Assembly (NCBI RefSeq): GCF_003946885.1
Contig: NZ_RWKQ01000001.1
Span: 58,147 to 122,146 of the forward strand
Direction: 5' to 3'
Length of the DNA: 64,000 bases
From: Specibacter cremeus
Lineage (GTDB): Bacteria > Actinomycetota > Actinomycetes > Actinomycetales > Micrococcaceae
Under the pieces are notes generated by a model. It made no database searches. It was not told the DNA's origin and saw only the letters and a list, made by a program, of their open reading frames with translations. This document shows, in pieces, positions 1 through 64,000 of the stretch. The translations under genes were made by a program, and so were the position numbers. Position 1 is the first letter of the stretch; the number at the start of each line of letters is the position of its first letter.

Positions 1-10
1 GGCATCCGTC

Positions 11-637
11 ATGAATGGCATCTACGAAAGGTTTACCGTGGAGCATCGGAAACTGCGGATCGCCGCGGTCGGCGACGAACTGGTGGCGGGCGTTGGCGAT
101 CCCCGCGCGCTCGGGTGGTTGGGCCGCGTGCTCGCGCGCACCCCCCAGGACGACGTCTCCGTGGAGTCGTTCGTGCTGGCCAGTCCGCAGGAAGGCACGG
201 AGGCCCTGGCCGCCCGGTGGCTGCAGGAGGCCGGGCGCCGCTTCGACGATTTCCATGAGAACCGCCTCGTCGTCGGCCTCTCCGGCCGGGACATCGAGTT
301 CGGGCTCACGACGGCGCGCAGCCGGTTGAACCTGGCCAACATCCTCGACGGAGCGTCGCAGCTGAACATCCCCGTGTTCGTGGTCGGCCCGCCGCCGAGC
401 CTGGACCCGGCGCTCAACCGCAAGCTGGCGGACCTGAACGCGGCGTTCGCGGATGTCACCACGCGACGCAAGCACTCCTATGTCGACACGTTCGCGCCGC
501 TGCAGAACCACGAGCAGTGGCGCACCGACCTGGCCGCGAACGCCGGCTCCCCCGGACAGGCCGGCTACGGTCTGATGGCCTGGCTGGTGTTGCACCGCGG
601 CTGGCACCAGTGGTTGAACATCCCCGAGGCGAACTAG
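11..637 (+). CDS. GDSL-type esterase/lipase family protein
   Basis: This 208-residue protein has the layout of a small SGNH/GDSL hydrolase. A GDEL motif near residue 21 stands where the GDSL block sits, a G-x-x-D-I/E-type segment (VGLSGRDIEFG) follows near residue 90, and VVGPPPS near 125 resembles block III. In GDSL enzymes the block I serine is the nucleophile. Here that position reads E (GDEL), so hydrolytic activity is doubtful and the fold assignment is safer than the chemistry. No signal peptide is seen, so it is probably cytoplasmic. The ATG lies too close to the window edge to judge its ribosome site. An in-frame GTG at 38 is preceded by GAAAGG and is an equally good start. The gene stands alone, followed by the PadR operator region. 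Confidence 0.7.
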   Translation: MNGIYERFTVEHRKLRIAAVGDELVAGVGDPRALGWLGRVLARTPQDDVSVESFVLASPQEGTEALAARWLQEAGRRFDDFHENRLVVGLSGRDIEFGLTTARSRLNLANILDGASQLNIPVFVVGPPPSLDPALNRKLADLNAAFADVTTRRKHSYVDTFAPLQNHEQWRTDLAANAGSPGQAGYGLMAWLVLHRGWHQWLNIPEAN

Positions 638-685
638 TCCCCACGCCCGAGGGGCCCTTCGCGATATAGCTTGTCTTCCCGCATT

Positions 686-726
686 TCGCGTTATATCGTG
701 TCTTTCATCGACACGATATAACGCGA
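686..726. promoter_or_regulatory. Perfect 17-bp inverted repeat, probable PadR operator
   Basis: The arms TCGCGTTATATCGTGTC (686-702) and its exact complement (710-726) are separated by 7 bases. A further half-site-like GCGATATAGC lies at 661-670. The repeat ends 16 bases before the ATG at 743, and a strong AGGAGG sits at 733-738. Such AT-centred palindromes directly upstream of a PadR-containing operon are typical autoregulatory sites. There is no T run after it, so a terminator role is less likely. Confidence 0.6.
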
Positions 727-742
727 TTCTGTAGGAGGGATC

Positions 743-1570
743 ATGAATGCTGAAAGCTGGACCGTCACCGACGCGGAAACGTTGGAACTCGACGGTGTCA
801 CGGAGGTCAAGGCCTACCTGGTGAAGGGGCGCGTCGACGTCATCGCCACGGACAGCCGCACGGCCACGGTCGAGGTCAGCGAGGTGACCGGTCCACCGCT
901 GAACATCTCGTTCAAGGACGGGACGCTGAAGATCGAGCACCTCGACTCCACGAACTGGCTCCAACGCATCGTCAACTTCAACTCGTCCGCCCGCGCCGTC
1001 GTCAGCGTCATGGTGCCCACCGGCACGGCCGTCACGGCGGCGACGGTCAGCGGCGACGGCATGGTCAGCGGCAGCACGGCCTCAACGAGCCTGAAGACCG
1101 TCTCCGGCTCGTTGATGGCGGACGCGACCGAGGGCATGCTGACCGCGGACACGGTCAGCGGCGAAATCATCGCCCGCGACCACGCCGGGCACTTCGTGGC
1201 CAAGAGTGTCTCCGGCGAGATCACGGCGTCGGGCGCCCTCGACGACGTGCGCGCCAACACCGTTTCCGGCAACCTGAATTTCGACATCCAGGGCAGCCCG
1301 CGCAGCTTTTCCTCCAACAGTGTCTCCGGCGATGTCACTGTCCGCGTGCCGGCCCACGTCGGCCTGGATGTGTCGTCGAAGTCGGCCTCGGGCACCATCG
1401 TCGTCGACAACGAGCACTACACCGGAACCGCCCAGAGCGTCCGTGTGAACAGCGGACCCGGCAGTCCGCGCATGATCACGCGCACGACGTCGGTCTCGGG
1501 AAACGTGACGATCGTGCACGCCGAGCCGGTCCACGACGCCGCCGGCGATGCCGGGGGGGTGCAGCCGTAA
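743..1570 (+). CDS. DUF4097 family beta-strand repeat protein
   Basis: The 275-residue product is built almost wholly of short repeated strands of the type TVSGxxxxxG (VSGDGMVSGSTAS, TVSGEIIARDHAG, SVSGEITASGAL, TVSGNLNFD, SVSGDVTVRVP), the signature of DUF4097 proteins predicted to form a right-handed beta-solenoid. No signal peptide or membrane segment is evident. DUF4097 genes in actinobacteria and firmicutes commonly sit next to a PadR regulator and are thought to act in envelope stress sensing, but no biochemical role is established. The start is firm because AGGAGG lies five bases upstream. The stop overlaps the padR start (TAATG), so the two genes are translationally coupled and co-regulated from the palindrome upstream. 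Confidence 0.85.
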   Translation: MNAESWTVTDAETLELDGVTEVKAYLVKGRVDVIATDSRTATVEVSEVTGPPLNISFKDGTLKIEHLDSTNWLQRIVNFNSSARAVVSVMVPTGTAVTAATVSGDGMVSGSTASTSLKTVSGSLMADATEGMLTADTVSGEIIARDHAGHFVAKSVSGEITASGALDDVRANTVSGNLNFDIQGSPRSFSSNSVSGDVTVRVPAHVGLDVSSKSASGTIVVDNEHYTGTAQSVRVNSGPGSPRMITRTTSVSGNVTIVHAEPVHDAAGDAGGVQP

Positions 1571-2172
1571 TGCCGTCCGTCTTTGCCCACGGCGCCCTGC
1601 GCCTGTACCTGCTGGCCCTGCTGGAGGAGGGGCCCAAGCACGGCTACGAGGTCATCCGCGCGCTCAGTGACAGGTTCGGCGGGACCTACTCCCCCAGCGC
1701 CGGGACCGTGTACCCGCGCCTGGCCAAACTCCAGGAGGAGGGCCTGGTGGCCACCACCCTGGATGGCCGGCGCACCATCTACACGATCACCGAAGCCGGC
1801 CTGGCCGAGCTGGAGCGGCGGCGCGACGAACTGGCGGGCATCGAGACGGACATCGCCGCCTCGGTGCGCCGGCTCGCCGACGACCTGCGCACCGATATCC
1901 GCGAGAACATGCGAGGATTGCGGGCAGAGCTGGCCGCCAGCGCGGAGACCGCCAAGAACAATGCGCGACGCCGGCCCGCACCGACCGCCGTGGCCGACGG
2001 TACCGCTCGCCTCAAGGAGGCGGAGCGGTTGCTGCAGGCCTTCCGGGACGACCTGCGCGTCGAACTGCGCCTCCACTCGGCCCACAACGGGATCGAACCG
2101 CTGACGGTGGAAACGATCCGCACCGTGCTCGACCAGGCCCGGATCTCCATCACGGCCACGCTGCGCCGGTGA
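1570..2172 (+). CDS. PadR family transcriptional regulator
   Basis: The first 80 residues are a clear PadR winged helix: LYLLALLEEGPKHGYEVIRAL, then GTYSPSAGTVYPRLAKLQEEGLV and a wing ending in TEAGLAELERRR. The remaining 120 residues are helical and charged and could give a dimerising coiled coil longer than in the shortest PadR proteins (about 110 residues). It probably represses its own operon through the inverted repeat at 686-726. The start ATG overlaps the DUF4097 stop by one base. The inducing ligand cannot be read from the sequence. Confidence 0.9.
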   Translation: MPSVFAHGALRLYLLALLEEGPKHGYEVIRALSDRFGGTYSPSAGTVYPRLAKLQEEGLVATTLDGRRTIYTITEAGLAELERRRDELAGIETDIAASVRRLADDLRTDIRENMRGLRAELAASAETAKNNARRRPAPTAVADGTARLKEAERLLQAFRDDLRVELRLHSAHNGIEPLTVETIRTVLDQARISITATLRR

Positions 2173-2232
2173 GCGGCACGTCCCTGGTTAGGTGGGGCGG
2201 TGCCGCTTATGGGAGACTGGGGAGGGCCCACG

Positions 2233-2281
2233 CTTGCCAGGTTCCCAAGAAATCGCCTTAGCGATTTATTGGACCGGCAAG
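2233..2281 (+). promoter_or_regulatory. Structured leader upstream of bL37
   Basis: Three stacked complementary pieces form one long hairpin: CTTGCC (2233-2238) with GGCAAG (2276-2281), GGT(T)CC (2240-2245) with GGACC (2271-2275), and AAATCGC (2250-2256) with GCGATTT (2261-2267) around a CTTA loop. No T run follows. It ends about 41 bases before the bL37 start, so it may be a structured 5' untranslated region, perhaps used in feedback control, or an operator. The stretch 2173-2322 holds no other gene. Confidence 0.45.
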
Positions 2282-2322
2282 TGGGGACTTGTTCAGATCT
2301 TTGTTGAAGATTGGAGGCAGCT

Positions 2323-2397
2323 ATGTCGAAGCGAGCACGCAAGCGTCGTGACCGGAAGCGTGGCGGCGCTAACCACAGTAAGCGCCCCAACACCTGA
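2323..2397 (+). CDS. 50S ribosomal protein bL37 (24 residues)
   Basis: This tiny gene encodes a 24-residue, extremely basic peptide beginning MSKRARKRRDRK and ending ANHSKRPNT. It matches from memory the actinobacterial ribosomal protein bL37 first seen in mycobacterial ribosome structures (MAKRGRKKRDRK...ANHGKRPN). The product should sit in the large subunit bound to 23S rRNA. GGAGG at 2313-2317 is ideally spaced from the ATG. A strong hairpin terminator follows at 2418-2450, and a folded leader precedes it, so it is a monocistronic unit. It is easily missed by gene finders because of its length. I could not run an alignment. Confidence 0.85.
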   Translation: MSKRARKRRDRKRGGANHSKRPNT

Positions 2398-2417
2398 GTC
2401 TTGCGCAGAAGCGATCC

Positions 2418-2450
2418 CGGCCCCCGGCACCCTCATGGTGCCGGGGGCCG
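2418..2450 (+). terminator. Terminator of bL37
   Basis: A perfect 14-bp stem, CGGCCCCCGGCACC (2418-2431) with GGTGCCGGGGGCCG (2437-2450), encloses a 5-base loop 20 bases after the bL37 stop. The tail TGTCGTTG is only weakly T-rich, as often in high-GC genomes. I see no gene between here and 2641. Confidence 0.8.
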
Positions 2451-2641
2451 TGTCGTTGCCAAACCGATCGGGGCCGGACCGGGGTCCCAGCACCATCGAT
2501 CCAGACGACATCTATCGGAACCGCAGCGGCCCGTGCTGCCGAAACTAAGGTGGGTCGCTGTCGCGCTGCCCATCCGCCAGAGCCTGGACCTCCGGGGCCA
2601 GAGCTCGTGGCGAATGCTCAGACTGCCATTCAACACTCGGT

Positions 2642-3856
2642 TCAGGTGGCGCTGCCGCGGAGCAACCGTGCCCGTTGCTGTGGATCTACCGCAGCCAGAC
2701 TGGCGGCCATGGCCAAGCCGAAGGCGCCGTCCAACACCGCCCGGTCCGCGGACGCGGAGGAACCGTGGGCGGCAAACTCGGCCGTGTGGTGAACGGCGCC
2801 GCCCACGTTGTAACCGAGCAGCGGATGGATGCTCGGCACCAGCTGGGAGACGTTGCCCATGTCCGTGGATGCCACCGGCTCCTCGTTGAAGACGACCTCC
2901 CTCCCCCGGGCTGCCATCGCCTTCCGGTACGCCTCGGAGAGGAACCGGTCCTGCCGCAGTTCCGCATAGGCGTTACCCGTAGGTGTGGCGGTGAGTGTAC
3001 TGCCGGTGGCATGTGCGCCAGCCTCAAGGCAGCGCCGCACGCGATCCTCGATAACGCGCAGCTTCGCGAGGCTGGGCGAACGCATTTCCACGCTGGCCCG
3101 AGTGCGCTCAGGGATGACGTTGGCGGCGCTCCCGCCTTCTGTGACGATCAGCGAAACTATGGAGCCAGACGGAAGCTGTTGCCGTGCCAGGGCAATGGCG
3201 GTTTGCGCGATTACGAGGGCGTCCAGGGCATTGATCCCTTCCTCTGGCGCCGCAGCGGCGTGCGCCGGCCGGCCCTCGTAGAGCACGTTCCACATGCACA
3301 TGGCCAAGGACGAGCCGCCAACCATGTCTTCGGCACCGGCGTGGGCCATCATGGCGAGTGAAACGTCCTCGAAATGGCCTTCCTTGATCAGGTCGACCTT
3401 GCCGCCGGTGGTCTCCTCCGCGGGGGTGCCCAGCACCTTGACGGTGATGCCGAGTTCCCCGGCTACGGTTGCCAGCGCGAGCGCCGCGCCCACGGTGGAA
3501 GCCGCGTTCACGTTGTGTCCGCAGGCGTGGCCAATATCCGGCAGGGCGTCGTATTCAACACAGAGCGCGACTACGAGCTCACCGGATCCGAACCGGGCGC
3601 TGAAGGCAGTGGGAAGCTCGGGCTGGGAGCCGTCAAAGCTGAAGCCGGCGGACCGGAGCAACGTACTGACTCGTTGGGCGGCCCTGAACTCTCGGCCGCC
3701 GAGTTCGGGATCGGCGTGAATCGCGTGGCTCAGCCCAAGGATTTCGGACTTCCAGCGCTCCAGGGCCGAAGAGACGCTGCGTTCGATTCCGGTCTCGGAG
3801 GCCGGGGCCAGCCCGACAGGCTTCGGAACAGTAGTTTTCAGACCCGCCGTGTTCAT
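2642..3856 (-). CDS. M20 family metallopeptidase / amidohydrolase
   Basis: A 404-residue M20D-type amidohydrolase (aminoacylase / p-aminobenzoyl-glutamate hydrolase-like). Metal-site motifs are visible: LSHAIHADPELGGREFRAAQ near residue 42, IGHACGHNVN (the HACGH ligand signature) near 110, GTPAEETTGGK with the catalytic and ligand glutamates near 145, and a late ligand in VGGAVHHTAEFA near 365. Such enzymes release an amino acid or an acyl/aryl group from N-acyl or peptide-like substrates in the cytoplasm. The exact substrate cannot be deduced. The ATG overlaps the stop of the exporter gene (ATGA), so the two form an operon, divergent from an Lrp-type regulator that probably controls it. Confidence 0.87.
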   Translation of the reverse strand: MNTAGLKTTVPKPVGLAPASETGIERSVSSALERWKSEILGLSHAIHADPELGGREFRAAQRVSTLLRSAGFSFDGSQPELPTAFSARFGSGELVVALCVEYDALPDIGHACGHNVNAASTVGAALALATVAGELGITVKVLGTPAEETTGGKVDLIKEGHFEDVSLAMMAHAGAEDMVGGSSLAMCMWNVLYEGRPAHAAAAPEEGINALDALVIAQTAIALARQQLPSGSIVSLIVTEGGSAANVIPERTRASVEMRSPSLAKLRVIEDRVRRCLEAGAHATGSTLTATPTGNAYAELRQDRFLSEAYRKAMAARGREVVFNEEPVASTDMGNVSQLVPSIHPLLGYNVGGAVHHTAEFAAHGSSASADRAVLDGAFGLAMAASLAAVDPQQRARLLRGSAT

Positions 3857-5274
3857 GCGGGGACCTCCGTTGCCTGCCGCTTGGGATAGCGGGCAGAAGC
3901 TACCGCTGCGATCAGCGCTGCCACGGCCAATACACCCCAGATGAAGATGAGGCCGCCGTTGCTGATGTGCCCGGACTCGGCGGAGGATGAGGAGATGAGT
4001 TTCACGACGGCGGCGCCCACGGCGATGCCGGCTGTCAAGGCCAGTTCGTTGAGTCCGGCCGCCGTCGAGGTCTCCTCCAGCGGCACGCCCTCCACGGACA
4101 ACGCCCGGGTCCCTGCCTGGTAGATGCCAAGGCTCAGGTTGAGCATTGCGAACCCGGCGCAGTACCCGGCCAGGGAGCCGTGGGCGACGGCCATGACCGC
4201 GAAGCCGCCGGCCAGCAGAAGGCCCGCGAAGACAAGGGTGGCGCGTTCGCCGAACACTCTGAGCACCCGCGCGGTCAACAGCGAAGATACCAGCGAGAAC
4301 ACGGACGCCGCGGCGAGGACGATGGCGATCATGAGGGGGCTGAGACCAAATCCGTAGCCTGTTTTGGCGGGGCTGGCGTGCAGAAAGATCCCGTTCGTAC
4401 CGAAGTAGCTGATGGATGCGAAGCCGAAGAAGAACGTGGCCAATGAGACTGTGCGGATACGCGGATTGGCGAGCATGCGCAGGTCCATGAACCTCTTCCC
4501 GCTCTCCGGGCTCCGGGCGTCGAGCACAGCCCAGAAGGCCAGCAGCGCGAGTCCCACAAGTCCGGATCCGAGCGTCCGAGCATCCAGCCAGCCCCAGTCC
4601 GGGCCCATCGAAAGGGCCACGACGAAGCCGATCAGGCCGAGGGAACAGGCCAGCAGGGGCACGAGGGCGATTCCCTCCCGCGTCGGGGTGCCGGCGTCGG
4701 GCAACAGGAAGGAACAGACAAGGGCAACCACGGCAAAGGGCACAGCCACCCAGAAACCGAGCGTGGGGTCGTTGACGCCGACAATCCCTGCCAGCAGCCC
4801 ACCTGCGCCGACCATGATCATGAGCATGCCGATCATCACGCTGACGCCCGTGCGGGTGTGCGCGGGGCTGCTCACCCGCAGGATTCCCATCATCAGCGGA
4901 ATGAAGCCCACAACGCAGGTGAGCAGGACAATGCCGACGGTCACTGTCCACAGCGACGGCCACAGCGCCATCATGAGTACCGCCAGTGCGACGACGGCTG
5001 TTGACCAGCGAAGCACAAGTCTGTATCCGTAGCTGTCGCCGGGCCGGGAGATGATCGGCGTGAGCACGGCAAAGCTGACGTTCGAGATCAGGAAGATGCC
5101 GTTGATGGTCGGATCATCGATCGAGAAGACGGGCCCGAGCGCGGGCAGGATGGGGTTCAGGTAGCCCTGGGTGACCCCGCTGAGGGATTCGATTAGGGCC
5201 ATTGCCACGATCATGCCGGTGATCGTCCGGCGCGTGACGGCCGCCGTCGCCGGTGCCGCTGTCCTGCTTGCCAT
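3853..5274 (-). CDS. MFS transporter, DHA2-like
   Basis: A 473-residue integral membrane protein with about 14 hydrophobic segments spread evenly from residue 20 to 465, the size and pattern of DHA2/14-TM major facilitator drug:H+ antiporters. A loop with R and D charges (RPGDSYGYRLVLR, near residue 77) corresponds to the conserved A-motif between TM2 and TM3. It probably exports or imports a small compound made or consumed by the overlapping M20 hydrolase. The gene is first in the two-gene operon and starts 130 bases from the divergent Lrp regulator. Confidence 0.87.
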   Translation of the reverse strand: MASRTAAPATAAVTRRTITGMIVAMALIESLSGVTQGYLNPILPALGPVFSIDDPTINGIFLISNVSFAVLTPIISRPGDSYGYRLVLRWSTAVVALAVLMMALWPSLWTVTVGIVLLTCVVGFIPLMMGILRVSSPAHTRTGVSVMIGMLMIMVGAGGLLAGIVGVNDPTLGFWVAVPFAVVALVCSFLLPDAGTPTREGIALVPLLACSLGLIGFVVALSMGPDWGWLDARTLGSGLVGLALLAFWAVLDARSPESGKRFMDLRMLANPRIRTVSLATFFFGFASISYFGTNGIFLHASPAKTGYGFGLSPLMIAIVLAAASVFSLVSSLLTARVLRVFGERATLVFAGLLLAGGFAVMAVAHGSLAGYCAGFAMLNLSLGIYQAGTRALSVEGVPLEETSTAAGLNELALTAGIAVGAAVVKLISSSSAESGHISNGGLIFIWGVLAVAALIAAVASARYPKRQATEVPA

Positions 5275-5404
5275 GTGCTTCCTTGTGGTTGGGGGCGCCG
5301 TGCGCCTGGAGTGATGCGAGTCACCACGCTAGTTCCTCATCCACGATCTCCCGATATATTGATGAAAAATCACCGCAGGAGTAAATAATCTGAAAGAATC
5401 GGCC
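5275..5404. promoter_or_regulatory. Divergent promoter region, MFS-M20 operon / Lrp regulator
   Basis: The 130-base gap is distinctly AT-rich at 5353-5391 (GATATATTGATGAAAAAT, GTAAATAAT), unlike anything around it. Candidate -10 sequences exist on both strands. Lrp/AsnC proteins favour such AT-rich, weakly palindromic DNA, so this is the likely binding region of the adjacent regulator. No exact operator can be defined by eye. Confidence 0.45.
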
Positions 5405-6457
5405 ATGATCTCCGAATTTGACCTTGAAATCGTGAACGCCCTGCAGATCAATCCCCGGGCGGACTGGTCCCGGGTGGCAGACGTGCTCGGCCTTTCCGGG
5501 CCCACCATCGCCCGCCGCTGGAACGCCCTCGCCGACCAAGGCCTTGCGTGGATCACCCCCGCCCCGGGGCCGCGCTATCTCAACGCCGGCTGGTCCGCAT
5601 TCGTTCATCTGTCGTCCCTGCCGGGCGAGCATGAGGCGCTCATCCGGCGGCTCTGCGCCGAGCCCGCCTTCGGTACAGTGTCCCTGGTTTCGGGTCCGCA
5701 CGATCTGTTCGTGGACTGCTTCGCGTCGAGCCACGAGGAACTCATGGGGATCGTCACCGGGGGGTTCGCGGACCTGCCGGGGGTGACGCGCAGGGAGGTT
5801 GTCTTTGTCACGGAGCTCTACCGGCAGGCTTCGGAATGGCGCAGCGGAACCCTGGAACCGGCGCTGGCGCGACTCATGGCAAAGGAGTCGCTGCCCACCC
5901 CGGCTGCCTACGCGCCGGACCGGCTGGATGCCACTCTGCTCGAGGAGTTGGCCCGCGATGGGCGCGCCAGTTGGGCAGAGCTGGGCGCCGCCTGCGGTGT
6001 GTCCCCCCAGACGGCAAGGAGGCGGGTGGAGCGGTTCCTCGCGGCCGGCTACATGACGATGAGGTGCGATACATCGGTCGCCGCCCAGCAGGGCCTGCGG
6101 GAGGTGAGTCTAAGTCTCAACGTTCCCGCGACCCAGGTTGACGCCATCGGCCGGTACTTCGCAGGCCTGCCGAGTTGCCGGTTGAGCGCACAGGTCCTGG
6201 GCGCGCAGAACCTGTTGGTGACACTGTGGGTCCGCGACTATCTGGAGGTCCAAGGTTATGAACGCGAGCTGGCAGCACGAGCCCCGGGAAGCACCGTGAT
6301 CTCCCGGGAGGCGGTGGTGCGCACCTACAAGCGGCTCGGCCACCTGTTGGACGAGTCCGGGCGAAGCTGCGGCGTGGTCCCCCTGCCACTGTGGCGGGAG
6401 TCGTGGCACCCGCGCCGGGATCAGCCGGACACCCAACCGGGGCCGACCACTGCATAG
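5405..6457 (+). CDS. Lrp/AsnC family regulator, tandem two-domain form
   Basis: The 350-residue protein contains two Lrp/AsnC units in one chain. The first HTH is at residues 2-55 (DLEIVNALQINPRADWSRVADVLGLSGPTIARRW) and the second near 180-230 (LLEELARDGRASWAELGAACGVSPQTARRRVERFL). Each is followed by a RAM-like ligand-binding segment. Standard Lrp proteins are about 150 residues, so this is a pseudo-dimer. It is divergent from the MFS-M20 operon and is the likely local regulator, sensing an amino acid or derivative. A GAAAG ribosome site precedes the ATG. Confidence 0.87.
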   Translation: MISEFDLEIVNALQINPRADWSRVADVLGLSGPTIARRWNALADQGLAWITPAPGPRYLNAGWSAFVHLSSLPGEHEALIRRLCAEPAFGTVSLVSGPHDLFVDCFASSHEELMGIVTGGFADLPGVTRREVVFVTELYRQASEWRSGTLEPALARLMAKESLPTPAAYAPDRLDATLLEELARDGRASWAELGAACGVSPQTARRRVERFLAAGYMTMRCDTSVAAQQGLREVSLSLNVPATQVDAIGRYFAGLPSCRLSAQVLGAQNLLVTLWVRDYLEVQGYERELAARAPGSTVISREAVVRTYKRLGHLLDESGRSCGVVPLPLWRESWHPRRDQPDTQPGPTTA

Positions 6458-6493
6458 TCGGTGCAGCACTGAGGAGGATTTGGCGTCATCTCA

Positions 6494-6532
6494 CATTCTT
6501 CGTCGATGCGGAGTCCGCATCGGCGAAGAATG
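6494..6532. terminator. Bidirectional terminator between lrp and toxin genes
   Basis: A 19-bp stem with one mismatch (CATTCTTCGTCGATGCGGA at 6494-6512 against 6514-6532) has a one-base centre and lies between the convergent regulator and toxin genes. The AT-rich base of the stem gives T-containing tails in both directions. Confidence 0.75.
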
Positions 6533-6549
6533 CCCGCACTCGGCCGCGG

Positions 6550-6825
6550 TCAGGGACTGCGATAGACGCTGCTTCGGTGCGCCACCCGCAAGGCTAGAAC
6601 CACGAGGTCGGCGTCCTTGATCGTGTACACGACGCGGTACTCGCCGACCCGGATGCGCCACAGATTTGAATACCCGACGAGGGGACGGGTGCCGCTCGGT
6701 CGCGGGTCGGTGCCCAACTCTTCGATGGCCTTGAAGACGCGGCGAGCGACTGGCTTGTCGAGCTTGGCCAACTCCTTGAGCGCCCTTGGATCATATTCGA
6801 CGGCGTACGGTCCAGCAGTGCTCAC
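6550..6825 (-). CDS. RelE/ParE family type II toxin
   Basis: The 91-residue protein has the whole RelE/ParE fold signature: YAVEYDPRALKELAKLDKPVARRVFKAIEEL at the N-terminus, then LVGYSNLWRIRVGEYRVVYTIKDADLVVLALRVAHRSSVYR. The RIRVGEYRVVY strand and the final R..VYR are the usual conserved and catalytic positions of the RelE mRNA-interferase group. Its ATG overlaps an upstream frame ending LDAGRTTAVPSDEVARTLGL (ATGA), the normal antitoxin-toxin order. The antitoxin itself looks damaged (see next entry), so the module may be only partly functional. Confidence 0.85.
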   Translation of the reverse strand: MSTAGPYAVEYDPRALKELAKLDKPVARRVFKAIEELGTDPRPSGTRPLVGYSNLWRIRVGEYRVVYTIKDADLVVLALRVAHRSSVYRSP

Positions 6826-7058
6826 AGCCCGAGTGTCCGTGCCACCTCATCCGACGGGACGGCCGTGGTGCGACCGGCGTCGAGATCGGCCAGTCGTTCC
6901 GCCGCGATCCGCAACGCCCCGACCGGCCCGAACCCGGTGAAGGTGAATCCGAGGTTACCCGGGTGCCCGTAGGAGGAACCGGCTGCGGGACGATTTTCAC
7001 CGGTCTCATCGTCGCCTGGCAGTGACCGCGGTCGTTGCGTAACCCAGGTTCCAGACAC
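6822..7058 (-). CDS. Possible antitoxin, only the C-terminus convincing
   Basis: The frame overlaps the toxin start by four bases. Only its last 25 or so residues (RIAAERLADLDAGRTTAVPSDE-type sequence) look like an antitoxin tail with toxin-binding character. The N-terminal 40 residues predicted from the ATG at 7058 are rich in P, G and S and resemble no DNA-binding domain (no Phd/YefM, RHH or HTH pattern). Either the N-terminal domain was lost when the neighbouring acetyltransferase was broken, or translation begins at an internal TTG. It is best treated as a decayed antitoxin. Confidence 0.35.
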   Translation of the reverse strand: MSGTWVTQRPRSLPGDDETGENRPAAGSSYGHPGNLGFTFTGFGPVGALRIAAERLADLDAGRTTAVPSDEVARTLGL

Positions 7059-7206
7059 CGACGTCGGTCATTGTGACGCCGCCGGTCCCGATGAGCGCAT
7101 GTGCTGGCAGGTCCCGCACCGCATGACGGACTCGCACGGCCCAATGTCCCAGGCCGGAACGTTCCCGGCTTCGTATTGTGCTGGCCACGAATGCCGCCGA
7201 TTCCTC
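7025..7206 (-). pseudogene. GNAT acetyltransferase fragment
   Basis: About 60 residues read like the middle of a RimJ/RimL-type GNAT enzyme: EESAAFVASTIRSRERSGLGHWAVR, then ALIGTGGVTMTDVGVWNLGY. The GTGGVT and VWNLGY strands match beta4/beta5 of the fold. The acetyl-CoA loop that should follow (Q/R-x-x-G-x-G/A) is missing, since the sequence turns into ATTAVTARRR and stops. The start of the domain is missing too. This is an internal relic next to the toxin. Confidence 0.45.
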
Positions 7207-7250
7207 CCGTTGCGTGTGACGGCCGGAAGGAAGATGCCGCCACGTCCCTG

Positions 7251-7574
7251 CTACATCGGCAGCAGCTCGAAGATCTCCACCGCACACTTCCCGTCACTGT
7301 TGGACAGGAACGGGAGGCCGTCGGTGAGCGCCTTCGCCGCAGCGAGATCGTCGGCCTCGACGATCGTGTAGCCGGTCAGGTCGCCGGCTGTTCCCTCGGT
7401 GCCGTCATCGCGAACGGACGCGCTCGACCCGAACGGGCTGCCGCCGTCGACGAGCGCCGCGCCGGCCTTCTCCATCCAGGCGCCAAACGCGGCCATCCGC
7501 TCGGCGCCCTGCTCCGGGGTGAGGTCGGACATCGGAGTGGCCGGGCCACGGTAGAGGTAGATGAACTTCGCCAT
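7251..7574 (-). CDS. YCII-related domain protein
   Basis: A 107-residue YCII-like protein: MAKFIYLYRGPATPMSDLTPEQGAERMAAFGAWMEKAGAALVDGGSPFG, then GYTIVEADDLAAAKALTDGLPFL and a C-terminal strand AVEIFELLPM. YCII domains are ferredoxin-like dimers whose function is mostly unknown. In actinobacteria they often accompany SigJ-type sigma factors, as in the pair 2 kb away. The start at 7574 is preferred over ATG 7619 because homologous proteins begin MAKF/MAKY and an AAGGG ribosome site precedes it. Confidence 0.8.
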   Translation of the reverse strand: MAKFIYLYRGPATPMSDLTPEQGAERMAAFGAWMEKAGAALVDGGSPFGSSASVRDDGTEGTAGDLTGYTIVEADDLAAAKALTDGLPFLSNSDGKCAVEIFELLPM

Positions 7575-7619
7575 GTCGATCGCCCTTTCGAGAACCGGTG
7601 TGCCCATGCACGCCGTCAC

Positions 7620-8150
7620 CTGATGTTACTAACTGCGATGCGCGGCACGGACTCCCGCCCGCCATGAATCTTCTCGATCGGCCTTGTCCGTCCGCGGCGA
7701 CGACGCGCCTCACTCGCATCCATGCAACAAGTGTTGCGACAACCCTGCCGATGATGACGTCCCAGGAGCAGTTCGGAACGAGCCCGCAGTGCAGGCCGCT
7801 CGACGGGCACTAATCTTGGGTTGGGTCTTATCCGACAAAGTGGAGGGAATCGCGTCGCTGCCGGCGGCATGCGCTCCTGAGTGCTGGTAGACGGCATTGC
7901 GACCATCCGGCGCGCGGAGGGCCACCCGTTCCCCGGGATTCAGATTTAGGGCGAGCTTCTCTCGACGGAATGGCCCACCGGCTGCCTCCAAACTGGCCTT
8001 GGCCGTCTTCGCCTCGCTTCCTGTGAGTCGAAGCAAAGCGTATTCCCCCAATCTCGCGGGGCATCGTCGCGTGATTCAGTGAGGGAACGGCTTATGCGAC
8101 GTCCCGCAAGGATCGGCGACCGAGGGACGGTGTGGCCGGGGTCGTCGTGT
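7620..8150. other. Intergenic stretch without a recognisable gene
   Basis: About 530 bases contain several open frames. The longest is on the minus strand, 7710-8051 (113 codons, MGEYALLRLTGSEAKTAKASLE...). None has a family I recognise, a good ribosome site or a neighbour overlap. The stretch lies inside a region of broken genes, so it is probably degraded coding DNA. No hairpin or repeat stands out. Confidence 0.4.
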
Positions 8151-8166
8151 TGCTACCCTCGAGCGC

Positions 8167-8602
8167 ATGACGATCCAACGCATGGAGAACGTGGGCATCG
8201 TGGTCGAGGACCTCGCGGCCGCGACGGCGTTCTTCGTCGAGCTCGGGCTCAAGGTGCTGGGTGAGGGGCCGGTCGAGGGCGATTGGGTGGACCGTGTGGT
8301 GGGGCTCGAGGCGTCCGCGTGGACGTCGCGATGGTGGAGACTTTGGACGGCCAGGAACGGCTCGAGCTGATGAAGTTCCACGCCCAACGGCCCGGGGCGG
8401 CGACCGGTACGCGCCGGCGAACACCCTGGGCATCCGCCGTGTCGCGTTTGCAGTCGATGACATCGACGCCGCCGTTGCCGGGCTGCAGGCCCGTGGTGCG
8501 GAGCTCGTTGGTGGGGTGGAGCGCTACGACGACAGCTATCGGCTCTGCTACGTCCGCGGCCCGGAGGGGATCATCGTCATGCTTACGGAGCAGCTCGGCT
8601 GA
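8167..8602 (+). pseudogene. VOC/glyoxalase family protein, two frameshifts
   Basis: Three frames read in succession rebuild one VOC protein of about 145 residues. Frame one gives MTIQRMENVGIVVEDLAAATAFFVELGLKVLGEGP...VVGLE. The next frame gives GVRVDVAMVETLDGQERLELMKFH. The last gives NTLGIRRVAFAVDDIDAAVAGL, GAELVGGVERYDDSYRLCYVRGPEGIIVMLTEQLG. One G appears missing near 8310 (GAGGCGTCC), and a second shift lies near 8395-8410. The paired beta-alpha-beta-beta-beta halves are otherwise intact. Either a young pseudogene or base-calling errors. A TACCCT box at 8153-8158, nine bases before the ATG, suggests an original leaderless promoter. Confidence 0.8.
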
Positions 8603-8663
8603 GGGCTCCGGCCGGCCGCCAACCGCCTCGCCAGCGTCAGCGGTCATCCGGCTGCGGGCACCC

Positions 8664-9917
8664 CTACGGCCGGCTGACGTCGTCGACCTTGCGCTCAAGC
8701 GCCACGCGTTCAGCGGCGTTCCCGCACAGCTCAATGGCCTGCAGCAGCGCGGACCGCGCCTCGTCACGACGGCCGAGCCGGGTGAGCAACTCGCCGCGGA
8801 CCGCGGGGAGCAGGTGCGAGCCGGCCAGTTCGCCCCGTGACGCGATCGCGTCGACGAGTGCCAGTCCGCCCGCCGGACCGGAGGCCATCGCGACCGCGAC
8901 CGCACGATTGAGTTCAATGATGGGCGACGGCGTCAGCCGTCCGAGGGCTTCGTAAAGGACGACGATCCGCGCCCAGTCGGTCTCGGCAACCGAGCGCGCC
9001 ACCGCATGACACTCAGCGATGGACGCCTGCAGACCGTACGCGCCCAGTCCACGTCCGGCCCCCACCGCCCGTGCGAGTGCCGCACGTCCGCGCCGGATCG
9101 CCGACTGGTCCCACAGCCGTCGGTCCTGGTCCTCAAGAAGCACCGGGCGTCCGGACGCGTCGAGCCGTGCTGGAAACCGGGCGGCGGTGAGTTCCAACAG
9201 TGCGAGCAGCCCGAATGCCTCGGGCTCCGGCGTGAGCCGCACCAGCACGCGAGCCAGCCGGCGCGCCTCGTCGGCCAGATCCGTGCGAATCCATTCCTCT
9301 CCACCGGACGCGAACGAGCCCTCGGTGAAGATCAGGTAGACGACCTGAAGCACCGAGCCGAGCCGCCCGGCCAGCTCGTTCGGTTCGGGCACGGCGAACG
9401 GCACGTGCGCGGCGGCCAGCGTCTTCTTGGCACGTGTGATGCGTGCCTGGATCGTCGTCCCCGGCACGAGGAACGCCTTGGCGATCTCGGCGCTGGTCAG
9501 TCCGCCGACGACACGCAGCGTCAACGCGATCCTCGCCTCCTTCGACAGCACGGGATGGCACGAGATGAACATCAACGCGAGCACGTCGTCGTCGATCGCA
9601 TCGGGGTCGAACAGGGCGTCCGCTCCGGGCTCCTCCGCGTCGAGATCGCGGGCGAGGACGGCATACCGTTCGTCGCGCGCGGCCCGCCGCCGGAAGGCGT
9701 CGATGGCCCGGCGGCGGCCGGTGGTGAGCAGCCATCCGGTCGGCTGGGCGGGCACCCCGTCGACGGACCAGGCAACGAGCGCCTCGGCGAGAGCCTCCTG
9801 CGCGAGATCCTCGGCGAGCGAGAAGTCGCCCGTGTAGCGGGCGAGGGCGCCGACGATGCGGGCGGACTCCATCCGCCACACCGCTTCGACGGCGCCCCGC
9901 GCCCCGGCACTGTTCAC
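8664..9917 (-). CDS. RNA polymerase ECF sigma factor, SigJ/DUF6596 type
   Basis: A 417-residue sigma factor. Region 2 is at residues 10-75 (ARIVGALARYTGDFSLAEDLAQEALAEAL, then GWLLTTGRRRAIDAFRR). Region 4 is near 125-175 (LTLRVVGGLTSAEIAKAFLVPGTTIQARITRAKK). A long DUF6596-type C-terminal extension of about 230 helical residues follows. ECF factors normally have about 180 residues. The extension is thought to replace a separate anti-sigma factor. The GTG start at 9917 lies 7 bases after the stop of a YCII gene, the standard partner of this sigma group, so the pair is one operon. Confidence 0.88.
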   Translation of the reverse strand: MNSAGARGAVEAVWRMESARIVGALARYTGDFSLAEDLAQEALAEALVAWSVDGVPAQPTGWLLTTGRRRAIDAFRRRAARDERYAVLARDLDAEEPGADALFDPDAIDDDVLALMFISCHPVLSKEARIALTLRVVGGLTSAEIAKAFLVPGTTIQARITRAKKTLAAAHVPFAVPEPNELAGRLGSVLQVVYLIFTEGSFASGGEEWIRTDLADEARRLARVLVRLTPEPEAFGLLALLELTAARFPARLDASGRPVLLEDQDRRLWDQSAIRRGRAALARAVGAGRGLGAYGLQASIAECHAVARSVAETDWARIVVLYEALGRLTPSPIIELNRAVAVAMASGPAGGLALVDAIASRGELAGSHLLPAVRGELLTRLGRRDEARSALLQAIELCGNAAERVALERKVDDVSRP

Positions 9918-9924
9918 CGCGGCA

Positions 9925-10344
9925 TCATAGCTGCCCGGTCTGCTCGCGCCAGGCGCGTTCCTTCTGGATCCACTGGTTGTCCTGCGGGAACTCATCGATC
10001 GTCGGAACGCGGCGGATCTCGGTCTTGCTGCCCGCCATGAACGGCGCCCGCTTGGCCCATTCGACGGCTTCCTGCTGCGAGGCGACGTCGAGGATGTAGT
10101 AGCCGCTGAACAGTTCCTTCGTCTCCCCGTACGGGCCGTCGGTGACCACCGGCGTCTCGCCGGTGAAGTCGACAACGACGCCCTCCTTGGGATCGTCCAG
10201 CCCCTCGGCCGCCAGCAACACTCCGGCGCGGATCAGCTCGTCGTTGAACTTGCCCATCGCGTTCATGATCTCCGTGAAGTCGACGTCTTGAAACTTCGCC
10301 AACGACTCGTCCGTTGCGCGCATGATCAGCATGTACTTGGCCAT
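9925..10344 (-). CDS. YCII family protein, sigma factor partner
   Basis: The 139-residue protein begins MAKYMLIMRATDESLAKFQDVDFTEIMNAMGKFNDELIRAG and continues GEGLDD-like (AEGLDDPKEGVVVDFTGETPVVTDGPYGETKELFSGYYILDVASQQEAVEWAKRAP), the PhnB/YCII pattern found before SigJ-type sigma genes. The GPF/Y-E-x-KE motif (GPYGETKEL) is the family's best conserved part. It is probably a cytoplasmic dimer of unknown ligand. The start at MAKYM is favoured by an AAGGAG site just upstream. The sigma gene follows after seven bases. Confidence 0.88.
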   Translation of the reverse strand: MAKYMLIMRATDESLAKFQDVDFTEIMNAMGKFNDELIRAGVLLAAEGLDDPKEGVVVDFTGETPVVTDGPYGETKELFSGYYILDVASQQEAVEWAKRAPFMAGSKTEIRRVPTIDEFPQDNQWIQKERAWREQTGQL

Positions 10345-10753
10345 CGCATACTCCTTGGTTCTGGAAGGTCGCCCTTCGACCTTCTCATCCACAGGTCGAA
10401 CGGCGCGAGGCCAGATCGACACAAGCCGAAGACTTTTTTCGTTGCGTTCCGGGCTGGACGGTTCGCCAACGGGACAAGCACCGTTGAAGAACGTCGGATC
10501 GCGATCGCTTGGTTTTCGCGGTCAGCCGATTCCCGTAGGACCCGCCCGCGAAAATGCCGGTGAAGGGAGGACAAACGCTACATTCAACCGCTGCTTGACC
10601 GCCTGGCATGAATTTCCGTACCGATCCTCCTCAGACCCCGGACCGGGCGGACGCGCCATTAAGTACGGATTAATCCGTCATAAAGCTAGACTGGAACCGG
10701 GTTCGCCCACGTGTCCCAGCCCCTGCCGTCCAATCGAAAGCGACCGCCCCACC
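10345..10753. promoter_or_regulatory. Divergent intergenic region with a 14-bp palindrome
   Basis: This 409-base gap separates the YCII-sigma operon from a small membrane protein gene. It holds no convincing gene. The palindrome ACGGATTAATCCGT (10665-10678) is immediately followed by a -10-like TAGACT (10687-10692), 62 bases before the GTG at 10754, which suggests an operator over the promoter of that gene. A T6 run lies at 10432-10437. Confidence 0.4.
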
Positions 10754-11221
10754 GTGACATCCATCGTCCTGCTCACCGCCCTGCCGTTCGTGTGGTTCGG
10801 CATGATTGCCGCCATCTCGTTCATCGAGACGCCGCTGAAGTTCCGTGCCCCGGGTATGACCCACGCACTGGGCGTGGGCATCGGCCGGCTGGTGTTCAAG
10901 GCGCTCAACTGGGTGGAGGCGGTGTTGGCCGCCACCCTCATCGTCGCCTGGATTGCTGACGGACGGGACGTCTCGGGGCTTGCCGGAACCCTGCTGGTCG
11001 TGCCCATGGCGGCCCTGGCCGCACAGATGATCGTGCTCCGCCCGGCCATGGGCAAGCGCACCAGGGCCCTGTCCGAGACGGCGTTGCAGCCGGCCACGGC
11101 GGCGCCCGCGCAGGGCAACACCGGCACGCTGACGCACATCGCGTACATCGGCGCCGAGTTCGTGAAGGTCGTGGCGCTTCCCGTCGCCGGCATCCTGACG
11201 GTCATCGGCGTCGCCGGCTGA
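10754..11221 (+). CDS. Small integral membrane protein, four TM segments
   Basis: A 155-residue protein with four hydrophobic segments: VLLTALPFVWFGMIAAISFIE, LNWVEAVLAATLIVAWIA, AGTLLVVPMAALAAQMIVL and FVKVVALPVAGILTVIGVAG. The ETPLKF motif after TM1 and the P-A-M-G-KRTRAL loop resemble DUF4149-like membrane proteins, whose function is unknown. The GTG at 10754 is chosen because upstream codons in the same frame look non-coding and the TAGACT promoter lies just upstream. No operon partner is evident. Confidence 0.7.
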   Translation: MTSIVLLTALPFVWFGMIAAISFIETPLKFRAPGMTHALGVGIGRLVFKALNWVEAVLAATLIVAWIADGRDVSGLAGTLLVVPMAALAAQMIVLRPAMGKRTRALSETALQPATAAPAQGNTGTLTHIAYIGAEFVKVVALPVAGILTVIGVAG

Positions 11222-11325
11222 CCGGGCTCGGCGTTGCCGGGACGGACCACCCCGGGCTGTATCCTTGGCAGGGGAGCCGGTCTCGCTCCCCACCTCGCAA
11301 GATGCCCGGCGTCCGAAGGACAAGC

Positions 11326-12900
11326 GTGTACACCAAAGGCCACCACCTCCGGTTGATTCCGGCCGCCCTCGCCGCGCTGGCACTCGCCGCCTGCACCGTC
11401 CTCCCGGTGGAAGGCGGCACGAGCCCGTCGGCAACGGCCGTCGCGAAACCGAAGGCCGTGGTGGGACAGCCCGTGTCTGTGGTCTCTGCGGGCGCGACGG
11501 CTCTGCGCACCGTGACGCTGCGCTCCACCGGCAAGGTCCCGGTGGACGCCCGCTGGACGTATGTCGACGGAGCGACAAAATATAATGCCGCCCTCGACGC
11601 GGGGCTGCTGCACATCCTGGACGGCGTTGCCGGCGGCCGGTATGAGCCATCCGTGCCGGGCACCGCCCGCGGTCCGCTGGAGGACGGGCTGAAGCTGGAC
11701 CAGCAGGCCATCCTGGCCCGTGGCAACCTGTTCGGCACCCGTCTGGTGGAGTCCCGGATGGTGCGGGGGAACGCCACGGGCATCACCACATCGACGACCT
11801 TCACCGACCTGGCGAACGGGGCCGTCCACCACGGGCCCGACCTTGTCGCCGCCGGAAGCGTCGACGCCTTGCGGACGCTGCTCGGTGATGCGTTGGACGA
11901 TGCGGGCGTCCCGGCCGCGCCGACGAGATCACCAAGGACCCCGGCCACGGCCGTCCCGTCCACCACAATCCCGTCCACCGCCGCCCCGTCCGAAACGGCG
12001 ACCGGCTCGGCCACCCCAACGCACCGGAGCCCGGATCGGGCGGAACTGCTCGCGGGAGCGGCTTTTGGCGACGGCGGAGACTTGGTGGTGCCGTTGTCCG
12101 CCGACCCACGAACGGGCATCGCCCTGCCGGCCGCCACGTCGGTGCATGTGCCGGCCGTCCTTACCGGGTCCCTGCTCTCACCGGTAGGGCGCGCAGTGCA
12201 AGCCGCCTCGTCGTCGGCCGCCCCGTTCACGCCGCCCAAGCCTGGCGTTGGCACCACGGCCCGGCATGTCAATTGCGATCTGGTTCCCTGCGTTGCACTG
12301 ACGTACGACGACGGGCCCAACCCGCAGACCACCCGCTTGCTGGGCATCCTGGCCCGCCACGACGTCTTGGCGACGTTCTTCGAACAGGGCATCAACGTCT
12401 TGAGCTATCCGGCGATTGCCAAGGCGGTCGCCGCGGCCGGGCACGTGATCGGCAACCACACCTTCAACCACCCCTACCTGACCAGCCTGTCCGCCGCCGG
12501 CATCAGCGGGCAGATACAGGGCGCGACGGCGGCCATCAAGTCCGCAACAGGGGTCACCCCCGGCTACCTGCGCCCGCCGTACGGCGCCAGCAACGGGACC
12601 GTCCTGGCCGTGGCGGGGATGCCGATCGTGAACTGGTCGGTGGACTCGCAGGACTGGCTCTCCCGGGACAAGCGCGTCTTCGTCCCGCGGGTGCTTGACC
12701 TGGTTCGCCCCGGTGCCGTGATCCTGCAGCATGACGTCCATGCGGCCACGGTGGACGGGCAAGACGAATTGATCACCGCCCTGCAAGACCGCGGCTACCA
12801 GCTGGTGACCATTCCGCAGCTGTTCGCCGGGATTCCGATGGACCCGGGCGCGTCGTTCTTCTGCCGTGGCAGCCACTACCCGTGCACCCCCGGGCGCTAG
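11326..12900 (+). CDS. Polysaccharide deacetylase lipoprotein (CE4/NodB domain)
   Basis: A secreted lipoprotein of 524 residues. The N-terminus has a basic head, then LIPAALAALALAACTVL with lipobox LAAC, so Cys is lipidated and the protein anchored outside. Residues 30-310 form an extracellular region (RsiV/DUF3298-like spacing, with a P/T/S-rich low-complexity stretch). The catalytic NodB domain occupies about 325-500. It shows TYDDGP (base and metal Asp), HTFNHP (metal His pair), RPPYGASN, and a late ILQHDVH. These are the five CE4 motifs of zinc-dependent N-deacetylases acting on peptidoglycan or poly-GlcNAc. GTG 11326 is chosen over ATG 11302 because GAAGGA lies seven bases upstream. The stop overlaps the convergent anti-sigma stop (CTAG). 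Confidence 0.88.
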   Translation: MYTKGHHLRLIPAALAALALAACTVLPVEGGTSPSATAVAKPKAVVGQPVSVVSAGATALRTVTLRSTGKVPVDARWTYVDGATKYNAALDAGLLHILDGVAGGRYEPSVPGTARGPLEDGLKLDQQAILARGNLFGTRLVESRMVRGNATGITTSTTFTDLANGAVHHGPDLVAAGSVDALRTLLGDALDDAGVPAAPTRSPRTPATAVPSTTIPSTAAPSETATGSATPTHRSPDRAELLAGAAFGDGGDLVVPLSADPRTGIALPAATSVHVPAVLTGSLLSPVGRAVQAASSSAAPFTPPKPGVGTTARHVNCDLVPCVALTYDDGPNPQTTRLLGILARHDVLATFFEQGINVLSYPAIAKAVAAAGHVIGNHTFNHPYLTSLSAAGISGQIQGATAAIKSATGVTPGYLRPPYGASNGTVLAVAGMPIVNWSVDSQDWLSRDKRVFVPRVLDLVRPGAVILQHDVHAATVDGQDELITALQDRGYQLVTIPQLFAGIPMDPGASFFCRGSHYPCTPGR

Positions 12901-13163
12901 ACCTCGGCCGGCCGGCTTTCATGGATGCGGGCCAGGATGGCGGCCTTCAAGTTCTCCGGTGCGGCCTCCTTGCAGGAGCGCTTCACGACCGAGCGGATGA
13001 CGCATTCCAGGTCATACTCGTGGGAGCAGTCGGGGCAGCCGTCCAGGTGCGCCTTGATGTCGGCCAGGTCGGCGCGTGACAGCGCCCCGTCCAGGTACTC
13101 GTAGATGCGGGCAATCCGCGAGTCGTCGCAATCGCCCAGGCTCTGGCAGTCGCCCATGGTCAC
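12897..13163 (-). CDS. rsrA: Zinc anti-sigma factor, RsrA/RshA family
   Basis: This 88-residue protein carries the ZAS signature H-x3-C-x2-C (HLDGCPDC, near residues 39-46) and additional cysteines at 6, 12, 54 and 64. It is a mycothiol-system type redox-sensing anti-sigma factor. In the family, oxidation of the zinc thiolates releases zinc and frees SigH/SigR. It lies directly downstream of the sigma gene with a four-base overlap, the conserved arrangement, so the two are made in balanced amounts. The stop codon TAG is shared, on opposite strands, with the deacetylase gene (12897-12900). Confidence 0.9.
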
Positions 13164-13903
13164 TTCTTACCTTCCGTACGCCCCGACGCGCCCTGCGAGT
13201 CAGCCTTCGCGAATCCACGCTCGGCCGCATAGTCGGCCAGCATGTCGCGCAGCATTTTCCGTCCGCGGTGCAACCGCGACATGACAGTGCCGATGGGCGT
13301 GTTCATGATGTCTGATATTTCCTTGTATGCGAAGCCCTCCACGTCGGCGAAGTACACGGCCAACCGGAATTCCTCCGGGATGGCCTGCAGCGCGCTCTTC
13401 ACGTCGGAATCGGGCAGGTGGTCCAATGCCACCGCCTCGGCCGAACGCAACCCGCTGGAGGTGTGCGACTCCGCCCGGGCCAGCTGCCAGTCCTCGATCA
13501 CATCCGAGCTGGACTGCAGCGGCTCGCGCTGCCGTTTCCGGTAGAGGTTGATGTACGTGTTCGTCAGGATCCGGTACAGCCAGGCCTTCAAGTTCGTGCC
13601 GGGCTTGTACTGGTGGAACGCCGAAAAGGCCTTGGTGTAGGCCTCCTGGACCAGGTCCTCGGCATCCGAGGGGTTCCGGGCCATGCGCATGGCGGCCGAA
13701 TACAGCTGGTCCACGTATTGCATGGCGTCCCGCTCAAAACGGGCCCGGCGCTCCTCCGTGGTCTCCGTCGCAACGTCCACCGGCAACTCCGCAGACTCAG
13801 GCGCCACGGATCCCAAAGCAGTAGATCCCAATGCAGTAGATCCCAATGCATCGGCAGGCTCTGAAGTATTCATTACGACCGAGTCTAGTGTCATCGTCGC
13901 CAT
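13160..13903 (-). CDS. sigH: ECF sigma factor SigH/SigR, thiol-oxidative stress
   Basis: A 247-residue ECF sigma factor. Region 2 is near 60-130 ([64 protein letters not shown]). Region 4 is near 170-230 ([52 protein letters not shown]). This is the SigR/SigH subgroup that directs thioredoxin and mycothiol genes. The start at 13903 is supported by GGAAGG upstream. ATG 13873 has no ribosome site. The N-terminus contains three tandem ALGST-type repeats from a 15-base repeat (13812-13853), outside the conserved domains. Its own promoter type lies upstream, and the anti-sigma gene overlaps its end. Confidence 0.9.
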
Positions 13904-13945
13904 GGCATCCTTCCGCCAACCAAAGTTCCTCGCGTACTTCTGCAC

Positions 13946-13971
13946 AACGGCCGTGCGCCGCCCGTTATTCC
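13946..13971 (-). promoter_or_regulatory. SigH/SigR-type autoregulatory promoter
   Basis: On the minus strand GGAAT (13971-13967) and GTT (13948-13946) are separated by exactly 18 bases, the SigR/SigH consensus. The site is 43 bases upstream of the sigH ATG, leaving a short leader with the GGAAGG ribosome site. This fits positive autoregulation, well known for this sigma group. Confidence 0.8.
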
Positions 13972-14066
13972 GCATTCCGCGGCGGGAGGTGCGAGACTTG
14001 AACCAAGTCACGGCCGCGCGCCCTGGCAGTTTCCGCGCCGGCTCTACACCTACGGAGGCCACCGAC

Positions 14067-14603
14067 ATGATTCTGATCCGCGCCCTTGCCCGCCCGATGC
14101 TCGCCTCGTCGTTCATTCTCTCCGGCGTGACCCAGCTGCGCCATGCCGAGGACACGGCCCGCCAGCTGGCCCCGGTCCTCGGCCGTGTATCGGCCGCGCT
14201 GCCCGTGCAGGCATCCGAGCAGACGCTTGCCCGCGCCCTCGGCGGCGCCCAGATCGGGGCCGGTGCGCTGCTGGCGGCCGGCAAGTTCTCCCGGCTCGCC
14301 GCCGTCGTGCTCTCGGCGACGGCGGCACTGAACGCGTACGTGGAATACCGGTCGGCCGGCACCGACACGCGCGAGGCCAAGGCGCATAGGCGCAGCCAGC
14401 TGGCCAAGAACATCGGGCTGGCCGGCGGCGCCCTGCTCGCGGCCGTCGACACGGCCGGCCGGCCGGGGCTGGCCTGGCGGGCCGGACACCTGGTCGATGC
14501 CGGCATGAAAGCCGGAAAGCAGGCCGGAAAGCAGGGCGGCAAGAAGGCCGGGAAGGCCGGCAGGGTTGTCCGTGAATTCGCCCACGACGTGACGGGAAAC
14601 TAG
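14067..14603 (+). CDS. DoxX family membrane protein with a K/G-rich tail
   Basis: A 178-residue DoxX-like protein with about four membrane segments. It shows [26 protein letters not shown] at the start, the family's G-x-x-Q/E block [28 protein letters not shown] near 75-100, and a further helix [15 protein letters not shown] near 125. The last 40 residues ([22 protein letters not shown]...) are a lysine/glycine tail unusual for DoxX and reminiscent of histone-H1-like repeats. DoxX proteins are linked to thiol and superoxide stress membrane complexes in mycobacteria, which fits the divergent sigH-rsrA pair. ACGGAGG precedes the ATG. Confidence 0.8.
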
Positions 14604-14609
14604 CCGCCG

Positions 14610-15944
14610 ATGACCGCCGCCCCCTGGCCCGCCCCGTTCGCCACGACGCCGCTGGACGCCACCGTCGCCATCCCGGCGTCGAAGTCGCTGACCAACAGGT
14701 ACCTGGTCCTGGCCGCGTTGGCCGACGGCCCGTCCCGGCTGCGCGGGCCGCTGCATTCGCGCGACTCGGCGCTCATGGTCGAGGCGTTACGCGCCCTGGG
14801 CGCGGTGATCGAGGAGCACGACGCCGGCTCCCCCTTTGGTCCCGATTTGGTCGTCACGCCCATCCCGGCAGGCCACGTCCTGCCGTCCGGCGCCGGTCCC
14901 GACGGCACCCTCGTCAACTGCGGGCTCGCCGGCACGGTCATGCGCTTCGTCCCGCCGCTGGCGGCCCTCGCGGCCGGACCCGTCACGTTCGACGGCGACC
15001 CGGCCGCCCGCGTGCGGCCGATGGGCCCGGTCATCGACGCGCTGGCGGGCCTGGGCGTGCGCGTGGACGGCGGCGACGGCGGATTGCTGCCCTTCACCAT
15101 GCATGCGCAAGGCCGCGTGCGGGGCGGGCGCCTGACGGTGGACGCCGGCGGGTCCTCGCAGTTCGTGTCCGCCCTGCTGCTCGCCGGGGCGCGTTTCGAC
15201 GACGGCCTGCACCTGGTGCACGAGGGCGGGCCGGTGCCCAGCCTCGACCACATCGCCATGACGGTCGAGGTGCTGCGCTCCCTCGGTGTCACGGTCGACG
15301 ACGCCACCCCGAACGAGTGGATCGTCTCCCCCGGGCCGATCGCCGCGTTCGACCGGGCCATGGAACAGGACCTGTCCAACGCCGGGCCGTTCCTGGCCGC
15401 CGCGCTGGCCGGCCACGGCACCGTGCGCATCCCGAATTGGCCGGCCGGCACCACCCAGGTGGGCGACAGGTGGCGGACCATCCTGCCCGCGTTCGGCGCC
15501 ACGGTCACCCTTGAGGACGGCGTCCTGGCCGTCACCGGCGGGGACGCCATCCACGGCGTGGACCTGGCCGACACGAGCGAGCTGGCCCCGACGGTCGCGG
15601 CCCTGTGCGCGCTGGCCGATTCACCCTCGCGGCTGCGCGGCATCGCGCACCTGCGCGGCCACGAGACGGACCGGCTGGCCGCGCTCGTCGCCGAGATCAA
15701 CGCGTTGGGCGGCCGGGCCGAGGAGACCGCGGACGGGCTCATCATCACCCCCGCTCCACTGCACGGCGGGCTGTTCCACAGCTACGAGGACCACCGGATG
15801 GCCACGGCGGGCGCCGTGATCGGGCTGGCCGTGCCGGGCGTGCAGGTCGAGGACATCGCCACAACGGCCAAGACCATGCCACAGTTCCCGCAGTTGTGGG
15901 CGGACATGGTGGCGCAGACCGCCGCCCGCCAGACCGCCGGGTGA
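14610..15944 (+). CDS. aroA: 3-phosphoshikimate 1-carboxyvinyltransferase (EPSP synthase)
   Basis: A 444-residue enzyme of normal family length. It transfers enolpyruvate from PEP to shikimate-3-phosphate, the sixth step of the shikimate pathway. Visible signatures are [17 protein letters not shown] near residue 22, [18 protein letters not shown] near 99 (the PEP-binding LxxAGTxxR block), [14 protein letters not shown] near 178, and [19 protein letters not shown] near 343 with the RxKE/D-type motif (here GHETDR). [18 protein letters not shown] near 390 is the conserved DHRMA block. It starts 6 bases after doxX, and rsgA follows after two bases, giving an operon. Confidence 0.95.
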
Positions 15945-15946
15945 CC

Positions 15947-17065
15947 ATGGCCCGGGACTACAGCAAGTGGGACGAGTCGGATGTGCGCGTCCGGCCGAAC
16001 AAGCGCGGCAGCAGGCCGCGCACGAAGGACCGTCCGGCGCATGGGGACGCGGTCGTGGGCCGCATCATCACGGTGGACCGCGGCCGCTACACGGCGATCG
16101 TCGACGAGGACCTGGCCACCGAGCGCACACTGATCGCGGCACGGGCCCGCGAACTGCGCCGCACCCCCGTCGTCGCCGGCGACTTCGTCGCCCTGGTCGG
16201 CGATACGAGCGGCGAACCGGACACGCTGGCCCGGCTCGTGCGCGTCGAGGAGCGGCGCACCGTGCTGCGGCGCAGCGCCGATGACACCGACCCGGTGGAG
16301 CGGGTTGTCGTCGCCAACGCCGACCAGCTCGTCATCGTCGTTGCCGCCGCCAACCCGGAACCGCGCACCGGCTTCATCGACCGGGCGCTGGTCGCCGCGT
16401 ACGACGCCGGCATCGCCCCGGTCCTGCTCGTCACCAAGGCGGACATCAAGGACCCGGCCGGGCTGCTGGCCAACTACGAGCATCTGGAGATGACGGTCGT
16501 GGTGAGCCGCACGGCCGACGCCGACGCGTCCGGGGTCGACGCACGCAGTGACGACGGCGCGTCCGCGCACCTGGCCGGGGGCGCCGTCGCCCTTCTCAAG
16601 GCGCACCTGGACGGCAAGGTCTCCGTGCTCGTCGGCCACTCGGGTGTCGGCAAATCCACGATGGTCAACGCGCTCACCGGCGCGCAGCGGGCCACCGGCG
16701 GCGTCAACGCCGTGACCGGCCGGGGACGGCACACGTCGTCGTCGGCGCTGGCGCTGCGGCTGCACGACGCCGAACGCGGATCGTGGATCATCGACACCCC
16801 CGGCATCAGGTCGTTCGGGCTGGCGCATGTGGATCCGGACCGCATCCTGAACGCGTTCCCGGACCTGCAACCGGGGACGGACGCATGCGAGCGCGGCTGC
16901 AAGCACGACGCGGACGCCGTGAACTGCGGGTTGGACCCGTTCGTGGCAGGCGGCGGGGCGGGCGAGGCCGGGCCGGCCCGGCTGGCGTCGCTGCGGCGGC
17001 TGCTCGGCACGGGCACCCGCACCGAGGGCCGGGCCGAGGCGAAGGAACTCGGCGCGGTCGACTAG
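15947..17065 (+). CDS. rsgA: Ribosome small subunit-dependent GTPase A
   Basis: A 372-residue circularly permuted GTPase that checks late 30S assembly. An N-terminal OB-like region (GRIITVDRGRYTAIVDED, then PVVAGDFVALVGD) precedes the permuted G domain. G4 comes first (LLVTKADIKDP, near 165), then G1/P-loop GHSGVGKST near 230, then G2/G3 (NAVTGRGRHTSSS, IIDTPGIRSFGL). The C-terminal zinc region shows CERGCKHDADAVNC near 310. The aroA-rsgA-hisN order is common in actinobacteria, and the ATG is two bases past the aroA stop. Confidence 0.93.
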   Translation: MARDYSKWDESDVRVRPNKRGSRPRTKDRPAHGDAVVGRIITVDRGRYTAIVDEDLATERTLIAARARELRRTPVVAGDFVALVGDTSGEPDTLARLVRVEERRTVLRRSADDTDPVERVVVANADQLVIVVAAANPEPRTGFIDRALVAAYDAGIAPVLLVTKADIKDPAGLLANYEHLEMTVVVSRTADADASGVDARSDDGASAHLAGGAVALLKAHLDGKVSVLVGHSGVGKSTMVNALTGAQRATGGVNAVTGRGRHTSSSALALRLHDAERGSWIIDTPGIRSFGLAHVDPDRILNAFPDLQPGTDACERGCKHDADAVNCGLDPFVAGGGAGEAGPARLASLRRLLGTGTRTEGRAEAKELGAVD

Positions 17066-17100
17066 GGCCCAGCCTGCCCGGCGGCGGGCCGATCAACCGA

Positions 17101-17106
17101 TAGCGT
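17101..17106 (+). promoter_or_regulatory. -10 box of a probable leaderless hisN transcript
   Basis: TAGCGT lies seven bases before the ATG at 17114, with no ribosome site between. This spacing puts transcription start at or next to the initiation codon, as is frequent in actinobacteria. Confidence 0.5.
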
Positions 17107-17113
17107 GGATCCC

Positions 17114-17926
17114 ATGACTGCCGCGCAAAACTACAACGACGACCTCCGCCTGGCCCACGTGCTGGCCGACACCGTCGACTCACTGACCATGTCCCGGTTC
17201 AAGGCCCTGGACCTCAAGGTCGAGACGAAGCCGGACCTGACGCCGGTCACGGATGCCGACAAGGCGGCCGAGGAGTCGATCCGCAGCCAGCTTTCGCGCG
17301 TGCGCCCCCGCGACGCCGTGCTGGGCGAGGAGTTCGGCAGCAGCGGCCACGGCACGCGCCGGTGGATCATCGACCCCATCGACGGGACGAAGAACTTCGT
17401 GCGCGGCGTGCCCGTGTGGGCCACGCTGATCGCACTGGTCGACGAGGGCCGGCCCGTCATGGGCGTCGTCAGCGCCCCGGCGCTGGGCAAGCGGTGGTGG
17501 GCGGCGAAGGGCACGGGCGCGTACACGGGCAAGTCGCTGGCCTCGGCGACCCGGTTGCATGTGTCCAACGTGGCCCGCCTGGCCGACGCCTCGCTGTCCT
17601 ACTCGTCGCTGGGCGGCTGGGCCGAGCGCGGCAACCGTGACGAGTTCATCGGCCTGACCGACGCCGTGTGGCGCACCCGCGCCTACGGCGACTTCTGGTC
17701 GTACTGCCTGGTCGCCGAGGGCAGCGTCGACATCGCCTGCGAACCCGAACTGAACCTGTACGACATGGCCGCGCTGGTGCCGATCGTCGAGGAGGCCGGC
17801 GGGCGCTTCACGTCGCTCGACGGGGTCGACGGCCCGTTCGGCGGCAACGCGCTGGCCACCAACTCGATCCTGCACGCCGACGTGCTGCGCCATCTCAACC
17901 CGGGCTGGGACGACCTGCTCGGCTGA
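17114..17926 (+). CDS. hisN: Histidinol-phosphatase, inositol monophosphatase family
   Basis: A 270-residue member of the IMPase superfamily that, in actinobacteria, removes phosphate from histidinol phosphate. Metal-site motifs are all present: [11 protein letters not shown] near 46, GEEFG near 73, [25 protein letters not shown] near 88 (the DPIDGT signature) and [19 protein letters not shown] near 215 (the W/L-D-x-A block). ATG 17114 is preferred over GTG 17105 because TAGCGT fits a leaderless start. The gene follows aroA-rsgA on the same strand. Confidence 0.88.
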
Positions 17927-18080
17927 CAATCAACCCAGGTGAGCCAAGGCACGACGGCGACCATCGCCGTCGTGCCTTTCCTTTCGGGGTGTCGACGGAC
18001 TCGACCACCGCGGCTGGCGCCCCTGTCACGGCGTGTAACAAATGGGCGGGCGCGCCGACGTGCGTTAGCGTGGTGGGCAT

Positions 18081-18195
18081 AGGTCACGAGTGCCAGCGCA
18101 AAACCCCGGTTTGCTGGCCGGCAACCCTCCTTTCGCGGCGGGGTGCCCCGGGTGACGACCTGGCCAGGCCGGAGCGGTCTTGGCAAGCGCGGAGG
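18081..18195 (+). promoter_or_regulatory. SAM-IV riboswitch
   Basis: The sequence follows the SAM-IV layout known from actinobacteria: GGTCACGAGTGCCAGCG (18082-18098), a pairing TTGCTGGCCGGCAACCCTCC (18111-18130), a pseudoknot-type GGGGTGCCCCGGGTGA and closing GACGACC, where GGTC (18082-18085) pairs with GACC (18157-18160). A -10 TAGCGT lies at 18066-18071, placing the RNA start right at the aptamer. The downstream gene is a PLP enzyme of the sulfur-handling class V group. High SAM would lower its expression. The switch mechanism (attenuation or ribosome-site masking near 18224-18229) is not clear by eye. Confidence 0.85.
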
Positions 18196-18236
18196 CCCGG
18201 TGCGCCCGGTCCCCCTTCCTGCACGGGAGTGTTGTC

Positions 18237-19661
18237 ATGAGTTCCGCAATCCTCGAAAAGCCGTCCGTTGATGCCATCGGCGCGGTGGCGCCGCTGCTGC
18301 CGGTCGTCGGCGGCGAGTTGGCCGCCCCGCTGGTCCAGGGTGGCAGCGTCCGGTACGCGAACCTCGACTACGGGGCGTCGGCGCCGGCGCTGGCCGAGGT
18401 GGGCGACCATCTGGCCGAGATCCTGCCGTACTACGCCAGCGTGCATCGCGGCGCCGGGTTCGCCTCGCAGGTGAGCACGTCCGTGTACGAGAACGCCCGC
18501 GGCATCGTGGCCGGGTTCGTCGGCGCCCGCCCCGATGACGCCGTCATCTTCACGCGCAACACGACCGATTCGCTGAACCTGCTGGCCGGTTGCGTCGAGT
18601 CCCTGCTGGCGGCCAACGGGCACGTGGGCGGCGTGTCGAACGACCACGGCGAGGTGCTGTACCTGGACATCGAGCACCACGCGAACCTGCTGCCGTGGCA
18701 GCGGCTGCCGCACCGGTCCGTCGTGGCGGCCGGCTCCATCGCGGCGACGCTCTCCCGCGTGGAGACGCAGCTGCGCGCGGGCAACGTGGTGCTCGTGGCC
18801 GTCACCGGTGCGTCCAACGTGACCGGCGAGGTGCTGCCCGTGGCCGAGCTGGCCGCGCTGGCGCACAGGCACGGTGCGCGGATCGTCGTGGACGCCGCGC
18901 AGCTGGCCCCGCACCGGCGCATCGACATCGCCGCCGCCGGCATCGACTACCTGGCCTTCTCCGGGCACAAGGTGTACGCCCCGTTCGGCAGCGGCGTGCT
19001 CGTGGGCCGCGCCGACTGGCTCGACGCCGGCACACCGCACCTCGCCGGCGGCGGCGCCGTGACCGAGGCGCGGCTGGACTCCGTCCGCTGGACCACCGGC
19101 CCGGCCCGGCACGAGGCCGGCTCCCCCAACGTGCTCGGCGCCGCCACCCTGGCCCGCGCCGTGCAGGTCGTGGCCGGACTGGACCAAGCCGCCTGGCACG
19201 GGCACGAGGCCGCCCTGCGCGCCCACCTGGCCGGCGGGCTGCGCGCCCTGGACGGGGTGCGCGTGCACGAACTGTTCAGCGACTCCGCCGACTACCCGGG
19301 CGCCGGCACCATCGGCGTGGTGAGCTTCTCCGTCGCCGGGTACGACGCCGGCTTCGTGGCCGCCTACCTGTCTGCCGAGCACGGCGTGGGCGTGCGGGAC
19401 GGCAAGTTCTGCGCCCACCCGCTGCTACGCCGGCTCGGCCTGCCGTCCGGGTCGCTGCGCGCCAGCTTCGGCGTGGGGTCCCGGCTGGAGGACGCCCAGC
19501 GGCTGATCGACGGTCTCGCCGCCCTGCTGGCCGACGGTCCCCGGTGGGACTACGTGGTCGACGCCGGCCGCTGGGTCCCCGTCAACGACGCCCGCCAGTT
19601 CCCCGCCTGGGCCCCGAACACGCCCGGCACCGCCGGCGCCTCGCCCTGCACGACCCCCTGA
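18237..19661 (+). CDS. Class V aminotransferase / cysteine desulfurase-like PLP enzyme
   Basis: A 474-residue fold-type I PLP enzyme of the NifS/SufS group. It shows YLDYGASAPAL-like NLDYGASAPALAEV near 40, the cofactor region FTRNTTDSLNLLA near 105, VVDAAQLAPHRRIDIAAAGIDYLAFSGHKVYAPFG near 220-250 with the Schiff-base lysine in SGHK, and a C-terminal SLRASFGVGSRLEDAQRLIDGL. Cysteine desulfurases need a catalytic Cys in a late loop. Here GKFCAHPLL near residue 390 could supply it. Control by a SAM-IV riboswitch argues for a role in sulfur or methionine metabolism. The CGGGAG ribosome site is eight bases upstream of the ATG. Confidence 0.85.
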   Translation: MSSAILEKPSVDAIGAVAPLLPVVGGELAAPLVQGGSVRYANLDYGASAPALAEVGDHLAEILPYYASVHRGAGFASQVSTSVYENARGIVAGFVGARPDDAVIFTRNTTDSLNLLAGCVESLLAANGHVGGVSNDHGEVLYLDIEHHANLLPWQRLPHRSVVAAGSIAATLSRVETQLRAGNVVLVAVTGASNVTGEVLPVAELAALAHRHGARIVVDAAQLAPHRRIDIAAAGIDYLAFSGHKVYAPFGSGVLVGRADWLDAGTPHLAGGGAVTEARLDSVRWTTGPARHEAGSPNVLGAATLARAVQVVAGLDQAAWHGHEAALRAHLAGGLRALDGVRVHELFSDSADYPGAGTIGVVSFSVAGYDAGFVAAYLSAEHGVGVRDGKFCAHPLLRRLGLPSGSLRASFGVGSRLEDAQRLIDGLAALLADGPRWDYVVDAGRWVPVNDARQFPAWAPNTPGTAGASPCTTP

Positions 19662-19720
19662 CGGGGCCGCACGCGGTAGAGTGGAGGCGCCAAGTCGCGG
19701 CCGACATTCGAGGAGCGTGC

Positions 19721-20491
19721 ATGTTACCGGTGGGCGGTCCCAGCCTGGACGATGACAAGCGGCGGGAGCTCGGCGCCGCGTTCCTGTCCGGCGGCGAACA
19801 CTACGACGCCGTCCGTCCCGGCTACCCGGCCGATTCCGTCACCTGGCTGACGGAGGGCCTGGTTCGCCGCGGGGCGGCGCTCGACGTCGGTGCCGGCACG
19901 GGCAAGTTCACCGCCCGGCTGCTGGAACAGGGGTGGGACGTGACGGCGCTGGACCCGTCCGCCGACATGCTCGCCCAGCTGCACGCGAACCATCCGGACG
20001 TGCAGGTGATCGTCGGCGCGACCGAATCCATCGAGCTGCCCGATGGCTGCATGGACCTGGCCACGGTGGCGCAGGCCTGGCATTGGTGCGACCCGCTCAG
20101 GGCCAGCACCGAGCTGGCGCGTGTGCTGCGTCCGGGCGGGACACTCGGCCTGGTCTGGAACCAGCTGGACGTCACGGTTCCGTGGGTGCACCGGCTGGCG
20201 CGCATCATGCATGCCGGGGACGTGCACAACCCGGGATTCCGCCCGGCGGTGGGGCCGGAGTTCACCGGCCTGGTCAACCATGAGACGCACTGGGCCCAGC
20301 CGGTCACGCCGGAGGACCTGCTGGAGCTCGTGAAGTCGCGCAGCTACTACCTGCACGCCCCGGACGCGATCCGGGCGAAGGTGCTGGGCAACCTGGGCTG
20401 GTACCTGTTCGAGCATCTGGGCCACGCCCCGGGCGAGTCGCTTGACCTGCCGTATTTCACGAGCACCTGGCGCGCCCGCTCCGTGCGTTGA
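19721..20491 (+). CDS. Class I SAM-dependent methyltransferase
   Basis: A 256-residue methyltransferase. The N-terminus GEHYDAVRPGYPADSVTWL matches the family of small actinobacterial methyltransferases with Y-x-x-x-R-P-x-Y-P before motif I. Motif I is ALDVGAGTGKFTARLLEQGWDVTALDPSADML near 52, followed by ATVAQAWHWCDP near 110 and RVLRPGGTLGLVWN near 130. The substrate is unknown. A GAGGAG site precedes the ATG, and TAGAGT (19677-19682) is a likely -10. The gene follows the riboswitch-controlled gene after 59 bases and ends before a strong hairpin. Confidence 0.88.
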   Translation: MLPVGGPSLDDDKRRELGAAFLSGGEHYDAVRPGYPADSVTWLTEGLVRRGAALDVGAGTGKFTARLLEQGWDVTALDPSADMLAQLHANHPDVQVIVGATESIELPDGCMDLATVAQAWHWCDPLRASTELARVLRPGGTLGLVWNQLDVTVPWVHRLARIMHAGDVHNPGFRPAVGPEFTGLVNHETHWAQPVTPEDLLELVKSRSYYLHAPDAIRAKVLGNLGWYLFEHLGHAPGESLDLPYFTSTWRARSVR

Positions 20492-20504
20492 TTCTTCGCC
20501 AAGT

Positions 20505-20529
20505 GCGGGTGTGGGAGCCCCACACCCGC
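20505..20529 (+). terminator. Terminator after the methyltransferase gene
   Basis: A perfect 11-bp GC-rich stem (GCGGGTGTGGG at 20505-20515 with 20519-20529) with a 3-base loop sits 14 bases after the stop codon and separates this transcript from mntH. Confidence 0.75.
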
Positions 20530-20607
20530 CGTTATCGAGGACTCAATGAATCCACCTGGACACTGCCATCATGTACAAGGCCATCGACAAGGGCACCTGC
20601 CCGCGGC

Positions 20608-20641
20608 TAGAATTTCGGTACGCCTAAATATCTGATTTAGG
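20608..20641 (+). promoter_or_regulatory. mntH promoter with MntR-like operator
   Basis: TAGAAT (20608-20613) is a good -10 box. Overlapping the start region is the inverted repeat CCTAAAT-N5-ATTTAGG (20623-20641), the kind of site bound by manganese-sensing DtxR/MntR repressors. It lies 20 bases upstream of the mntH ATG, and a DtxR-family gene follows mntH, so manganese-dependent repression is the natural reading. Confidence 0.7.
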
Positions 20642-20661
20642 GATCACGAAGGAGTGGGCCG

Positions 20662-21918
20662 ATGCTGGACGTTGCGAGCACCCGGACAACGGGACGCCGC
20701 GGCGACAAGTCACGCCTGCTCTACCTTCTCGGCCCGGCGTTCGTGGCCGCCATCGCGTACGTTGATCCCGGCAACGTCGCGGCCAACCTCACCTCCGGCG
20801 CGAAGTTCGGCTACCTGCTCGTCTGGGTCCTCGTCGCGGCCAACCTCATGGCCATGGTCGTCCAATACCAGTCCGCGAAACTCGGCGTCGTCACGGGCAA
20901 GTCGCTGCCGGAGCTGCTCGGCGAACGCCTCGGCACCTCGTCGCGCCGGCTGTTCTGGGCGCAGGCGGAAGTCGTGGCCATCGCCACCGACGTGGCCGAG
21001 GTGGTCGGCGGCGCCATCGCCTTGAACCTGCTGTTCGGCCTGCCCCTTCCCGTGGCCGGATTGATCGTCGGCGTGGTGTCCATGGTCATGCTGGCCGTGC
21101 AGAACGCCCGGGGGCAGCGGCGCTTCGAATCCCTGATCATGTTCCTGCTGCTCATCATCACGGTGGGGTTCCTGGCCGGGCTGGTCCTGAGCCCGCCCGA
21201 CCCGGCCGGCGTCGTCGGCGGCCTGGCACCCCGCTTCCAGGGCGGCGAGAGCATCCTGCTGGCCGCCGGCATGCTCGGCGCGACGGTCATGCCGCACGCC
21301 ATCTACCTGCACTCGGCGCTGGCCCGCGACAGGCACACCACCGCGCGGTCGACGCCGCAATACCTCGCCCACATTGTGAAGGCCACCCGGTGGGACGTGG
21401 TGATCGCGCTGGCCGTGGCCGGCGTCGTAAACCTCGGCATGCTGCTGCTGGCCGCCTCGACACTGGCCGGCGCGGCGGGCACCGGCAGCATCGAGGGCGC
21501 GCACGCGGCCATCGTCGCCGCGCTGGGCCCGACCATCGGCGTCGTCTTCGCCGTCGGACTGCTGGCCTCCGGGCTGGCCTCCACCTCCGTGGGCTGCTAC
21601 GCGGGCGCCACCATCATGAGCGGCCTGCTGAAGGTCCGCATCCCACTGCTGGCACGCCGAGCGGTCAGCCTCATCCCGGCGCTCCTCCTGCTCGGCGCCG
21701 GCGTCGACCCCACGTGGGCGCTGATCATCAGCCAGGTCGTGCTCAGCTTCGGCATCCCGCTGGCGTTGGTCCCGCTGCTGCGCCTGACGTCCGACAAGGC
21801 CCTCATGGGCGTCCACCGCGACGGCCTGCCGCTCCGCATCGCGGCCCTCGCCAGCGTCGTGCTCATCATCGCGTTGAACGCGGTATTGCTATGGCTGACA
21901 TTCACCGGCACGGCGTAG
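20662..21918 (+). CDS. mntH: Nramp family divalent metal transporter
   Basis: A 418-residue polytopic protein with about 11 membrane segments. The two metal-binding signatures of Nramp are intact: DPGN in TM1 (AIAYVDPGNVAANL, near residue 32) and MPH in TM6 (ATVMPHAIYLHSAL, near 212). These bind Mn(II) or Fe(II) and drive H+-coupled uptake. The position beside a DtxR-type regulator and behind a palindromic operator points to manganese as the physiological substrate. AAGGAG precedes the ATG. Length is normal for bacterial MntH. Confidence 0.94.
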   Translation: MLDVASTRTTGRRGDKSRLLYLLGPAFVAAIAYVDPGNVAANLTSGAKFGYLLVWVLVAANLMAMVVQYQSAKLGVVTGKSLPELLGERLGTSSRRLFWAQAEVVAIATDVAEVVGGAIALNLLFGLPLPVAGLIVGVVSMVMLAVQNARGQRRFESLIMFLLLIITVGFLAGLVLSPPDPAGVVGGLAPRFQGGESILLAAGMLGATVMPHAIYLHSALARDRHTTARSTPQYLAHIVKATRWDVVIALAVAGVVNLGMLLLAASTLAGAAGTGSIEGAHAAIVAALGPTIGVVFAVGLLASGLASTSVGCYAGATIMSGLLKVRIPLLARRAVSLIPALLLLGAGVDPTWALIISQVVLSFGIPLALVPLLRLTSDKALMGVHRDGLPLRIAALASVVLIIALNAVLLWLTFTGTA

Positions 21919-21975
21919 CGCTGCCGCTCGCGGACCAACCCTCCTGTTCCCACCGCATTCGATAGAGTTGACGCC

Positions 21976-22725
21976 GTGAAGCAGATCCCGGCCTCGTCCA
22001 GCGTCGAAGACTATGTGAAGGTCATCTACGGCTACACCGAATGGCAGGACAAGCCCATCACGTCCTCGCAGCTGGCCACCCGGCTGGGCGTGGCGAACTC
22101 GTCCGTCTCCGAGATGGTGCGCAAGCTCAAGGACCTGGGCCTGGTGGACCACCAGCCGTACAGCGCCATCCGCTTGACCGAGGCGGGTCTGGCCCTCGCC
22201 CTGTCCATGGTCCGCCGGCACCGCCTGCTGGAGACCTACCTGGTCCAGGAACTCGGTTACGCGTGGGACCAGGTGCACGACGAGGCCGAGCAACTGGAAC
22301 ACGCGGTGTCCGCCACGTTCATCGACCGCATGGCCACCAAGCTCGGCAACCCGACCCGCGACCCGCACGGCGACCCCATCCCCGACGCGTCGGGCCACAT
22401 CACCATGCCGCCGTCGCACCCGCTCGGCGACCTGGATCCGGGGCATCGCGGACGCATCAGCCGCATCTCCGACCACGACCCGGCCCTGCTGCGCTACCTT
22501 GGCGCGCACGGCATCGGCGTCGGCACACCGGTGACGGTGGTGGGCCGGCGCCCGTTCGGCGGCCCGCTCGAGGTCTTGTCGGGGGCCGACGACGCCGGCA
22601 TCGACCTGAGCGACGAGGTGGTCGCCGCGCTGTGGGTCGCCTCCACGGGGGCGCACGACGGCTGCACCGTACCGGACCGCGCCGGCGGCACACTCATGGC
22701 CGGGCACCCGGCGGCGCAGCCGTAG
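21976..22725 (+). CDS. mntR: DtxR/MntR family metal-dependent repressor
   Basis: A 249-residue DtxR-type regulator. The winged helix is at 8-65 (SVEDYVKVIYGYTEWQDKPITSSQLATRLGVANSSVSEMVRKLKDLGLV). The dimerisation and metal-binding domain is at 70-140, with the ligand pattern RRHRLLETYLVQELGYAWDQVHDEAEQLEHAVS. The C-terminal SH3/FeoA-like domain is at about 165-225. The family represses metal uptake when Mn or Fe is bound. The GTG start follows TAGAGT (21964-21969) by six bases with no ribosome site, which suggests a leaderless mRNA of its own. The stop codon lies inside a degenerate 20-bp repeat array. Confidence 0.87.
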   Translation: MKQIPASSSVEDYVKVIYGYTEWQDKPITSSQLATRLGVANSSVSEMVRKLKDLGLVDHQPYSAIRLTEAGLALALSMVRRHRLLETYLVQELGYAWDQVHDEAEQLEHAVSATFIDRMATKLGNPTRDPHGDPIPDASGHITMPPSHPLGDLDPGHRGRISRISDHDPALLRYLGAHGIGVGTPVTVVGRRPFGGPLEVLSGADDAGIDLSDEVVAALWVASTGAHDGCTVPDRAGGTLMAGHPAAQP

Positions 22726-22800
22726 GAAGCGAGCGGCAGCCGTAGGAAGCGAGCGCTAGCCTCAGGACGCGAGCGCTAGCCTCGAGACTCGAGACGCAGC
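22721..22800. repeat. Four degenerate 20-bp direct repeats at converging gene ends
   Basis: Units at 22721, 22741, 22761 and 22781 share the pattern CGTAGGAAGCGAGCGCTAGC with increasing divergence to the right. The mntR stop (22723-22725) lies in the first unit, and the stop of the opposite-strand YrdB-like gene (22776-22778) lies in the third. The palindrome GCTAGC inside the unit supplies a TAG on either strand. Confidence 0.75.
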
Positions 22801-23165
22801 ACGACCACGGCCGCCGCATAACCCACGGAGGCGACGGCCAGGATCAAGGCCAGTACGGGGTGCCCGGCCACGGCCAGCGCCAGGGCGGCCGCGAGGAACA
22901 AGGCCAGCGACGTGACCGTCACCAGGGCCCGGGACAGGCGACGCGATGCCTTGGGCGCCAGGAACAGGCCCCACAACACGACGACGACCGCCGGGACGCC
23001 GATGCCCAGCACCACGTTCCAGGGCGCGTCCCGGCTGAATCCCCAGAAGCAGAACGCGGCCAGCATGGCCACCTCGAGCAGGAATCCCACGGTCAGCACC
23101 GCCCCGGACGTCGCCGCCCCGACGGCACGCGGCACCACGGCGGGCTCTGCGCTGCGTCGCCCCAT
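22776..23165 (-). CDS. YrdB family membrane protein (DUF2568)
   Basis: A 129-residue protein with four hydrophobic segments and the DUF2568 pattern: LLEVAMLAAFCFWGFSRDAPWNVVLGIGVPAVVVVLWGLFLAPKASRRL. The FLAPKA-R motif after TM2 is the family's best conserved element. Function is unknown. The gene begins five bases after the acyl-CoA synthetase stop, in the same direction, so it is co-transcribed. Its last codons (LESRG and TAG) run into the repeat array described separately. Confidence 0.8.
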   Translation of the reverse strand: MGRRSAEPAVVPRAVGAATSGAVLTVGFLLEVAMLAAFCFWGFSRDAPWNVVLGIGVPAVVVVLWGLFLAPKASRRLSRALVTVTSLALFLAAALALAVAGHPVLALILAVASVGYAAAVVVLRLESRG

Positions 23166-23170
23166 GCCCG

Positions 23171-24820
23171 CTACGCTTCCGCCGATTCGGCCCGGCGTTG
23201 GCGCAGGATGTAGCGTTGCACCTTGCCACTGGGCGTCTTGGGCAATTCGGGCACGAAGTGGACGCGGCGCGGGTAGGCGTGCGCGGCCAACCGGGTCTTG
23301 ACGAGTTGTTGCAGCTCGGCGACGAGGTCGTCGCCGGCGGGCGTGCCCTCGCTGACCACGACATACGCCTCCAGCACCTCGCCGCGGATCGCGTCCGGGG
23401 CACCGATGACCGCGGCCTCCATGACGGCGGGGTGCGTGACAAGCACGGACTCGACGTCGAAGGGCCCGATCCGGTACCCGGACATGATGATGACGTCGTC
23501 ATCGCGGGACGAGAAGTAGATGAACCCGTCGTCGTCCCGGCGTCCGGCGTCGCCGGTCAGGTACCAGGTGCCGTCGGGGGTGTAGCGCTGCGCGGTTTTC
23601 TCGGGTGCATCCGCGTAGCCGTGGAACCAGAAGAATGGGCTGGCGGCCACGTTGATGGCGACACGGCCGTCCTCGCCCGCGTTGGCGGGCGTGTCGGCAT
23701 TGTCGGAGAGCACGTCAACGGACCAGCCGGGCAGCGAGACGCCCATGGATCCGTGGCGCAACGGCGCCTGCAGGTCGGCCCGCCACGCATTGCCGGCCAC
23801 CATGCCGTGTTCGGTCTGGCCGTAGTGGTCGCGCACCTCAAGTCCCAGCGCCGAACGGCTCCAGTCGATGACGTCCGGGGTCAGGGGTTCCCCGGCGCTG
23901 GAGGCGCGGCGGAGCGTGTGGCCCACGCCGTCGGCGGTTCCGGCCCGCAGCGACCGGTACACGGTCGGTGCGGCGGCGAAGTTCGTGACGGCGAACCTGT
24001 CCATGACCGCCCACGTGGTGTCCGGGCTGAAGCCGCCGCGCAGCAGAAGGCTCCGCGTCCCCGAGGCCAGGGGGCCCAGGATGGCGAAGTACAGCCCGTA
24101 GGCCCAGCCGGGGTCGGCCGCATTCCAGAACACGTCGGTTGGCTGGACGTCGAGCGCGAATTCCTGGTAGCCCACGAACGACGCGACCGCCCGCAACGGG
24201 ATCGGCACACCCTTCGGCAGGCCCGTGGTCCCGGACGTGAACAACTGCACCAGGGCACCGTCACCACCGACGGCGACGGGCGCGACCGGGGCGGGGGCGC
24301 CGCCGTCGTCCGTACCGGAACCGGCCAGCAAATCCGCAAACGACAGGTCGTAGCCTGTGGCCTCGCCGTTGGCGACGATGACCAGCGGGGAGGCGTCGGT
24401 GGGCACGTCCCCGGCCGGCATCAGCTTGCGGCGCTGGTCCGCGTCGCAGATGACCAGCCGGGCGCCGCTGGCGGCCAGCCGGTAGCTGATGGCGTCGGCG
24501 GCGAACGCCGTGAACAGCGGCACGTCGACGGCCCCCGCGCGCCAGATTCCCAGCAGCGCGACGACCAGGTCCGCCGACTTGCCCATGAGCGTGGCGACGG
24601 CGTCGCCGGGCTTCACCCCCAGCCCCACCAGCGCCGCGGCGAGGCGTTCCGAGCGGTCCCGCAACGTCCCGAACGTGATGTCGGCGTGGCTCAGATCGGC
24701 CTCGATGACCGTGAACGCGATCGCCTCGGCCGGGTGCCGGTCGCACAGCAGCTCCGCGGCGCACGCCGTGCGTGAGCCGAAGGTGTCCACCAGTTCCCGG
24801 ACACGATCCTGGACATTCAT
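23171..24820 (-). CDS. AMP-binding acyl-CoA synthetase
   Basis: A 549-residue ANL-superfamily adenylating enzyme that activates a carboxylic acid as acyl-AMP and transfers it to CoA. Motifs are in order: the P-loop LFTSGTTGLPKGVP near 190, YGQTEHGMV near 320 (A5), WYLTGDAGRRDDDGFIYFSSRDDDVIIMSGYRIGPFDVE near 420-455 (A7/A8) and the catalytic lysine region PKTPSGKVQR near 533 (A10). The SGYRIGPFDVES stretch recalls the acetyl/propionyl and medium-chain synthetase branches. The acyl substrate cannot be read. GGGAGC lies upstream of the ATG. Confidence 0.9.
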   Translation of the reverse strand: MNVQDRVRELVDTFGSRTACAAELLCDRHPAEAIAFTVIEADLSHADITFGTLRDRSERLAAALVGLGVKPGDAVATLMGKSADLVVALLGIWRAGAVDVPLFTAFAADAISYRLAASGARLVICDADQRRKLMPAGDVPTDASPLVIVANGEATGYDLSFADLLAGSGTDDGGAPAPVAPVAVGGDGALVQLFTSGTTGLPKGVPIPLRAVASFVGYQEFALDVQPTDVFWNAADPGWAYGLYFAILGPLASGTRSLLLRGGFSPDTTWAVMDRFAVTNFAAAPTVYRSLRAGTADGVGHTLRRASSAGEPLTPDVIDWSRSALGLEVRDHYGQTEHGMVAGNAWRADLQAPLRHGSMGVSLPGWSVDVLSDNADTPANAGEDGRVAINVAASPFFWFHGYADAPEKTAQRYTPDGTWYLTGDAGRRDDDGFIYFSSRDDDVIIMSGYRIGPFDVESVLVTHPAVMEAAVIGAPDAIRGEVLEAYVVVSEGTPAGDDLVAELQQLVKTRLAAHAYPRRVHFVPELPKTPSGKVQRYILRQRRAESAEA

Positions 24821-24863
24821 GGTTGCTCCCTTGGTGCTGCGTTTGACGCCGGGTGGGGGCCGA

Positions 24864-25163
24864 TCAGCCCTCGCAGTCCTTGCAGTACAACAGGCCGTCC
24901 TTCTCGCGCGCGACCTGGCTGCGGTGCCGGACCAGGAAACAGGACGCACAGGTGAACTCGTCCTCCTGTGCCGGGATGACCTGGACCACCAGCTCCTCGT
25001 TGGACAGGTCCGCGCCGGGCAGGTCCATGCCCTCGGCCGTGTCCGCGTCCTCGACGTCAATATGCGCCGTCTGGGCACCGCCGCGCTGAACCTGGAGCGC
25101 GTTCAGCGACTCTGTCTCGTGGTCTTCGTCTTTGTTGCGCGGTGCGTCGTAATCCGTTGCCAT
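24864..25163 (-). CDS. DUF4193 zinc-ribbon-like protein
   Basis: A 99-residue acidic protein typical of actinobacteria. It begins MATDYDAPRNKDED and has an acidic middle (IDVEDADTAEGMDLPGADLSNEELVVQVIP). The C-terminus carries two CxxC pairs (FTCASCFLVRHRSQVAREKDGLLYCKDCEG) that should bind one zinc ion. DUF4193 genes are strongly conserved in actinobacteria but have no assigned role, and an RNA-polymerase or transcription link is only speculation. The start at MATDYD is favoured over the upstream ATG by family N-termini. Confidence 0.87.
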   Translation of the reverse strand: MATDYDAPRNKDEDHETESLNALQVQRGGAQTAHIDVEDADTAEGMDLPGADLSNEELVVQVIPAQEDEFTCASCFLVRHRSQVAREKDGLLYCKDCEG

Positions 25164-25493
25164 GCGGGTTCTCAAACTCCTGAAATGCTTGTGGCGTTGG
25201 CCGTGTTGTTTTGGCGGGGTATTTCAGCGCCCCATCCTAGCCCGTCAAAGCCGGTTTTGCTCCCAAATATTCCCGCAATCTTTGCGACCCGTCCCCGTCG
25301 GGCGGTAAAACGCCGCCGACTGGCGGTCCCCCCGCGAATTCGGGACCGGGACGGCACCCGCGTGTGGGCGGAATCACCCGTCACACCGGCGTCAGGAAGG
25401 CTTCTTGTGAGGCTCGACGGCGGGACGGCCCGCACGCCGCCGGCGTCCCAGGCCCCCGCACCGGGCACGGACGCCTTATAGTCTGGTGTCACC
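25164..25493. promoter_or_regulatory. Divergent promoter region, DUF4193 / HTH gene
   Basis: The 330-base gap has no gene. A minus-strand -10 candidate TAGGAT (25239-25234) and an inverted pair CTGAAAT (25180-25186)/ATTTCAG (25221-25227) lie on the DUF4193 side. On the other side TATAGT (25477-25482) serves the leader ORF and HTH gene. Confidence 0.4.
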
Positions 25494-25580
25494 ATGCAGA
25501 CAATCTTCTTGCCCCGTCTGGGGCCCCGCCCGGGGCCCGGTCGCAGGCCCTGCCCGGTCTGGCCGGATCGCGCGGCATGA
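25494..25580 (+). CDS. Putative 28-codon leader ORF coupled to the HTH gene
   Basis: An ATG 11 bases after the -10 box TATAGT opens a 28-codon frame rich in P, R and G (MQTIFLPRLGPRPG...). Its TGA overlaps the ATG of the HTH gene as ATGA. The HTH gene has no good ribosome site of its own, so reinitiation from this leader is the simplest model. It resembles no known protein, and its role may be only translational. Confidence 0.4.
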   Translation: MQTIFLPRLGPRPGPGRRPCPVWPDRAA

Positions 25581-26311
25581 CTGTCTCCACGAAGGCGTTC
25601 CAGCATTGGCTGCGCCAGGCGGGCGGCGACATCGGCACGGCCGAGCTCGCCCGGTTGACGGGCATCAAGAAGTCGACGCTCGCCCAGCAACTGGTGCGCG
25701 GGCGTGTCGCCGTGGGGACGGTGGTGGCCGCCAGCCGGGCGATCGGCGTGGATCCGCGCCGCGCGCTGTCCGGGTTCGACCAGTTCGGCGATCTGGCCCT
25801 GGTCCCGCCCATGCCGACGGAGGCCGAGGTGCTCAGCCAGGTGGCCGACTCGGACCTGCTCCAGGAGATCATCAACCGCCGGGCGGCCGCCGAGGGGCAT
25901 GTCGCGCGGCCGAATTTCCCGCTGTCCCCCACCCCGCACCCGTCCTCCGTGCGGTGTTGGCTCGATGCCGTCGGTCCGGCCGACCTGCGCCAGCGACTGG
26001 CCCGGGACAGCGGCGTGGCCCCGCAAAACCTGTCAACACAAGTCAGCGCCAACCGGCTGACACCGGAGCTGGCCCTGCAGGCCGCACGGATCGCCGGGGT
26101 CGGCCTGGCCAATGGGCTCGCGGCCACCGGCCTGTTCACGCTCGAGGAGGCCGGGTGGCCGGCACTCGCCCGGGAGGCGGCGTTGGGGTCGGTGGCCAAC
26201 AGTACACTTGTAGAGACTGCGGTGGAACGGCTCGAGATGTTGGGCAAGACCCTTCGACGCGTTGAACAAGACATCGAAACGCAACAAGCTGTTTGGGAGA
26301 ACCTCGCATGA
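25577..26311 (+). CDS. Helix-turn-helix DNA-binding protein
   Basis: A 244-residue protein with two HTH-like segments: residues 15-45 (DIGTAELARLTGIKKSTLAQQLVRGRV) and near 130-165 (DLRQRLARDSGVAPQNLSTQVSANRLTPELALQAARIAGV). The end (TAVERLEMLGKTLRRVEQDIETQQAVWENLA) is a predicted coiled coil. It resembles Xre-like regulators found beside MAB_1171c-type membrane genes, and indeed overlaps such a gene by four bases. The pair is therefore probably a regulator with a membrane partner. The target and signal are unknown. Confidence 0.7.
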   Translation: MTVSTKAFQHWLRQAGGDIGTAELARLTGIKKSTLAQQLVRGRVAVGTVVAASRAIGVDPRRALSGFDQFGDLALVPPMPTEAEVLSQVADSDLLQEIINRRAAAEGHVARPNFPLSPTPHPSSVRCWLDAVGPADLRQRLARDSGVAPQNLSTQVSANRLTPELALQAARIAGVGLANGLAATGLFTLEEAGWPALAREAALGSVANSTLVETAVERLEMLGKTLRRVEQDIETQQAVWENLA

Positions 26312-27003
26312 CCATCGTGCTCCAGTGGACCGCACTCGCCGTCTGTTTCGGCGCCCTGGTCTGGCGGCTGCCCTCGGCGATCAAGGGCCGCAATGTGAGC
26401 ATGTTCTGGTGCATGGCGCTGCTGACGGTCGCCGTGGGCCTGAGCATCCCCGACATCTACGTGCCGGCGGACAAGCTGCTGGGCGGGGTTAACATCGCCA
26501 ACCTGCTGTTGCGGCTGGTGCTGCTCGTGCTCTTGTTCATCCTGGCCGGAAAGATTGCCGCCGCCTACAAGTCGCCCGTGGGCGTCCGGATGATTCGCGG
26601 CCCCGTGGGCCTGGCCGTCGTCGCCGTGCTGGCGGCGGGCATCCTGGTCGCGTTCTTCAGTACGCCGACGCCCGAGTCAAGCACCGGGCTGAACATGTAC
26701 CTTCACGAACCGGGGATCATGGTCTACGCCGCCCTGGGGCGTGTGTACCAGGCCTATGTGGCGGCCTGCCTGGTGGTGCCGACGTTCCGGGGCGGACTCC
26801 GGTCCCGGCTGGCCGTCGACAGGGCGGCCGCGCTGTGCCTGTCGGTCGGCTTCTTACTCATGGCGCTGCTGCTGCCCATGCAGGTGCTCCGGCTGGCCAC
26901 GGGCACCCCGGCCTATGTCGTCTCGTACCTGTCCATCCTGTGCGTCGCCGTTGGCCTGGCCCTCGTATGGGTGTCGTATTTGCGGCGGCCTGTGACGCGC
27001 TAA
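26308..27003 (+). CDS. Seven-TM membrane protein, MAB_1171c-like
   Basis: A 231-residue protein with about seven hydrophobic segments. Its order of elements (an N-terminal helix, then DKLLGGVNIANLLLRLVLLVLLF, then a central loop with YLHEPGIMVYAALGRVYQAYVAACLV) resembles the seven-TM domain of MAB_1171c / DUF6545 putative transporters, which are usually longer and also paired with an Xre-type gene. The ATG overlaps the HTH stop (ATGA). Function in this family is unproven. The short C-terminus (VSYLRRPVTR) indicates that the extra cytoplasmic domain of long members is absent. Confidence 0.7.
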   Translation: MTIVLQWTALAVCFGALVWRLPSAIKGRNVSMFWCMALLTVAVGLSIPDIYVPADKLLGGVNIANLLLRLVLLVLLFILAGKIAAAYKSPVGVRMIRGPVGLAVVAVLAAGILVAFFSTPTPESSTGLNMYLHEPGIMVYAALGRVYQAYVAACLVVPTFRGGLRSRLAVDRAAALCLSVGFLLMALLLPMQVLRLATGTPAYVVSYLSILCVAVGLALVWVSYLRRPVTR

Positions 27004-27074
27004 CTGCCACCCGTTACGGACATATCGCGACAGGTGTTCACAAATGCATTATTTCCTGCAATACTAATGAATGT

Positions 27075-27158
27075 GTGAACGACGGCGGGGGGAGCCGTCA
27101 CGCACGCTCATTGGGGGTGAGTGGTGGCCATGCCTGTCTGGCCACCACTCAAGTCTTT
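27075..27158 (+). ncRNA. Candidate small RNA with G-rich loop
   Basis: An AT-rich island (27037-27070) carries TTCACA (27037-27042) and TACTAAT (27062-27068), a plausible -35/-10 pair. Downstream come a hairpin GACGGC-GGGGGGA-GCCGTC (27081-27099), a single-stranded TTGGGGGTGA, and a 12-bp terminator hairpin with a T-containing tail. No codon frame of any length exists. A transcript of about 80-85 nucleotides from 27075 is predicted. The unpaired G-runs resemble seed regions of sRNAs. The alternative is that only the terminator, serving the upstream gene, is real. Confidence 0.4.
27119..27150 (+). terminator. Strong terminator hairpin
   Basis: GAGTGGTGGCCA (27119-27130) pairs perfectly with TGGCCACCACTC (27139-27150) around an 8-base loop. 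AAGTCTTTAA follows. It separates the HTH/seven-TM operon (and the candidate sRNA) from the convergent SRPBCC gene. Confidence 0.8.
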
Positions 27159-27200
27159 AACTCCACTTACTGGACTAACGCCGGGGGCGGCCCACCGCAC

Positions 27201-27911
27201 TCAGGTCGCGTACAACCCGTCCAGCCAGGCCCGCCACGCGGCGCCCGCCGCCTCCCCGTCGGCACCCGGGGCAAACAAGTGGACGGTCATGCCGACGACG
27301 GAGCCGAACGCGTTGCGCCCGAAGAACCGGTACATCGCCGTGGGGGTCCGGAGTCCAAGGAAACTCGTCGCCAGGTAGTCCACGATCGCCTCCTCGGCGG
27401 GCACGCCGGCCACGGCCAGGTGCAGCGACTGGCCCACGGACGCGACGCCCAATTCCCGCTTGACGGCCTCGAACGCATCCGCCGCGCCCGACGAGTCCGG
27501 CCCCTGCACGTCGGCGAAGACGGCGTCCGCGCCGGCGAAGAACTTCACGTACTGGCCCAGCGTGTGCTGGTAGAAGTCCGTGTGCTGGCGGGCGCCATCG
27601 TAGTTGCGGTCCCAGTCCTCGAAGAACACGCCACTGTGGACGTAGTGCACACCCGTCTTGCCGCCGGCCCGTTCGTCCAGCTGGTAGTCGAGGTCGTTGA
27701 AGAAACCGCCCTCGCCGTCCACGTGGTTGGCAAACCTATGCGGCGGTTCCCACACCGTGACGGTGCTGCCGAACGGGCCGGTGCCGCCGCGTCGCGGCTC
27801 GATCTCCATCGGCCACAGCCAGCCGGCGTTGCGCCGTGTGACCGCATCGAAAACCTGCTCCGGGGTGCCGTCGACCTCGGTCTCGGCGACGATCCTGAAT
27901 TCCTTGGCCAT
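27201..27911 (-). CDS. SRPBCC domain-containing protein (AHSA1-like)
   Basis: A 236-residue protein of the START/AHSA1 superfamily. It begins MAKEFRIVAETEVDGTPEQVFDAVTRRNAGWLWPMEIEP and continues GPFGSTVTVWEPPHRFANHV and GGKTGVHYVHSGVFFEDWDRNYDGARQHTDFYQHTLGQYVKFF, the usual helix-grip pattern with a long C-terminal helix. A second, poorer half (about 160-236) extends it beyond the usual 150 residues. It may bind a hydrophobic ligand, but no partner gene hints at which. ATG 27911 has GAGGG upstream. Confidence 0.8.
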   Translation of the reverse strand: MAKEFRIVAETEVDGTPEQVFDAVTRRNAGWLWPMEIEPRRGGTGPFGSTVTVWEPPHRFANHVDGEGGFFNDLDYQLDERAGGKTGVHYVHSGVFFEDWDRNYDGARQHTDFYQHTLGQYVKFFAGADAVFADVQGPDSSGAADAFEAVKRELGVASVGQSLHLAVAGVPAEEAIVDYLATSFLGLRTPTAMYRFFGRNAFGSVVGMTVHLFAPGADGEAAGAAWRAWLDGLYAT

Positions 27912-27985
27912 GATGCCCTCTCGTTGCCACACGGTTCATCTTCCACCCTGTCATGCCCGGATCGGATTCTGAACCCCTGCTCACG

Positions 27986-28795
27986 CTATCGTCGGGGCGG
28001 GCTCCACTGGTACGGCGTCGTTGTGGTCAGCGCGATGAACCCGAGCCGCGCCAGGATGGGGGCGCTGTCAGCGGACGCGTCGACCTGCAGGTACTTCACG
28101 CCGCGCGCCGCCGCGACCTCGGCCCGGGCGGCGACGAGCGCCCGGTAGAGGCCCCGGCCGCGCCACGCCGCCAGGGTCGAGCCGCCCCACAGGCCGGCAA
28201 AATCGGTGCCCGGCAGGATGACGAGGCGGGCAGCGGATACCACCTCGCCCCCGGCCTCGGCCGTGAACACGAGGACGTGCGCGGGGTCCGCGGCCGCCTC
28301 GGCCTGCATTTCCCGGGCGGTCGGCCCGTGGTCGGCACCCCACACCTCGGCCTGCAGGGCCGTGATCCGCCCGAAATCGGCAAGCTCGACCACCTGCCGG
28401 ATGCTCACGCCGTCGGGCAGGCCGGCCGCCGTGCCGTCGGCGCCGACCAGGGCCTGCACGGGCGCGACCATGACCGTCTCGGGGGCGCCGGCGACGAAGC
28501 CGGCCGCCACCAGCCGGTCCGGGAGGTCCGCCGGCGCGTCGTGCGAGCGGGTCTTCCACTCCACGGGTTCGCCGCGCGCGGCGAAGAAGTCTCGGTGCTC
28601 GGCAATCAGTGCGTCCAGCGCGTCCCCGTGGACGCCGACGTCGGGGCCGGTCTCGATGAATCCCTCGTGCCGGCCACTCACCCGCAGGACGGGCCCGAGC
28701 AGCTCGTGCACCTCCCCGGGCGGGGGCGCGACGGGAACATGACGGCGCAGTTGGACGTCGTAGGCGGCCAGGAGCGGGGATGCGGTGTCAACCAT
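27986..28795 (-). CDS. GNAT family N-acetyltransferase
   Basis: A 269-residue protein with a C-terminal GNAT domain (about 125-265). Strands HVLVFTAEAGGEVVSAARLVILPGTDFAGLWGGSTLAAWRGRGLYRALVAARAEVAAARG contain motif A (R-G-x-G-L/I-Y-R-A-L) for acetyl-CoA pyrophosphate binding, followed by KYLQVDASADSAPILARLGFI, the usual motif B. The N-terminal half is unlike the core and may set substrate choice. The acceptor is unknown. It is in the same direction as the SRPBCC gene, 74 bases upstream of it. Confidence 0.85.
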   Translation of the reverse strand: MVDTASPLLAAYDVQLRRHVPVAPPPGEVHELLGPVLRVSGRHEGFIETGPDVGVHGDALDALIAEHRDFFAARGEPVEWKTRSHDAPADLPDRLVAAGFVAGAPETVMVAPVQALVGADGTAAGLPDGVSIRQVVELADFGRITALQAEVWGADHGPTAREMQAEAAADPAHVLVFTAEAGGEVVSAARLVILPGTDFAGLWGGSTLAAWRGRGLYRALVAARAEVAAARGVKYLQVDASADSAPILARLGFIALTTTTPYQWSPPRR

Positions 28796-28838
28796 CGGCC
28801 CATCCTACGGCCCGCCCGGCACGTATCCTTGAAGGACG

Positions 28839-29279
28839 ATGGAAAGCAATGACTACACGGGCCGGCCCGCCGGGACAGGGGCGCGATCCCCACGCGGCGG
28901 GAGTGGCCGGCGCCCGTTGAGCCGCCGCGAGGCCGCCCAGGCACTGGACATCCCACTGGAGATGGCGACCCGGCACGGCCTGCCCGCCAGGCTCAGCGCG
29001 GCCGAACTGGCCGAATTGGAACGGAATCCGCCGGCCTGGCTGGCCCAGTCCCGGGCGAACCGCACCGGCAAGCGCCCCGTCTGGGTTGAATTGCGCTGCT
29101 ACATCTGCGACTTCCACGAGACCGCGCGGCCGAAGAAATGGTGGCCCGAGTTCGACCTCGTGGTGTGTGAGTTCCACGACACGTCCGCGCTGCCGGGTCC
29201 GGCCGCTGGCTGGCGGCGGAGCGAGTTCGACGGCGTCGGCAGCCGTTTCCGCGGCATTGTGGACACCCTGGATCCATAA
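28839..29279 (+). CDS. Hypothetical protein with a DUF5997-like core
   Basis: A 146-residue protein. The middle (REAAQALDIPLEMATRHGLPARLSAAELAELERNPPAWLAQSRANRTGKRPVW) is like actinobacterial DUF5997 proteins, including the ELERNPPAWL-x-x-x-R-x-N block. The C-terminal half has regularly placed Cys and His (CYICDFHE, VVCEFHD) that could bind a metal, and is not typical of DUF5997. TATCCT (28824-28829) and GAAGGA lie directly upstream of the ATG. Function is unknown. The gene is divergent from the acetyltransferase. Confidence 0.65.
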   Translation: MESNDYTGRPAGTGARSPRGGSGRRPLSRREAAQALDIPLEMATRHGLPARLSAAELAELERNPPAWLAQSRANRTGKRPVWVELRCYICDFHETARPKKWWPEFDLVVCEFHDTSALPGPAAGWRRSEFDGVGSRFRGIVDTLDP

Positions 29280-29321
29280 GAGACCCATAAGGCCATTCCC
29301 GAATGCTGAGCCCCGGCCGAT

Positions 29322-29394
29322 CTGCGCAGCATAGGCCCCCCAACGACGCGCAGAAGGGCCTGCTGCGCACGATACGTCCCCCTATCCTGCGCAG
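29322..29394. repeat. CTGCGCAG intergenic palindromic element, copy A
   Basis: CTGCGCAGCATAGGCCCCC (29322-29340) and CCCCCTATCCTGCGCAG (29378-29394) face each other as an imperfect inverted pair, with further GCGCAG cores at 29348-29353 and 29363-29368 between them. A related element occurs at 35915-35997. It lies just outside the ssrA terminator. Confidence 0.6.
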
Positions 29395-29404
29395 GACGGC
29401 GCAC

Positions 29405-29445
29405 AAAAGGGCCCGCCCCACGCCGCTTGAGCGTGGAACGGGCCC
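29405..29445 (-). terminator. ssrA terminator
   Basis: On the minus strand GGGCCCGTTCCACGC (29445-29431) pairs with GCGTGGGGCGGGCCC (29423-29409), with two G-U pairs and a 7-base loop, followed by TTTT (29408-29405). It begins about ten bases after the tmRNA acceptor end. Confidence 0.85.
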
Positions 29446-29455
29446 CATAGGGGTG

Positions 29456-29819
29456 TGGAGATGGGGAGAATTGAACTCCCGTCCGGTGTCGTGTTGCCAG
29501 GTCTTCTCCGGGCGCAGTTTGCTGTGGTTTTTCTCAGCCCCATCCATCACGCAAACATGTGGTTGCCGGGCTCAGCCATAAAAGAGTCCCTCAAGCCGTT
29601 ATGACGAAGACTTGAAGCAGTGGCCCTCTAGATGACGCCAGGATCCGGGGCGAAGGCGTCCCCGGGCTGACGGACTGTCTTACTGCTTAGGCAGCAAGAG
29701 CGAAGTCAGTGCGCTTAGAATTGGCACTTATTGGTTTACAGAGAGCGTTTACGAGATAACCCTGTATCCTCGGCCCGCTTCCCCTGTCTCGACTAACACC
29801 GTCGAAACCGATCATCCCC
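29456..29819 (-). ncRNA. ssrA: Transfer-messenger RNA (tmRNA)
   Basis: The minus strand opens GGGGATGATCGGTTTCGACGG (from 29819) and closes GGGAGTTCAATTCTCCCCATCTCC plus discriminator A at 29456. The 5' GGGGATG pairs with CATCTCC as the acceptor stem, and GTTCAATTC is the T loop. CCA is not encoded. The mRNA-like part contains resume codon GCC and the tag reading ANSKRTDFALAA before TAA, ending in the usual ALAA degron. With SmpB, encoded 2.3 kb upstream in the same direction, it rescues stalled ribosomes and marks the unfinished protein for proteolysis. Length is about 364 nucleotides, normal for actinobacteria. Confidence 0.96.
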
Positions 29820-29887
29820 TATTTTTTTGTCAAACAGGCCCGCCGGGTGTTGTACCCGCCGGACTATCAAGCATAGCGCATCCGGGC

Positions 29888-31177
29888 TCACTTTTGTTCC
29901 CGCAGCAGCCCGCCGGCGGCCTTCTGTTCGAGCACGACGACCGCGGCAGCATCGACCTTCGCCGCGAACGCCGGGTCGGCGCGGGCCGCGGCCAGAGCGC
30001 CCTGGTACATGGCGGCCACGAGCAATTCGTCCGTGCACAGCGCCATGGTCCCGCCGGCGCCGATGAACTGCACGGCCCGCTGCGCCACGGGCACCGGGGA
30101 GACCTGCACGGCGTCGCAGATGTCGTCGCTGACGACGACCCCGCCGAAGCCCAGGTCGCCGCGCACCATGCCGGTGATGACCACCGGGGAGAACGGCGCG
30201 ATGCGTTGGGCGTCGATGCGCGGATAGTAGGCGTTGGAGATCATGAGCCAGTTCACGCCGGCGTCAACGGCGTCCCGGAACGGCTGGAGGTACGGGTCGG
30301 TGCGGGTGGTGATGTCGTCGGTGACGCCGGCGGCGGTGTCCGTGTTGGCCGTGACACGACCCAACCCGGGGAAATGCTTGGCCGTGGGTTGCACGCCGGC
30401 GGCCAGCATGCCGCGCGCGAATGCCAGGCCGTGCACTGACACGTCGGTCGGCGTGAACCCGTATTCGCGCCCGTACAGCCCGATCGGCGCGTTGCTCGGC
30501 GCAAAGGCCGGGCCCGGCACGGTGTCCAGGACCGGCGCCAGGTTCACGTTCACGCCGGCGGTGGCCAGCTGCTGCCCCCAGGCCGTGGCCTCGGCCTGCA
30601 GCGTGGCGGGGTCCTGCTGCCCCTGTTGGATGGCCTGCGGGATGACGGAGAACCCGGGCCCGCTCATGACCTGCACCAGCCCGCCCTCCTGGTCGGTGGC
30701 CACGAACGGCAGCGCGCCGGCGGTGGCATCGACATGGGCGGTGAGGTCGGCCACGACGCCCCCGATCCCGGCCGTCCCGGCACTGCTGCGCCCCTTCAGG
30801 AACACGTTCCCGATGTGCAGGCGCTCCAGCGCGTACAGCGTGTTCGCATCCGCCCCGGTGACCGGCGACGCCACCATGAACAGCTGCCCCACCCGCTGCT
30901 CGAGCGGCATCCGCGCCAAGGTCCGGTGCGCCGCATCGGGCGGGGCCTGTGATGTGCCCGGTGGGGTGGTTGCCGGGGCGGACGACGGCGGCGCGTGCGT
31001 TGCGCTGGGAGGCGGCGTCGTCGTCGTTCGCGTTGCCGACGGCGTGGCCGGCGCCCCGCTGGTCGGCGTGGCGGTGCCGGCGCGGGGCGCGGCGAGCGAG
31101 CCGGTGACGGCCAGGGCGATGACAAGGACGAGCGCCGCCCCGATGGCCCCGATGACCCACCAGTGCCGCCGCCGCAT
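29888..31177 (-). CDS. Secreted glycoside hydrolase family 3 protein (beta-N-acetylhexosaminidase-like)
   Basis: A 429-residue exported or membrane-anchored enzyme. Residues 1-28 are a signal/anchor (RRHWWVIGAIGAALVLVIALAVTGSLAA). A P/T/S-rich linker follows to about 85. The GH3 domain occupies 90-410 with MPLEQRVGQLFMV, FVATDQEGGLVQVMSG (D/E substrate region), KHFPGLGRV near 265 (the K-H-F-P-G-x-G signature) and VVSDDI near 345, where the first Asp is the expected nucleophile. NagZ-type enzymes cleave GlcNAc from peptidoglycan fragments. A ribosome site rich in G/A lies upstream of the ATG. Confidence 0.87.
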   Translation of the reverse strand: MRRRHWWVIGAIGAALVLVIALAVTGSLAAPRAGTATPTSGAPATPSATRTTTTPPPSATHAPPSSAPATTPPGTSQAPPDAAHRTLARMPLEQRVGQLFMVASPVTGADANTLYALERLHIGNVFLKGRSSAGTAGIGGVVADLTAHVDATAGALPFVATDQEGGLVQVMSGPGFSVIPQAIQQGQQDPATLQAEATAWGQQLATAGVNVNLAPVLDTVPGPAFAPSNAPIGLYGREYGFTPTDVSVHGLAFARGMLAAGVQPTAKHFPGLGRVTANTDTAAGVTDDITTRTDPYLQPFRDAVDAGVNWLMISNAYYPRIDAQRIAPFSPVVITGMVRGDLGFGGVVVSDDICDAVQVSPVPVAQRAVQFIGAGGTMALCTDELLVAAMYQGALAAARADPAFAAKVDAAAVVVLEQKAAGGLLREQK

Positions 31178-31215
31178 GCCCTCGCCTCCCCGTGCCGGGT
31201 GCCCCTGCGCCCAGC

Positions 31216-32097
31216 CTAGTCGCGCAGGTGCAGGTGGGCCTCGTTGAGGGCGTCCATTTCCTCGTCGCTCATCTCGTCCAGCACCGTGCGCTCGCGCTTG
31301 TCGGTGCGGGAGAAGCGGACGAACAGCAGGATGAGCACGGGCAGGTCGACGATTTCCGCGACGAACCACAGCCAGTCGCCGGCGATCTGCTGGTCGCGCA
31401 GCGGCGACGGGAACCAGCCCGGGTGCGGCCCGGCGATGGCCGCGGCGCCGTCGAGGATGTGCCCGTTGAGGCGCAACAGGATGCCGGGCAGCGCGTCGGC
31501 CAGCAACTCGATGAACGCGAACACGAACTCCAGCATGATGAACGCGGTGCCGAGGAGCAGCTTGTCCTCGGTCAGCGGCAGCACCATGAGCAGCCCGAGC
31601 AGCGGGATGGCCAGCGTCAGCATGCCCTCGAACCCGGCGCCCAGGCGGGTGATGCCGGCCAGCGGCGTGAGCATCATCGACAGGATGACCACCCCGACGA
31701 TGGGCGACACGGCCGAATTGGAGAACAACTTCATCGGCCGGCGGGCCATGGCGGCCAGCACGGTGCGCAGGCGGCCGGGCCGCATGGTCAGCCGGGCCAG
31801 GCCGAGCGGCAGGCCCAGCGCCATCCCGGCCGGGACGACGAACAGCATCATGACGATCCGGATGGAGAACGCCCACCGCAATTGCGGCGAATACGTCCCC
31901 AGGAAGCCGAAGTTCACGAACGCGTAGCTGCCCAGGCCCAGGCCGTAGAACGCCAGCACCCGCCACCACGGCCAGGACTGGCCGGCCCGCGCCGCCCGCA
32001 CCAGGCCGAGCCCGTACAGGGCGCCGGCGGCGACGATGAGCGCCAGGGCCCACGGGTCCAGGGACCAGGAACCGAGGAATTCGCCGAGCGGTGGCAT
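31216..32097 (-). CDS. Cytochrome c oxidase assembly protein, CtaG family
   Basis: A 293-residue membrane protein with about eight hydrophobic segments and the Caa3_CtaG pattern: WWRVLAFYGLGLGSYAFVNF..LGTYSPQLRWAFSIRIVMMLFVVPAGMALGLPLGL, then RPMKLFSNSAVSPIVGVVILSM and a late GDWLWFVAEIVDLPVLILLFVRF. CtaG-type proteins help insert copper into cytochrome oxidase. The acidic C-terminal tail (DKRERTVLDEMSDEEMDALNEAH) is cytoplasmic. The ATG directly abuts the smpB stop (TAGATG), so the two are co-transcribed. Confidence 0.87.
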   Translation of the reverse strand: MPPLGEFLGSWSLDPWALALIVAAGALYGLGLVRAARAGQSWPWWRVLAFYGLGLGSYAFVNFGFLGTYSPQLRWAFSIRIVMMLFVVPAGMALGLPLGLARLTMRPGRLRTVLAAMARRPMKLFSNSAVSPIVGVVILSMMLTPLAGITRLGAGFEGMLTLAIPLLGLLMVLPLTEDKLLLGTAFIMLEFVFAFIELLADALPGILLRLNGHILDGAAAIAGPHPGWFPSPLRDQQIAGDWLWFVAEIVDLPVLILLFVRFSRTDKRERTVLDEMSDEEMDALNEAHLHLRD

Positions 32098-32568
32098 CTA
32101 GCCGCGGTTCTTCTCACGCATGACGCGCAGCGCCTCGCGGTTGTCCTGCTTCTCGCGCAGCGCCTGCCGCTTGTCGTAGTCCTTCTTGCCGCGGGCGATC
32201 GCAATCTCCACCTTGGCCCGGCCGTCCAGGAAGTACAGTTGCAGCGGCACGATCGTGAACCCGGATTCGCGGGTCTTGTGCGAGATCTTGTTCAGCTCGT
32301 CCCGGTGCAGCAACAGTTTGCGCCGGCGACGCGCCGTGTGATTCGTCCAGCTGCCGTTGAGGTATTCGGGAATGTAGACGGCCTCAAGCCACAACTCGTC
32401 GCTGTAGAACGTGGCGAACCCGTCCACCAGGGACGCCCGGCCCTCGCGCAGCGACTTGACCTCGGTGCCCATGAGGACCAGCCCGGCCTCGTAGGTGTCC
32501 ATGATGTGGTAGTCATGCCGGGCCTTGCGATTGGTGGCCACAACCTTCAGGCCACTTTCCTTGGGCAC
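32098..32568 (-). CDS. smpB: SsrA-binding protein SmpB
   Basis: A 156-residue protein of standard length. It binds the tRNA-like part of tmRNA and carries it into stalled ribosomes. The OB-barrel motifs are present: [93 protein letters not shown]. The C-terminal tail ([13 protein letters not shown]) is the basic helix that occupies the mRNA channel. Its RNA partner ssrA lies 2.3 kb downstream on the same strand. Confidence 0.96.
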
Positions 32569-32631
32569 GGCGGCGCTCCTTCATGATTCGATCGACGGAC
32601 GATCCAGTCTAGCAAGCGCGGCTGGCACCGG

Positions 32632-33960
32632 TCACAGCAGGGTCATCGGGTCCACGGGCGTGCCGTTGAGCCACGTCTCAAAGTGGGCGTGGCAGCCGGT
32701 GGAGTTCCCGGTGCTGCCCGTGTAGGCCAGCAGCTGGCCGCGCGTGACGTGCTGGCCCACGGAGACCAACACCGAGCTGTTGTGATAGTAGACGGTCATC
32801 AGCGCATTGCCCTGGATCACGCCGTGGGAAATCCACAGCACGTTGCCGCCCCCGATCACGCGAGTGGTCTGGCCTGCCAATTCGACTGTGCCGTCGGCCG
32901 GGGCGTAGACCGGCGTCCCGCAGGTGGCGCCGAAGTCGATTCCGCTGTGAAGGTAGGACCCAGTGCCGTTGAAATCCATGGTTCCCGGCGGGGTCTGCCG
33001 CCAGCCGAAGCCAGAGGTGATGGGAATATCGGCCGCGAACGGGTGGCTGAGCCCGAACGCGGACGGGTTGCCCGGCGGCGGCGGCACATAGTTGTTGTTG
33101 CCGGCGGCCGCCGCGGCGGCCCGTGCGGCGGCCTCGGCGGCCTCGCGTTCCTTGCGCTGGCGCTCGGCGATCTGGGCGGCCACGGCGTCCTGCTGCTTCT
33201 TCACGGCGGCCAGCTTCGACTGGATCTGGGGGCGCTGGGCCTCGAGCCGGTCGTTGAGCGATTTCGTGTCGGCAACCAGCTTGTCCACGGACGCCTTCTT
33301 CGCGGCCGCCGCATCGCGGGCGGCCTGCTCGGCGACGAGCGCCGCGTCGGCCTCGGCCTTCAACGCCCTAATCTCCGCCTCGACGGCGGCCAGCCGGGCC
33401 TGGGCGTTCTTGTTGCCCGCCTTTTGCGTCGCCAGCTTCTCCAACACGGCGTTCTGGCTGCGCATGGCCGCATCGGCCAGGTTGATGGACCCGGCCAGGT
33501 CATTGGTGGAGCCCATGCCCAGGAACAGCGACAGGTTTCCGGGGACGCCGCCGGCCTTGTACGACTGGGCGGCAATCTGCCCGATCAGTTCCTTGGTCTT
33601 GGCCTCGACCTTGGCGTCGGCGGCGATCTGGGCGGTGATCTTGTCCTTGTTCTGCTGGGCCAGCTCCGTGCGGGCGGCCAGCGCGTCGACCTTCGCGGTC
33701 GCCTCCCCCACCCGCTCTTGCGCGGCCGTCAGGGCCTGCTGCGCGGCCGGCAGCTGGCCCTGGTAGATGACCAGGTCGTGGGCCGCCTTGGCCAGGCCGG
33801 CGTCGACGAACTCGAGCGAAGCCTCCACGTCGTGGGCCTGGTCCTGCAGGGCCGCGGCCTGGTCGTCGAGGTTGTCGGCGTGGGCGGGGGCCAGGCCCAG
33901 CAACCCGACGGCCAGGACGGCCGCCAAGGCGGCGGATGCCCAGCGGGATGACGACTTCAT
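32632..33960 (-). CDS. M23 peptidase with coiled coil, FtsEX-linked
   Basis: A 442-residue secreted protein. Residues 1-28 are a signal peptide (VLAVGLLGLAPAHA). About 30-285 is a long coiled coil rich in A, K, E and Q in two helical blocks, as in EnvC/PcsB/RipC. The M23 LytM domain at 310-440 retains the zinc ligands HSGIDFG (H-x3-D) and HAHFE (H-x-H), so it should be an active endopeptidase. Encoded 33 bases after ftsX, it is the expected partner that FtsEX activates at the septum for daughter-cell separation. Confidence 0.9.
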   Translation of the reverse strand: MKSSSRWASAALAAVLAVGLLGLAPAHADNLDDQAAALQDQAHDVEASLEFVDAGLAKAAHDLVIYQGQLPAAQQALTAAQERVGEATAKVDALAARTELAQQNKDKITAQIAADAKVEAKTKELIGQIAAQSYKAGGVPGNLSLFLGMGSTNDLAGSINLADAAMRSQNAVLEKLATQKAGNKNAQARLAAVEAEIRALKAEADAALVAEQAARDAAAAKKASVDKLVADTKSLNDRLEAQRPQIQSKLAAVKKQQDAVAAQIAERQRKEREAAEAAARAAAAAAGNNNYVPPPPGNPSAFGLSHPFAADIPITSGFGWRQTPPGTMDFNGTGSYLHSGIDFGATCGTPVYAPADGTVELAGQTTRVIGGGNVLWISHGVIQGNALMTVYYHNSSVLVSVGQHVTRGQLLAYTGSTGNSTGCHAHFETWLNGTPVDPMTLL

Positions 33961-33993
33961 GGGGTGGAAGGCTCCTTCGAGAGTGGCGATGGG

Positions 33994-34908
33994 TCAGACC
34001 TTCAAGTGGCGGCGCAGCGACACGGACGAGGAGATGGCGGCCAACGCCACGCCCAGGATCAGGAGCAACGGGCCAATGTACAGCGCCTGGTTGGCCGCAA
34101 TGAACGGCGTGTCCTTGAACTGTCCGGCCAGGAAGCCCTGGACGAAGAACGTGGCAATGGCCCAGACCGCTGCCGAGGCCAGCAGGGCGCCGACGGCGGC
34201 CGCGATGACCCCCTCGAGCACAAAGGGCAACTGGATCACCGTCTTCGACGCCCCCACGAGTCGCATGATGCCGATCTCGCGTTGCCGCGATTGGGCCGAG
34301 AGCCTGATGGTCGTGGCGATGAGCAGCACCGCGCAGACGATCATGAGCGCGGCGATGCCGATGGCCACCACCGAGGCGGCGTTCATGAACGTGAACAGCG
34401 ATTCGAGCAGCTTGCGCTGGTCGATGACGGAGTCGACGCCGGGCGTCGCCGAGAACGTCTCGTTGATGATCTGGTATTTCTGCGGGTCCACCAGGCTGAT
34501 CCGGAACGACGACGGCAGCTGGTCGGCCGTGACCGTGTCCTTGATCGGGGAGTTGGCGAACTGCTCCCTGAAGTGCTTGAGCGCGTCCGCCTGCGATTCG
34601 AAGACCGACGACTTGATGTACGGCTTGACGGCCGCCGAGTTCAACAGCGTCTGGATGCCGGCCTTCTGCTCGGCGGTGGCGGGGCCCGACGCGCAATTCG
34701 GCGCGTTCGAGGTGTCCGAGCACAGGAAGATGGCCACCTGGACCTTGTCGTACCAGAAGCCCTTCATCTGCGTGATCTGCATCTGCAGCAGCGCGGCCGT
34801 GCCCACGAACGTCAACGACACGCACGTGACGAGGACGACCGAGATGACCATGGACAGGTTGCGGCGCAGGCCGCCGCCGATCTCGCTCAGGATGAACGCG
34901 AGCCTCAT
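33994..34908 (-). CDS. ftsX: Permease-like cell division protein FtsX
   Basis: A 304-residue FtsX. It has one N-terminal membrane segment (MVISVVLVTCVSLTFVGTAALL), an extracellular domain of about 120 residues with a Cys pair (FLCSDTSNAPNCAS), then three C-terminal segments (VVAIGIAALMIVCAVLLIATTIRL, LEGVIAAAVGALLASAAVWAI, ALYIGPLLLILGVALAAI). The RQREIGIMRLVGASK motif after TM2 is the FtsX-family signature. The start overlaps ftsE by four bases. With FtsE it forms the type VII ABC machine that controls the adjacent peptidase. Confidence 0.94.
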   Translation of the reverse strand: MRLAFILSEIGGGLRRNLSMVISVVLVTCVSLTFVGTAALLQMQITQMKGFWYDKVQVAIFLCSDTSNAPNCASGPATAEQKAGIQTLLNSAAVKPYIKSSVFESQADALKHFREQFANSPIKDTVTADQLPSSFRISLVDPQKYQIINETFSATPGVDSVIDQRKLLESLFTFMNAASVVAIGIAALMIVCAVLLIATTIRLSAQSRQREIGIMRLVGASKTVIQLPFVLEGVIAAAVGALLASAAVWAIATFFVQGFLAGQFKDTPFIAANQALYIGPLLLILGVALAAISSSVSLRRHLKV

Positions 34909-35735
34909 CGGGCCACCTCGTTCCCGGTCTTCCGCTCGATCCGCGGCGGCAGGACATCCGGGTCGGGTTCGCCCTGGCTCAGCCGGGCCCGCCGCGAGCG
35001 GGGAGCGCCGTCGTCGTCCGTGGCGGCCGCCGCGGCGGGCACGATCGGGATCATCGACGTGTACTGGGCGCGGGCCTCGTCACGGACGATGTGCCCCCCT
35101 TCGAGCTCGATGACGCGCTTGCGCATGGTGTTGACGATGTCGTCGTCGTGCGTGGCCATGACGACCGTGGTGCCGTTCTGGTTGATCCTGTCCAGGATGT
35201 TCATGATGCCGACCGAGGTGGTCGGGTCCAGGTTTCCCGTGGGCTCGTCGGCCAGCAGGATGCCGGGCTTGTTGACGATGGCGCGGGCAATGGCCACGCG
35301 CTGCTGCTCGCCGCCGGAGAGCTCGGTCGGCTTGCGGCCCTCCTTGTCCTCGAGACCCACGAGCTTGAGGACGTCCGGGACCTCGCGGCGGATGGCGCTG
35401 CGGCTCTTGCCGAGCACCTGCATGGCGTAGGCGACGTTCGCGAACACGGTCTTGTTGTTGAGCAGGCGGAAGTCCTGGAACACGACACCGATGCCGCGGC
35501 GGAACTTCGGCACCCGCCAGCTGGGCACATTGGCCACGTTCTGGCCGGCCACGTACACGGCGCCCGCATCGGCACGGGTCTCCTTGAGCACCAGCTTCAG
35601 GAACGTGGACTTTCCGGAACCGGACGAGCCGACCAGGAAGGCGAACTCGCCACGGTCTACTTCCAGCGTGACGCGCTCGAGCGCCGGCCTGCTCTTGCGA
35701 TCATAGGCCTTGGTCACATTTTCAAATCGGATCAT
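34905..35735 (-). CDS. ftsE: Cell division ATP-binding protein FtsE
   Basis: A 276-residue ABC ATPase. Walker A is GSSGSGKST near 36, the Q-loop FQDFRLL near 86, the signature LSGGEQQR near 140, Walker B ILLADEPTGNLD near 160 and the H-loop MATHDDDIV near 193. The C-terminal 50 residues (PIVPAAAAATDDDGAPRSRR...) are an extra low-complexity tail not needed by standard FtsE (about 229 residues). ATG 35735 (MIRFENV) fits family starts. A -10 TATAGT at 35825-35820 lies 84 bases upstream. Confidence 0.94.
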   Translation of the reverse strand: MIRFENVTKAYDRKSRPALERVTLEVDRGEFAFLVGSSGSGKSTFLKLVLKETRADAGAVYVAGQNVANVPSWRVPKFRRGIGVVFQDFRLLNNKTVFANVAYAMQVLGKSRSAIRREVPDVLKLVGLEDKEGRKPTELSGGEQQRVAIARAIVNKPGILLADEPTGNLDPTTSVGIMNILDRINQNGTTVVMATHDDDIVNTMRKRVIELEGGHIVRDEARAQYTSMIPIVPAAAAATDDDGAPRSRRARLSQGEPDPDVLPPRIERKTGNEVAR

Positions 35736-35819
35736 GACTCTTCGACTGCCCACACGGGTTGGAGCCCGGCACGCCGGTGCATGGGCGCTGGTTTGGGGGA
35801 AGAAACCACCGGCTTATCG

Positions 35820-35825
35820 ACTATA
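35820..35825 (-). promoter_or_regulatory. -10 box upstream of ftsE
   Basis: TATAGT on the minus strand fits the -10 consensus well and would give a 5' leader of about 77 bases before the ftsE ATG at 35735. No clear -35 is seen. Confidence 0.45.
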
Positions 35826-35914
35826 GGCATCCGGGCCGTCTTTTCCCGGGCACTCGCGGGGTGTGTCGCCCCTTCGTCCGTTCCTCGTGCCGGGCGAAAT
35901 AGGTGGGGCAAAGA

Positions 35915-35997
35915 CCGTTCTGCGCAGCGTTGACTCCCCTATCTTGCGCAGCGGGGCATCATGCGCGACTTACGACCCCGAACACTGCGCAGAACGG
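35915..35997. repeat. CTGCGCAG intergenic palindromic element, copy B
   Basis: A perfect 13-bp inverted repeat, CCGTTCTGCGCAG (35915-35927) with CTGCGCAGAACGG (35985-35997), encloses CCCCTATCTTGCGCAG (35937-35952), which matches CCCCTATCCTGCGCAG of copy A at 29379-29394 in 15 of 16 positions. It lies in the 450-base gap between ftsE and prfB, which holds no gene. Confidence 0.65.
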
Positions 35998-36078
35998 CAC
36001 GCCGCTTACCCGATTCGCTGCCGTGGCACTGAACCCCCACCCAGCTCGTGCCACTGGCGCCGAGGCCCTACCCACGCA

Positions 36079-36108
36079 GCCCCACCCAATTCCCGAATTG
36101 GCTGGGGC
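36079..36108. terminator. Hairpin downstream of prfB
   Basis: GCCCCACCCAATTC (36079-36092) pairs with GAATTGGCTGGGGC (36095-36108), one mismatch, 2-base loop. It begins 77 bases after the prfB stop on the minus strand and probably ends that transcript. The T run is poor. Confidence 0.5.
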
Positions 36109-36184
36109 TTGAGCGCGAGGGGACGAACGGGGTGTGTCGCGGCGGGAGCGAACTGGCTAGGGCCTGCCCACCCCCACACTGGGG

Positions 36185-37300
36185 TCAGGAGTCGGCGTTG
36201 CGGTTGTCGGCGCGCCAGCGGATGCCGGCGTCGATGAAGTCGTCGATGTCCCCGTCGAGCACGGCCGAGGTGTTGCCGACCTCGTGCTCGGTGCGCAGGT
36301 CCTTGACCATCTGGTACGGGTTGAGCACGTACGAGCGCATCTGGTCGCCCCAGGACGCCTTCACGTCCCCGGCCAGCGCCTTCTTCGCCGCGTCCTCCTC
36401 CTGCTTCTTCAGCAGCAGCAGCCGGGACTGCAGCACGCGCATGGCGGCGGCCCGGTTCTGGATCTGCGACTTCTCGTTCTGCATCGACACGACCGTGCCG
36501 GTGGGGAGGTGGGTCAGGCGCACGGCCGAGTCGGTGGTGTTCACGGACTGCCCGCCGGGGCCGGAGGAGCGGAACACGTCCACCCGGATCTCGTTGTCGG
36601 GGATCTCGATGGAGTCGGTCTGCTCGATCAGCGGGATGACCTCCACGGCCGCGAACGACGTCTGGCGCCGGCCCTGGTTGTCGAACGGGCTGATGCGCAC
36701 CAGCCGGTGCGTGCCGGCCTCGACGCTGAGCGTGCCGTAGGCGAAGGGGGCCTTGACCTCGAACGTGGCCGATTTCAGCCCGGCCTCCTCCGCGTAGGAC
36801 GTGTCGAGCACGGCGGTCGGGTAGCCGTGCCGTTCGGCCCAGCGCAGGTACATGCGCAGCAGCATCTCGGCGAAGTCGGCCGCGTCCACGCCGCCGGCGC
36901 CGGAGCGGATGGTGACGACGGCCTCGCGCTCGTCGTATTCGCCGGCCAGCAGCGTCACGACCTCCAGCTCCTTCAGCGCCTTCTGCAGGGTCGGCAGTTC
37001 CTTGGCGGCCTCGGCCAGCGTGTCGGCGTCCCCCTCCTCCTGGGCGAGCTCCACGAGGACCTCGAGGTCGTCGATGCGGGCGGCCAGCCCGCGCAGCTTC
37101 TCCAGCTTGGACTGGGCGTGGCTGAGCCGCGAGGTCACCTTCTGCGCCAGCGCGGGGTCGTCCCACAGGTCGGGGGCGCCGGCCTGGTCGGACAGGTCCT
37201 CGATGTCCTCCAGGAGCTTGTCAACCTCCGACACCTGCTCAATGGACACGTAGGTGGCGCGCAGCGCCTTGATCTCTGCGGAAAAGTCGATCTCAGCCAT
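36185..37300 (-). CDS. prfB: Peptide chain release factor 2
   Basis: A 371-residue class I release factor that reads UGA and UAA stops. The stop-recognition motif SPF is in [18 protein letters not shown] near 205, and the catalytic GGQ loop is in [26 protein letters not shown] near 245. The in-frame ATG 37300 ([10 protein letters not shown]) is chosen. TAGGCT lies eight bases upstream, so the mRNA may be leaderless. No programmed +1 frameshift site is present, as is usual in actinobacteria. It heads the block prfB-ftsE-ftsX-M23-smpB. Confidence 0.95.
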
Positions 37301-37336
37301 GATGTTCAAGCCTACGGCATGCGTTGGACGGGCCGG

Positions 37337-37831
37337 CTACTGGACCAGTTGCGAGCGGGCGGAGCCGGTCACTTCAATGGTCACGCCGGCGGGCACCAGG
37401 AAGTTGATGAACAGGGGATGGACGACGGCGGTCAGGCTCACCCGGGCGGTCCTGCCGTCCGGCGTGCCCGTGCCCGGCGCAAGGGCCACCCCGTCCAGCC
37501 CCTGGCCGGCGGTGTTCGTGGCCAGGTAGCCGGCGGCGGCCGCGGCGACGCCGGCCTGGGTGAGGGCTGCGGTGGGGTCGCGGGCCGCGGAGCCGGCGAC
37601 CCTGAACGTGTCCGCGGCGGCGAGCGCGGCGCCGTCCGCCAGGGACAGCAGCCGCTTCTGCCCGATGTACAGGCTGGACGCGGCGGCGACCACGGTCACG
37701 AGCAGCAGCGCCAGCAGCACGAAGCCGATCAGCAGCACCATGACCTGGCCGTATTCACCTGGGTCGGGTTCCCCCGGGTCGGGTTCCCCCGGGCCCGATG
37801 CACGCGGTGTCGCCCTCGCGGAACCCGTCAC
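37337..37831 (-). CDS. TadE/TadG-like pilus assembly protein
   Basis: A 164-residue protein with a single N-terminal membrane segment (EYGQVMVLLIGFVLLALLLVTVVAAASSLYIGQKRLLSLADGAALAAAD), the pattern of the TadG/Flp-associated pseudopilin-like proteins called helicase/secretion neighbourhood TadE-like in actinobacteria. The first 28 residues contain a PGEPDPGEPDPGE repeat coded by a near-perfect tandem repeat. It is the last gene of the Tad operon and overlaps the preceding gene by four bases. The outer domain probably joins the pilus or its base. Confidence 0.78.
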   Translation of the reverse strand: MTGSARATPRASGPGEPDPGEPDPGEYGQVMVLLIGFVLLALLLVTVVAAASSLYIGQKRLLSLADGAALAAADTFRVAGSAARDPTAALTQAGVAAAAAGYLATNTAGQGLDGVALAPGTGTPDGRTARVSLTAVVHPLFINFLVPAGVTIEVTGSARSQLVQ

Positions 37832-38280
37832 CGGAACCGGCCCACCTTCTGGGAGGCGTCGGCCGCGACGGTCGTGGCGGCCAGGTCGATGCCGGGCAGC
37901 GCCGCCACAACCGGCAGCGGCACGCGCAGGCTCACGTGCGCGGTGACGATCGCCCCGGGTTCCTGGCAGTCGCGGTCGCAGCTGATGGCCAGTCGCGCGT
38001 CGCCCGGCCGGAATCCCAGGTCGCCCACGGCCAGCGCCACGGCCTGTTCGGCCGCCGCCTGCCCGGCCGCCGCGGACGGCATCCGCACATACACCTTCGC
38101 GGCCTGGTCGGCGGCACCCACCACGGCGAAGGCCCCGCCCTGCAGCTGGCCGAGCGTGAGCACCAGGTACGCCACCGGGACCATGAGCAGCACGGCCAGG
38201 AACACGAATTCCACGACGGCGCTGCCCTCCTGGGCGTCCGGTGACCCGTCGCGGCGCCGGTCACTTGGCCATGACGGCAT
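37828..38280 (-). CDS. TadE family pilus assembly protein
   Basis: A 150-residue protein: a short basic cytoplasmic head, then GSAVVEFVFLAVLLMVPVAYLVLTLGQLQGGAFAVVGAADQAAKVYVR. The G-S-A-V-V-E-F motif is the TadE signature, with Glu at position +5 after the prepilin-type cleavage site. The outer region has a CDRDC pair that may form a disulfide. It overlaps the TadE-like gene before it by 20 bases and the next by four, so translation is coupled. Confidence 0.83.
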   Translation of the reverse strand: MPSWPSDRRRDGSPDAQEGSAVVEFVFLAVLLMVPVAYLVLTLGQLQGGAFAVVGAADQAAKVYVRMPSAAAGQAAAEQAVALAVGDLGFRPGDARLAISCDRDCQEPGAIVTAHVSLRVPLPVVAALPGIDLAATTVAADASQKVGRFR

Positions 38281-38650
38281 GTCCGCTCACCTCCAGCGCC
38301 CGGGCGGGCCCGAGCAGGCCGATCAGCGGCATGGGCGCCGTGATGGTCACGGTCAGCACATTGCCGCCGGCGCCGGGTTCGACGACGGCGCTCACCTCGT
38401 GCGCGTAGCCGGGGCCGAGCCCGCCGCGCACCAGGTAGTCGGCCCGCTCCCGGGCCTCGGCGGCGGTCCGGTCCGCCAGCGCCCCGTAACGGGCGGCCGA
38501 GGAGGCCGCGTCCGCCACCGTGTTCCGCACGTGGAGGAGCAGGGCGAGTTGGACGAGGGCCAGGAACAGGACCGTGACCAGCCCGGCGACCAGCACGAAG
38601 TCGACGACCGCCGCGCCGCGCTCACAGGTGCCGGACGCGCGGCCAACCAA
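38261..38650 (-). CDS. TadE-like pseudopilin protein
   Basis: About 129 residues: CERGAAVVDFVLVAGLVTVLFLALVQLALLLHVRNTVADAASSAARYGALADRT gives the TadE motif (G-A-A-V-V-D/E-F) and single membrane helix. A secreted domain follows (VTITAPMPLIGLLGPARALEVSGHAVMAK). The only initiator in this frame after the pilin stop is TTG at 38650. Upstream codons lack ATG or GTG for some distance, so the start is uncertain. It lies between the pilin and the second TadE gene. Confidence 0.7.
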   Translation of the reverse strand: MVGRASGTCERGAAVVDFVLVAGLVTVLFLALVQLALLLHVRNTVADAASSAARYGALADRTAAEARERADYLVRGGLGPGYAHEVSAVVEPGAGGNVLTVTITAPMPLIGLLGPARALEVSGHAVMAK

Positions 38651-38670
38651 GCGACCGGCCGGGCGCCCGG

Positions 38671-38952
38671 CTACTTGCCGACGCTGACCTGTGAGATGGC
38701 CTGGTTGAACAGGTCCTTCAGGGCCGGCAGCGCGACGGCCAGCAGCCCGGCGACCAGGACGGCGCTCATCAACGTGATCATGACCCAGCCGGGCACGTCG
38801 CCGCGCTCCCCTGCCCGGCCCCGGTGCCTGCCCGCCGGCGGTCTGGCTGTCGAGCCTGCCCGCCGAGCCGACGGTGGGGTGGGCAGGCTCGCCAGCCAGG
38901 CCAGCGACAGCAGGGTCGCCGCGGTGAAACGTGTTCTCGGTGAAGACTTCAT
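38671..38952 (-). CDS. Flp-type pilin, DUF4244 family
   Basis: A 93-residue prepilin-like protein. A long positively charged leader (MKSSPRTRFTAATLL...RHRGRAGERGDVPGWV) precedes the hydrophobic helix VMITLMSAVLVAGLLAVALPALKDLFNQAISQVSVGK. The ERGDVPGWVMITLMSAVL core is that of actinobacterial DUF4244/Flp pilins, cleaved before the helix by a prepilin peptidase that is not encoded in the window. AAAGGA lies upstream of the ATG. It is the likely structural subunit of the pilus built by TadA, TadB and TadC. Confidence 0.8.
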   Translation of the reverse strand: MKSSPRTRFTAATLLSLAWLASLPTPPSARRAGSTARPPAGRHRGRAGERGDVPGWVMITLMSAVLVAGLLAVALPALKDLFNQAISQVSVGK

Positions 38953-39010
38953 TGTCCGGTCCTTTGGGATGGGTTGCGGTGTCGGTGTACAAATCGGTGG
39001 TGGCGGCCAT

Positions 39011-39952
39011 TCAGAACCCCAGCTCCAGGACGGCGATGCCGGGGAACACGGCAAAGATCACCGTGAGCGGCAGGATGCCGAACACGAGCGGAACCATCAT
39101 GGCGATTTCCTTGCGTCCCGCGGATTCCATGAGTTCGCGCTTGCCGACGTCGCGCACGTCCTGCGCCTGGGCGCGGAGCACGTCGGCCAGCGGCGTGCCC
39201 CGGTTGACGGCCACGCCCAGCCCGTCGACGAAGCGCACGAGCGCGGGGACCCGCACGCGCCGGGCGAAGTCGGTCAGTGCCTCGACCAGCGGCGTGCCGC
39301 TGCGGGTCTGCGCGAGGACCATCGTGAATTCGCGGGACAATTCGCCGTGCGACTGGCGGCAGACCCGTTCCAGCGCGCCGGTGGCGGATTCGCCCGCGGC
39401 GACGGCGAGCGCCATCAGTTCGGCCAGGGCCGGGAACTCGGCCAGCATGGCGGCCTGCCGGCGCCTGATCTCGACGCCGAGCAGGTGGTCGCGGAGCAGG
39501 AACCCGCACAGCGTCAACCCGAGGGCCAGGGCGATGGCGCCGAACACGTTCAACCGGCCGGCCGCGGCGGAGAACAGCACCAGCAACAGGCCCAGCACGA
39601 AGCCGCCGGCCGCCCACACCAGCTGCACGGCCCGGAATTCCAGCGCCGACTGCGCCCGCCCGGCCTGCTGCAGCCGGGCGGCGAGCCCGGCGGTGCTCAC
39701 ATTGAACCGCGCAAGCCGGCGAACGGCGTCGCCCATCACCACCCTGCTGATCCGCTCCAACGGTCCGAACAATGCGCCCCGCGCGGCCTCCGCCTCAAGC
39801 AGCCGCGACTGCGACGCCACGCTGCGCAGCTGCGGTTCCACGCGCTGGGCGAACGTGGTGCGGCGCATGACCGGCAGCCGGACGAACACCAGCCACAGGC
39901 CCAGTCCGAGCACCAGCCCGGTGCCCAACGCCAGCGCCTGCGCCGCGCTCAT
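39011..39952 (-). CDS. tadC: Type II secretion F family protein, TadC
   Basis: A 313-residue inner-membrane platform protein. It has a membrane helix at the N-terminus, a cytoplasmic GspF/T2SSF domain (about 160-280) with LAEFPALAELMALAVAAGESATGALERVCRQSHGELSREFTMVLAQTRSGTPLVEALTDFARR, and a final membrane helix (KEIAMMVPLVFGILPLTVIFAVFPGI). It pairs with TadB to anchor the ATPase TadA. The ATG overlaps the tadB stop (ATGA). Confidence 0.87.
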   Translation of the reverse strand: MSAAQALALGTGLVLGLGLWLVFVRLPVMRRTTFAQRVEPQLRSVASQSRLLEAEAARGALFGPLERISRVVMGDAVRRLARFNVSTAGLAARLQQAGRAQSALEFRAVQLVWAAGGFVLGLLLVLFSAAAGRLNVFGAIALALGLTLCGFLLRDHLLGVEIRRRQAAMLAEFPALAELMALAVAAGESATGALERVCRQSHGELSREFTMVLAQTRSGTPLVEALTDFARRVRVPALVRFVDGLGVAVNRGTPLADVLRAQAQDVRDVGKRELMESAGRKEIAMMVPLVFGILPLTVIFAVFPGIAVLELGF

Positions 39953-40803
39953 CGCAGCACCCGTTCCTCGACCGGCAGCGCCCCGATGCGCAGCATGACC
40001 CGGTAGCAGAGCACCGAGACGGCCAGTCCCCCGCCCAGCACGATCCAGCCGGCCACGGAGTTGTACGCGCCGATCGCCTCCGGCCGCGTGGCTAGCAGCA
40101 TGAGCACGATCCACGGCGCCGCAATGGCCAGCCGGGCCGCGTTGACCGTCCACGACTGGCGCGCCTCCAGTTCGCTGCGGGTCCGGGCGTCCTCGCGCAG
40201 GAAGTCGGCCAGCGTGCCCAGCAGGCGGCCCAGGTCGGACCCGCCGACGTCCCGGGTGAGCCGCAGCGCCTCAACGATCCTGTCCGCCACGGGATCGGCG
40301 AGCCGGGCCTTCAGCCGCTCCAGCGCGGTGTCGAACCGGCCGCTGGCGCGGTAGTCGGCGCCGAAGTCGGTGAACACATCGCGCAGTTCCGGCGGCCCCT
40401 TTTCGCCCAGCTGGATCAGCCCCTCCGGCAGGGACAGGCCGGCTCGGATGGCCGAGCGCAGGTGATCGACGACGTCGGGCCACAGTTCGCGCAGCAGCGC
40501 CGAGCGGCGTCGTGCCCGCCAGCGCAACGCCGCGATCGGCACGTACCCGGCGAACAGCCCGAAGCAGGCGGCGATGGGGGCCGAGCGTGTGAGCACGAGC
40601 ACGAGCAGTGCCGCGAACAACGCCAACCCGGCGCAGCTGGCCAGCAGCGACGTGCCGCGCACCTTCTCCACGCCGGCGCGCAGCAGCAACTCGGTGAGCC
40701 GGTCGGGACGGTGGGGTGGCTGGCGGGCGGGCGGCGCCGGCCAGCACGCCGCCCAGATGAGGAACAGGCCGACGCCGCCGAGCAACCCCAGGACGGCGGA
40801 CAT
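39949..40803 (-). CDS. tadB: Type II secretion F family protein, TadB
   Basis: A 284-residue platform protein with two N-terminal helices (GLLGGVGLFLIWAACWPAP, LLASCAGLALFAALLVLVLT), the T2SSF cytoplasmic domain (ELWPDVVDHLRSAIRAGLSLPEGLIQLGEKGPPELRDVFTDFGADYRASGRFDTALERL) and C-terminal helices (LAIAAPWIVLMLLAT, GWIVLGGGLAVSVLCYRV). It is coupled to tadA by a one-base stop/start overlap (TGATG) and to tadC by ATGA. Confidence 0.87.
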   Translation of the reverse strand: MSAVLGLLGGVGLFLIWAACWPAPPARQPPHRPDRLTELLLRAGVEKVRGTSLLASCAGLALFAALLVLVLTRSAPIAACFGLFAGYVPIAALRWRARRRSALLRELWPDVVDHLRSAIRAGLSLPEGLIQLGEKGPPELRDVFTDFGADYRASGRFDTALERLKARLADPVADRIVEALRLTRDVGGSDLGRLLGTLADFLREDARTRSELEARQSWTVNAARLAIAAPWIVLMLLATRPEAIGAYNSVAGWIVLGGGLAVSVLCYRVMLRIGALPVEERVLR

Positions 40804-42026
40804 CAGCGGTGCCCCAGCAACGCGGCCACGTCGTAGCCGGCGGCGGCGAACTTGTCCTGTGCCGGCAGCGTCGACCCGGCCACCTCCAGGCGGCCGTCGC
40901 GGAGGTTGAACACCATGGACGACTCGATGACGCCGTTCTCCACGCGCCGGCCCAGGGACAGCACCTCTTCGACGCGGCGCCGGCCCGTGGGCTGCCGGGC
41001 GCAGTGCACCACCAGGTCGACGCAGGACGCGACGGTGGGCAGCACGAACGCCGAGTTGATGTTCTCGCCGGCCAGCAGCGGCAGCGTGCAGATCTTCACG
41101 ACGGCGTCGTGCGCCGAGTTCGCGTGCACGCTGGCCATCCCCGGCAGGCCCGCGTTCAGGGCGATGAGCATGTCCAGGCTCTCGGCCTCGCGCACCTCGC
41201 CAACGATCAACCGGTCCGGGCGCATGCGCAGCGCCTCCTTGACCAGCCGGCGCAGCGGGATGGCGCCGTTCCCCTCGAGGTTCGGCTGGCGGCACTGCAT
41301 GCCGACCACGTCACGCAACGGTAATTGCAGCTCGAAGATCTCCTCGACCGTGACGACCCGTTCGCGGGAGCCGATGCTGGCGGCCAGGCAGTTCAGCAGC
41401 GTCGTCTTGCCGGCCTGGGTGGCGCCGGAGACCAGGATGTTCAGCCCGGCGCTGACGGCCGCGCCCAGGAACCGGGCCGCCTGCGGGGTGAGCGAGCCCA
41501 GCTCGACCAGGTGCTCCAACCGGCTGGCCCGGACCGTGAACTTGCGGATGTTCACCGACCAGTGCCGGGCCGTGATGTCGGGGATGGCCACATGCAGCCG
41601 GGAGCCGTCCGGCAGCGCGGCGTCCACGAACGGGGAGCTCAGGTCCAGCCGGCGGCCCGAGCTCTTGAGCATCCGCTCGACGAGGTCGCGCACCTGCCCG
41701 TCGGTCAGGGCCAGGTCGGTCAGCTCCGATTCGCCGTTGCGGGCCACGAACACGCGGTCCGGGGCGTTGAGCCAGATCTCCTCCACGGCCGGGTCGTCGA
41801 GCAGTGGCTGCAGCGGGCCGAACCCGGCGACGGCGTCGAACACGCTGCGCCGGACCGCGTCGGCGTGCACCAGCGGCGGCACGGCACCCAGCAGCGCCCG
41901 CTCGTCATAGTCGTTGACGGCGGCCGCCACGAGCTCGCGGACGGCGTCCGTTTCGCGCAACGGATCAAGGCCGCGGCGCCGGATGAGTTCGCGTACCTCA
42001 TCCTCGACCATCGAGACTGCATCCAC
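40803..42026 (-). CDS. tadA: Tad/CpaF family secretion ATPase
   Basis: A 407-residue hexameric motor ATPase for pilus assembly. Walker A is SGATQAGKTTL near 202, with the Asp/His-box region DRLIVGEVREAESLDMLIALNAGLPGMASVHANSAHDAV near 275-310 and Walker B LIVGEV. The N-terminal domain (VVEDEV...FGPLQPLLDDPAVEEIWLNAPDRVFVARNG) is typical of CpaF. The GTG at 42026 is chosen because GGAGGGG lies six bases upstream. An internal ATG at 42011 is less well placed. It is the first gene of the Tad operon. Confidence 0.9.
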   Translation of the reverse strand: MDAVSMVEDEVRELIRRRGLDPLRETDAVRELVAAAVNDYDERALLGAVPPLVHADAVRRSVFDAVAGFGPLQPLLDDPAVEEIWLNAPDRVFVARNGESELTDLALTDGQVRDLVERMLKSSGRRLDLSSPFVDAALPDGSRLHVAIPDITARHWSVNIRKFTVRASRLEHLVELGSLTPQAARFLGAAVSAGLNILVSGATQAGKTTLLNCLAASIGSRERVVTVEEIFELQLPLRDVVGMQCRQPNLEGNGAIPLRRLVKEALRMRPDRLIVGEVREAESLDMLIALNAGLPGMASVHANSAHDAVVKICTLPLLAGENINSAFVLPTVASCVDLVVHCARQPTGRRRVEEVLSLGRRVENGVIESSMVFNLRDGRLEVAGSTLPAQDKFAAAGYDVAALLGHR

Positions 42027-42064
42027 GTTTCCCCTCCGCCCGTGATCCGGCGGCCGCCAAATGC

Positions 42065-43210
42065 GTGCCAAGCAACAAATTGAGTGTCGAGCAACTTGAG
42101 TGTCAAGCAATAGTGCGAGTGGTGCACGAGCCTAGCCGGGGATGCGCCATAACACCAGAGCTCGGCCGGGATTGTGGACAACACGCTGGTTCACCCCAAA
42201 ATTTTGTCCAATTCCCAGCTTTCACGCAGGTAGGCTGGTTCGACCTGTTCCCGGGCAGCGGCACCCCAGCCGGCCCCTACACGGACCGCTACTACGTGGA
42301 CATCTTCAGCTACTTCGTGTGCGACGGCTGGTTCCACGGCACGTTCCACGCCCGCGAACGGGCCGCCGACGTGCCGATCCTGCCCCTGGGCACCGTGGCC
42401 GCCGGGGACAGGGCGCTGCCGGCGCCGGCCGACCCCGACGCCATGCTGGCCGCCATCTACGGCCCCACGTGGCGCACGCCCGATCCGGCGTTCCGCTTCG
42501 AGACGCCGGAATCGGCCGGGCGGCGCTACTTCTGGTGGCTGAACCACTTCGACGCGTTCCGGGAGGACTGGGAGGACTTCCACCGGTCCCGGATTGGCGC
42601 CTCCGTGACCGGGGAACCGTCGGTGCTGGCCACCTGGTTGGCGGTCGAGCTGCCGGCCGGGTCTACGGTGCTGGAGTTCGGCTGCGGCCTCGGTGCCGAC
42701 GCCCGCCACCTGGCCGCGCACGGGCACCGGGTGCTGGCCACCGACTTCAGCCGTCCGGCGATCGCCCGCGCCCGGGAGCTGGCGGAGGAGCACGACGCCG
42801 CCCGCGGGGGCGGCGGGCCGGTCCGGTTCGCGGTGGCCAACCAGAATTCGGTGCGCGACATGGCCGCCGTGGTGCGCGGCGCCGCCGAACTGGCCGGCCC
42901 GGACGCGCCCATCACGGTCGTGGCCCGCAACGTGGTCGACGGGCTGTACTACCTGGGCCGGGACGTGACCTTGTACGCCCTCAAGCACCTGCTGGGCCGC
43001 GGCGGCCGGGCCTACCTGCAGATGCGCAACCCCAAGTCCGGTTTTCGGCGCGACCCGTTCGAGCCGGTCGGGGAGACGATCTTCGACACGTGGGACCTCA
43101 CCGGCCGGCTGGCGTTCTACGGCCTGACCGTGGAACGCGCCAACTTCCTCGACGAGCCCGGGCCCGCCGGTGCGGCCCTGTCGTACATCATCCGAAAGGC
43201 AACCCCATGA
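42065..43210 (+). CDS. LicD-methyltransferase fusion, probably 5'-truncated
   Basis: The recognisable part begins near residue 55. VGWFDLFPGSG...YYVDIFSYFVCDGWFHGTFHARERAADVPILPLGTV...DAMLAAIYGPTWRTPDPAFRFETP looks like the C-terminal half of a LicD/fukutin phosphotransferase. It is followed by a SAM-methyltransferase domain at about 180-380 (TVLEFGCGLGADARHLAAHGHRVLATDFSRPAI, VVARNVVDGLY, GRGGRAYLQMRNP). The catalytic N-terminal LicD part with its D-x-D motif is missing. The first 55 residues from ATG 42065 look random and cover a short tandem repeat. The true start is unknown. It is coupled by ATGA to the DUF6752 gene. Confidence 0.65.
   Translation: MPSNKLSVEQLECQAIVRVVHEPSRGCAITPELGRDCGQHAGSPQNFVQFPAFTQVGWFDLFPGSGTPAGPYTDRYYVDIFSYFVCDGWFHGTFHARERAADVPILPLGTVAAGDRALPAPADPDAMLAAIYGPTWRTPDPAFRFETPESAGRRYFWWLNHFDAFREDWEDFHRSRIGASVTGEPSVLATWLAVELPAGSTVLEFGCGLGADARHLAAHGHRVLATDFSRPAIARARELAEEHDAARGGGGPVRFAVANQNSVRDMAAVVRGAAELAGPDAPITVVARNVVDGLYYLGRDVTLYALKHLLGRGGRAYLQMRNPKSGFRRDPFEPVGETIFDTWDLTGRLAFYGLTVERANFLDEPGPAGAALSYIIRKATP
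42080..42111. repeat. Two 16-bp direct repeats before the LicD-like gene
   Basis: TTGAGTGTCGAGCAAC (42080-42095) is followed directly by TTGAGTGTCAAGCAAT (42096-42111), two mismatches. A third partial AAGCAAC precedes them. The array lies between divergent tadA and the truncated fusion gene, near the presumed break. Confidence 0.6.
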
Positions 43211-43470
43211 GCAACCACAGCGCGCCGAAGCGCTTCATCGTCAAGGCCGTCGACCGGGTCAGTCCGGGCACCGCGGCGGCCCTGCGGGCCGGCGCCACGC
43301 TGCCGGAGGAGGTCGCCGAACTGCGTGGGCGCCTGGAGGCGGCCGAGCGGGGCTTGGCCGAGCTGCGCGCCACCGTGGACGTGCTCAACCGGGACCTGGA
43401 CGAATCGCGCCGGCTGAACCTGCGCGCCGCCGAGCTGATGGACGTGGCGTTCACGGAATTGGTGAGGTAG
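43207..43470 (+). CDS. DUF6752-like small coiled-coil protein
   Basis: An 87-residue protein. The N-terminus is basic (SAPKRFIVKAVDRVSPGT), and residues 28-75 form a heptad-like coiled coil (LPEEVAELRGRLEAAERGLAELRATVDVLNRDLDESRRLNLRAAEL). Small proteins of this kind accompany glycan-assembly genes in actinobacteria under the DUF6752 label, with no known role. The start overlaps the previous stop (ATGA), so it is translated together with the methyltransferase. Confidence 0.65.
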   Translation: MSNHSAPKRFIVKAVDRVSPGTAAALRAGATLPEEVAELRGRLEAAERGLAELRATVDVLNRDLDESRRLNLRAAELMDVAFTELVR

Positions 43471-43576
43471 GCCGGGTTGTCGGTGGTCGAGCCTGGGCCC
43501 ACGGGCGCGAGGGGCCCCGACCGAGCTTGCGAGGGCGGGGAGCGGCTGGGGAGCGAGACCCTCGACGGCCGATTGC

Positions 43577-43582
43577 TAGAAT
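43577..43582 (+). promoter_or_regulatory. -10 box for the membrane glycosyltransferase gene
   Basis: TAGAAT lies 71 bases before the ATG at 43653. The gap 43471-43652 has no gene. It begins with a GGTGGTCGAGCCTG half-copy of the hairpin repeat seen at 45649 and 62150. Confidence 0.5.
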
Positions 43583-43652
43583 CGGCAAAGACCTGCGGGG
43601 GAACTCGCTTCGAGGGATCGGCGAGCGAGCCGTAGGAGAATTACAGAATTTC

Positions 43653-45623
43653 ATGACTTGGTTGCAGACTGTTCCGACGATCCTGGTCGCGGTGCTCATC
43701 ATCTTTGTGCCCGGCGCCCTGCTGGCCCGGTGCCTGGGCACGCGCGGGCTGGCCTGGGCGGCCACCGCCGCACCGCTGACCGTGTCCCTCGTCTCGGTGG
43801 GGGCCATCCTCGCGCAGAAGGTCCACGTCCGCTGGTCCCTGGGCGTCCTGGCGGTCGTCACGATCGTCGCCTGCGCCATCGCCGTGGCCGCCCGGCTGCC
43901 GCTCATCCTGCGGCGGCGCCGCGAAGGGCGCGGCGGCGCCCCGTGGACGTGGCCACCACTCCCCCTGGCGCTCAGCGTTGCGGCCGGATTCGCCGTGCCC
44001 GTGCTCATCCTCGGCATCCGGTTTGCGAAGATCTTCATCAACCCGGCGAACATCTCCCAGACGTACGACAACGTCTTCCATCTCAACGCGATCAGGTTCA
44101 TCCTGAACACCGGCAATGGGTCCTCGCTGAACATCGGCACCCTGGACCCGGTGTCACCGTCCATGTTCTACCCGGCCGCCTGGCATGACCTGGTGGCACT
44201 GGTGGTGGGCGCCACCACGGTGCCCATCCCGGTTGGGGTCAATGCGGTCAACATGGTGCTCGGGGCCCTGGTGTGGACCACGTCGTCCATCTACCTGGCC
44301 AGCCGGGTCCTCGGCACGCGGCCGGCGACCTTCCTGGCCACCGGAGCCCTGGCGGCCGCCTTCGGCGCGTTCCCGTACCTGCTGATGGAATTCGGCGTGC
44401 TGTACCCGAATTTCCTGGCCCTCACCGTCCTTCCGGTCTTCGTGGCCCTCGCCGCGGACCTGGTGAAGGTGTCCGTGGAGCCGCGCCCGGGGCCCGTGCT
44501 CGCCGCCGTGCTGATTGCCGCGGGCCTGCCCGGCCTGGCGTTGGCACACCCCAGCGTCCTGATGGCCTTCGGCGTGTTCGCGCTGGCGCCGCTGGTGGCG
44601 TGGCTGGTGCTGCGGGTGCGGGACGCCGTGCGCGGGCAGCTGGCGTGGCCCTGGGCCGCGGGGGCCGTGGTGGTGGTGGCCGCGTATGTAGTGACGCTCA
44701 ACTACATGTGGGGGGTGGTGCGGCCCAGCAAGGCAGCCTCCTTCTGGCCGCCCGTGCAGACCATTTCACAGGCCTTTGGCGAGGCCCTGACCAACGGCCC
44801 GTTGGGGCGCCCGACGCCCTGGCTGGTGGCCGCCCTGACCCTGGTCGGCATCTACGCAGTGTTCCGCCGGCGCCGCGGGTACTGGCTGCTGGGCGCGTTC
44901 GCCATCAGCTGCTTCCTGTTCATCGTCGTCTCCGCCTTCGCCAAGGACGACCTGCGCAATTTCTTCACGGGTGTCTGGTACAACGACAGCTACCGGCTGG
45001 CCGCCATGCTGCCCGTTTTCGCGCTGCCTGTGGCCGCTGTCGGGGCCCAGTGGCTGTTCGGCCTGGCCATGGCGACCAAGCCCATTACGGCGCTGCAGCC
45101 GGTGGGCCGGCGCAGGGTGGCCCTGGCCGTCGGCGCCGTCGGATGGGTTGCCGTCATCGTGCTGGCGCAGGGGTATGCCGTCGCGTCGGCGCAGGGCAAG
45201 GCCCGCGCCCAGTATGCGCTGACTTCCGATTCGGCGCTCCTGACGACGGATGAGAACACGCTGCTGTTGCGGGTCCCCGAGCACGTACCGACCAACGGGA
45301 TCATCGTCGACAACCCTGGGACCGGGGGCGCGCTGGCCTATGCGCTGGCCAACCGGCGGGTGGTCCTGCCGGCGGTCAGCTCGTCGCCGGGGCCGGACGA
45401 CCAGACCCTCATCCAGCACCTGCCAAGCGTGAACCATGACCCGGCCGTGTGCGCGGCCGTGAAGGCGCTTGGATCGTTCTACGTGCTGGACTTCGGGCCC
45501 CGGGAAATCAACGGCATGCACCACACGTTCCCCACGTCCGAACAGTTGGCGACCACCCCTGGACTGGAGCTCGTGGACCACGAGGGCGCGGCCAAGCTGT
45601 ACCGCATCACGGCCTGCGGGTAA
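43653..45623 (+). CDS. Polytopic membrane protein, DUF6541-like (GT-C candidate)
   Basis: A 656-residue protein with 12 or more membrane segments over residues 1-520 and a soluble C-terminal domain of about 130 residues (TSDSALLTTDENTLLLRVPEHV...NRRVVLPAVSS...LYRITACG). The first outer loop contains ISQTYDNVFHLNAIRFIL, where a D in the first periplasmic loop is typical of lipid-linked GT-C glycosyltransferases (DUF6541 / arabinofuranosyl-type). It may add sugars to a polyprenyl-linked cell-wall glycan, but the donor and acceptor are unknown. TAGGAG lies upstream of the ATG. Confidence 0.75.
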   Translation: MTWLQTVPTILVAVLIIFVPGALLARCLGTRGLAWAATAAPLTVSLVSVGAILAQKVHVRWSLGVLAVVTIVACAIAVAARLPLILRRRREGRGGAPWTWPPLPLALSVAAGFAVPVLILGIRFAKIFINPANISQTYDNVFHLNAIRFILNTGNGSSLNIGTLDPVSPSMFYPAAWHDLVALVVGATTVPIPVGVNAVNMVLGALVWTTSSIYLASRVLGTRPATFLATGALAAAFGAFPYLLMEFGVLYPNFLALTVLPVFVALAADLVKVSVEPRPGPVLAAVLIAAGLPGLALAHPSVLMAFGVFALAPLVAWLVLRVRDAVRGQLAWPWAAGAVVVVAAYVVTLNYMWGVVRPSKAASFWPPVQTISQAFGEALTNGPLGRPTPWLVAALTLVGIYAVFRRRRGYWLLGAFAISCFLFIVVSAFAKDDLRNFFTGVWYNDSYRLAAMLPVFALPVAAVGAQWLFGLAMATKPITALQPVGRRRVALAVGAVGWVAVIVLAQGYAVASAQGKARAQYALTSDSALLTTDENTLLLRVPEHVPTNGIIVDNPGTGGALAYALANRRVVLPAVSSSPGPDDQTLIQHLPSVNHDPAVCAAVKALGSFYVLDFGPREINGMHHTFPTSEQLATTPGLELVDHEGAAKLYRITACG

Positions 45624-45648
45624 CCCCCGGCCGCGACAAGTCCGATCT

Positions 45649-45680
45649 GACAGGCTCGACCACCGGTGATTGAGCCTGTC
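45649..45680. repeat. Palindromic hairpin repeat, possibly a bidirectional terminator
   Basis: GACAGGCTCGACCACC (45649-45664) is followed directly by its near-complement GGTGATTGAGCCTGTC (45665-45680), two wobble-type changes. It sits between the convergent membrane glycosyltransferase gene and galE. The same GGTGGTTGAGC...TGTC core recurs at 62150-62198. Confidence 0.65.
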
Positions 45681-45719
45681 GAAATCACCTGTCGAAATCG
45701 CCTGTGGCCGACGGTCCCG

Positions 45720-46733
45720 CTAGACCTCGTACCCCTGCGGGTTGTCATGCTGCCAGCGCCAGTGGTCCTGGCACATCTGGGCCAGGTTCCGGTGTGCCGA
45801 CCAGCCCAGGTCCGCCAGGGCGGCCGACGGGTCGGCGAAGCTGACCGCGGTGTCGCCGGGCCGGCGGGCGGCGAACTCGAACGGCACGGGCGCCCCGGCC
45901 GCCTCGCCGAAGGCGTGGATGACCTCCAGCACGGAGGATCCGCGCCCGGTGCCCAGGTTCCAGCGGAAGACGCCGTCGTGCCCGGGCAGGTAGTCCAGGG
46001 CGGCCAGGTGGCCGGCGGCGAGATCCATCACGTGGATGTAGTCGCGCACGCCGGTGCCGTCGGGGGTCGGGTAGTCGTTGCCGAACACCATGACCTTCTC
46101 GCGTCGGCCCACGGCCACCTGGGCGACGAACGGCAGCAGGTTGTTCGGGATGCCGCGCGGATCCTCCCCGATGCGGCCGGATTCGTGCGCGCCGACCGGG
46201 TTGAAGTAGCGCAGCAACGCGATGCGCCAGGTGGGGTCCGCGGCACCGAGATCCGTGAGGATGTCCTCGATCTGCTCCTTCGTGCGGCCGTACGGGTTCG
46301 TGGCGTCCAGCGGCATCTTCTCGACCAGCGGCACCTCCTCGCTGGCACCGTACACGGTCGCGGAGGAGCTGAAGACGAGCGTCTTGACGCCGTGCGCGTC
46401 CATGGCTGCCAGCAGGTTCAGGGTGCCGACCACATTGTTCTGGTAGTACATGAGCGGCTTTGCCACGGACTCGCCGACGGCCTTCAGCCCGGCGAAATGG
46501 ATGACGGCGTCGATGCCGGCACCGGCAAAGGCTCGGTCGACGGCGGCGGCGTCCAGCAGGTCCGCCTCGATGAACGCCGCGGCCCGGCCGGTCAATTCCT
46601 CGATGCGGCGCAGCGATTCGGCCGACGAATTGGCCAGGTTGTCAAGGACGACGACGTCGTGCCCGGCCTCCAACAGGCAAAGCACGGTGTGCGAGCCGAT
46701 GTATCCGGCACCGCCGGTAACCAAAACCTTCAT
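45720..46733 (-). CDS. galE: UDP-glucose 4-epimerase
   Basis: A 337-residue extended short-chain dehydrogenase that interconverts UDP-glucose and UDP-galactose (or the N-acetyl forms). It has the NAD-binding MKVLVTGGAGYIGSHTVLCLLEAG at the start, HFAGLKAVGES near 80, the SSSATVYG serine near 122, the catalytic NPYGRTK (Y-x3-K) near 146, RYFNPVGAH near 175 and DGTGVRDYIHVMDLAAGH near 235. ATG 46733 begins the Rossmann fold directly. It supplies galactose-type donors for the surrounding polysaccharide genes and stands convergent to the membrane glycosyltransferase. Confidence 0.93.
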   Translation of the reverse strand: MKVLVTGGAGYIGSHTVLCLLEAGHDVVVLDNLANSSAESLRRIEELTGRAAAFIEADLLDAAAVDRAFAGAGIDAVIHFAGLKAVGESVAKPLMYYQNNVVGTLNLLAAMDAHGVKTLVFSSSATVYGASEEVPLVEKMPLDATNPYGRTKEQIEDILTDLGAADPTWRIALLRYFNPVGAHESGRIGEDPRGIPNNLLPFVAQVAVGRREKVMVFGNDYPTPDGTGVRDYIHVMDLAAGHLAALDYLPGHDGVFRWNLGTGRGSSVLEVIHAFGEAAGAPVPFEFAARRPGDTAVSFADPSAALADLGWSAHRNLAQMCQDHWRWQHDNPQGYEV

Positions 46734-46903
46734 GGGCTCAAGCCTATAGGGAACGGCACAGTAGACTCTGACGTTGTGTCGCGGATGGCTCCGGCGGCTT
46801 GCCGAATGGTTCGTTGATGTGGACGACTTACACCTTAGCCGCAATTACTTCAAGGCGCCCGTCCCTTACCGTGCGTGCTACCTGAGCAGATTGGGAAAAC
46901 CTC

Positions 46904-47914
46904 ATGACTGGACATCAAAAGCAACTGCGCGTCCTACACCTGGGCGACATATCTGGTACCTCGCGGAATGTCATTGAAATCGCCCGTGGCAAGGGACTCG
47001 ACTGGTCGTTGCGCGGCGTGCCCGCCGGGCGAGGGGCCAACGCAGCTCTGATTGCCGGTCGGCGGATGTGCGACTTGGTGACCGTCCGCATGCTGCGGCC
47101 GCGCCCGGACATCCTCCACATCAACTACGGTGTGTCCGGTTACTACGGCTGGGGTCGAAATCACGTTGTGCTTCACCTGCACGGCACGGACGTGAGACAG
47201 GACCTGAACTCCCGTGTGCTGGGTCCCGTGGTCCGTCGTTCAATCGCAACGGCCGACGCCGTGCTGTATTCGACCCCCGACATGGCGGACGCCGTCCACG
47301 CACTGCGGCCAGACGCGACCTGGTTTCCGGCACCGCTGCCGCCGGCGGCCGGAACAATCGTGGCGCCGACGCAGCCGCGAACCGGCCGACGCGTGTTCTT
47401 CGCCAGCCGCTGGGATGACTCCAAGGGCGCCGTGGAGCTTGTCCGCGCCGCGGAGTCGCTGCGCCGCGACCGGCCCGGGCTCGAACTCCTGGGTCTCGAT
47501 TGGGGAATCCACAAGGACCAGGCACGGGCCGCGGGCGTGACCTTGCTGCCGCACATGCCCGAGGATCGGTTCCGCGCCCAGCTCGCAGGCGCCGACGTCG
47601 TGGTGGGGCAGATCGCGTTCGGTGCGCTCGGTCTGGCCGATCTCGAGGCCATGGCGCAGGCCCGCCCCCTCGTGGCCCGTTTCACGCTTAAGCACGAATA
47701 TGGCAGCCAGGCGCCGTTGTTCAACACCGTGGATGCCGATCCGGCCACGCTCGTGGAGCGCATCCTCGACGATCCGGTGGAGGCCGAACGGATCGCCGAA
47801 CGTGGCCGACAGTGGGCATTGGAACACCACTCGGCCGTGGTTCTCGAGGAAAAACTCGAAGCCATCTACGCCGGTCTGGCAGACCGCGGCCAACATCACC
47901 GCAGACATCAATAG
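46904..47914 (+). CDS. GT4-like glycosyltransferase
   Basis: A 336-residue GT-B fold protein. The N-terminal Rossmann half has LRVLHLGDISGTSRNVIEIARGKGLDW, DILHINYGVSGYYGWGRNHVVLHLHGTDVR. The C-terminal half begins near 165 (RRVFFASRWDDSKGAVELVRAAESL) and ends with FGALGLADLEAMAQARPLVARF near 245, which fills the E-x7-E region (here D-L-E). It is shorter than most GT4 enzymes. It is probably cytoplasmic and membrane-associated, adding one sugar in the repeat unit. TAGACT (46764-46769) lies well upstream. Confidence 0.78.
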   Translation: MTGHQKQLRVLHLGDISGTSRNVIEIARGKGLDWSLRGVPAGRGANAALIAGRRMCDLVTVRMLRPRPDILHINYGVSGYYGWGRNHVVLHLHGTDVRQDLNSRVLGPVVRRSIATADAVLYSTPDMADAVHALRPDATWFPAPLPPAAGTIVAPTQPRTGRRVFFASRWDDSKGAVELVRAAESLRRDRPGLELLGLDWGIHKDQARAAGVTLLPHMPEDRFRAQLAGADVVVGQIAFGALGLADLEAMAQARPLVARFTLKHEYGSQAPLFNTVDADPATLVERILDDPVEAERIAERGRQWALEHHSAVVLEEKLEAIYAGLADRGQHHRRHQ

Positions 47915-48047
47915 TCACACGTGTCACATCAGGCGCACGGGCCACAACACTAGTAGTCTGGCAGGGCGATGGCGGCCACATTTCGTGATGTCACGGGAGT
48001 GGCGCCACGCAAGATCATCTTCGCCGCCCTGACCCGGAGCCACTGCC

Positions 48048-51000
48048 ATGAGCCAACACCATCCCCACCGGGCCACGCCCCTTCGCGACAATACGCCACG
48101 GCGCGTCGTCGCGCGGACCTCAGCCGGCCTGATTGCGGCGTCGCTGGCTTTGACCTTGGGCATCTCCCCCGTGTTCGCAACGACGACACCGCCCCCGCCG
48201 GGGCAACCAAGCGCGTCGGCAGGGACGACGGCGGCCGCGGATTCCATCGTCACGCCGAGCCCGACTCCACGCACCCTGGCGACTACCCCGCCGTCGTCCA
48301 CGCCTGCCGCCACCGCTCCGGCGGCACCGCAGGCGTCCCCCGACGCGGCTGACGTGGCGAAGTACGGGGCCTACATGGGCATGAGCCTGTCCAAGGGCAT
48401 ATCCAGCCGGGAACGCCACCTGCGCGGAACCGTCAACGAAAAGCGGCTGAAATCGGTGTCATCCGCCGCCGAGCCCATGTCCGCCTCCGGCACTCCGGCC
48501 GGTGTCCTGGGAATGGATGTGAGCGGCTGGCAGGCCGACGCTACGACCCACACCGTCAGCCAGGTCGACTGGAGCCGTCAGTGGGCCCTGGGCGCCCGAT
48601 TCGTCTACATCAAGGCGACCGAAGGCACGTCGTTCAAAGACGCCTCATTCTCATCCCACTACACCGGAGCTTCAAAGGTCGGCATGCTGCGGGGTGCCTA
48701 CCATTTCGCCCGCCCCGACCAATCCGGCGGAGTCACGCAGGCCAACTTCTTCGTCGACAACGGCGGTGGCTGGAGCGCCGATGGCAAGACGATGCCACCC
48801 CTCCTTGACATGGAAGACTACTCAGGCCTGCCGCATTGCTATGGGTACAGCGCGGCGCAGATGGTCGCGTGGATCAAGTCCTTCTCCAACCAGGTCCTGG
48901 CCCGGACCGGCCGGCTGCCGATGATCTACACGAACTACTACTGGTGGCAGGACTGCACGGGCAACTCGACGGCGTTCACCAACCAGCCACTGCACATCGC
49001 CGCCTATGGGACGACGAATCCATTGATGCCGGGCGGCTGGAGCACATACAGCGTGTGGCAGTACAGCGACAACGGGCCCTTCGCCGGCGACTCCAATGTC
49101 TGGAACGGAACCCTGGCCGGGTTGCAGAAATTCGCCACCGCAGGGTCGGCCTCCCTTCCCGCTCCGTCGATCGCCAGTCCGGGCGACGTGGTGGCAGCCG
49201 ACACGTCCGGGACGCTGTGGGACTACCCATCCGACGGGGCGGGCGGGTTCGGCGATCGGCGGAAGATCGGCAACGGCTGGCTCGGGCTGCGCTCGATCAA
49301 CGTGATCGACTGGAACGCCGACGGCACTTTCGACCTCGTGGCCCAGTGGACCAATGGCAAGGTCAACGTCTACCTGGGCTCGCCGTCGGGCGGGTTCGAT
49401 GTCGGCCCCACCCTGGCCACATCGGGCTGGGCGGGCAGCCAATTGACCATCGGCTACTGGCTCTCCAGCAGCAACTACCCGCAAATCCTGGCCCGCTCGG
49501 CCACCGGTGCCCTGACACTCTGGCCCAACCCGTCCGGTGCCGGGCTCGGCGCCCCGCGCACCATTGGCAACGGGTGGGGCGGACTGAACCTGGTCATGGT
49601 CGACTACGACGGCGACGGGAACCAGGACGTCCTGGCCCAGGACTCCGCCGGCGCGCTGTGGCTGTACCGGTCGGACGGTCGTGGCAACTTCACCCAGGAA
49701 ACGCCTCGGGTGGTCGGCAACGGCTGGAACACCATGACAAGCCTGAGCATCGGCACCGGGTTCGCCGGCGCGGGCAGCGTCGGAATCGTGGCACGCACCA
49801 AGGCGGGGGCCCTGCTCTACTACCCCGTGCCGGGCAACTCCACCATCGGTTCTGCGCGCCAGATCGGCAACGGTTGGGGTTCGTTCCTCATCGCCGGCGG
49901 CGAGACGATCAATGCCGGCCCAGCACAACCGGCGCCGTCACCGTCGCCTACACCGGCGCCTTCCAAGCCGGCGCCCAAGCCCACGCCGGCACCATCGATA
50001 CCGGCCGCGGCAGACGTCGTCGCCGTCGATTCCCGAGGCATCCTCTGGCGGTACCCGGTGACAACTGGTCACATCGGCATGCCGGTCCAGATCGGTGCCG
50101 GGTTTGTCGGTACAATCTCGGTCCATGTGGTTGACTGGGACGCGGACGGGACCCTCGATCTGCTCGTCCAGTGGTCGTCGGGGCGCCTGAGCGTCTACCG
50201 CGGAGCCGCACGGGGCGGCTTCGAGCTGCCCATCACGATGGACGCCTCCGGGTGGGCCGGCAGAGACATCACCGCCGGACGATGGACGACGGCAACCCGG
50301 TTGCCGTCCATCGTGTCCCGGGAACCGGACGGAACGTTGCGCTCGTACGCATCGACGGGCACTGGGCTGGGTCCGGCCACGCAAATCGGTGTCGGTTTCG
50401 GCGGCATGCACCCGATCATGGTGGACGCCGACGGCGATGGCCGGGTTGACATCGTCACACTGGACTATGTCAACCGACTCACGCTGTTCCGCTCGAACGG
50501 TGCCGGTGCCTTCATCGCGGAGACCCCCCGCAGGCTCGACGGCGGCCCGGTCTCACCCGGGCAGTTGCTCCCCGCCACGGGGTTCGCGTCGGTCGGGATG
50601 GCCGGCCTGCTGGCCAGGACGGCGGGCGGCCAACTGGTCCACTACTCCTTGACGTCGGCCGGACTGGGCCGGGCCACCCAAGTGGGGACCGGCTGGTCAG
50701 CCTTCACGATCGCCGGCAGCAAGGTGCTCACCCGGTCGGCGCCGCTCGCGTCCACCTCCGACGTCCTCACCATCGACGCGTCCGGAGGGCTGTGGGACCG
50801 ACCGGCGACAGGCAACGGCCGGTACGGTGCGCCCTACCAGATCGGCTTCGGGTTCACGGGCATCAAGTCAATCCACGCCGTTGACTACAACGCCGACGGC
50901 GTGGCCGATGTCTTGGCCCAGTGGAACAACGGGGCCGTGGCCGTTTTCTACGGGCGGGCTACGGGCGGCTTCGCCGACAAACACCCCTTGGCGGCTGGCG

Positions 51001-51437
51001 GGTGGTCCGGCGTCGACTTCGTTACCGGGCCGTGGTCGGGGCAACGGTTCCCAGGACTCGTGGGGACCAACGCCGTCGGGAACCTCTTCTACTGGCCGAA
51101 CACCGACGGGGCCAGCATCGGCAGTCCGCAACAGATCGGCAACGGCTGGGGTGGACTACGGCTTGCCATGATCGACTTCGACCGCAATGGCACCCAGGAC
51201 GTGCTGGCCGTCGACCGGGCGGGCTACATGAGGCTGTACCGTGGAACCGGGCGAGGAGGCTTCGTCCCCGAAGACCGGCCGGTTGTGGGCCACGGGTGGG
51301 GCGCGGTCCGGCAATTCCGCGGGACCACGTCGTTCACCTCCGGCTCGGGCGTCACAGCCCTGATGAACACCGGCGAGCTGCGCTACTACCCCCTGGTTTC
51401 CGCAGGCACCTGGGGGATGCCGAGCACCACCACCTAG
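48048..51437 (+). CDS. Secreted GH25 muramidase with three FG-GAP-like blocks
   Basis: A 1129-residue exported protein. A signal peptide ends near 44 (LGISPVFA), followed by a P/T/S/A-rich linker to 100. The GH25 lysozyme domain is at about 153-365, with GMDVSGWQ (catalytic Asp near 157), FVYIKATEGTSF, YHFARP, LLDMED near 250 (second acidic pair) and IYTNYYWW. Then come three homologous blocks of about 235 residues (378-630, 660-890, 895-1129). Each holds repeats of the form NVIDWNADGTFDLVAQW and MVDYDGDGNQDVLAQD, i.e. calcium-binding FG-GAP/VCBS propeller strands. Blocks one and two are split by a P/A/S linker. It probably cleaves peptidoglycan glycan strands while bound to the surface. Confidence 0.87.
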   Translation: MSQHHPHRATPLRDNTPRRVVARTSAGLIAASLALTLGISPVFATTTPPPPGQPSASAGTTAAADSIVTPSPTPRTLATTPPSSTPAATAPAAPQASPDAADVAKYGAYMGMSLSKGISSRERHLRGTVNEKRLKSVSSAAEPMSASGTPAGVLGMDVSGWQADATTHTVSQVDWSRQWALGARFVYIKATEGTSFKDASFSSHYTGASKVGMLRGAYHFARPDQSGGVTQANFFVDNGGGWSADGKTMPPLLDMEDYSGLPHCYGYSAAQMVAWIKSFSNQVLARTGRLPMIYTNYYWWQDCTGNSTAFTNQPLHIAAYGTTNPLMPGGWSTYSVWQYSDNGPFAGDSNVWNGTLAGLQKFATAGSASLPAPSIASPGDVVAADTSGTLWDYPSDGAGGFGDRRKIGNGWLGLRSINVIDWNADGTFDLVAQWTNGKVNVYLGSPSGGFDVGPTLATSGWAGSQLTIGYWLSSSNYPQILARSATGALTLWPNPSGAGLGAPRTIGNGWGGLNLVMVDYDGDGNQDVLAQDSAGALWLYRSDGRGNFTQETPRVVGNGWNTMTSLSIGTGFAGAGSVGIVARTKAGALLYYPVPGNSTIGSARQIGNGWGSFLIAGGETINAGPAQPAPSPSPTPAPSKPAPKPTPAPSIPAAADVVAVDSRGILWRYPVTTGHIGMPVQIGAGFVGTISVHVVDWDADGTLDLLVQWSSGRLSVYRGAARGGFELPITMDASGWAGRDITAGRWTTATRLPSIVSREPDGTLRSYASTGTGLGPATQIGVGFGGMHPIMVDADGDGRVDIVTLDYVNRLTLFRSNGAGAFIAETPRRLDGGPVSPGQLLPATGFASVGMAGLLARTAGGQLVHYSLTSAGLGRATQVGTGWSAFTIAGSKVLTRSAPLASTSDVLTIDASGGLWDRPATGNGRYGAPYQIGFGFTGIKSIHAVDYNADGVADVLAQWNNGAVAVFYGRATGGFADKHPLAAGGWSGVDFVTGPWSGQRFPGLVGTNAVGNLFYWPNTDGASIGSPQQIGNGWGGLRLAMIDFDRNGTQDVLAVDRAGYMRLYRGTGRGGFVPEDRPVVGHGWGAVRQFRGTTSFTSGSGVTALMNTGELRYYPLVSAGTWGMPSTTT

Positions 51438-51485
51438 CCCTTGGCGGGGCTCTGGTGGCGCCGCAGCTCCCAGCCGAGTCTTGTG

Positions 51486-51923
51486 CTAGGAAGTCTTTCC
51501 GGTGCGGTCACCAGAAGCCTGCGGATTCCCGTCATCCTCCGGTCCGCTGACGGTGATCTGATCACTGGTGGCCGGCGGTGCTTGGAATGGACTCTTGTCT
51601 GACTCGTCGAGCGCCAGCCGCCGGGCCAGCTTGGTCGCGGTCTCCTCCATCTGGCGGAACCGCTGGTAGGTGGTGGCCATGAACACCAAGACGCTGACGA
51701 TCAAAGCGTAGAGCACCAGATCGGTGCCTCTACCAACACCGAAGAAACGGGCGATCAACGTCAAGATGGTGGGGAAGAAGATGGAGAACGCGGCCAAGAG
51801 AGCGAACAGCATCAGCATCATGCGTCGAATGGCCAGATGCCTGGCGTTGGAACCACCGCGCATAAGGGCGAAGGACACCCCGATGACGGCGAGGACTAGG
51901 GCGACTTGAACGAATATCTGCAC
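51486..51923 (-). CDS. DUF2304 domain-containing membrane protein
   Basis: A 145-residue protein with three hydrophobic segments (FVQVALVLAVIGVSFALM, LAIRRMMLMLFALLAAFSIFFPTILTLIARF, GTDLVLYALIVSVLVFMATTY) and a cytoplasmic tail of about 60 residues. The RF.GVGRGTDL motif before the last segment is the DUF2304 signature. Such proteins sit with GT2 glycosyltransferases in glycan loci, and may assist them at the membrane. It is in the same direction as the asparagine-synthetase-like gene, 110 bases downstream of it. Confidence 0.83.
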   Translation of the reverse strand: MQIFVQVALVLAVIGVSFALMRGGSNARHLAIRRMMLMLFALLAAFSIFFPTILTLIARFFGVGRGTDLVLYALIVSVLVFMATTYQRFRQMEETATKLARRLALDESDKSPFQAPPATSDQITVSGPEDDGNPQASGDRTGKTS

Positions 51924-52033
51924 TTGTTTACCTGGTGACGTCGAAGAAGGTGTCGCATGTCATACGCCCTCGCGGGGCGCTGCACACATTGCGGTCAGGG
52001 CGAAAGGGCGTGACGGCCCCACGTCCACCCAGA

Positions 52034-53641
52034 CTACCGGACAGGGGTAAAGAGCCGGCAATGACTGTTCCAGGTGTCCATCAGGAATTCGTCGGCGTAT
52101 TCGCCCAGCGGCGTTCCGCCGCGCAGGACGTATCGGTACAGTTCGGCCGGAGACTTGCCCGTGACAAACCAATTGAAGCCCATGGGATGATTCTGGACTG
52201 TTCGCGCCGTAATGGTGCGTTCGGCCGCGCCAAGGAGGCCGATGCGTCGGAGGACTGATTTCACGGCCTGGCGCTTGCCGGCGGAGACGGTGCTGGCGGC
52301 GAACGTACCCAGCTCCTCACCCGTCACCGCGGCGTAGCGTCGATTGACGTAGCCGCGGTACCAGTCCCGATTGCGGGTGATATCGGGGTGCAACTCCCCC
52401 CAGGCCAGGTATACCTCCCGGTCCAGCATAGGCAGCGCCCACTCGTACCCGAAGAACTCGTAGTTGCGCATGGAATTGTTGATGTATTTCGTCTGGCGTT
52501 CGCGCACGTTCCAGTATTCGAGCGCCGCCAGGCGTGCGGTGACGGACCCGTCATAGCCCACCTCGTCCAGGAACGAATCAATGGCGGCGCGCAGCCGCAC
52601 AATTGAGGTGACTTCCCTATTGTTGGGCTGGAGTGCATAGTGATAGCCCAAGATGAGGTCGCGGATGCGCTCGCGTGATGTGGAGTCCTCGTCCAGAACC
52701 GGTTCGTCGTGCATGTTGCCCACGATCGTGTGTCCTGGCAGGAAGATGGCGTCGTCGTCGACCAGGCCCTCTTGGCGGAGCCAGCGGACGGCGTACCAGT
52801 CCTGGACATGGGGAAGCGACGCGCCGGCGTGCGCATAGCGAATGAATTCCGCGGTCTCCGGGGAATCCCAGGCGCGACGAATGGAATCTTCCCGGTACTC
52901 GCAGAAGTGCCAGCGCTGGCCTAGCGCGGCCGCCACGGCCTCGCTGATGAGCACCTCCCTGGTCCGGCCGGTGCCGTACGTGAAGTTCACCACATTCTCG
53001 TAGCCCACCTCGCGCAGGTACACGCTGAGCAGCCGCGAGTCGAGGCCGCCGCTGAGGGGCACCACCAGCTGCCGGCCGTCGGCATACTCAAGGAAGCGGG
53101 ACATAGTCGTCTCGAGGGCCGCAGAAAAGACTGCGTCGACCCCGTCTTGGTCCCTGATCGCCGAGTCCGTGTACTCCAGCCGGCGGTACACGTGGGCTGC
53201 GACGGCATTACCGGCACCCACCGTGACGAACTCGCCGGCCTGGACCTGGCGCACCCCCGCATAGAGGGTGTTGCGCCCCGCGACGTACCCGGCGTGCAGG
53301 AACTCCAGGCGCGAATCCGCGTCGCCTACATAGTCCGCGCCGGTTCCGGCCAATTCAAGGGCGTCATCGGATACGCGCACACCACCGTCACCCACCGTGT
53401 AGAACAACGGGAAACTGCGCAACGGGTCCGCCACCAGGACAAGTTCCTGCGGGCCGTGGACGACGGCGGCATAGTGGCCGGGGATGCCGCGCAACACGTC
53501 CCCGGTGATTCCGCCGTCGTCCAGCGCACGCCGCAGCTCCTCGTCGCAGCGTGGATCACCGAACACCCACAGGCTCCGCGTTTCGGTGATCGTGTGGACC
53601 CGCCACTGGCTGCGGGTGAGGACGGGAGCGGCAAAAGACAT
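52034..53641 (-). CDS. Asparagine synthetase-like amidotransferase/ligase
   Basis: A 535-residue protein. The first 180 residues resemble the class II glutaminase fold (WVFGDPRCDEELRRALDDGG, GHYAAVVHGPQELVLVADPLRSFPLFYT), but the chain begins MSFAAPV rather than Met-Cys. The catalytic Cys2 is therefore absent, and glutamine hydrolysis is not expected. The C-terminal domain has the PP-loop PLSGGLDSRLLSVYLREVG near 200 (SGG-x-D-S), which adenylates a carboxylate. In surface-glycan loci such proteins may amidate or modify sugar acids. ATG 53641 follows GAGAG. It is divergent from the flippase. Confidence 0.83.
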   Translation of the reverse strand: MSFAAPVLTRSQWRVHTITETRSLWVFGDPRCDEELRRALDDGGITGDVLRGIPGHYAAVVHGPQELVLVADPLRSFPLFYTVGDGGVRVSDDALELAGTGADYVGDADSRLEFLHAGYVAGRNTLYAGVRQVQAGEFVTVGAGNAVAAHVYRRLEYTDSAIRDQDGVDAVFSAALETTMSRFLEYADGRQLVVPLSGGLDSRLLSVYLREVGYENVVNFTYGTGRTREVLISEAVAAALGQRWHFCEYREDSIRRAWDSPETAEFIRYAHAGASLPHVQDWYAVRWLRQEGLVDDDAIFLPGHTIVGNMHDEPVLDEDSTSRERIRDLILGYHYALQPNNREVTSIVRLRAAIDSFLDEVGYDGSVTARLAALEYWNVRERQTKYINNSMRNYEFFGYEWALPMLDREVYLAWGELHPDITRNRDWYRGYVNRRYAAVTGEELGTFAASTVSAGKRQAVKSVLRRIGLLGAAERTITARTVQNHPMGFNWFVTGKSPAELYRYVLRGGTPLGEYADEFLMDTWNSHCRLFTPVR

Positions 53642-53747
53642 GTGCCCATTCTCTCGCACGCGCTCGCCGCCTCGGACGCGAAAAGCCAACGTGTCGTACG
53701 CGTAGAATGTCACAGACACACCCCCACCGATACGACATGAGGTTTCC

Positions 53748-55064
53748 ATGGCTTCTTCGCCGCAGTGGTTCTCACGCGCGCGCAAGGCCATCGGGCGGAA
53801 CGAGATGCTCGTTCACGTGCTCCACCTCATGACGGGCACGGCCACGGCCCAGCTGGTGGTCCTGGCACTCACCCCGATCCTCAGCCGCATCTACACGCCG
53901 GCGGACTACGGCCTGTTCGCCGTGTATTCATCCATCGTGGCCCTGGTCAGTGCCGTGGCAACGCTGCGCTACGATATGGCCATCATGCTGCCAAAGGACG
54001 ATGACACCGCACGGACGCTCAAGAGCACCGTCACGTGGATCGCCTTCCTCACCGGGGTGCTCGCCTCGCTGGTCTGTCTGGTCGCGGCCCCGCAGCTGGC
54101 ATCACTGATGAACGCACCCGCGGTGGGGCCTTGGCTTGTCCTGGTGGGCCTGAGCACGTTCACGTTGGGGGAAATCTCTGCGCTGGTCTACTGGCTCAAC
54201 CGGCACAGCCGTTACAAGCAGATCAGCACCAACCGCGTGTTGCAGAGTGGTGCGACGGCGGTCGTGCAGATCCTCCTTGGCCTCACCCGGGCGTTGGGGG
54301 TCGGCGGCTTAATCCTCGGCACCATCGTGGGGCAGATCGTTTCCATCGTGGGCTTGCGTCGCAAGACACCGGACCTGGCACCCTCGACGGCGCCCACCGT
54401 GCACGAACGCCTGTCCGTCATGAACAGGTACCGGCGCATGCCCTTGTTGAATGCCCCGACGGCGCTGATCGACGCCGTGCGCATCAACGGCATCAACCTC
54501 CTGATCGGCTTCTACTCGATCGCCAGCCTGGGCCAGTTCTCCATGGCCTGGCGGATGGTGGAGGTTCCGGCGGCCCTGATCTCCAGCGCACTGGCCCAAG
54601 TGTTCTTCCAGAAACTCTCGGTGGTGAGCCCCGGCCACATGTACGACGCGGCGAAGAAGAGCGTCGTCCGGTCCGCCGCGTTCGGCGCGGTCCCCTTCGT
54701 CCTGGTCTACGTTCTTGCTCCGTGGGTCTTCCCGGTCTTCTTCGGCAGCAACTGGGACTTGGCCGGACCCTACGCGCAGGCGCTAGTGCCGTGGCTGTTC
54801 ATGAACCTGGTGACGTCACCTATTTCCACCATCTTCGTCATCACCGAGAAGCAACATGTGCTGCTTCTTTTCTCGGCCGTCTTCATGGTGGTGCCGTTGG
54901 CGATCATTGTTACGATGAATGCGAACATGCTCCAGGCCGTCTTCACGATGGGCCTTGCCATGGCGGCCATGCTGCTCATTTTCGTGGCCCTGGCATTCAG
55001 GGTCGCCCGCCGCTACGACAGCGTCCCCAACCACGGACCGGTCATGTCTGAAACCGAACCATAA
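53748..55064 (+). CDS. Wzx-type oligosaccharide flippase
   Basis: A 438-residue membrane protein with about 12 hydrophobic segments in the MOP/Wzx pattern. It opens MLVHVLHLMTGTATAQLVVLALTPILSRIYTPADYGLFAVYSSIVALVSAVATLRYDMAIML, the standard first two helices of PST-family flippases, and includes GFYSIASLGQFSMAWRMVEVPAALISSAL. It should move the lipid-linked repeat unit across the membrane. TAGAAT (53703-53708) gives a promoter. GAGG precedes the ATG. The glycosyltransferases follow on the same strand. Confidence 0.87.
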   Translation: MASSPQWFSRARKAIGRNEMLVHVLHLMTGTATAQLVVLALTPILSRIYTPADYGLFAVYSSIVALVSAVATLRYDMAIMLPKDDDTARTLKSTVTWIAFLTGVLASLVCLVAAPQLASLMNAPAVGPWLVLVGLSTFTLGEISALVYWLNRHSRYKQISTNRVLQSGATAVVQILLGLTRALGVGGLILGTIVGQIVSIVGLRRKTPDLAPSTAPTVHERLSVMNRYRRMPLLNAPTALIDAVRINGINLLIGFYSIASLGQFSMAWRMVEVPAALISSALAQVFFQKLSVVSPGHMYDAAKKSVVRSAAFGAVPFVLVYVLAPWVFPVFFGSNWDLAGPYAQALVPWLFMNLVTSPISTIFVITEKQHVLLLFSAVFMVVPLAIIVTMNANMLQAVFTMGLAMAAMLLIFVALAFRVARRYDSVPNHGPVMSETEP

Positions 55065-55074
55065 GGACCCCTGC

Positions 55075-56232
55075 ATGCACATCCTCTTCCTTCCATCCTG
55101 GTATCCCGCGAATGAGTCCGACCTGGCCGGCACCTTCTTTCGCGAACAGGCCGAGGCGTTCCTCCTGGCGGGGCATCGCGTGGGGGTGCTGAATGTGCGC
55201 GGCATTGCCGTGTATTCCCGCAGCCAATTGCGCGGCAGGAAATCGGGCATCCGGCACTTCCTGGATTCCGGCTTCGACACCTACTTGTGGGATCGCGTCC
55301 TGCCCTTCCCGAAGGTTCCGGGCGGCAACGAGAGGATCCTGCTCAATGCCTGGCGGACCCTGCTGCACCGCTACATCGACGACAACGGCCGGCCGGACGT
55401 GCTTCACGCGCACACCATGTTCCCGGCCGGCTTGGTGACGCATGCGCTTTCCGAAGAGTTCAAGATCCCGTTCATAGTGACCGAACACCGGATCTCCTCG
55501 CTCCCCCTGCTGGCCGGCCGGTGGAACGGCCCTCGTGGCCGGGCAGCAGCCAAGGCCGCATCCGCGCTGGTCGCTGTCGCGCCCGATTTCGCCCCCGCAC
55601 TGGACCAGGCCTATGGCTTGTCCAAGTGGGAGTACGTGCCGGGGTTACTCAGCCCGCAGTTCGAGGACATCACGGTCCGGCCGACACCCAATGGCCCGTT
55701 CACGTTCGGTCACGTCTCTTACATGGATCCGCACAAGAACGTTGACCTGCTCATCCATGCGTTCGCGGACCGCTTCCATGGAGATCCGGATGTCCGGCTC
55801 AGAATCGCCGGCCACTCCTCGTTCACCCAGGACCTCATTGATCTGGCCGCCTCACGGGGCATCTCCGACCAGGTCGACTTTGTGGGCGCGGTTCCCCGAT
55901 CGGGCATCGTCGGGGAATTCTCTCGGTACCACGCATTCGTCATGCCAAGCCGGACCGAGGCATTCGGCACGGTCCTATGGGAGGCCATGGCGTGCGGCCT
56001 TCCACTTGTCTCCACGGACACATGGGCGGGGCGCAATGCCGTGCGGGAGGGCAACGGGCTTCTGGTCGGTGTGGAGCAGCGGGACGAACTTGGAGAAGCT
56101 CTGGTGAGTATGCGCAAGACGTTCGCCGACTACGATCCGCACCATATCCGGTCCATCTGTGTCAATCACTGCGCCCGCGACGCCTTCGTGGGCCAGTATT
56201 CTAAGCTGTATGCCGACGCGGTGGCTGCATGA
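55075..56232 (+). CDS. GT4 family glycosyltransferase
   Basis: A 385-residue GT-B enzyme. The N-terminus MHILFLPSWYPANESDLAGTFFREQAEAFLLAGHRVGVLNV is a common start of WcaL/WbaZ-like enzymes. DVLHAHTMFPAGLVTHAL carries the H-A-H motif near 105. The nucleotide-sugar half has FGHVSYMDPHKNVDLLIHAF near 220 and the SRTEAFGTVLWEAMACGLPLVST region near 290 (E-x7-E), placing it in the retaining GT4 group. It is 10 bases after the flippase and overlaps the next gene by four bases. Confidence 0.88.
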   Translation: MHILFLPSWYPANESDLAGTFFREQAEAFLLAGHRVGVLNVRGIAVYSRSQLRGRKSGIRHFLDSGFDTYLWDRVLPFPKVPGGNERILLNAWRTLLHRYIDDNGRPDVLHAHTMFPAGLVTHALSEEFKIPFIVTEHRISSLPLLAGRWNGPRGRAAAKAASALVAVAPDFAPALDQAYGLSKWEYVPGLLSPQFEDITVRPTPNGPFTFGHVSYMDPHKNVDLLIHAFADRFHGDPDVRLRIAGHSSFTQDLIDLAASRGISDQVDFVGAVPRSGIVGEFSRYHAFVMPSRTEAFGTVLWEAMACGLPLVSTDTWAGRNAVREGNGLLVGVEQRDELGEALVSMRKTFADYDPHHIRSICVNHCARDAFVGQYSKLYADAVAA

Positions 56233-57356
56233 CTGAATCCGCGGCCATCCGCAAGGCCATGGTCTACCACGTCCCGTTCCTGCTCAATCCCGACGCCAAG
56301 ACGGCAAGCGGCATCCGACCTGTCAAGATGCGGCAGGCGTTCGAGGATCTTGGCTACGACGTTCTGGAGATATCCGGGCACGCGCGCGAACGTGCAGCTG
56401 CCTTCGCCCGATTGCGGCGCGCGGTCAAGGAGGGGGCACGCTTCGAATTCGTGTATTCCGAGGCGGCGACGCTTCCCACGGCGTTGACCGGACCAAGCCG
56501 GCTGCCGACCCATCCGTTCCTTGACTACAGGATCTTCGCCTTCTGCAAGCGCCACGGCATTCCGGTAGGTGTCTTTTACCGGGACATCTATTGGAATTTC
56601 CCCGAATACACGCGCACCGTCCACCGCGTGGTTGCCCTCGGCACACGGACTTTCTACCGGCTGGACCTATTGGCATACCGGACGCTGGTGAGCCGCATCT
56701 TCCTGCCCTCCATGCGCATGGCAGCCGAGATGCCGCTCACTAGAGTCAGCCAGTGCCGGGCCCTCCCCCCCGGTTCCGACGTAGTGGAATCGCCGGTACC
56801 GGACGGCAAGCTTGGGTTGTTCTACGTCGGCGGCCTCGGCGCCTACTACAGATTGCACGAATGTGTGGCCGCGGTGGCCGATTCAGCGGACGCGACCATG
56901 ATCCTGTGCACCAGGCCGCAGCAGTGGGAAGCACACCGCGCCGAATATGAGCCACTCCTGGGTGGCCGGACGACCGTGGTGCATGACAGCGGTGCTGCCC
57001 TGCAGCAGCATTATGACCGTGCGTCACTGGGCGTGCTCTTCCTGGAACCCATCCCCTACCGGGAGTTTGCCGCACCGTTGAAGCTGTATGAGTACCTCGC
57101 GCAGGGGAAACCCGTCATCGCCGCGCAGGGCTCGCTGGCCGGCGAATTCGTCCAAGAGAACGGCGTGGGCTGGGTGCTGCCCTACCGGGCCGCCGGCCTG
57201 CGTGACCTACTCGAGCGGCTGGCCGCCCACCCCGAGGAATATGAGGCCGTGCGCAACCAGGTCCTGGCCACCCGAGAGAGCCACACTTGGGCTGCTCGCG
57301 CGGCGCAAGTGGAGGAAGATCTGGTTTCTAAGCAGCTGGCCCCAGCGAAGCGCTAG
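56229..57356 (+). CDS. Glycosyltransferase, GT4-like
   Basis: A 375-residue GT-B protein. N-terminal half: AMVYHVPFLLNPDAKTASGIRPVKMRQAFEDLGYDVLEISG. The second half starts near 195 with KLGLFYVGGLGAYYRLHECVAAVADSADATMILCTR and ends with the acceptor-phosphate region LEPIPYREFAAPLKLYEYLAQGKPVIAAQGSLAGEFV (P-L-K-x-Y-E-Y-x-A-x-G-K-P-V) near 280-310, typical of this group. It probably adds a sugar in the repeat unit. The ATG overlaps the previous stop. Confidence 0.83.
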   Translation: MTESAAIRKAMVYHVPFLLNPDAKTASGIRPVKMRQAFEDLGYDVLEISGHARERAAAFARLRRAVKEGARFEFVYSEAATLPTALTGPSRLPTHPFLDYRIFAFCKRHGIPVGVFYRDIYWNFPEYTRTVHRVVALGTRTFYRLDLLAYRTLVSRIFLPSMRMAAEMPLTRVSQCRALPPGSDVVESPVPDGKLGLFYVGGLGAYYRLHECVAAVADSADATMILCTRPQQWEAHRAEYEPLLGGRTTVVHDSGAALQQHYDRASLGVLFLEPIPYREFAAPLKLYEYLAQGKPVIAAQGSLAGEFVQENGVGWVLPYRAAGLRDLLERLAAHPEEYEAVRNQVLATRESHTWAARAAQVEEDLVSKQLAPAKR

Positions 57357-57659
57357 AACATGCCGGTCGCGGCGGTTGCTCGCTTGGAGCATGCGATAAT
57401 GGTTACCTGGTTGTGATCACTGGCCGCGCCTGCAGGTCCCAGGAACCGCGGGGGTGTTCATCACGGGGACGCACTTGATGACGGCCCGACCGCTTGGGGA
57501 ACCCTTGCAAGTCTATGTTGGCTCGTGCATCACATCGTCACTGTTGTGGATGTACTTGTCGACGCGATACTGGCCGTTATGCGGGCAGTGGCCGGATGAT
57601 GAGTGCTCACCTCAACAAAGGAAGGCGCTTCGGAAGCCCGAAGGAAGACGATATATTTG
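57357..57659 (+). promoter_or_regulatory. Long leader region upstream of wecC
   Basis: About 300 bases without a convincing gene. GATAAT (57395-57400, preceded by TGC as an extended -10) would start a transcript near 57407 with a 250-base leader. A 68-codon frame (57454-57660) shows no family likeness. AAGGAAG near 57641-57647 lies a little far from ATG 57660. Confidence 0.4.
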
Positions 57660-58961
57660 ATGGGAATGAATCAAATGACAAAAATCAATACTGTAGCGGT
57701 CATCGGCCTTGGCTACATAGGGCTTCCCACGGCCGCGATACTTGCTACCAATGGCATTGATGTAATCGGCGTCGACGTCAACCAACGAACAATTGATGCG
57801 GTCAACGCCGGGCAAGTTCCATTCGTCGAGCCTGACTTGGGTATCCATGTTGCTGGAGCGGTCAGTACGGGAAAACTGAAGGCTACGCGCGACACCCCTT
57901 CGGCTGACGCATATATCGTCGCCGTACCCACTCCATTCAACGCTGATCGAAGCGCTGACCTGCGCTACATCGAATCAGCGGCACGGGGCATCGCGCCGCA
58001 GCTTCAAGGCGACGAACTGATCATCCTGGAGTCCACTTCCCCTCCCGGTGCAACCGAGCATCTGGGCGACGTGCTGCTCGAGCTGCGTCCTGACCTCAGC
58101 CTTGACGGTGAGAACGGTCTCCCTCGGATCCTCCTGGCGCACTGCCCGGAGCGGGTCCTGCCGGGTCGCGTCATGATTGAACTCGTCACAAACGATCGCA
58201 TTGTCGGTGGCATCACGCCTGAAGCGGCCGCGCGCGCTCGCGACTTGTACGGAGTGTTTTGTCAAGGAGAAATCCTATTAACCGATGCCAAGACCGCTGA
58301 AATGGCCAAGCTTGTCGAAAACTCATATCGGGACGTCAATATCGCATTTGCAAATGAGCTTTCGATGATCTCTGATTCTTTGGATATCGATGTTTGGGAA
58401 CTAATTCGGTTGGCAAACCATCACCCTCGCGTGAACATCCTCCAGCCAGGCCCCGGCGTCGGAGGCCACTGCATCGCGGTAGATCCATGGTTCATCGTGT
58501 CCGCTGCACCACAAGCTGCCAATCTGATCAAGCAGGCGCGCCTGACAAACGACTCGAAGCCAGCTTGGGTACGCAACCGCATCCAAGAAGTCCTCAACGA
58601 ATTGCCCAGCAGTGCTGAAATCGCAGTCTTGGGTCTGGCCTTCAAAGCAAATATTGACGACCTTCGCGAGTCGCCCGCCGTCGAAATTGCCGCGGCGCTC
58701 GCCCAGTCACTGCCAAATCGCCGGCTCAATATTGCGGAGCCAAACGTCGAGGAATTGCCGTCCCAATTCCGTGACATGCCGAATGTCGAACTTTTTCCTG
58801 TGAACGAAGCCGTCAGTCGCTCGGATCTGGTCGTCGTGCTCGTAGACCACGACGAGGTCAAGTCAATCGACCCCCTCCTATTGAAGGGCAAGCGCGTCCT
58901 CGACACCAAGGGCATCCTGCCCGCCTCGAAAACAGCCCAGTTCGTGAACAGCCCGGTGTGA
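57660..58961 (+). CDS. wecC: UDP-N-acetyl-D-mannosamine dehydrogenase
   Basis: A 433-residue UDP-sugar dehydrogenase. The NAD site VAVIGLGYIGLPTAAILATNG is near 13. Then PTPFNADRSADLRYIESAARG near 92, STSPPGATEHLGDVL near 125, CPERVLPG near 158 and NDRIVGGITPEAA near 170. KTAEMAKLVENSYRDVNIAFANEL is near 212, the catalytic Cys lies in GPGVGGHCIAVDPWF near 262, and LAFKANIDDLRESPA is near 328. It oxidises UDP-ManNAc to UDP-ManNAcA, using the product of the WecB-type epimerase next door. Base use is clearly more AT-rich than all neighbours, and codons such as AAA, ATA and TTA are common, hinting at acquisition from elsewhere. Confidence 0.9.
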   Translation: MGMNQMTKINTVAVIGLGYIGLPTAAILATNGIDVIGVDVNQRTIDAVNAGQVPFVEPDLGIHVAGAVSTGKLKATRDTPSADAYIVAVPTPFNADRSADLRYIESAARGIAPQLQGDELIILESTSPPGATEHLGDVLLELRPDLSLDGENGLPRILLAHCPERVLPGRVMIELVTNDRIVGGITPEAAARARDLYGVFCQGEILLTDAKTAEMAKLVENSYRDVNIAFANELSMISDSLDIDVWELIRLANHHPRVNILQPGPGVGGHCIAVDPWFIVSAAPQAANLIKQARLTNDSKPAWVRNRIQEVLNELPSSAEIAVLGLAFKANIDDLRESPAVEIAAALAQSLPNRRLNIAEPNVEELPSQFRDMPNVELFPVNEAVSRSDLVVVLVDHDEVKSIDPLLLKGKRVLDTKGILPASKTAQFVNSPV

Positions 58962-58982
58962 CTGCCGCGTTTCATGACTAGT

Positions 58983-59018
58983 GGTGGTTCGTGGGAAATC
59001 CGTTTCCCACGAACCACC
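58983..59018 (+). terminator. Terminator of wecC
   Basis: A perfect 16-bp stem, GGTGGTTCGTGGGAAA (58983-58998) with its complement (59003-59018), loop TCCG, followed by TTTAA. It lies between wecC and the convergent epimerase gene. Confidence 0.88.
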
Positions 59019-59080
59019 TTTAACCGCATAGCGCCCGTCGGCATGCTCTTCGTTCCAGGCGTTCAGTCGGCCTGACGGTT

Positions 59081-60226
59081 TCAAGAAGGATCAAAATCAG
59101 ATAGTCGCTCCCCGAGTCCCAACAGCTCGGCGATGGCAGCGGCCGTCCGGGCCGCGGCCCGCCCGTCGCCGTAGGGGTTCACGGCGTTGGCCATCGCCTC
59201 GAAGCGCGCCGCGTCGTGCAGCAGCCGCTCCACCTCGGTGACGATCCGCTCCTCGTCGGTGCCGATGAGCGCAACCGTGCCGGCCACCACGGCCTCCGGC
59301 CGTTCCGTGTTCTCCCGCATGACCAGCACGGGCTTGCCCAGGCTCGGCGCCTCCTCCTGGACGCCGCCGGAGTCGGTCAGCACCACGTGCGCCAGCGACA
59401 GCAGGCGCGTGAATTCGCCATAGGCCATCGGCTCGGTGACCACTACGTTCGGCAGCCCCTCCAGGGCGGGGAGCACCGCCTCGCGCACCACGGGGTTCTT
59501 GTGCGCCGGCAGCACGATCACCAGGTCCGGCTCCGCGGCGGCAATACGCGCCAGCGCCCGGCCCACGCCGCGCATGGCCTCGCCCTGGTTTTCCCGCCGG
59601 TGCGTGGTGACCAGCAGGACCCGCCGGCCACTGGCGGCCAGCTCTTCCAGCTGCGGATCGGTGAACGGTATCCGCTTGCCGACGGTGGTCAGCAGGGCGT
59701 CGATGACGGTATTGCCGGTCACCACGATGTCTTCCTCGGCCACACCCTCCGCGATCAGATTCGCCTTGCTGGTGCTGGTGGGCGCCAGGTGCAGGCTGGC
59801 GATCTGCGAGGTGATCTTCCGGTTCGCCTCTTCGGGGAAGGGCGAGAATAGGTCTCCCGACCGGAGCCCCGCCTCGGCGTGCACCACCGGAATGCCGCGG
59901 TAGAAGGCGGCGATGGCGGCGGCCGTCGACGTCGTCGTGTCTCCCTGCACCACCACCGCATCCGGTGCAGACTCGGCGAACAGGGCGTCCAGGCCGTTGA
60001 TGGTCCTGGTCATGATGCCCGCCAGGGTCTGGCCGGGCTCCAGGATGTCCAGGTCATGATCCGGGAAGATCCCGAACAGCTCGTTGACCTGGTCCAGCAT
60101 CTCCCGGTGCTGCCCCGTCACGGTCACCACGCACTCGAACTCCGGGGCAGCCTGCAGCGCGGCGATGATGGGTGCCATCTTGATGGCCTCCGGACGTGTG
60201 CCGTAGATGGGCATGATGACGGGCAT
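59081..60226 (-). CDS. wecB: UDP-N-acetylglucosamine 2-epimerase (non-hydrolysing)
   Basis: A 381-residue WecB-type enzyme converting UDP-GlcNAc to UDP-ManNAc. Motifs: PVIMPIYGTRPEAIKMAPII at the start, TGQHREMLDQV near 42, VVVQGDTTTSTAAAIAAFY near 90, VVHAEAGLRSGDLFSPFPEEANRKI near 112 and LLVTTHRRENQG near 208. VLTDSGGVQEEAPSLGKPVLVMRENTERPEAV near 285 is the nucleotide-binding end. ATG 60226 is chosen because GGGGGA lies six bases upstream. Together with wecC it yields UDP-ManNAcA for the surface polymer. Confidence 0.93.
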   Translation of the reverse strand: MPVIMPIYGTRPEAIKMAPIIAALQAAPEFECVVTVTGQHREMLDQVNELFGIFPDHDLDILEPGQTLAGIMTRTINGLDALFAESAPDAVVVQGDTTTSTAAAIAAFYRGIPVVHAEAGLRSGDLFSPFPEEANRKITSQIASLHLAPTSTSKANLIAEGVAEEDIVVTGNTVIDALLTTVGKRIPFTDPQLEELAASGRRVLLVTTHRRENQGEAMRGVGRALARIAAAEPDLVIVLPAHKNPVVREAVLPALEGLPNVVVTEPMAYGEFTRLLSLAHVVLTDSGGVQEEAPSLGKPVLVMRENTERPEAVVAGTVALIGTDEERIVTEVERLLHDAARFEAMANAVNPYGDGRAAARTAAAIAELLGLGERLSDFDPS

Positions 60227-60309
60227 GGATTCCCCCAAGTTGAGTGGCGGTGACCATGAAAGTTTAGCCGACTGCGGGAAGTGAACGATCCGGTGAGCCG
60301 CGACGACGA

Positions 60310-60978
60310 TCAGCGGCCTAGGAACAGGTCCACGAGGATGTTGACGGCGTTCAGCAGGGACTGGCCCTTGGACCGCGAATAGTCGGTGTAGACGATGTCG
60401 ACTGGGTGTTCAACCCAGGCGACCTTCATGCGGGCAACCTGGCCCACGAGTTCAGACGCGTGCGCCATCCGGTTCTGTTTCAGGTGAATCCTTTCGGCGA
60501 CGTTCCGATTGAACGCCCGTAGACCATTGTGAGCGTCGGTCAGCGGCATCCCCGTCGAAAGCCTCGATTGGATCGCCGCCGTCTTCAGCACGAGCCGCTT
60601 CAGAGGCGCAACCTTCGTCCGGTCATCCAAGAACCGAGAACCGAGGACGATGTCTGCCTCCCCACTGCGAACACGCTTCGCCATGCCCAATGCGTCCTCA
60701 ACCTGGTGCTGGCCATCGGCGTCGAACGTGACGATGCAATCAAGTTCAGGGTCCTGCAACGCATACTCAATGCCGGTCTGAAGGCCGGCGCCTTGACCCA
60801 GGTTGACGGGGTGTTGGACGACGACGGCGCCCGCCTCGCGGGCAATTCGCTGGGAGCCGTCGGTGCTTCCGTCATCCACGCACACCACGTAGGGGAAGTC
60901 TTGCAAAAGCCCCGAAACGACGGAGCCGACAACCGTGGCTTCGTTATACATCGGAATGACAACCCAGGTTCGACTCAC
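60310..60978 (-). CDS. GT2 family glycosyltransferase, dolichyl-phosphate-mannose synthase-like
   Basis: A 222-residue GT2 enzyme. The start is VVIPMYNEATVVGSVVSGLLQ, followed by VVCVDDGSTDGSQRIAREAG near 30 and the GT-A donor site VTFDADGQHQVED (D-x-D-x-Q) near 80. GSRFLDDR is near 112, NGLRAFNR is near 140 and the end is LLNAVNILVDLFLGR. There are no membrane helices, unlike long DPM synthases. It may charge a lipid carrier or add a sugar on the cytoplasmic side. GTG 60978 is used. DUF2304 proteins, as at 51486, often accompany this type, though here they are 8 kb apart. Confidence 0.85.
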   Translation of the reverse strand: MSRTWVVIPMYNEATVVGSVVSGLLQDFPYVVCVDDGSTDGSQRIAREAGAVVVQHPVNLGQGAGLQTGIEYALQDPELDCIVTFDADGQHQVEDALGMAKRVRSGEADIVLGSRFLDDRTKVAPLKRLVLKTAAIQSRLSTGMPLTDAHNGLRAFNRNVAERIHLKQNRMAHASELVGQVARMKVAWVEHPVDIVYTDYSRSKGQSLLNAVNILVDLFLGR

Positions 60979-61077
60979 CCCACAAGTATTCCATAGTACA
61001 ACTGCGACCCGCGTCGGACCCGGGTCCGGCAGCGGGCGGGTACCGTGCCCGGAGTACGGTCGCGATAAGGTTAAAGA

Positions 61078-62142
61078 ATGCGAATTCTCAGCGTTGTCGG
61101 GGCACGCCCCCAGTTTGTAAAGCTGGCTCCCATTGCGAAAGCCATGGAAGGCCACGCCGAGCATGTGATCGTCCACACCGGGCAGCACTACGACGAACTG
61201 ATGAGTGACGTGTTCTTCCGCGATCTGGCCATCCCAGAGCCGGACTACAACCTGGCCGTCGGTTCGGGCAAGCACGGAGCGCAGACAGGCGCCATGTTGG
61301 CCGGCCTGGAGAAGGTGTTCGAGGACGCGGCACCCGACGTCGTGTTGGTGTACGGCGATACGAACTCCACGCTCGCCGCCGCCGTGGCCGCGGTCAAGAT
61401 CCACATTCCCGTTGCCCACCTCGAGGCCGGGCTGCGCTCGTTCAACCGGCGCATGCCGGAGGAACACAACCGCGTGCTGACCGACCACGCCTCCGACCTT
61501 CTGCTCTCCCCTTCCCAGGTCGGCATGGACCATCTCGCCGTCGAAGGACTGGCTGACAAGTCGGTGCTGGTTGGGGATGTGATGACGGACGTGCTGTACG
61601 CGGTCCGGGACAAGGTGGCCGCGGAGCACCTGCCCCTGCCAGAGGGCCTGAACGCCGGCGAGTACTACGTGTGTACCATCCACCGACCCGACAACACGGA
61701 CGATCCAGCTCGTCTGGGCGCCATCGTCGACGCGCTGGCGACACTCGACAAGCCGGTGCTGCTGTTGGCCCACCCCCGGCTGCGCGCGCTCGCCGAGAAG
61801 CACGGCATCGACCTGAACGCCGGCTCGCTAACGGCCAGTGCGCCGCTGGCGTACCCGGAACTCGTCAACGCCGTTGCCAACAGCGCCGGCATGGTCACGG
61901 ATTCGGGCGGCCTGCAGAAGGAGGCATTCCTCCTTCGCGTACCGTGCACAACCATCCGCGCAGAAACAGAGTGGGTGGAGACTGTCGAATTGGGCTGGAA
62001 CGTCTTGGTCAATAGTGACCTGTCCGAGCTGGCGACTGCGGTGCAGCGCCCCACACCCGCGCCTACGGACGCCACGCCGTACGGCGACGGCCACGCCGCC
62101 CAGCGCACGGTCGACGCCCTGCTCGAGGCGTTCGGCGGGTAG
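61078..62142 (+). CDS. Second UDP-GlcNAc 2-epimerase-type enzyme
   Basis: A 354-residue non-hydrolysing UDP-sugar 2-epimerase, clearly distinct from the WecB copy nearby. RILSVVGARPQFVKLAPIAKAM at the start, VHTGQHYDELMSDVFF near 31, VVLVYGDTNSTLAAAVAA near 90, VAHLEAGLRSFNRRMPEEHNRVLTDHASDLLLSPS near 112, YVCTIHRPDNTDD near 198, VTDSGGLQKEAFLLRVPCTTIRAETEWVETVE near 278. The last motif (R-x-E-T-E-W-x-E-T) is that of the WbpI/WbpP-region group, which acts on UDP-diacetamido sugars. Leaderless promoter style: TAAGGT (61064-61069) precedes the ATG closely. Confidence 0.87.
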   Translation: MRILSVVGARPQFVKLAPIAKAMEGHAEHVIVHTGQHYDELMSDVFFRDLAIPEPDYNLAVGSGKHGAQTGAMLAGLEKVFEDAAPDVVLVYGDTNSTLAAAVAAVKIHIPVAHLEAGLRSFNRRMPEEHNRVLTDHASDLLLSPSQVGMDHLAVEGLADKSVLVGDVMTDVLYAVRDKVAAEHLPLPEGLNAGEYYVCTIHRPDNTDDPARLGAIVDALATLDKPVLLLAHPRLRALAEKHGIDLNAGSLTASAPLAYPELVNAVANSAGMVTDSGGLQKEAFLLRVPCTTIRAETEWVETVELGWNVLVNSDLSELATAVQRPTPAPTDATPYGDGHAAQRTVDALLEAFGG

Positions 62143-62149
62143 CACCTTC

Positions 62150-62198
62150 GGTGGTTGAGCTTGTCGAAACCACCTGGGTCTCGACAAGCTCGACCACC
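62150..62198. repeat. Hairpin repeat between convergent genes
   Basis: GGTGGTTGAGCTTGTCGA (62150-62167) faces TCGACAAGCTCGACCACC (62181-62198), one mismatch, 13-base centre. The same core recurs at 45649-45680 and partly at 43482-43495, each time between or beside genes, so it is an interspersed palindrome that may also end transcripts from both sides. Confidence 0.7.
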
Positions 62199-62204
62199 GG
62201 CGGC

Positions 62205-63368
62205 CTAGCGCGCCTCCAGCACCTTCAAGGCGGCGATCCGGCCGGACGCGGCCAGTGACCCATTCTCGTTCACCCAAGCAACCCGAGACTCCCGCGACTG
62301 AGCGCCGCCCAGCGTGTCGTCGGCAAGCAGGTCCGCCATGGCATCGGCGACAGCTCTTGGACGGTACGCGGCAGCAATACCCAGCGCTCCGGCGTCAACC
62401 AGGGCCGCACCCTCACCCTGCCCGGAATATAGCACGGGCGTGCCGCAACCGGCAGCGGCATAGACCTTGGTTGGTCTGGCGAAGTCGTAGCCCTGCCCCG
62501 GCTTGATGCTGACCAGGGCTCCCACGGCCCCCCGGATCCAGGCGGCGGCTTGCGCGGGCGGCACCACGCCGCCGAAGTGTACCCGGTCCGGCGCCATGGC
62601 CTCGGCAACCTCGCGTAGGTGCGGCTCGTCGGTGCCCTGTCCGAAGAATCTCACGTCGACGTGGGGATGCGTTTCGTGCAGCAGCGCCAGGGCCTCGATG
62701 AACACGTCGGCGCCCTGCCATTCGCTCATGGTGCCGGTGTAGACGAAGTAGGGACGCTCCGACTCCGCGGCCGGCCCGGACGGTGTGAAAATACCTGTGT
62801 CGACGCCGTTGCCCACCACGGTGATCCGCTCCGCGGCAACGCCGAACTCGGCCACCCTGGCGGCAAAGGGTTCCGAGACGGCGACGACTGCAGCTGCCCG
62901 ACGCAGGACGGTTCCTTCCACGGCACCCAGTATTTTCGGCACGAAGCTGGGGACCGACATGGCGGACAAAGCGTCTGTCCAGATGTCGGCCGCGTAGTAG
63001 ACGTACGGGCGCCGGCGCAGCGCGGACGTGAGCGCGACGGCCAGGCCGGTGGTCGGCGGCGGCTCCGAGACGATCACGTCGGCCCGGCGCGCCAGCAACC
63101 GGAAGAACAGCGGGACGTCAAAGCTCAGGTATTGGACGTAGCCGCGCACATTGCCGCCGGCGTCCCGCAGCACGGGCCAGCGGCTGAGCCGGTACGGCGG
63201 GCGGAAGACCCCCGATCCCTCGGGCGGCCGGGTGGTCACGACCTCCACGTCGGCGCCCTGTTCCACCAGCCCGTCGACGAGGGCCTTCAAGCGGAAGGCC
63301 GCCGCCCCCACCTCCGGCGTGTAGAGCCGGGTGGCGACGACGACCTTCATCCTCGATGACCGTGCCAT
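62205..63368 (-). CDS. GT4 family glycosyltransferase, WbuB-like
   Basis: A 387-residue GT-B enzyme. N-terminal half: MKVVVATRLYTPEVGAAAFRLKALVDGLVEQGADVEVVT, DVIVSEPPPTTGLAV, PYVYYAADIWTDALSAMSV. The C-terminal half starts near 200 (RPYFVYTGTMSEWQGADVFIEALALL). It continues with VDVRFFGQGTDEPHLREVAE and a sugar-nucleotide region GALVSIKPGQGYDFARPTKVYAAAGCGTPVLYSG near 290-320 (K-x-Y-E/A-Y-x-A-x-G-x-P-V). The start ATG overlaps the stop of the upstream oxidoreductase (TAATG), forming an operon. Confidence 0.87.
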   Translation of the reverse strand: MARSSRMKVVVATRLYTPEVGAAAFRLKALVDGLVEQGADVEVVTTRPPEGSGVFRPPYRLSRWPVLRDAGGNVRGYVQYLSFDVPLFFRLLARRADVIVSEPPPTTGLAVALTSALRRRPYVYYAADIWTDALSAMSVPSFVPKILGAVEGTVLRRAAAVVAVSEPFAARVAEFGVAAERITVVGNGVDTGIFTPSGPAAESERPYFVYTGTMSEWQGADVFIEALALLHETHPHVDVRFFGQGTDEPHLREVAEAMAPDRVHFGGVVPPAQAAAWIRGAVGALVSIKPGQGYDFARPTKVYAAAGCGTPVLYSGQGEGAALVDAGALGIAAAYRPRAVADAMADLLADDTLGGAQSRESRVAWVNENGSLAASGRIAALKVLEAR

Positions 63369-64000
63369 TAGGCCGGGATCCTCACGCTTTCACCCGTGCG
63401 CGACGATTCGATGACGGCCTCCGCGACAACCAGGGTGTCCTGGCCCTCGGCCATGGTGACGACGTCGTGGCGCAGCCCGAGCACGGCATCGCGGAACGCC
63501 TCATGCTCGGTGCGCAGCGGCTCTGGCTTCGCGATCGCCAACCGGGTGACATTGCCCTCGGAAACGCCCCGGAACGCGCCGATGGAATCCCACTCGGTGG
63601 CCACCGTGCCGTTTTCGTAGAACGTCAGATCCGCGGTGACCGTGTCGGCCACGAACGCGCCCTTCTCGCCCGTGACGATGGTGAGGCGTTCCTTCATGGG
63701 CGAGAGCCAGTTGACCAGGTGGTTGGTGATGATGCCGTTGGCGAGCTTGCCGGTGGCGGCGACCATGTCCTCGTGCGGGCGGCCGCTGCGCGTCGTCGTC
63801 TGCGCCGTGATCGAGACGAACCGGCTCTGCGCCAGCCACGCGGTCAGGTCGATGTCGTGAGTGCCCAGGTCCTTCACGACGCCGACGTCGGCGATGCGGG
63901 CCGGGAACGGGCCCTGCCGGCGGGTGGCGATCTGGTAGACCTCCCCGAGCTCGCCGTTGGCGATGCGCTTGCGCAATGACTGCAGGGCCGGGTTGAACCG
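63368..64000 (-). CDS. Gfo/Idh/MocA family oxidoreductase (cut by window edge)
   Basis: The 210 C-terminal residues of an NAD(P)-dependent sugar oxidoreductase. The N-terminal Rossmann fold lies beyond base 64000. Visible parts are RFNPALQSLRKRIANGELGEVYQIATRRQGPFPARIADVGVVKDLGTHDIDLTAWLAQSRFVSITAQTTT, with the family's D-x-G-x-H-D-x-D block (here DLGTHDIDL) holding the catalytic His. LTIVTGEKGAFVADTVTADLTFYENG, and a C-terminal HEAFRDAVLG, follow. WbpB/WlbA-like members oxidise UDP-GlcNAcA at C3 for diacetamido-sugar synthesis, which would fit the second epimerase. Confidence 0.87.
   Translation of the reverse strand, partial: RFNPALQSLRKRIANGELGEVYQIATRRQGPFPARIADVGVVKDLGTHDIDLTAWLAQSRFVSITAQTTTRSGRPHEDMVAATGKLANGIITNHLVNWLSPMKERLTIVTGEKGAFVADTVTADLTFYENGTVATEWDSIGAFRGVSEGNVTRLAIAKPEPLRTEHEAFRDAVLGLRHDVVTMAEGQDTLVVAEAVIESSRTGESVRIPA

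Follow-up and report, generated by a model that had tools for sequence, protein, structure and literature searches.

In the locus analyzed here a riboswitch assigns a pathway to an under-annotated enzyme family. The window, i.e. the whole stretch of 64,000 nucleotides that was analyzed, belongs to a soil bacterium; the preliminary description recognized in it, between positions 18066 and 18236, a SAM-IV riboswitch that begins at the predicted transcript start and drives the gene of a class V PLP enzyme resembling cysteine desulfurases, which was thereby placed in sulfur/SAM metabolism. A search with the Rfam SAM-IV covariance model agreed with this identification, the score being well above the gathering score (Table 1), and it is near certain that the riboswitch is genuine; the interval originally reported is made up of the aptamer, the -10 region and a linker of 41 nt that leads to the ATG. 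A TTG start codon at 18180 falls inside the aptamer and was set aside because the ATG at 18237 has a ribosome-binding site. In common with RF00634 as published, the window copy shows a full-length match, an actinobacterial host and a sulfur gene downstream; in contrast, its target is desulfurase-like, whereas the other targets given in the accessible parts of the literature are metXY and MAV_4315, an O-acetylhomoserine sulfhydrylase (PMC3774663, PMC4239095). The copy in the window would be expected to bind SAM.

The location of the aptamer at the start of the transcript, itself a predicted start, is plausible from the putative TAGCGT element that lies ten bases ahead, because elements of the form TANNNT recur 4-16 nt before the aptamer in relatives. 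Among the 122 of 158 ortholog leaders that were usable, such elements occur in 78/78 leaders of the Micrococcaceae set (16.7 expected from shuffled sequences) and in 28/44 of the other leaders, the window included among these 44 (5.5 expected). Further upstream, the terminator-like hairpin that follows hisN is a weak candidate, given that the region contains 2 such sites and 0.9 are expected in shuffled sequences.

Table 1. Features of the window and of two other host loci (prefixed L146 and L147)
Feature	Position	Strand	Basis
Terminator-like hairpin downstream of hisN, 5' of the riboswitch	17954-17973	+	Pattern scan
Putative -10 element TAGCGT (TANNNT)	18066-18071	+	Window sequence; ten bases before the aptamer
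SAM-IV riboswitch aptamer (RF00634)	18082-18195	+	Full-length cmscan match (model 1-116 of 116), 107.9 bits, E 6.4e-19; gathering score 38; also found in the genome-wide search
GCGCGG, aptamer 3' strand and start of the expression platform	18187-18192	+	Invariant in 63 aligned Micrococcaceae leaders
Possible anti-sequestor hairpin GG.GG.CCGG/CCGG.CC.CC	18191-18214	+	Suboptimal fold, -15.9 kcal/mol vs MFE -16.5; covarying counterpart in relatives
Possible sequestor of the ribosome-binding site, hairpin CUUCC-UGCAC-GGGAG	18215-18229	+	Suboptimal fold; counterpart covaries partly in relatives
Shine-Dalgarno-like GGGAG	18225-18229	+	Window sequence; 7 nt before ATG 18237
Probable cysteine desulfurase of 474 aa, class V PLP enzyme in the RxGxFCAH clade	18237-19661 with stop codon (18237-19658 without)	+	Pfam Aminotran_5; nearest solved structures SufS; Lys245 and Cys392 invariant
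Class I SAM-dependent methyltransferase, possibly co-transcribed with the enzyme	19721-20491	+	Methyltransf_11, 74.3 bits
tmRNA (RF00023)	29453-29819	-	159.8 bits
SAM-IV followed by DUF1737-rhodanese-metZ operon (host contig C39)	L146:2671-4704		
Fourth host SAM-IV, weaker, before an 86-93-aa ORF (host contig C25)	L147:4580-4691		67 bits

The pairing of a SAM-IV riboswitch and a gene for a cysteine desulfurase or class V PLP enzyme is not new, given that it is already in print for two streptomycetes. In S. lividans a SAM-IV lies upstream of SLIV_26975, entered in a table as 'Cysteine desulfurase (Thiamine metabolism)' (PMC8079986), and in S. clavuligerus another one lies upstream of CRV15_21540, the gene of a class V-fold PLP enzyme (PMC8269248). 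Both cases share with the window the class of riboswitch and the kind of target, as far as their descriptions allow them to be likened, and come from a different genus. In their accessible portions these publications propose neither a methionine role nor a separate clade, and the S. lividans label refers to thiamine metabolism. A statement that the SAM-IV enzyme serves methionine synthesis is likewise absent from the available portions of PMC3766115, PMC3774663, PMC8079986, PMC8269248, PMC12172450, PMC11356490, PMC4239095, PMC9232105 and PMC2864571; within the same portions we found no methionine role, no separate clade, and no link of the enzyme to rhodanese-metZ and MetM.

Among relatives, the riboswitch and the enzyme are associated almost without exception. 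The enzyme was matched in 123 genomes, from which 11 (identity of 45% or less, comprising SufS and a sister group) were removed to leave 112; upstream regions were checked in 79 of these, one locus per genome, and in 73 a SAM-IV is placed immediately 5' of the ortholog and on the same strand, a count that, like the other cross-genome counts given here, ignores kinship. When the best 80 of 236 loci from named genomes were considered, nearly all of them from Micrococcaceae and with Arthrobacter as the nearest named relatives, a SAM-IV was found in 79, and in the lone exception (L096) the contig ends and leaves just 70 bp before the match. Genes in all the loci of this analysis were called by codon usage, and many of their names were read by eye. 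The six orthologs of the class-wide set that have no SAM-IV are L157, L163, L164 and L169, all members of family f19, together with L159 and L162; upstream of these six no other Rfam riboswitch scored over its gathering score. A 19.5-bit model match is present in L169 at 3 kb from the gene, three sampled f19 genomes gave zero SAM-IV matches, and in L162 the enzyme is followed by genes that, judged from their translations, are cysE- and cysK-like. As controls, 12 canonical SufS loci and 2 sister-group loci showed no SAM-IV at E <= 0.01; the SufS loci gave three chance-level matches of 14.5, 13.6 and 12.6 bits. Operon context outside the Micrococcaceae was uninformative, the commonest neighbour cluster being present in 9/56 loci.

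The target is a class V PLP enzyme similar to cysteine desulfurases, as originally described: its Aminotran_5 match reaches 262.9 bits (cut-off 21.5), and the closest solved structures, by sequence and by fold, are SufS enzymes. SufS is also its best resemblance among the profiles (TIGR01979, 268.6 bits), but the curated cut-off of 475.1 is not reached. A structure predicted from 30 close relatives, a moderate model with a mean pLDDT of 73.9, confirmed the SufS fold and nothing further. From 168 ortholog proteins extracted, 158 distinct ones were kept, and in 158/158 the PLP lysine (SGHK; Lys245), the EHHA histidines and the loop cysteine (Cys392) are invariant. The loop itself follows the motif RxGxFCAH throughout the ortholog group, with one row deviating at the G; it reads RDGKFCAHP in the window enzyme, RSGCFCAHP in two distant relatives, and RxGHHCA in 12/12 canonical SufS loci, the SufS of the host among them. 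In a tree of 46 proteins, which took in 32 of the 158 orthologs, the ortholog group forms one clade (99/96), separate from SufS (100/100) and from the two distant relatives. The host genome carries a canonical SufS elsewhere, beside a NifU_N (SufU-like) gene; the neighbours of the window enzyme are hisN, a methyltransferase gene, mntH and mntR, and neither a SufU-like gene nor a suf operon is present there. Fold, PLP-lysine, histidine and loop cysteine are therefore common to the window enzyme and SufS (TIGR01979; M. tuberculosis SufS, 8odq), but the score below the cut-off, FCAH in the place of HHCA, the separate clade and the canonical SufS encoded elsewhere indicate a paralog that resembles cysteine desulfurases but is distinct from SufS. 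As far as the protein sequence can tell, desulfurase chemistry is likely. A second cysteine near the C-terminus (residue 471) is invariant in the 82/82 orthologs of the Micrococcaceae set and occurs in 25/76 of the others.

Other genes under SAM-IV control were also considered. The host genome has four SAM-IV riboswitches in all, and the three outside the window precede metY-metX, a DUF1737-rhodanese-metZ operon located on a different contig from the enzyme, and an ORF of no known family, for which no Pfam or NCBIfam match was obtained at E <= 0.001. Of 34 SAM-IV loci, 27 went into R1. Rhodanese genes were matched 48 times and 30 of these places were examined for a SAM-IV, which lies ahead of the gene in 29. 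The presence of metZ after the rhodanese gene was checked in the host and in seven further loci (L204 and L294-L299), four of which (L294-L297) were chosen because their coordinates suggested closeness, while L298 and L299 are two further rhodanese places. In L296, rhodanese-metZ is divergent to the SAM-IV-enzyme unit; distances of up to about 9 kb separate the two units in L204, L294 and L295; in L297, rhodanese-metZ is beside a SAM-IV at the contig edge whose target is off the contig; and L298 and L299 have rhodanese-metZ with neither a SAM-IV nor the enzyme nearby. In L224, a DUF1737-like ORF (by eye) is situated just 5' of a SAM-IV that precedes metQ-like genes.

The host also carries two SAM-I riboswitches (L248 and L249, contig C24), so that SAM-I and SAM-IV coexist in it; the SAM-I targets are an sfnG-type monooxygenase gene with a second metY-like gene, and a MetE-like gene (by eye).

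The methionine routes of the genomes that bear the enzyme were compared over the class. Out of 296 class genomes, the enzyme is present in 112, a MetY match (TIGR01326 at E <= 1e-100) in 180, of which 178 are over the curated cut-off, and a MetM match (similarity to one protein at E <= 1e-80) in 192. A match to MetY or MetM was obtained in 112/112 of the enzyme genomes, and neither was obtained in 11 of the 184 genomes without the enzyme. The enzyme is associated with MetM (92/112 against 100/184 without the enzyme; odds ratio 3.9, p 8e-7, kinship ignored) and shows no positive association with MetY (60/112 against 120/184; odds ratio 0.62, p 0.05, kinship ignored). An obligate partnership with MetY was rejected, given that 52/112 enzyme genomes have no MetY match; furthermore, the enzyme is not required for either route, since 100/192 MetM genomes and 120/180 MetY genomes do without it. 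In the 52 MetY-less genomes, a SAM-IV adjoins the enzyme gene in 51, and in 43 no second SAM-IV was found besides it, a number obtained with search filters that can lose weak matches; because of this exclusivity the enzyme would be expected to be of importance to SAM homeostasis in these genomes. SAM-I was examined in 22 of the 52 and in the host: it precedes a ThrC-like gene in 22/22 of the MetY-less genomes (assigned by eye except in L226), and a MetO-like small ORF follows the ThrC-like gene in 14/22, none being called before the end of the locus in the other 8. In the available text of PMC12172450, MetM is a homocysteine synthase of Streptomyces whose gene is preceded by a SAM riboswitch, and metO is sulfur-carrier-like; the resemblance lies in SAM-regulated homocysteine synthesis, present here in MetY-less genomes that carry the enzyme. 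The homocysteine route of such genomes, through MetM, has been described only recently, and the question of what donates the sulfur when homocysteine is made directly becomes testable.

Homocysteine may also be formed by forward transsulfuration, an alternative route for the host and for the MetY-less genomes. In the host genome a gene of the cystathionine gamma-synthase family (655.8 bits against a cut-off of 513) stands beside a CBS-like gene, Cys_Met_Meta_PP enzymes occur in 51/52 of the MetY-less genomes, and bidirectional transsulfuration in Streptomyces is described in the accessible part of a review (PMC11356490). A parallel from another phylum is csd, a cysteine desulfurase gene that belongs to the MetJ regulon of Vibrionales according to the available portion of PMC4239095.

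The original placement of the enzyme in sulfur/SAM metabolism holds, and the comparative data narrow it to sulfur supply for homocysteine synthesis. The explanation that we favour, and regard as reasonably probable as a whole, is that SAM-IV acts as an OFF switch on a SufS-like cysteine desulfurase that feeds sulfur into homocysteine synthesis, probably through occlusion of the ribosome-binding site. With SAM in plentiful supply, the SAM-IV in the 5' leader would lower the expression of this type II (SufS-like) cysteine desulfurase, a hairpin probably concealing the ribosome-binding site once SAM is bound. As SAM falls, the enzyme would be made and would remove sulfur from cysteine, carry it as a persulfide on the loop Cys392 and deliver it to homocysteine synthesis. 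The recipients in Arthrobacter-like hosts would be the sulfhydrylases MetZ and MetY, with the co-regulated rhodanese as a likely intermediary, and in Streptomyces-like hosts MetM with the sulfur carrier protein MetO; MetO donates sulfur as thiocarboxylate. The regulatory and genomic parts of this explanation are well supported: the riboswitch is present and nearly constantly linked to the clade, the catalytic residues are conserved, and rhodanese-metZ is co-regulated and sometimes nearby. From the genome comparisons, a methionine role of the enzyme appears reasonable, and the desulfurase reaction with its sulfur hand-over would follow the course outlined above. We put forward more tentatively, as something that may well not hold in full, a SAM-controlled actinobacterial relay in which the persulfide that a dedicated FCAH-type desulfurase forms from cysteine is passed to a co-regulated rhodanese or a sulfur carrier protein and from there to MetZ, MetY or MetM. 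If true, it would constitute a cysteine-to-homocysteine route that bypasses cystathionine and free sulfide.

With respect to the mode of control, the word 'drives' in the preliminary description is to be corrected, as 'represses when SAM is high' would describe the action of the riboswitch better. The OFF direction would follow from the known behaviour of SAM riboswitches and from the anatomy of the leader. From 81 leaders collected in alignment A3, 73 have their start at 36-56 nt and 63 distinct ones were used. In these 63 Micrococcaceae leaders, a first helix can pair GGA(U/C)(C/U)CC with GG(G/A)GUCC, and a second one can pair the GG(G/A)GUCC 3' arm with GGUC(C/U)C, a segment that reaches into the GAGG ribosome-binding site. 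The first helix is paired in 95.2% of the cells and has a covariation of 0.208 against 0.130 in shuffled alignments (0/500 as high); for the second, or sequestor, helix the values are 89.5% and 0.218 against 0.169 (0/500 as high), with two of five covariation measures not above the shuffles (double-change pairs, 169/500; pair types, 464/500). One column pairs with both of its partners, as C-G-C in 30/63 rows and as U-A-U in 20/63, where related rows may share one event. Since the first helix shares bases of its 5' arm with the conserved GCGCGG at the 3' end of the aptamer, a sequence which we take to have a pseudoknot role, the binding of SAM would favour the second helix. The model of competing hairpins is therefore supported for the family and weak for the window copy, given that the window leader folds no better than its shuffles (z +1.31) and that its two hairpins can coexist.

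Early transcription termination, in place of a hidden ribosome-binding site, would be compatible with the role proposed for the enzyme, and a premature transcription unit is reported at the ortholog-like gene of S. clavuligerus in the accessible part of PMC8269248; nonetheless, we consider it somewhat unlikely, because a pattern scan of the window detected no terminator-like site between the aptamer and the ATG, and because the linker ends at the ribosome-binding site, which in Micrococcaceae is covered by a partly covarying hairpin. The type of platform may differ between lineages. For the window, control of translation would be the expected mode.

Concerning the reaction, the enzyme could instead be a C-S lyase that acts on another sulfur compound (cystine, an S-alkyl-cysteine or the product of an organosulfur monooxygenase) and frees sulfide or a thiol at low SAM, with no persulfide relay. 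The loop motif unlike that of SufS would fit this reading, as would three loci whose gene names were read by eye: in L152 a second SAM-IV (L152:2175-2291), divergent to that of the enzyme, precedes a luciferase-like monooxygenase operon, and genes of the same kind occur close to the enzyme in L154 and L164. The loop cysteine would be dispensable for a C-S lyase, but the desulfurase cysteine, lysine and histidines are all invariant in the orthologs, and the link to rhodanese suits persulfide transfer better; this reading is accordingly unlikely in our judgement. It is very unlikely that the enzyme provides spare desulfurase capacity for iron-sulfur clusters or for thio-cofactors (thiamine, molybdenum cofactor, tRNA), SAM then being an indirect signal. 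Such a role would agree with the SufS fold, the closest solved relatives and the thiamine label printed for S. lividans (PMC8079986, as available in part), but the host already has a canonical SufS next to a SufU-like gene, no Fe-S assembly or thiamine gene was recognized when the neighbour clusters of 56 class-wide loci were read by eye down to the 22nd in size, and the riboswitch class is one that methionine genes share.

Supply of sulfur for homocysteine synthesis stays the preferred reading, and two observations on the surroundings of the gene can be added. Among the best 80 of 236 loci, the methyltransferase cluster is present in 78, directly after the enzyme in 77, and an MntR-like gene occurs within three genes in 79 and an MntH-like gene in 24. 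Finally, a contig labelled Sporosarcina beigongshangi (Bacillota; L065) carries an enzyme gene at 82% identity that groups with the host in the tree, and this record may be a mislabelled or contaminated Arthrobacter.
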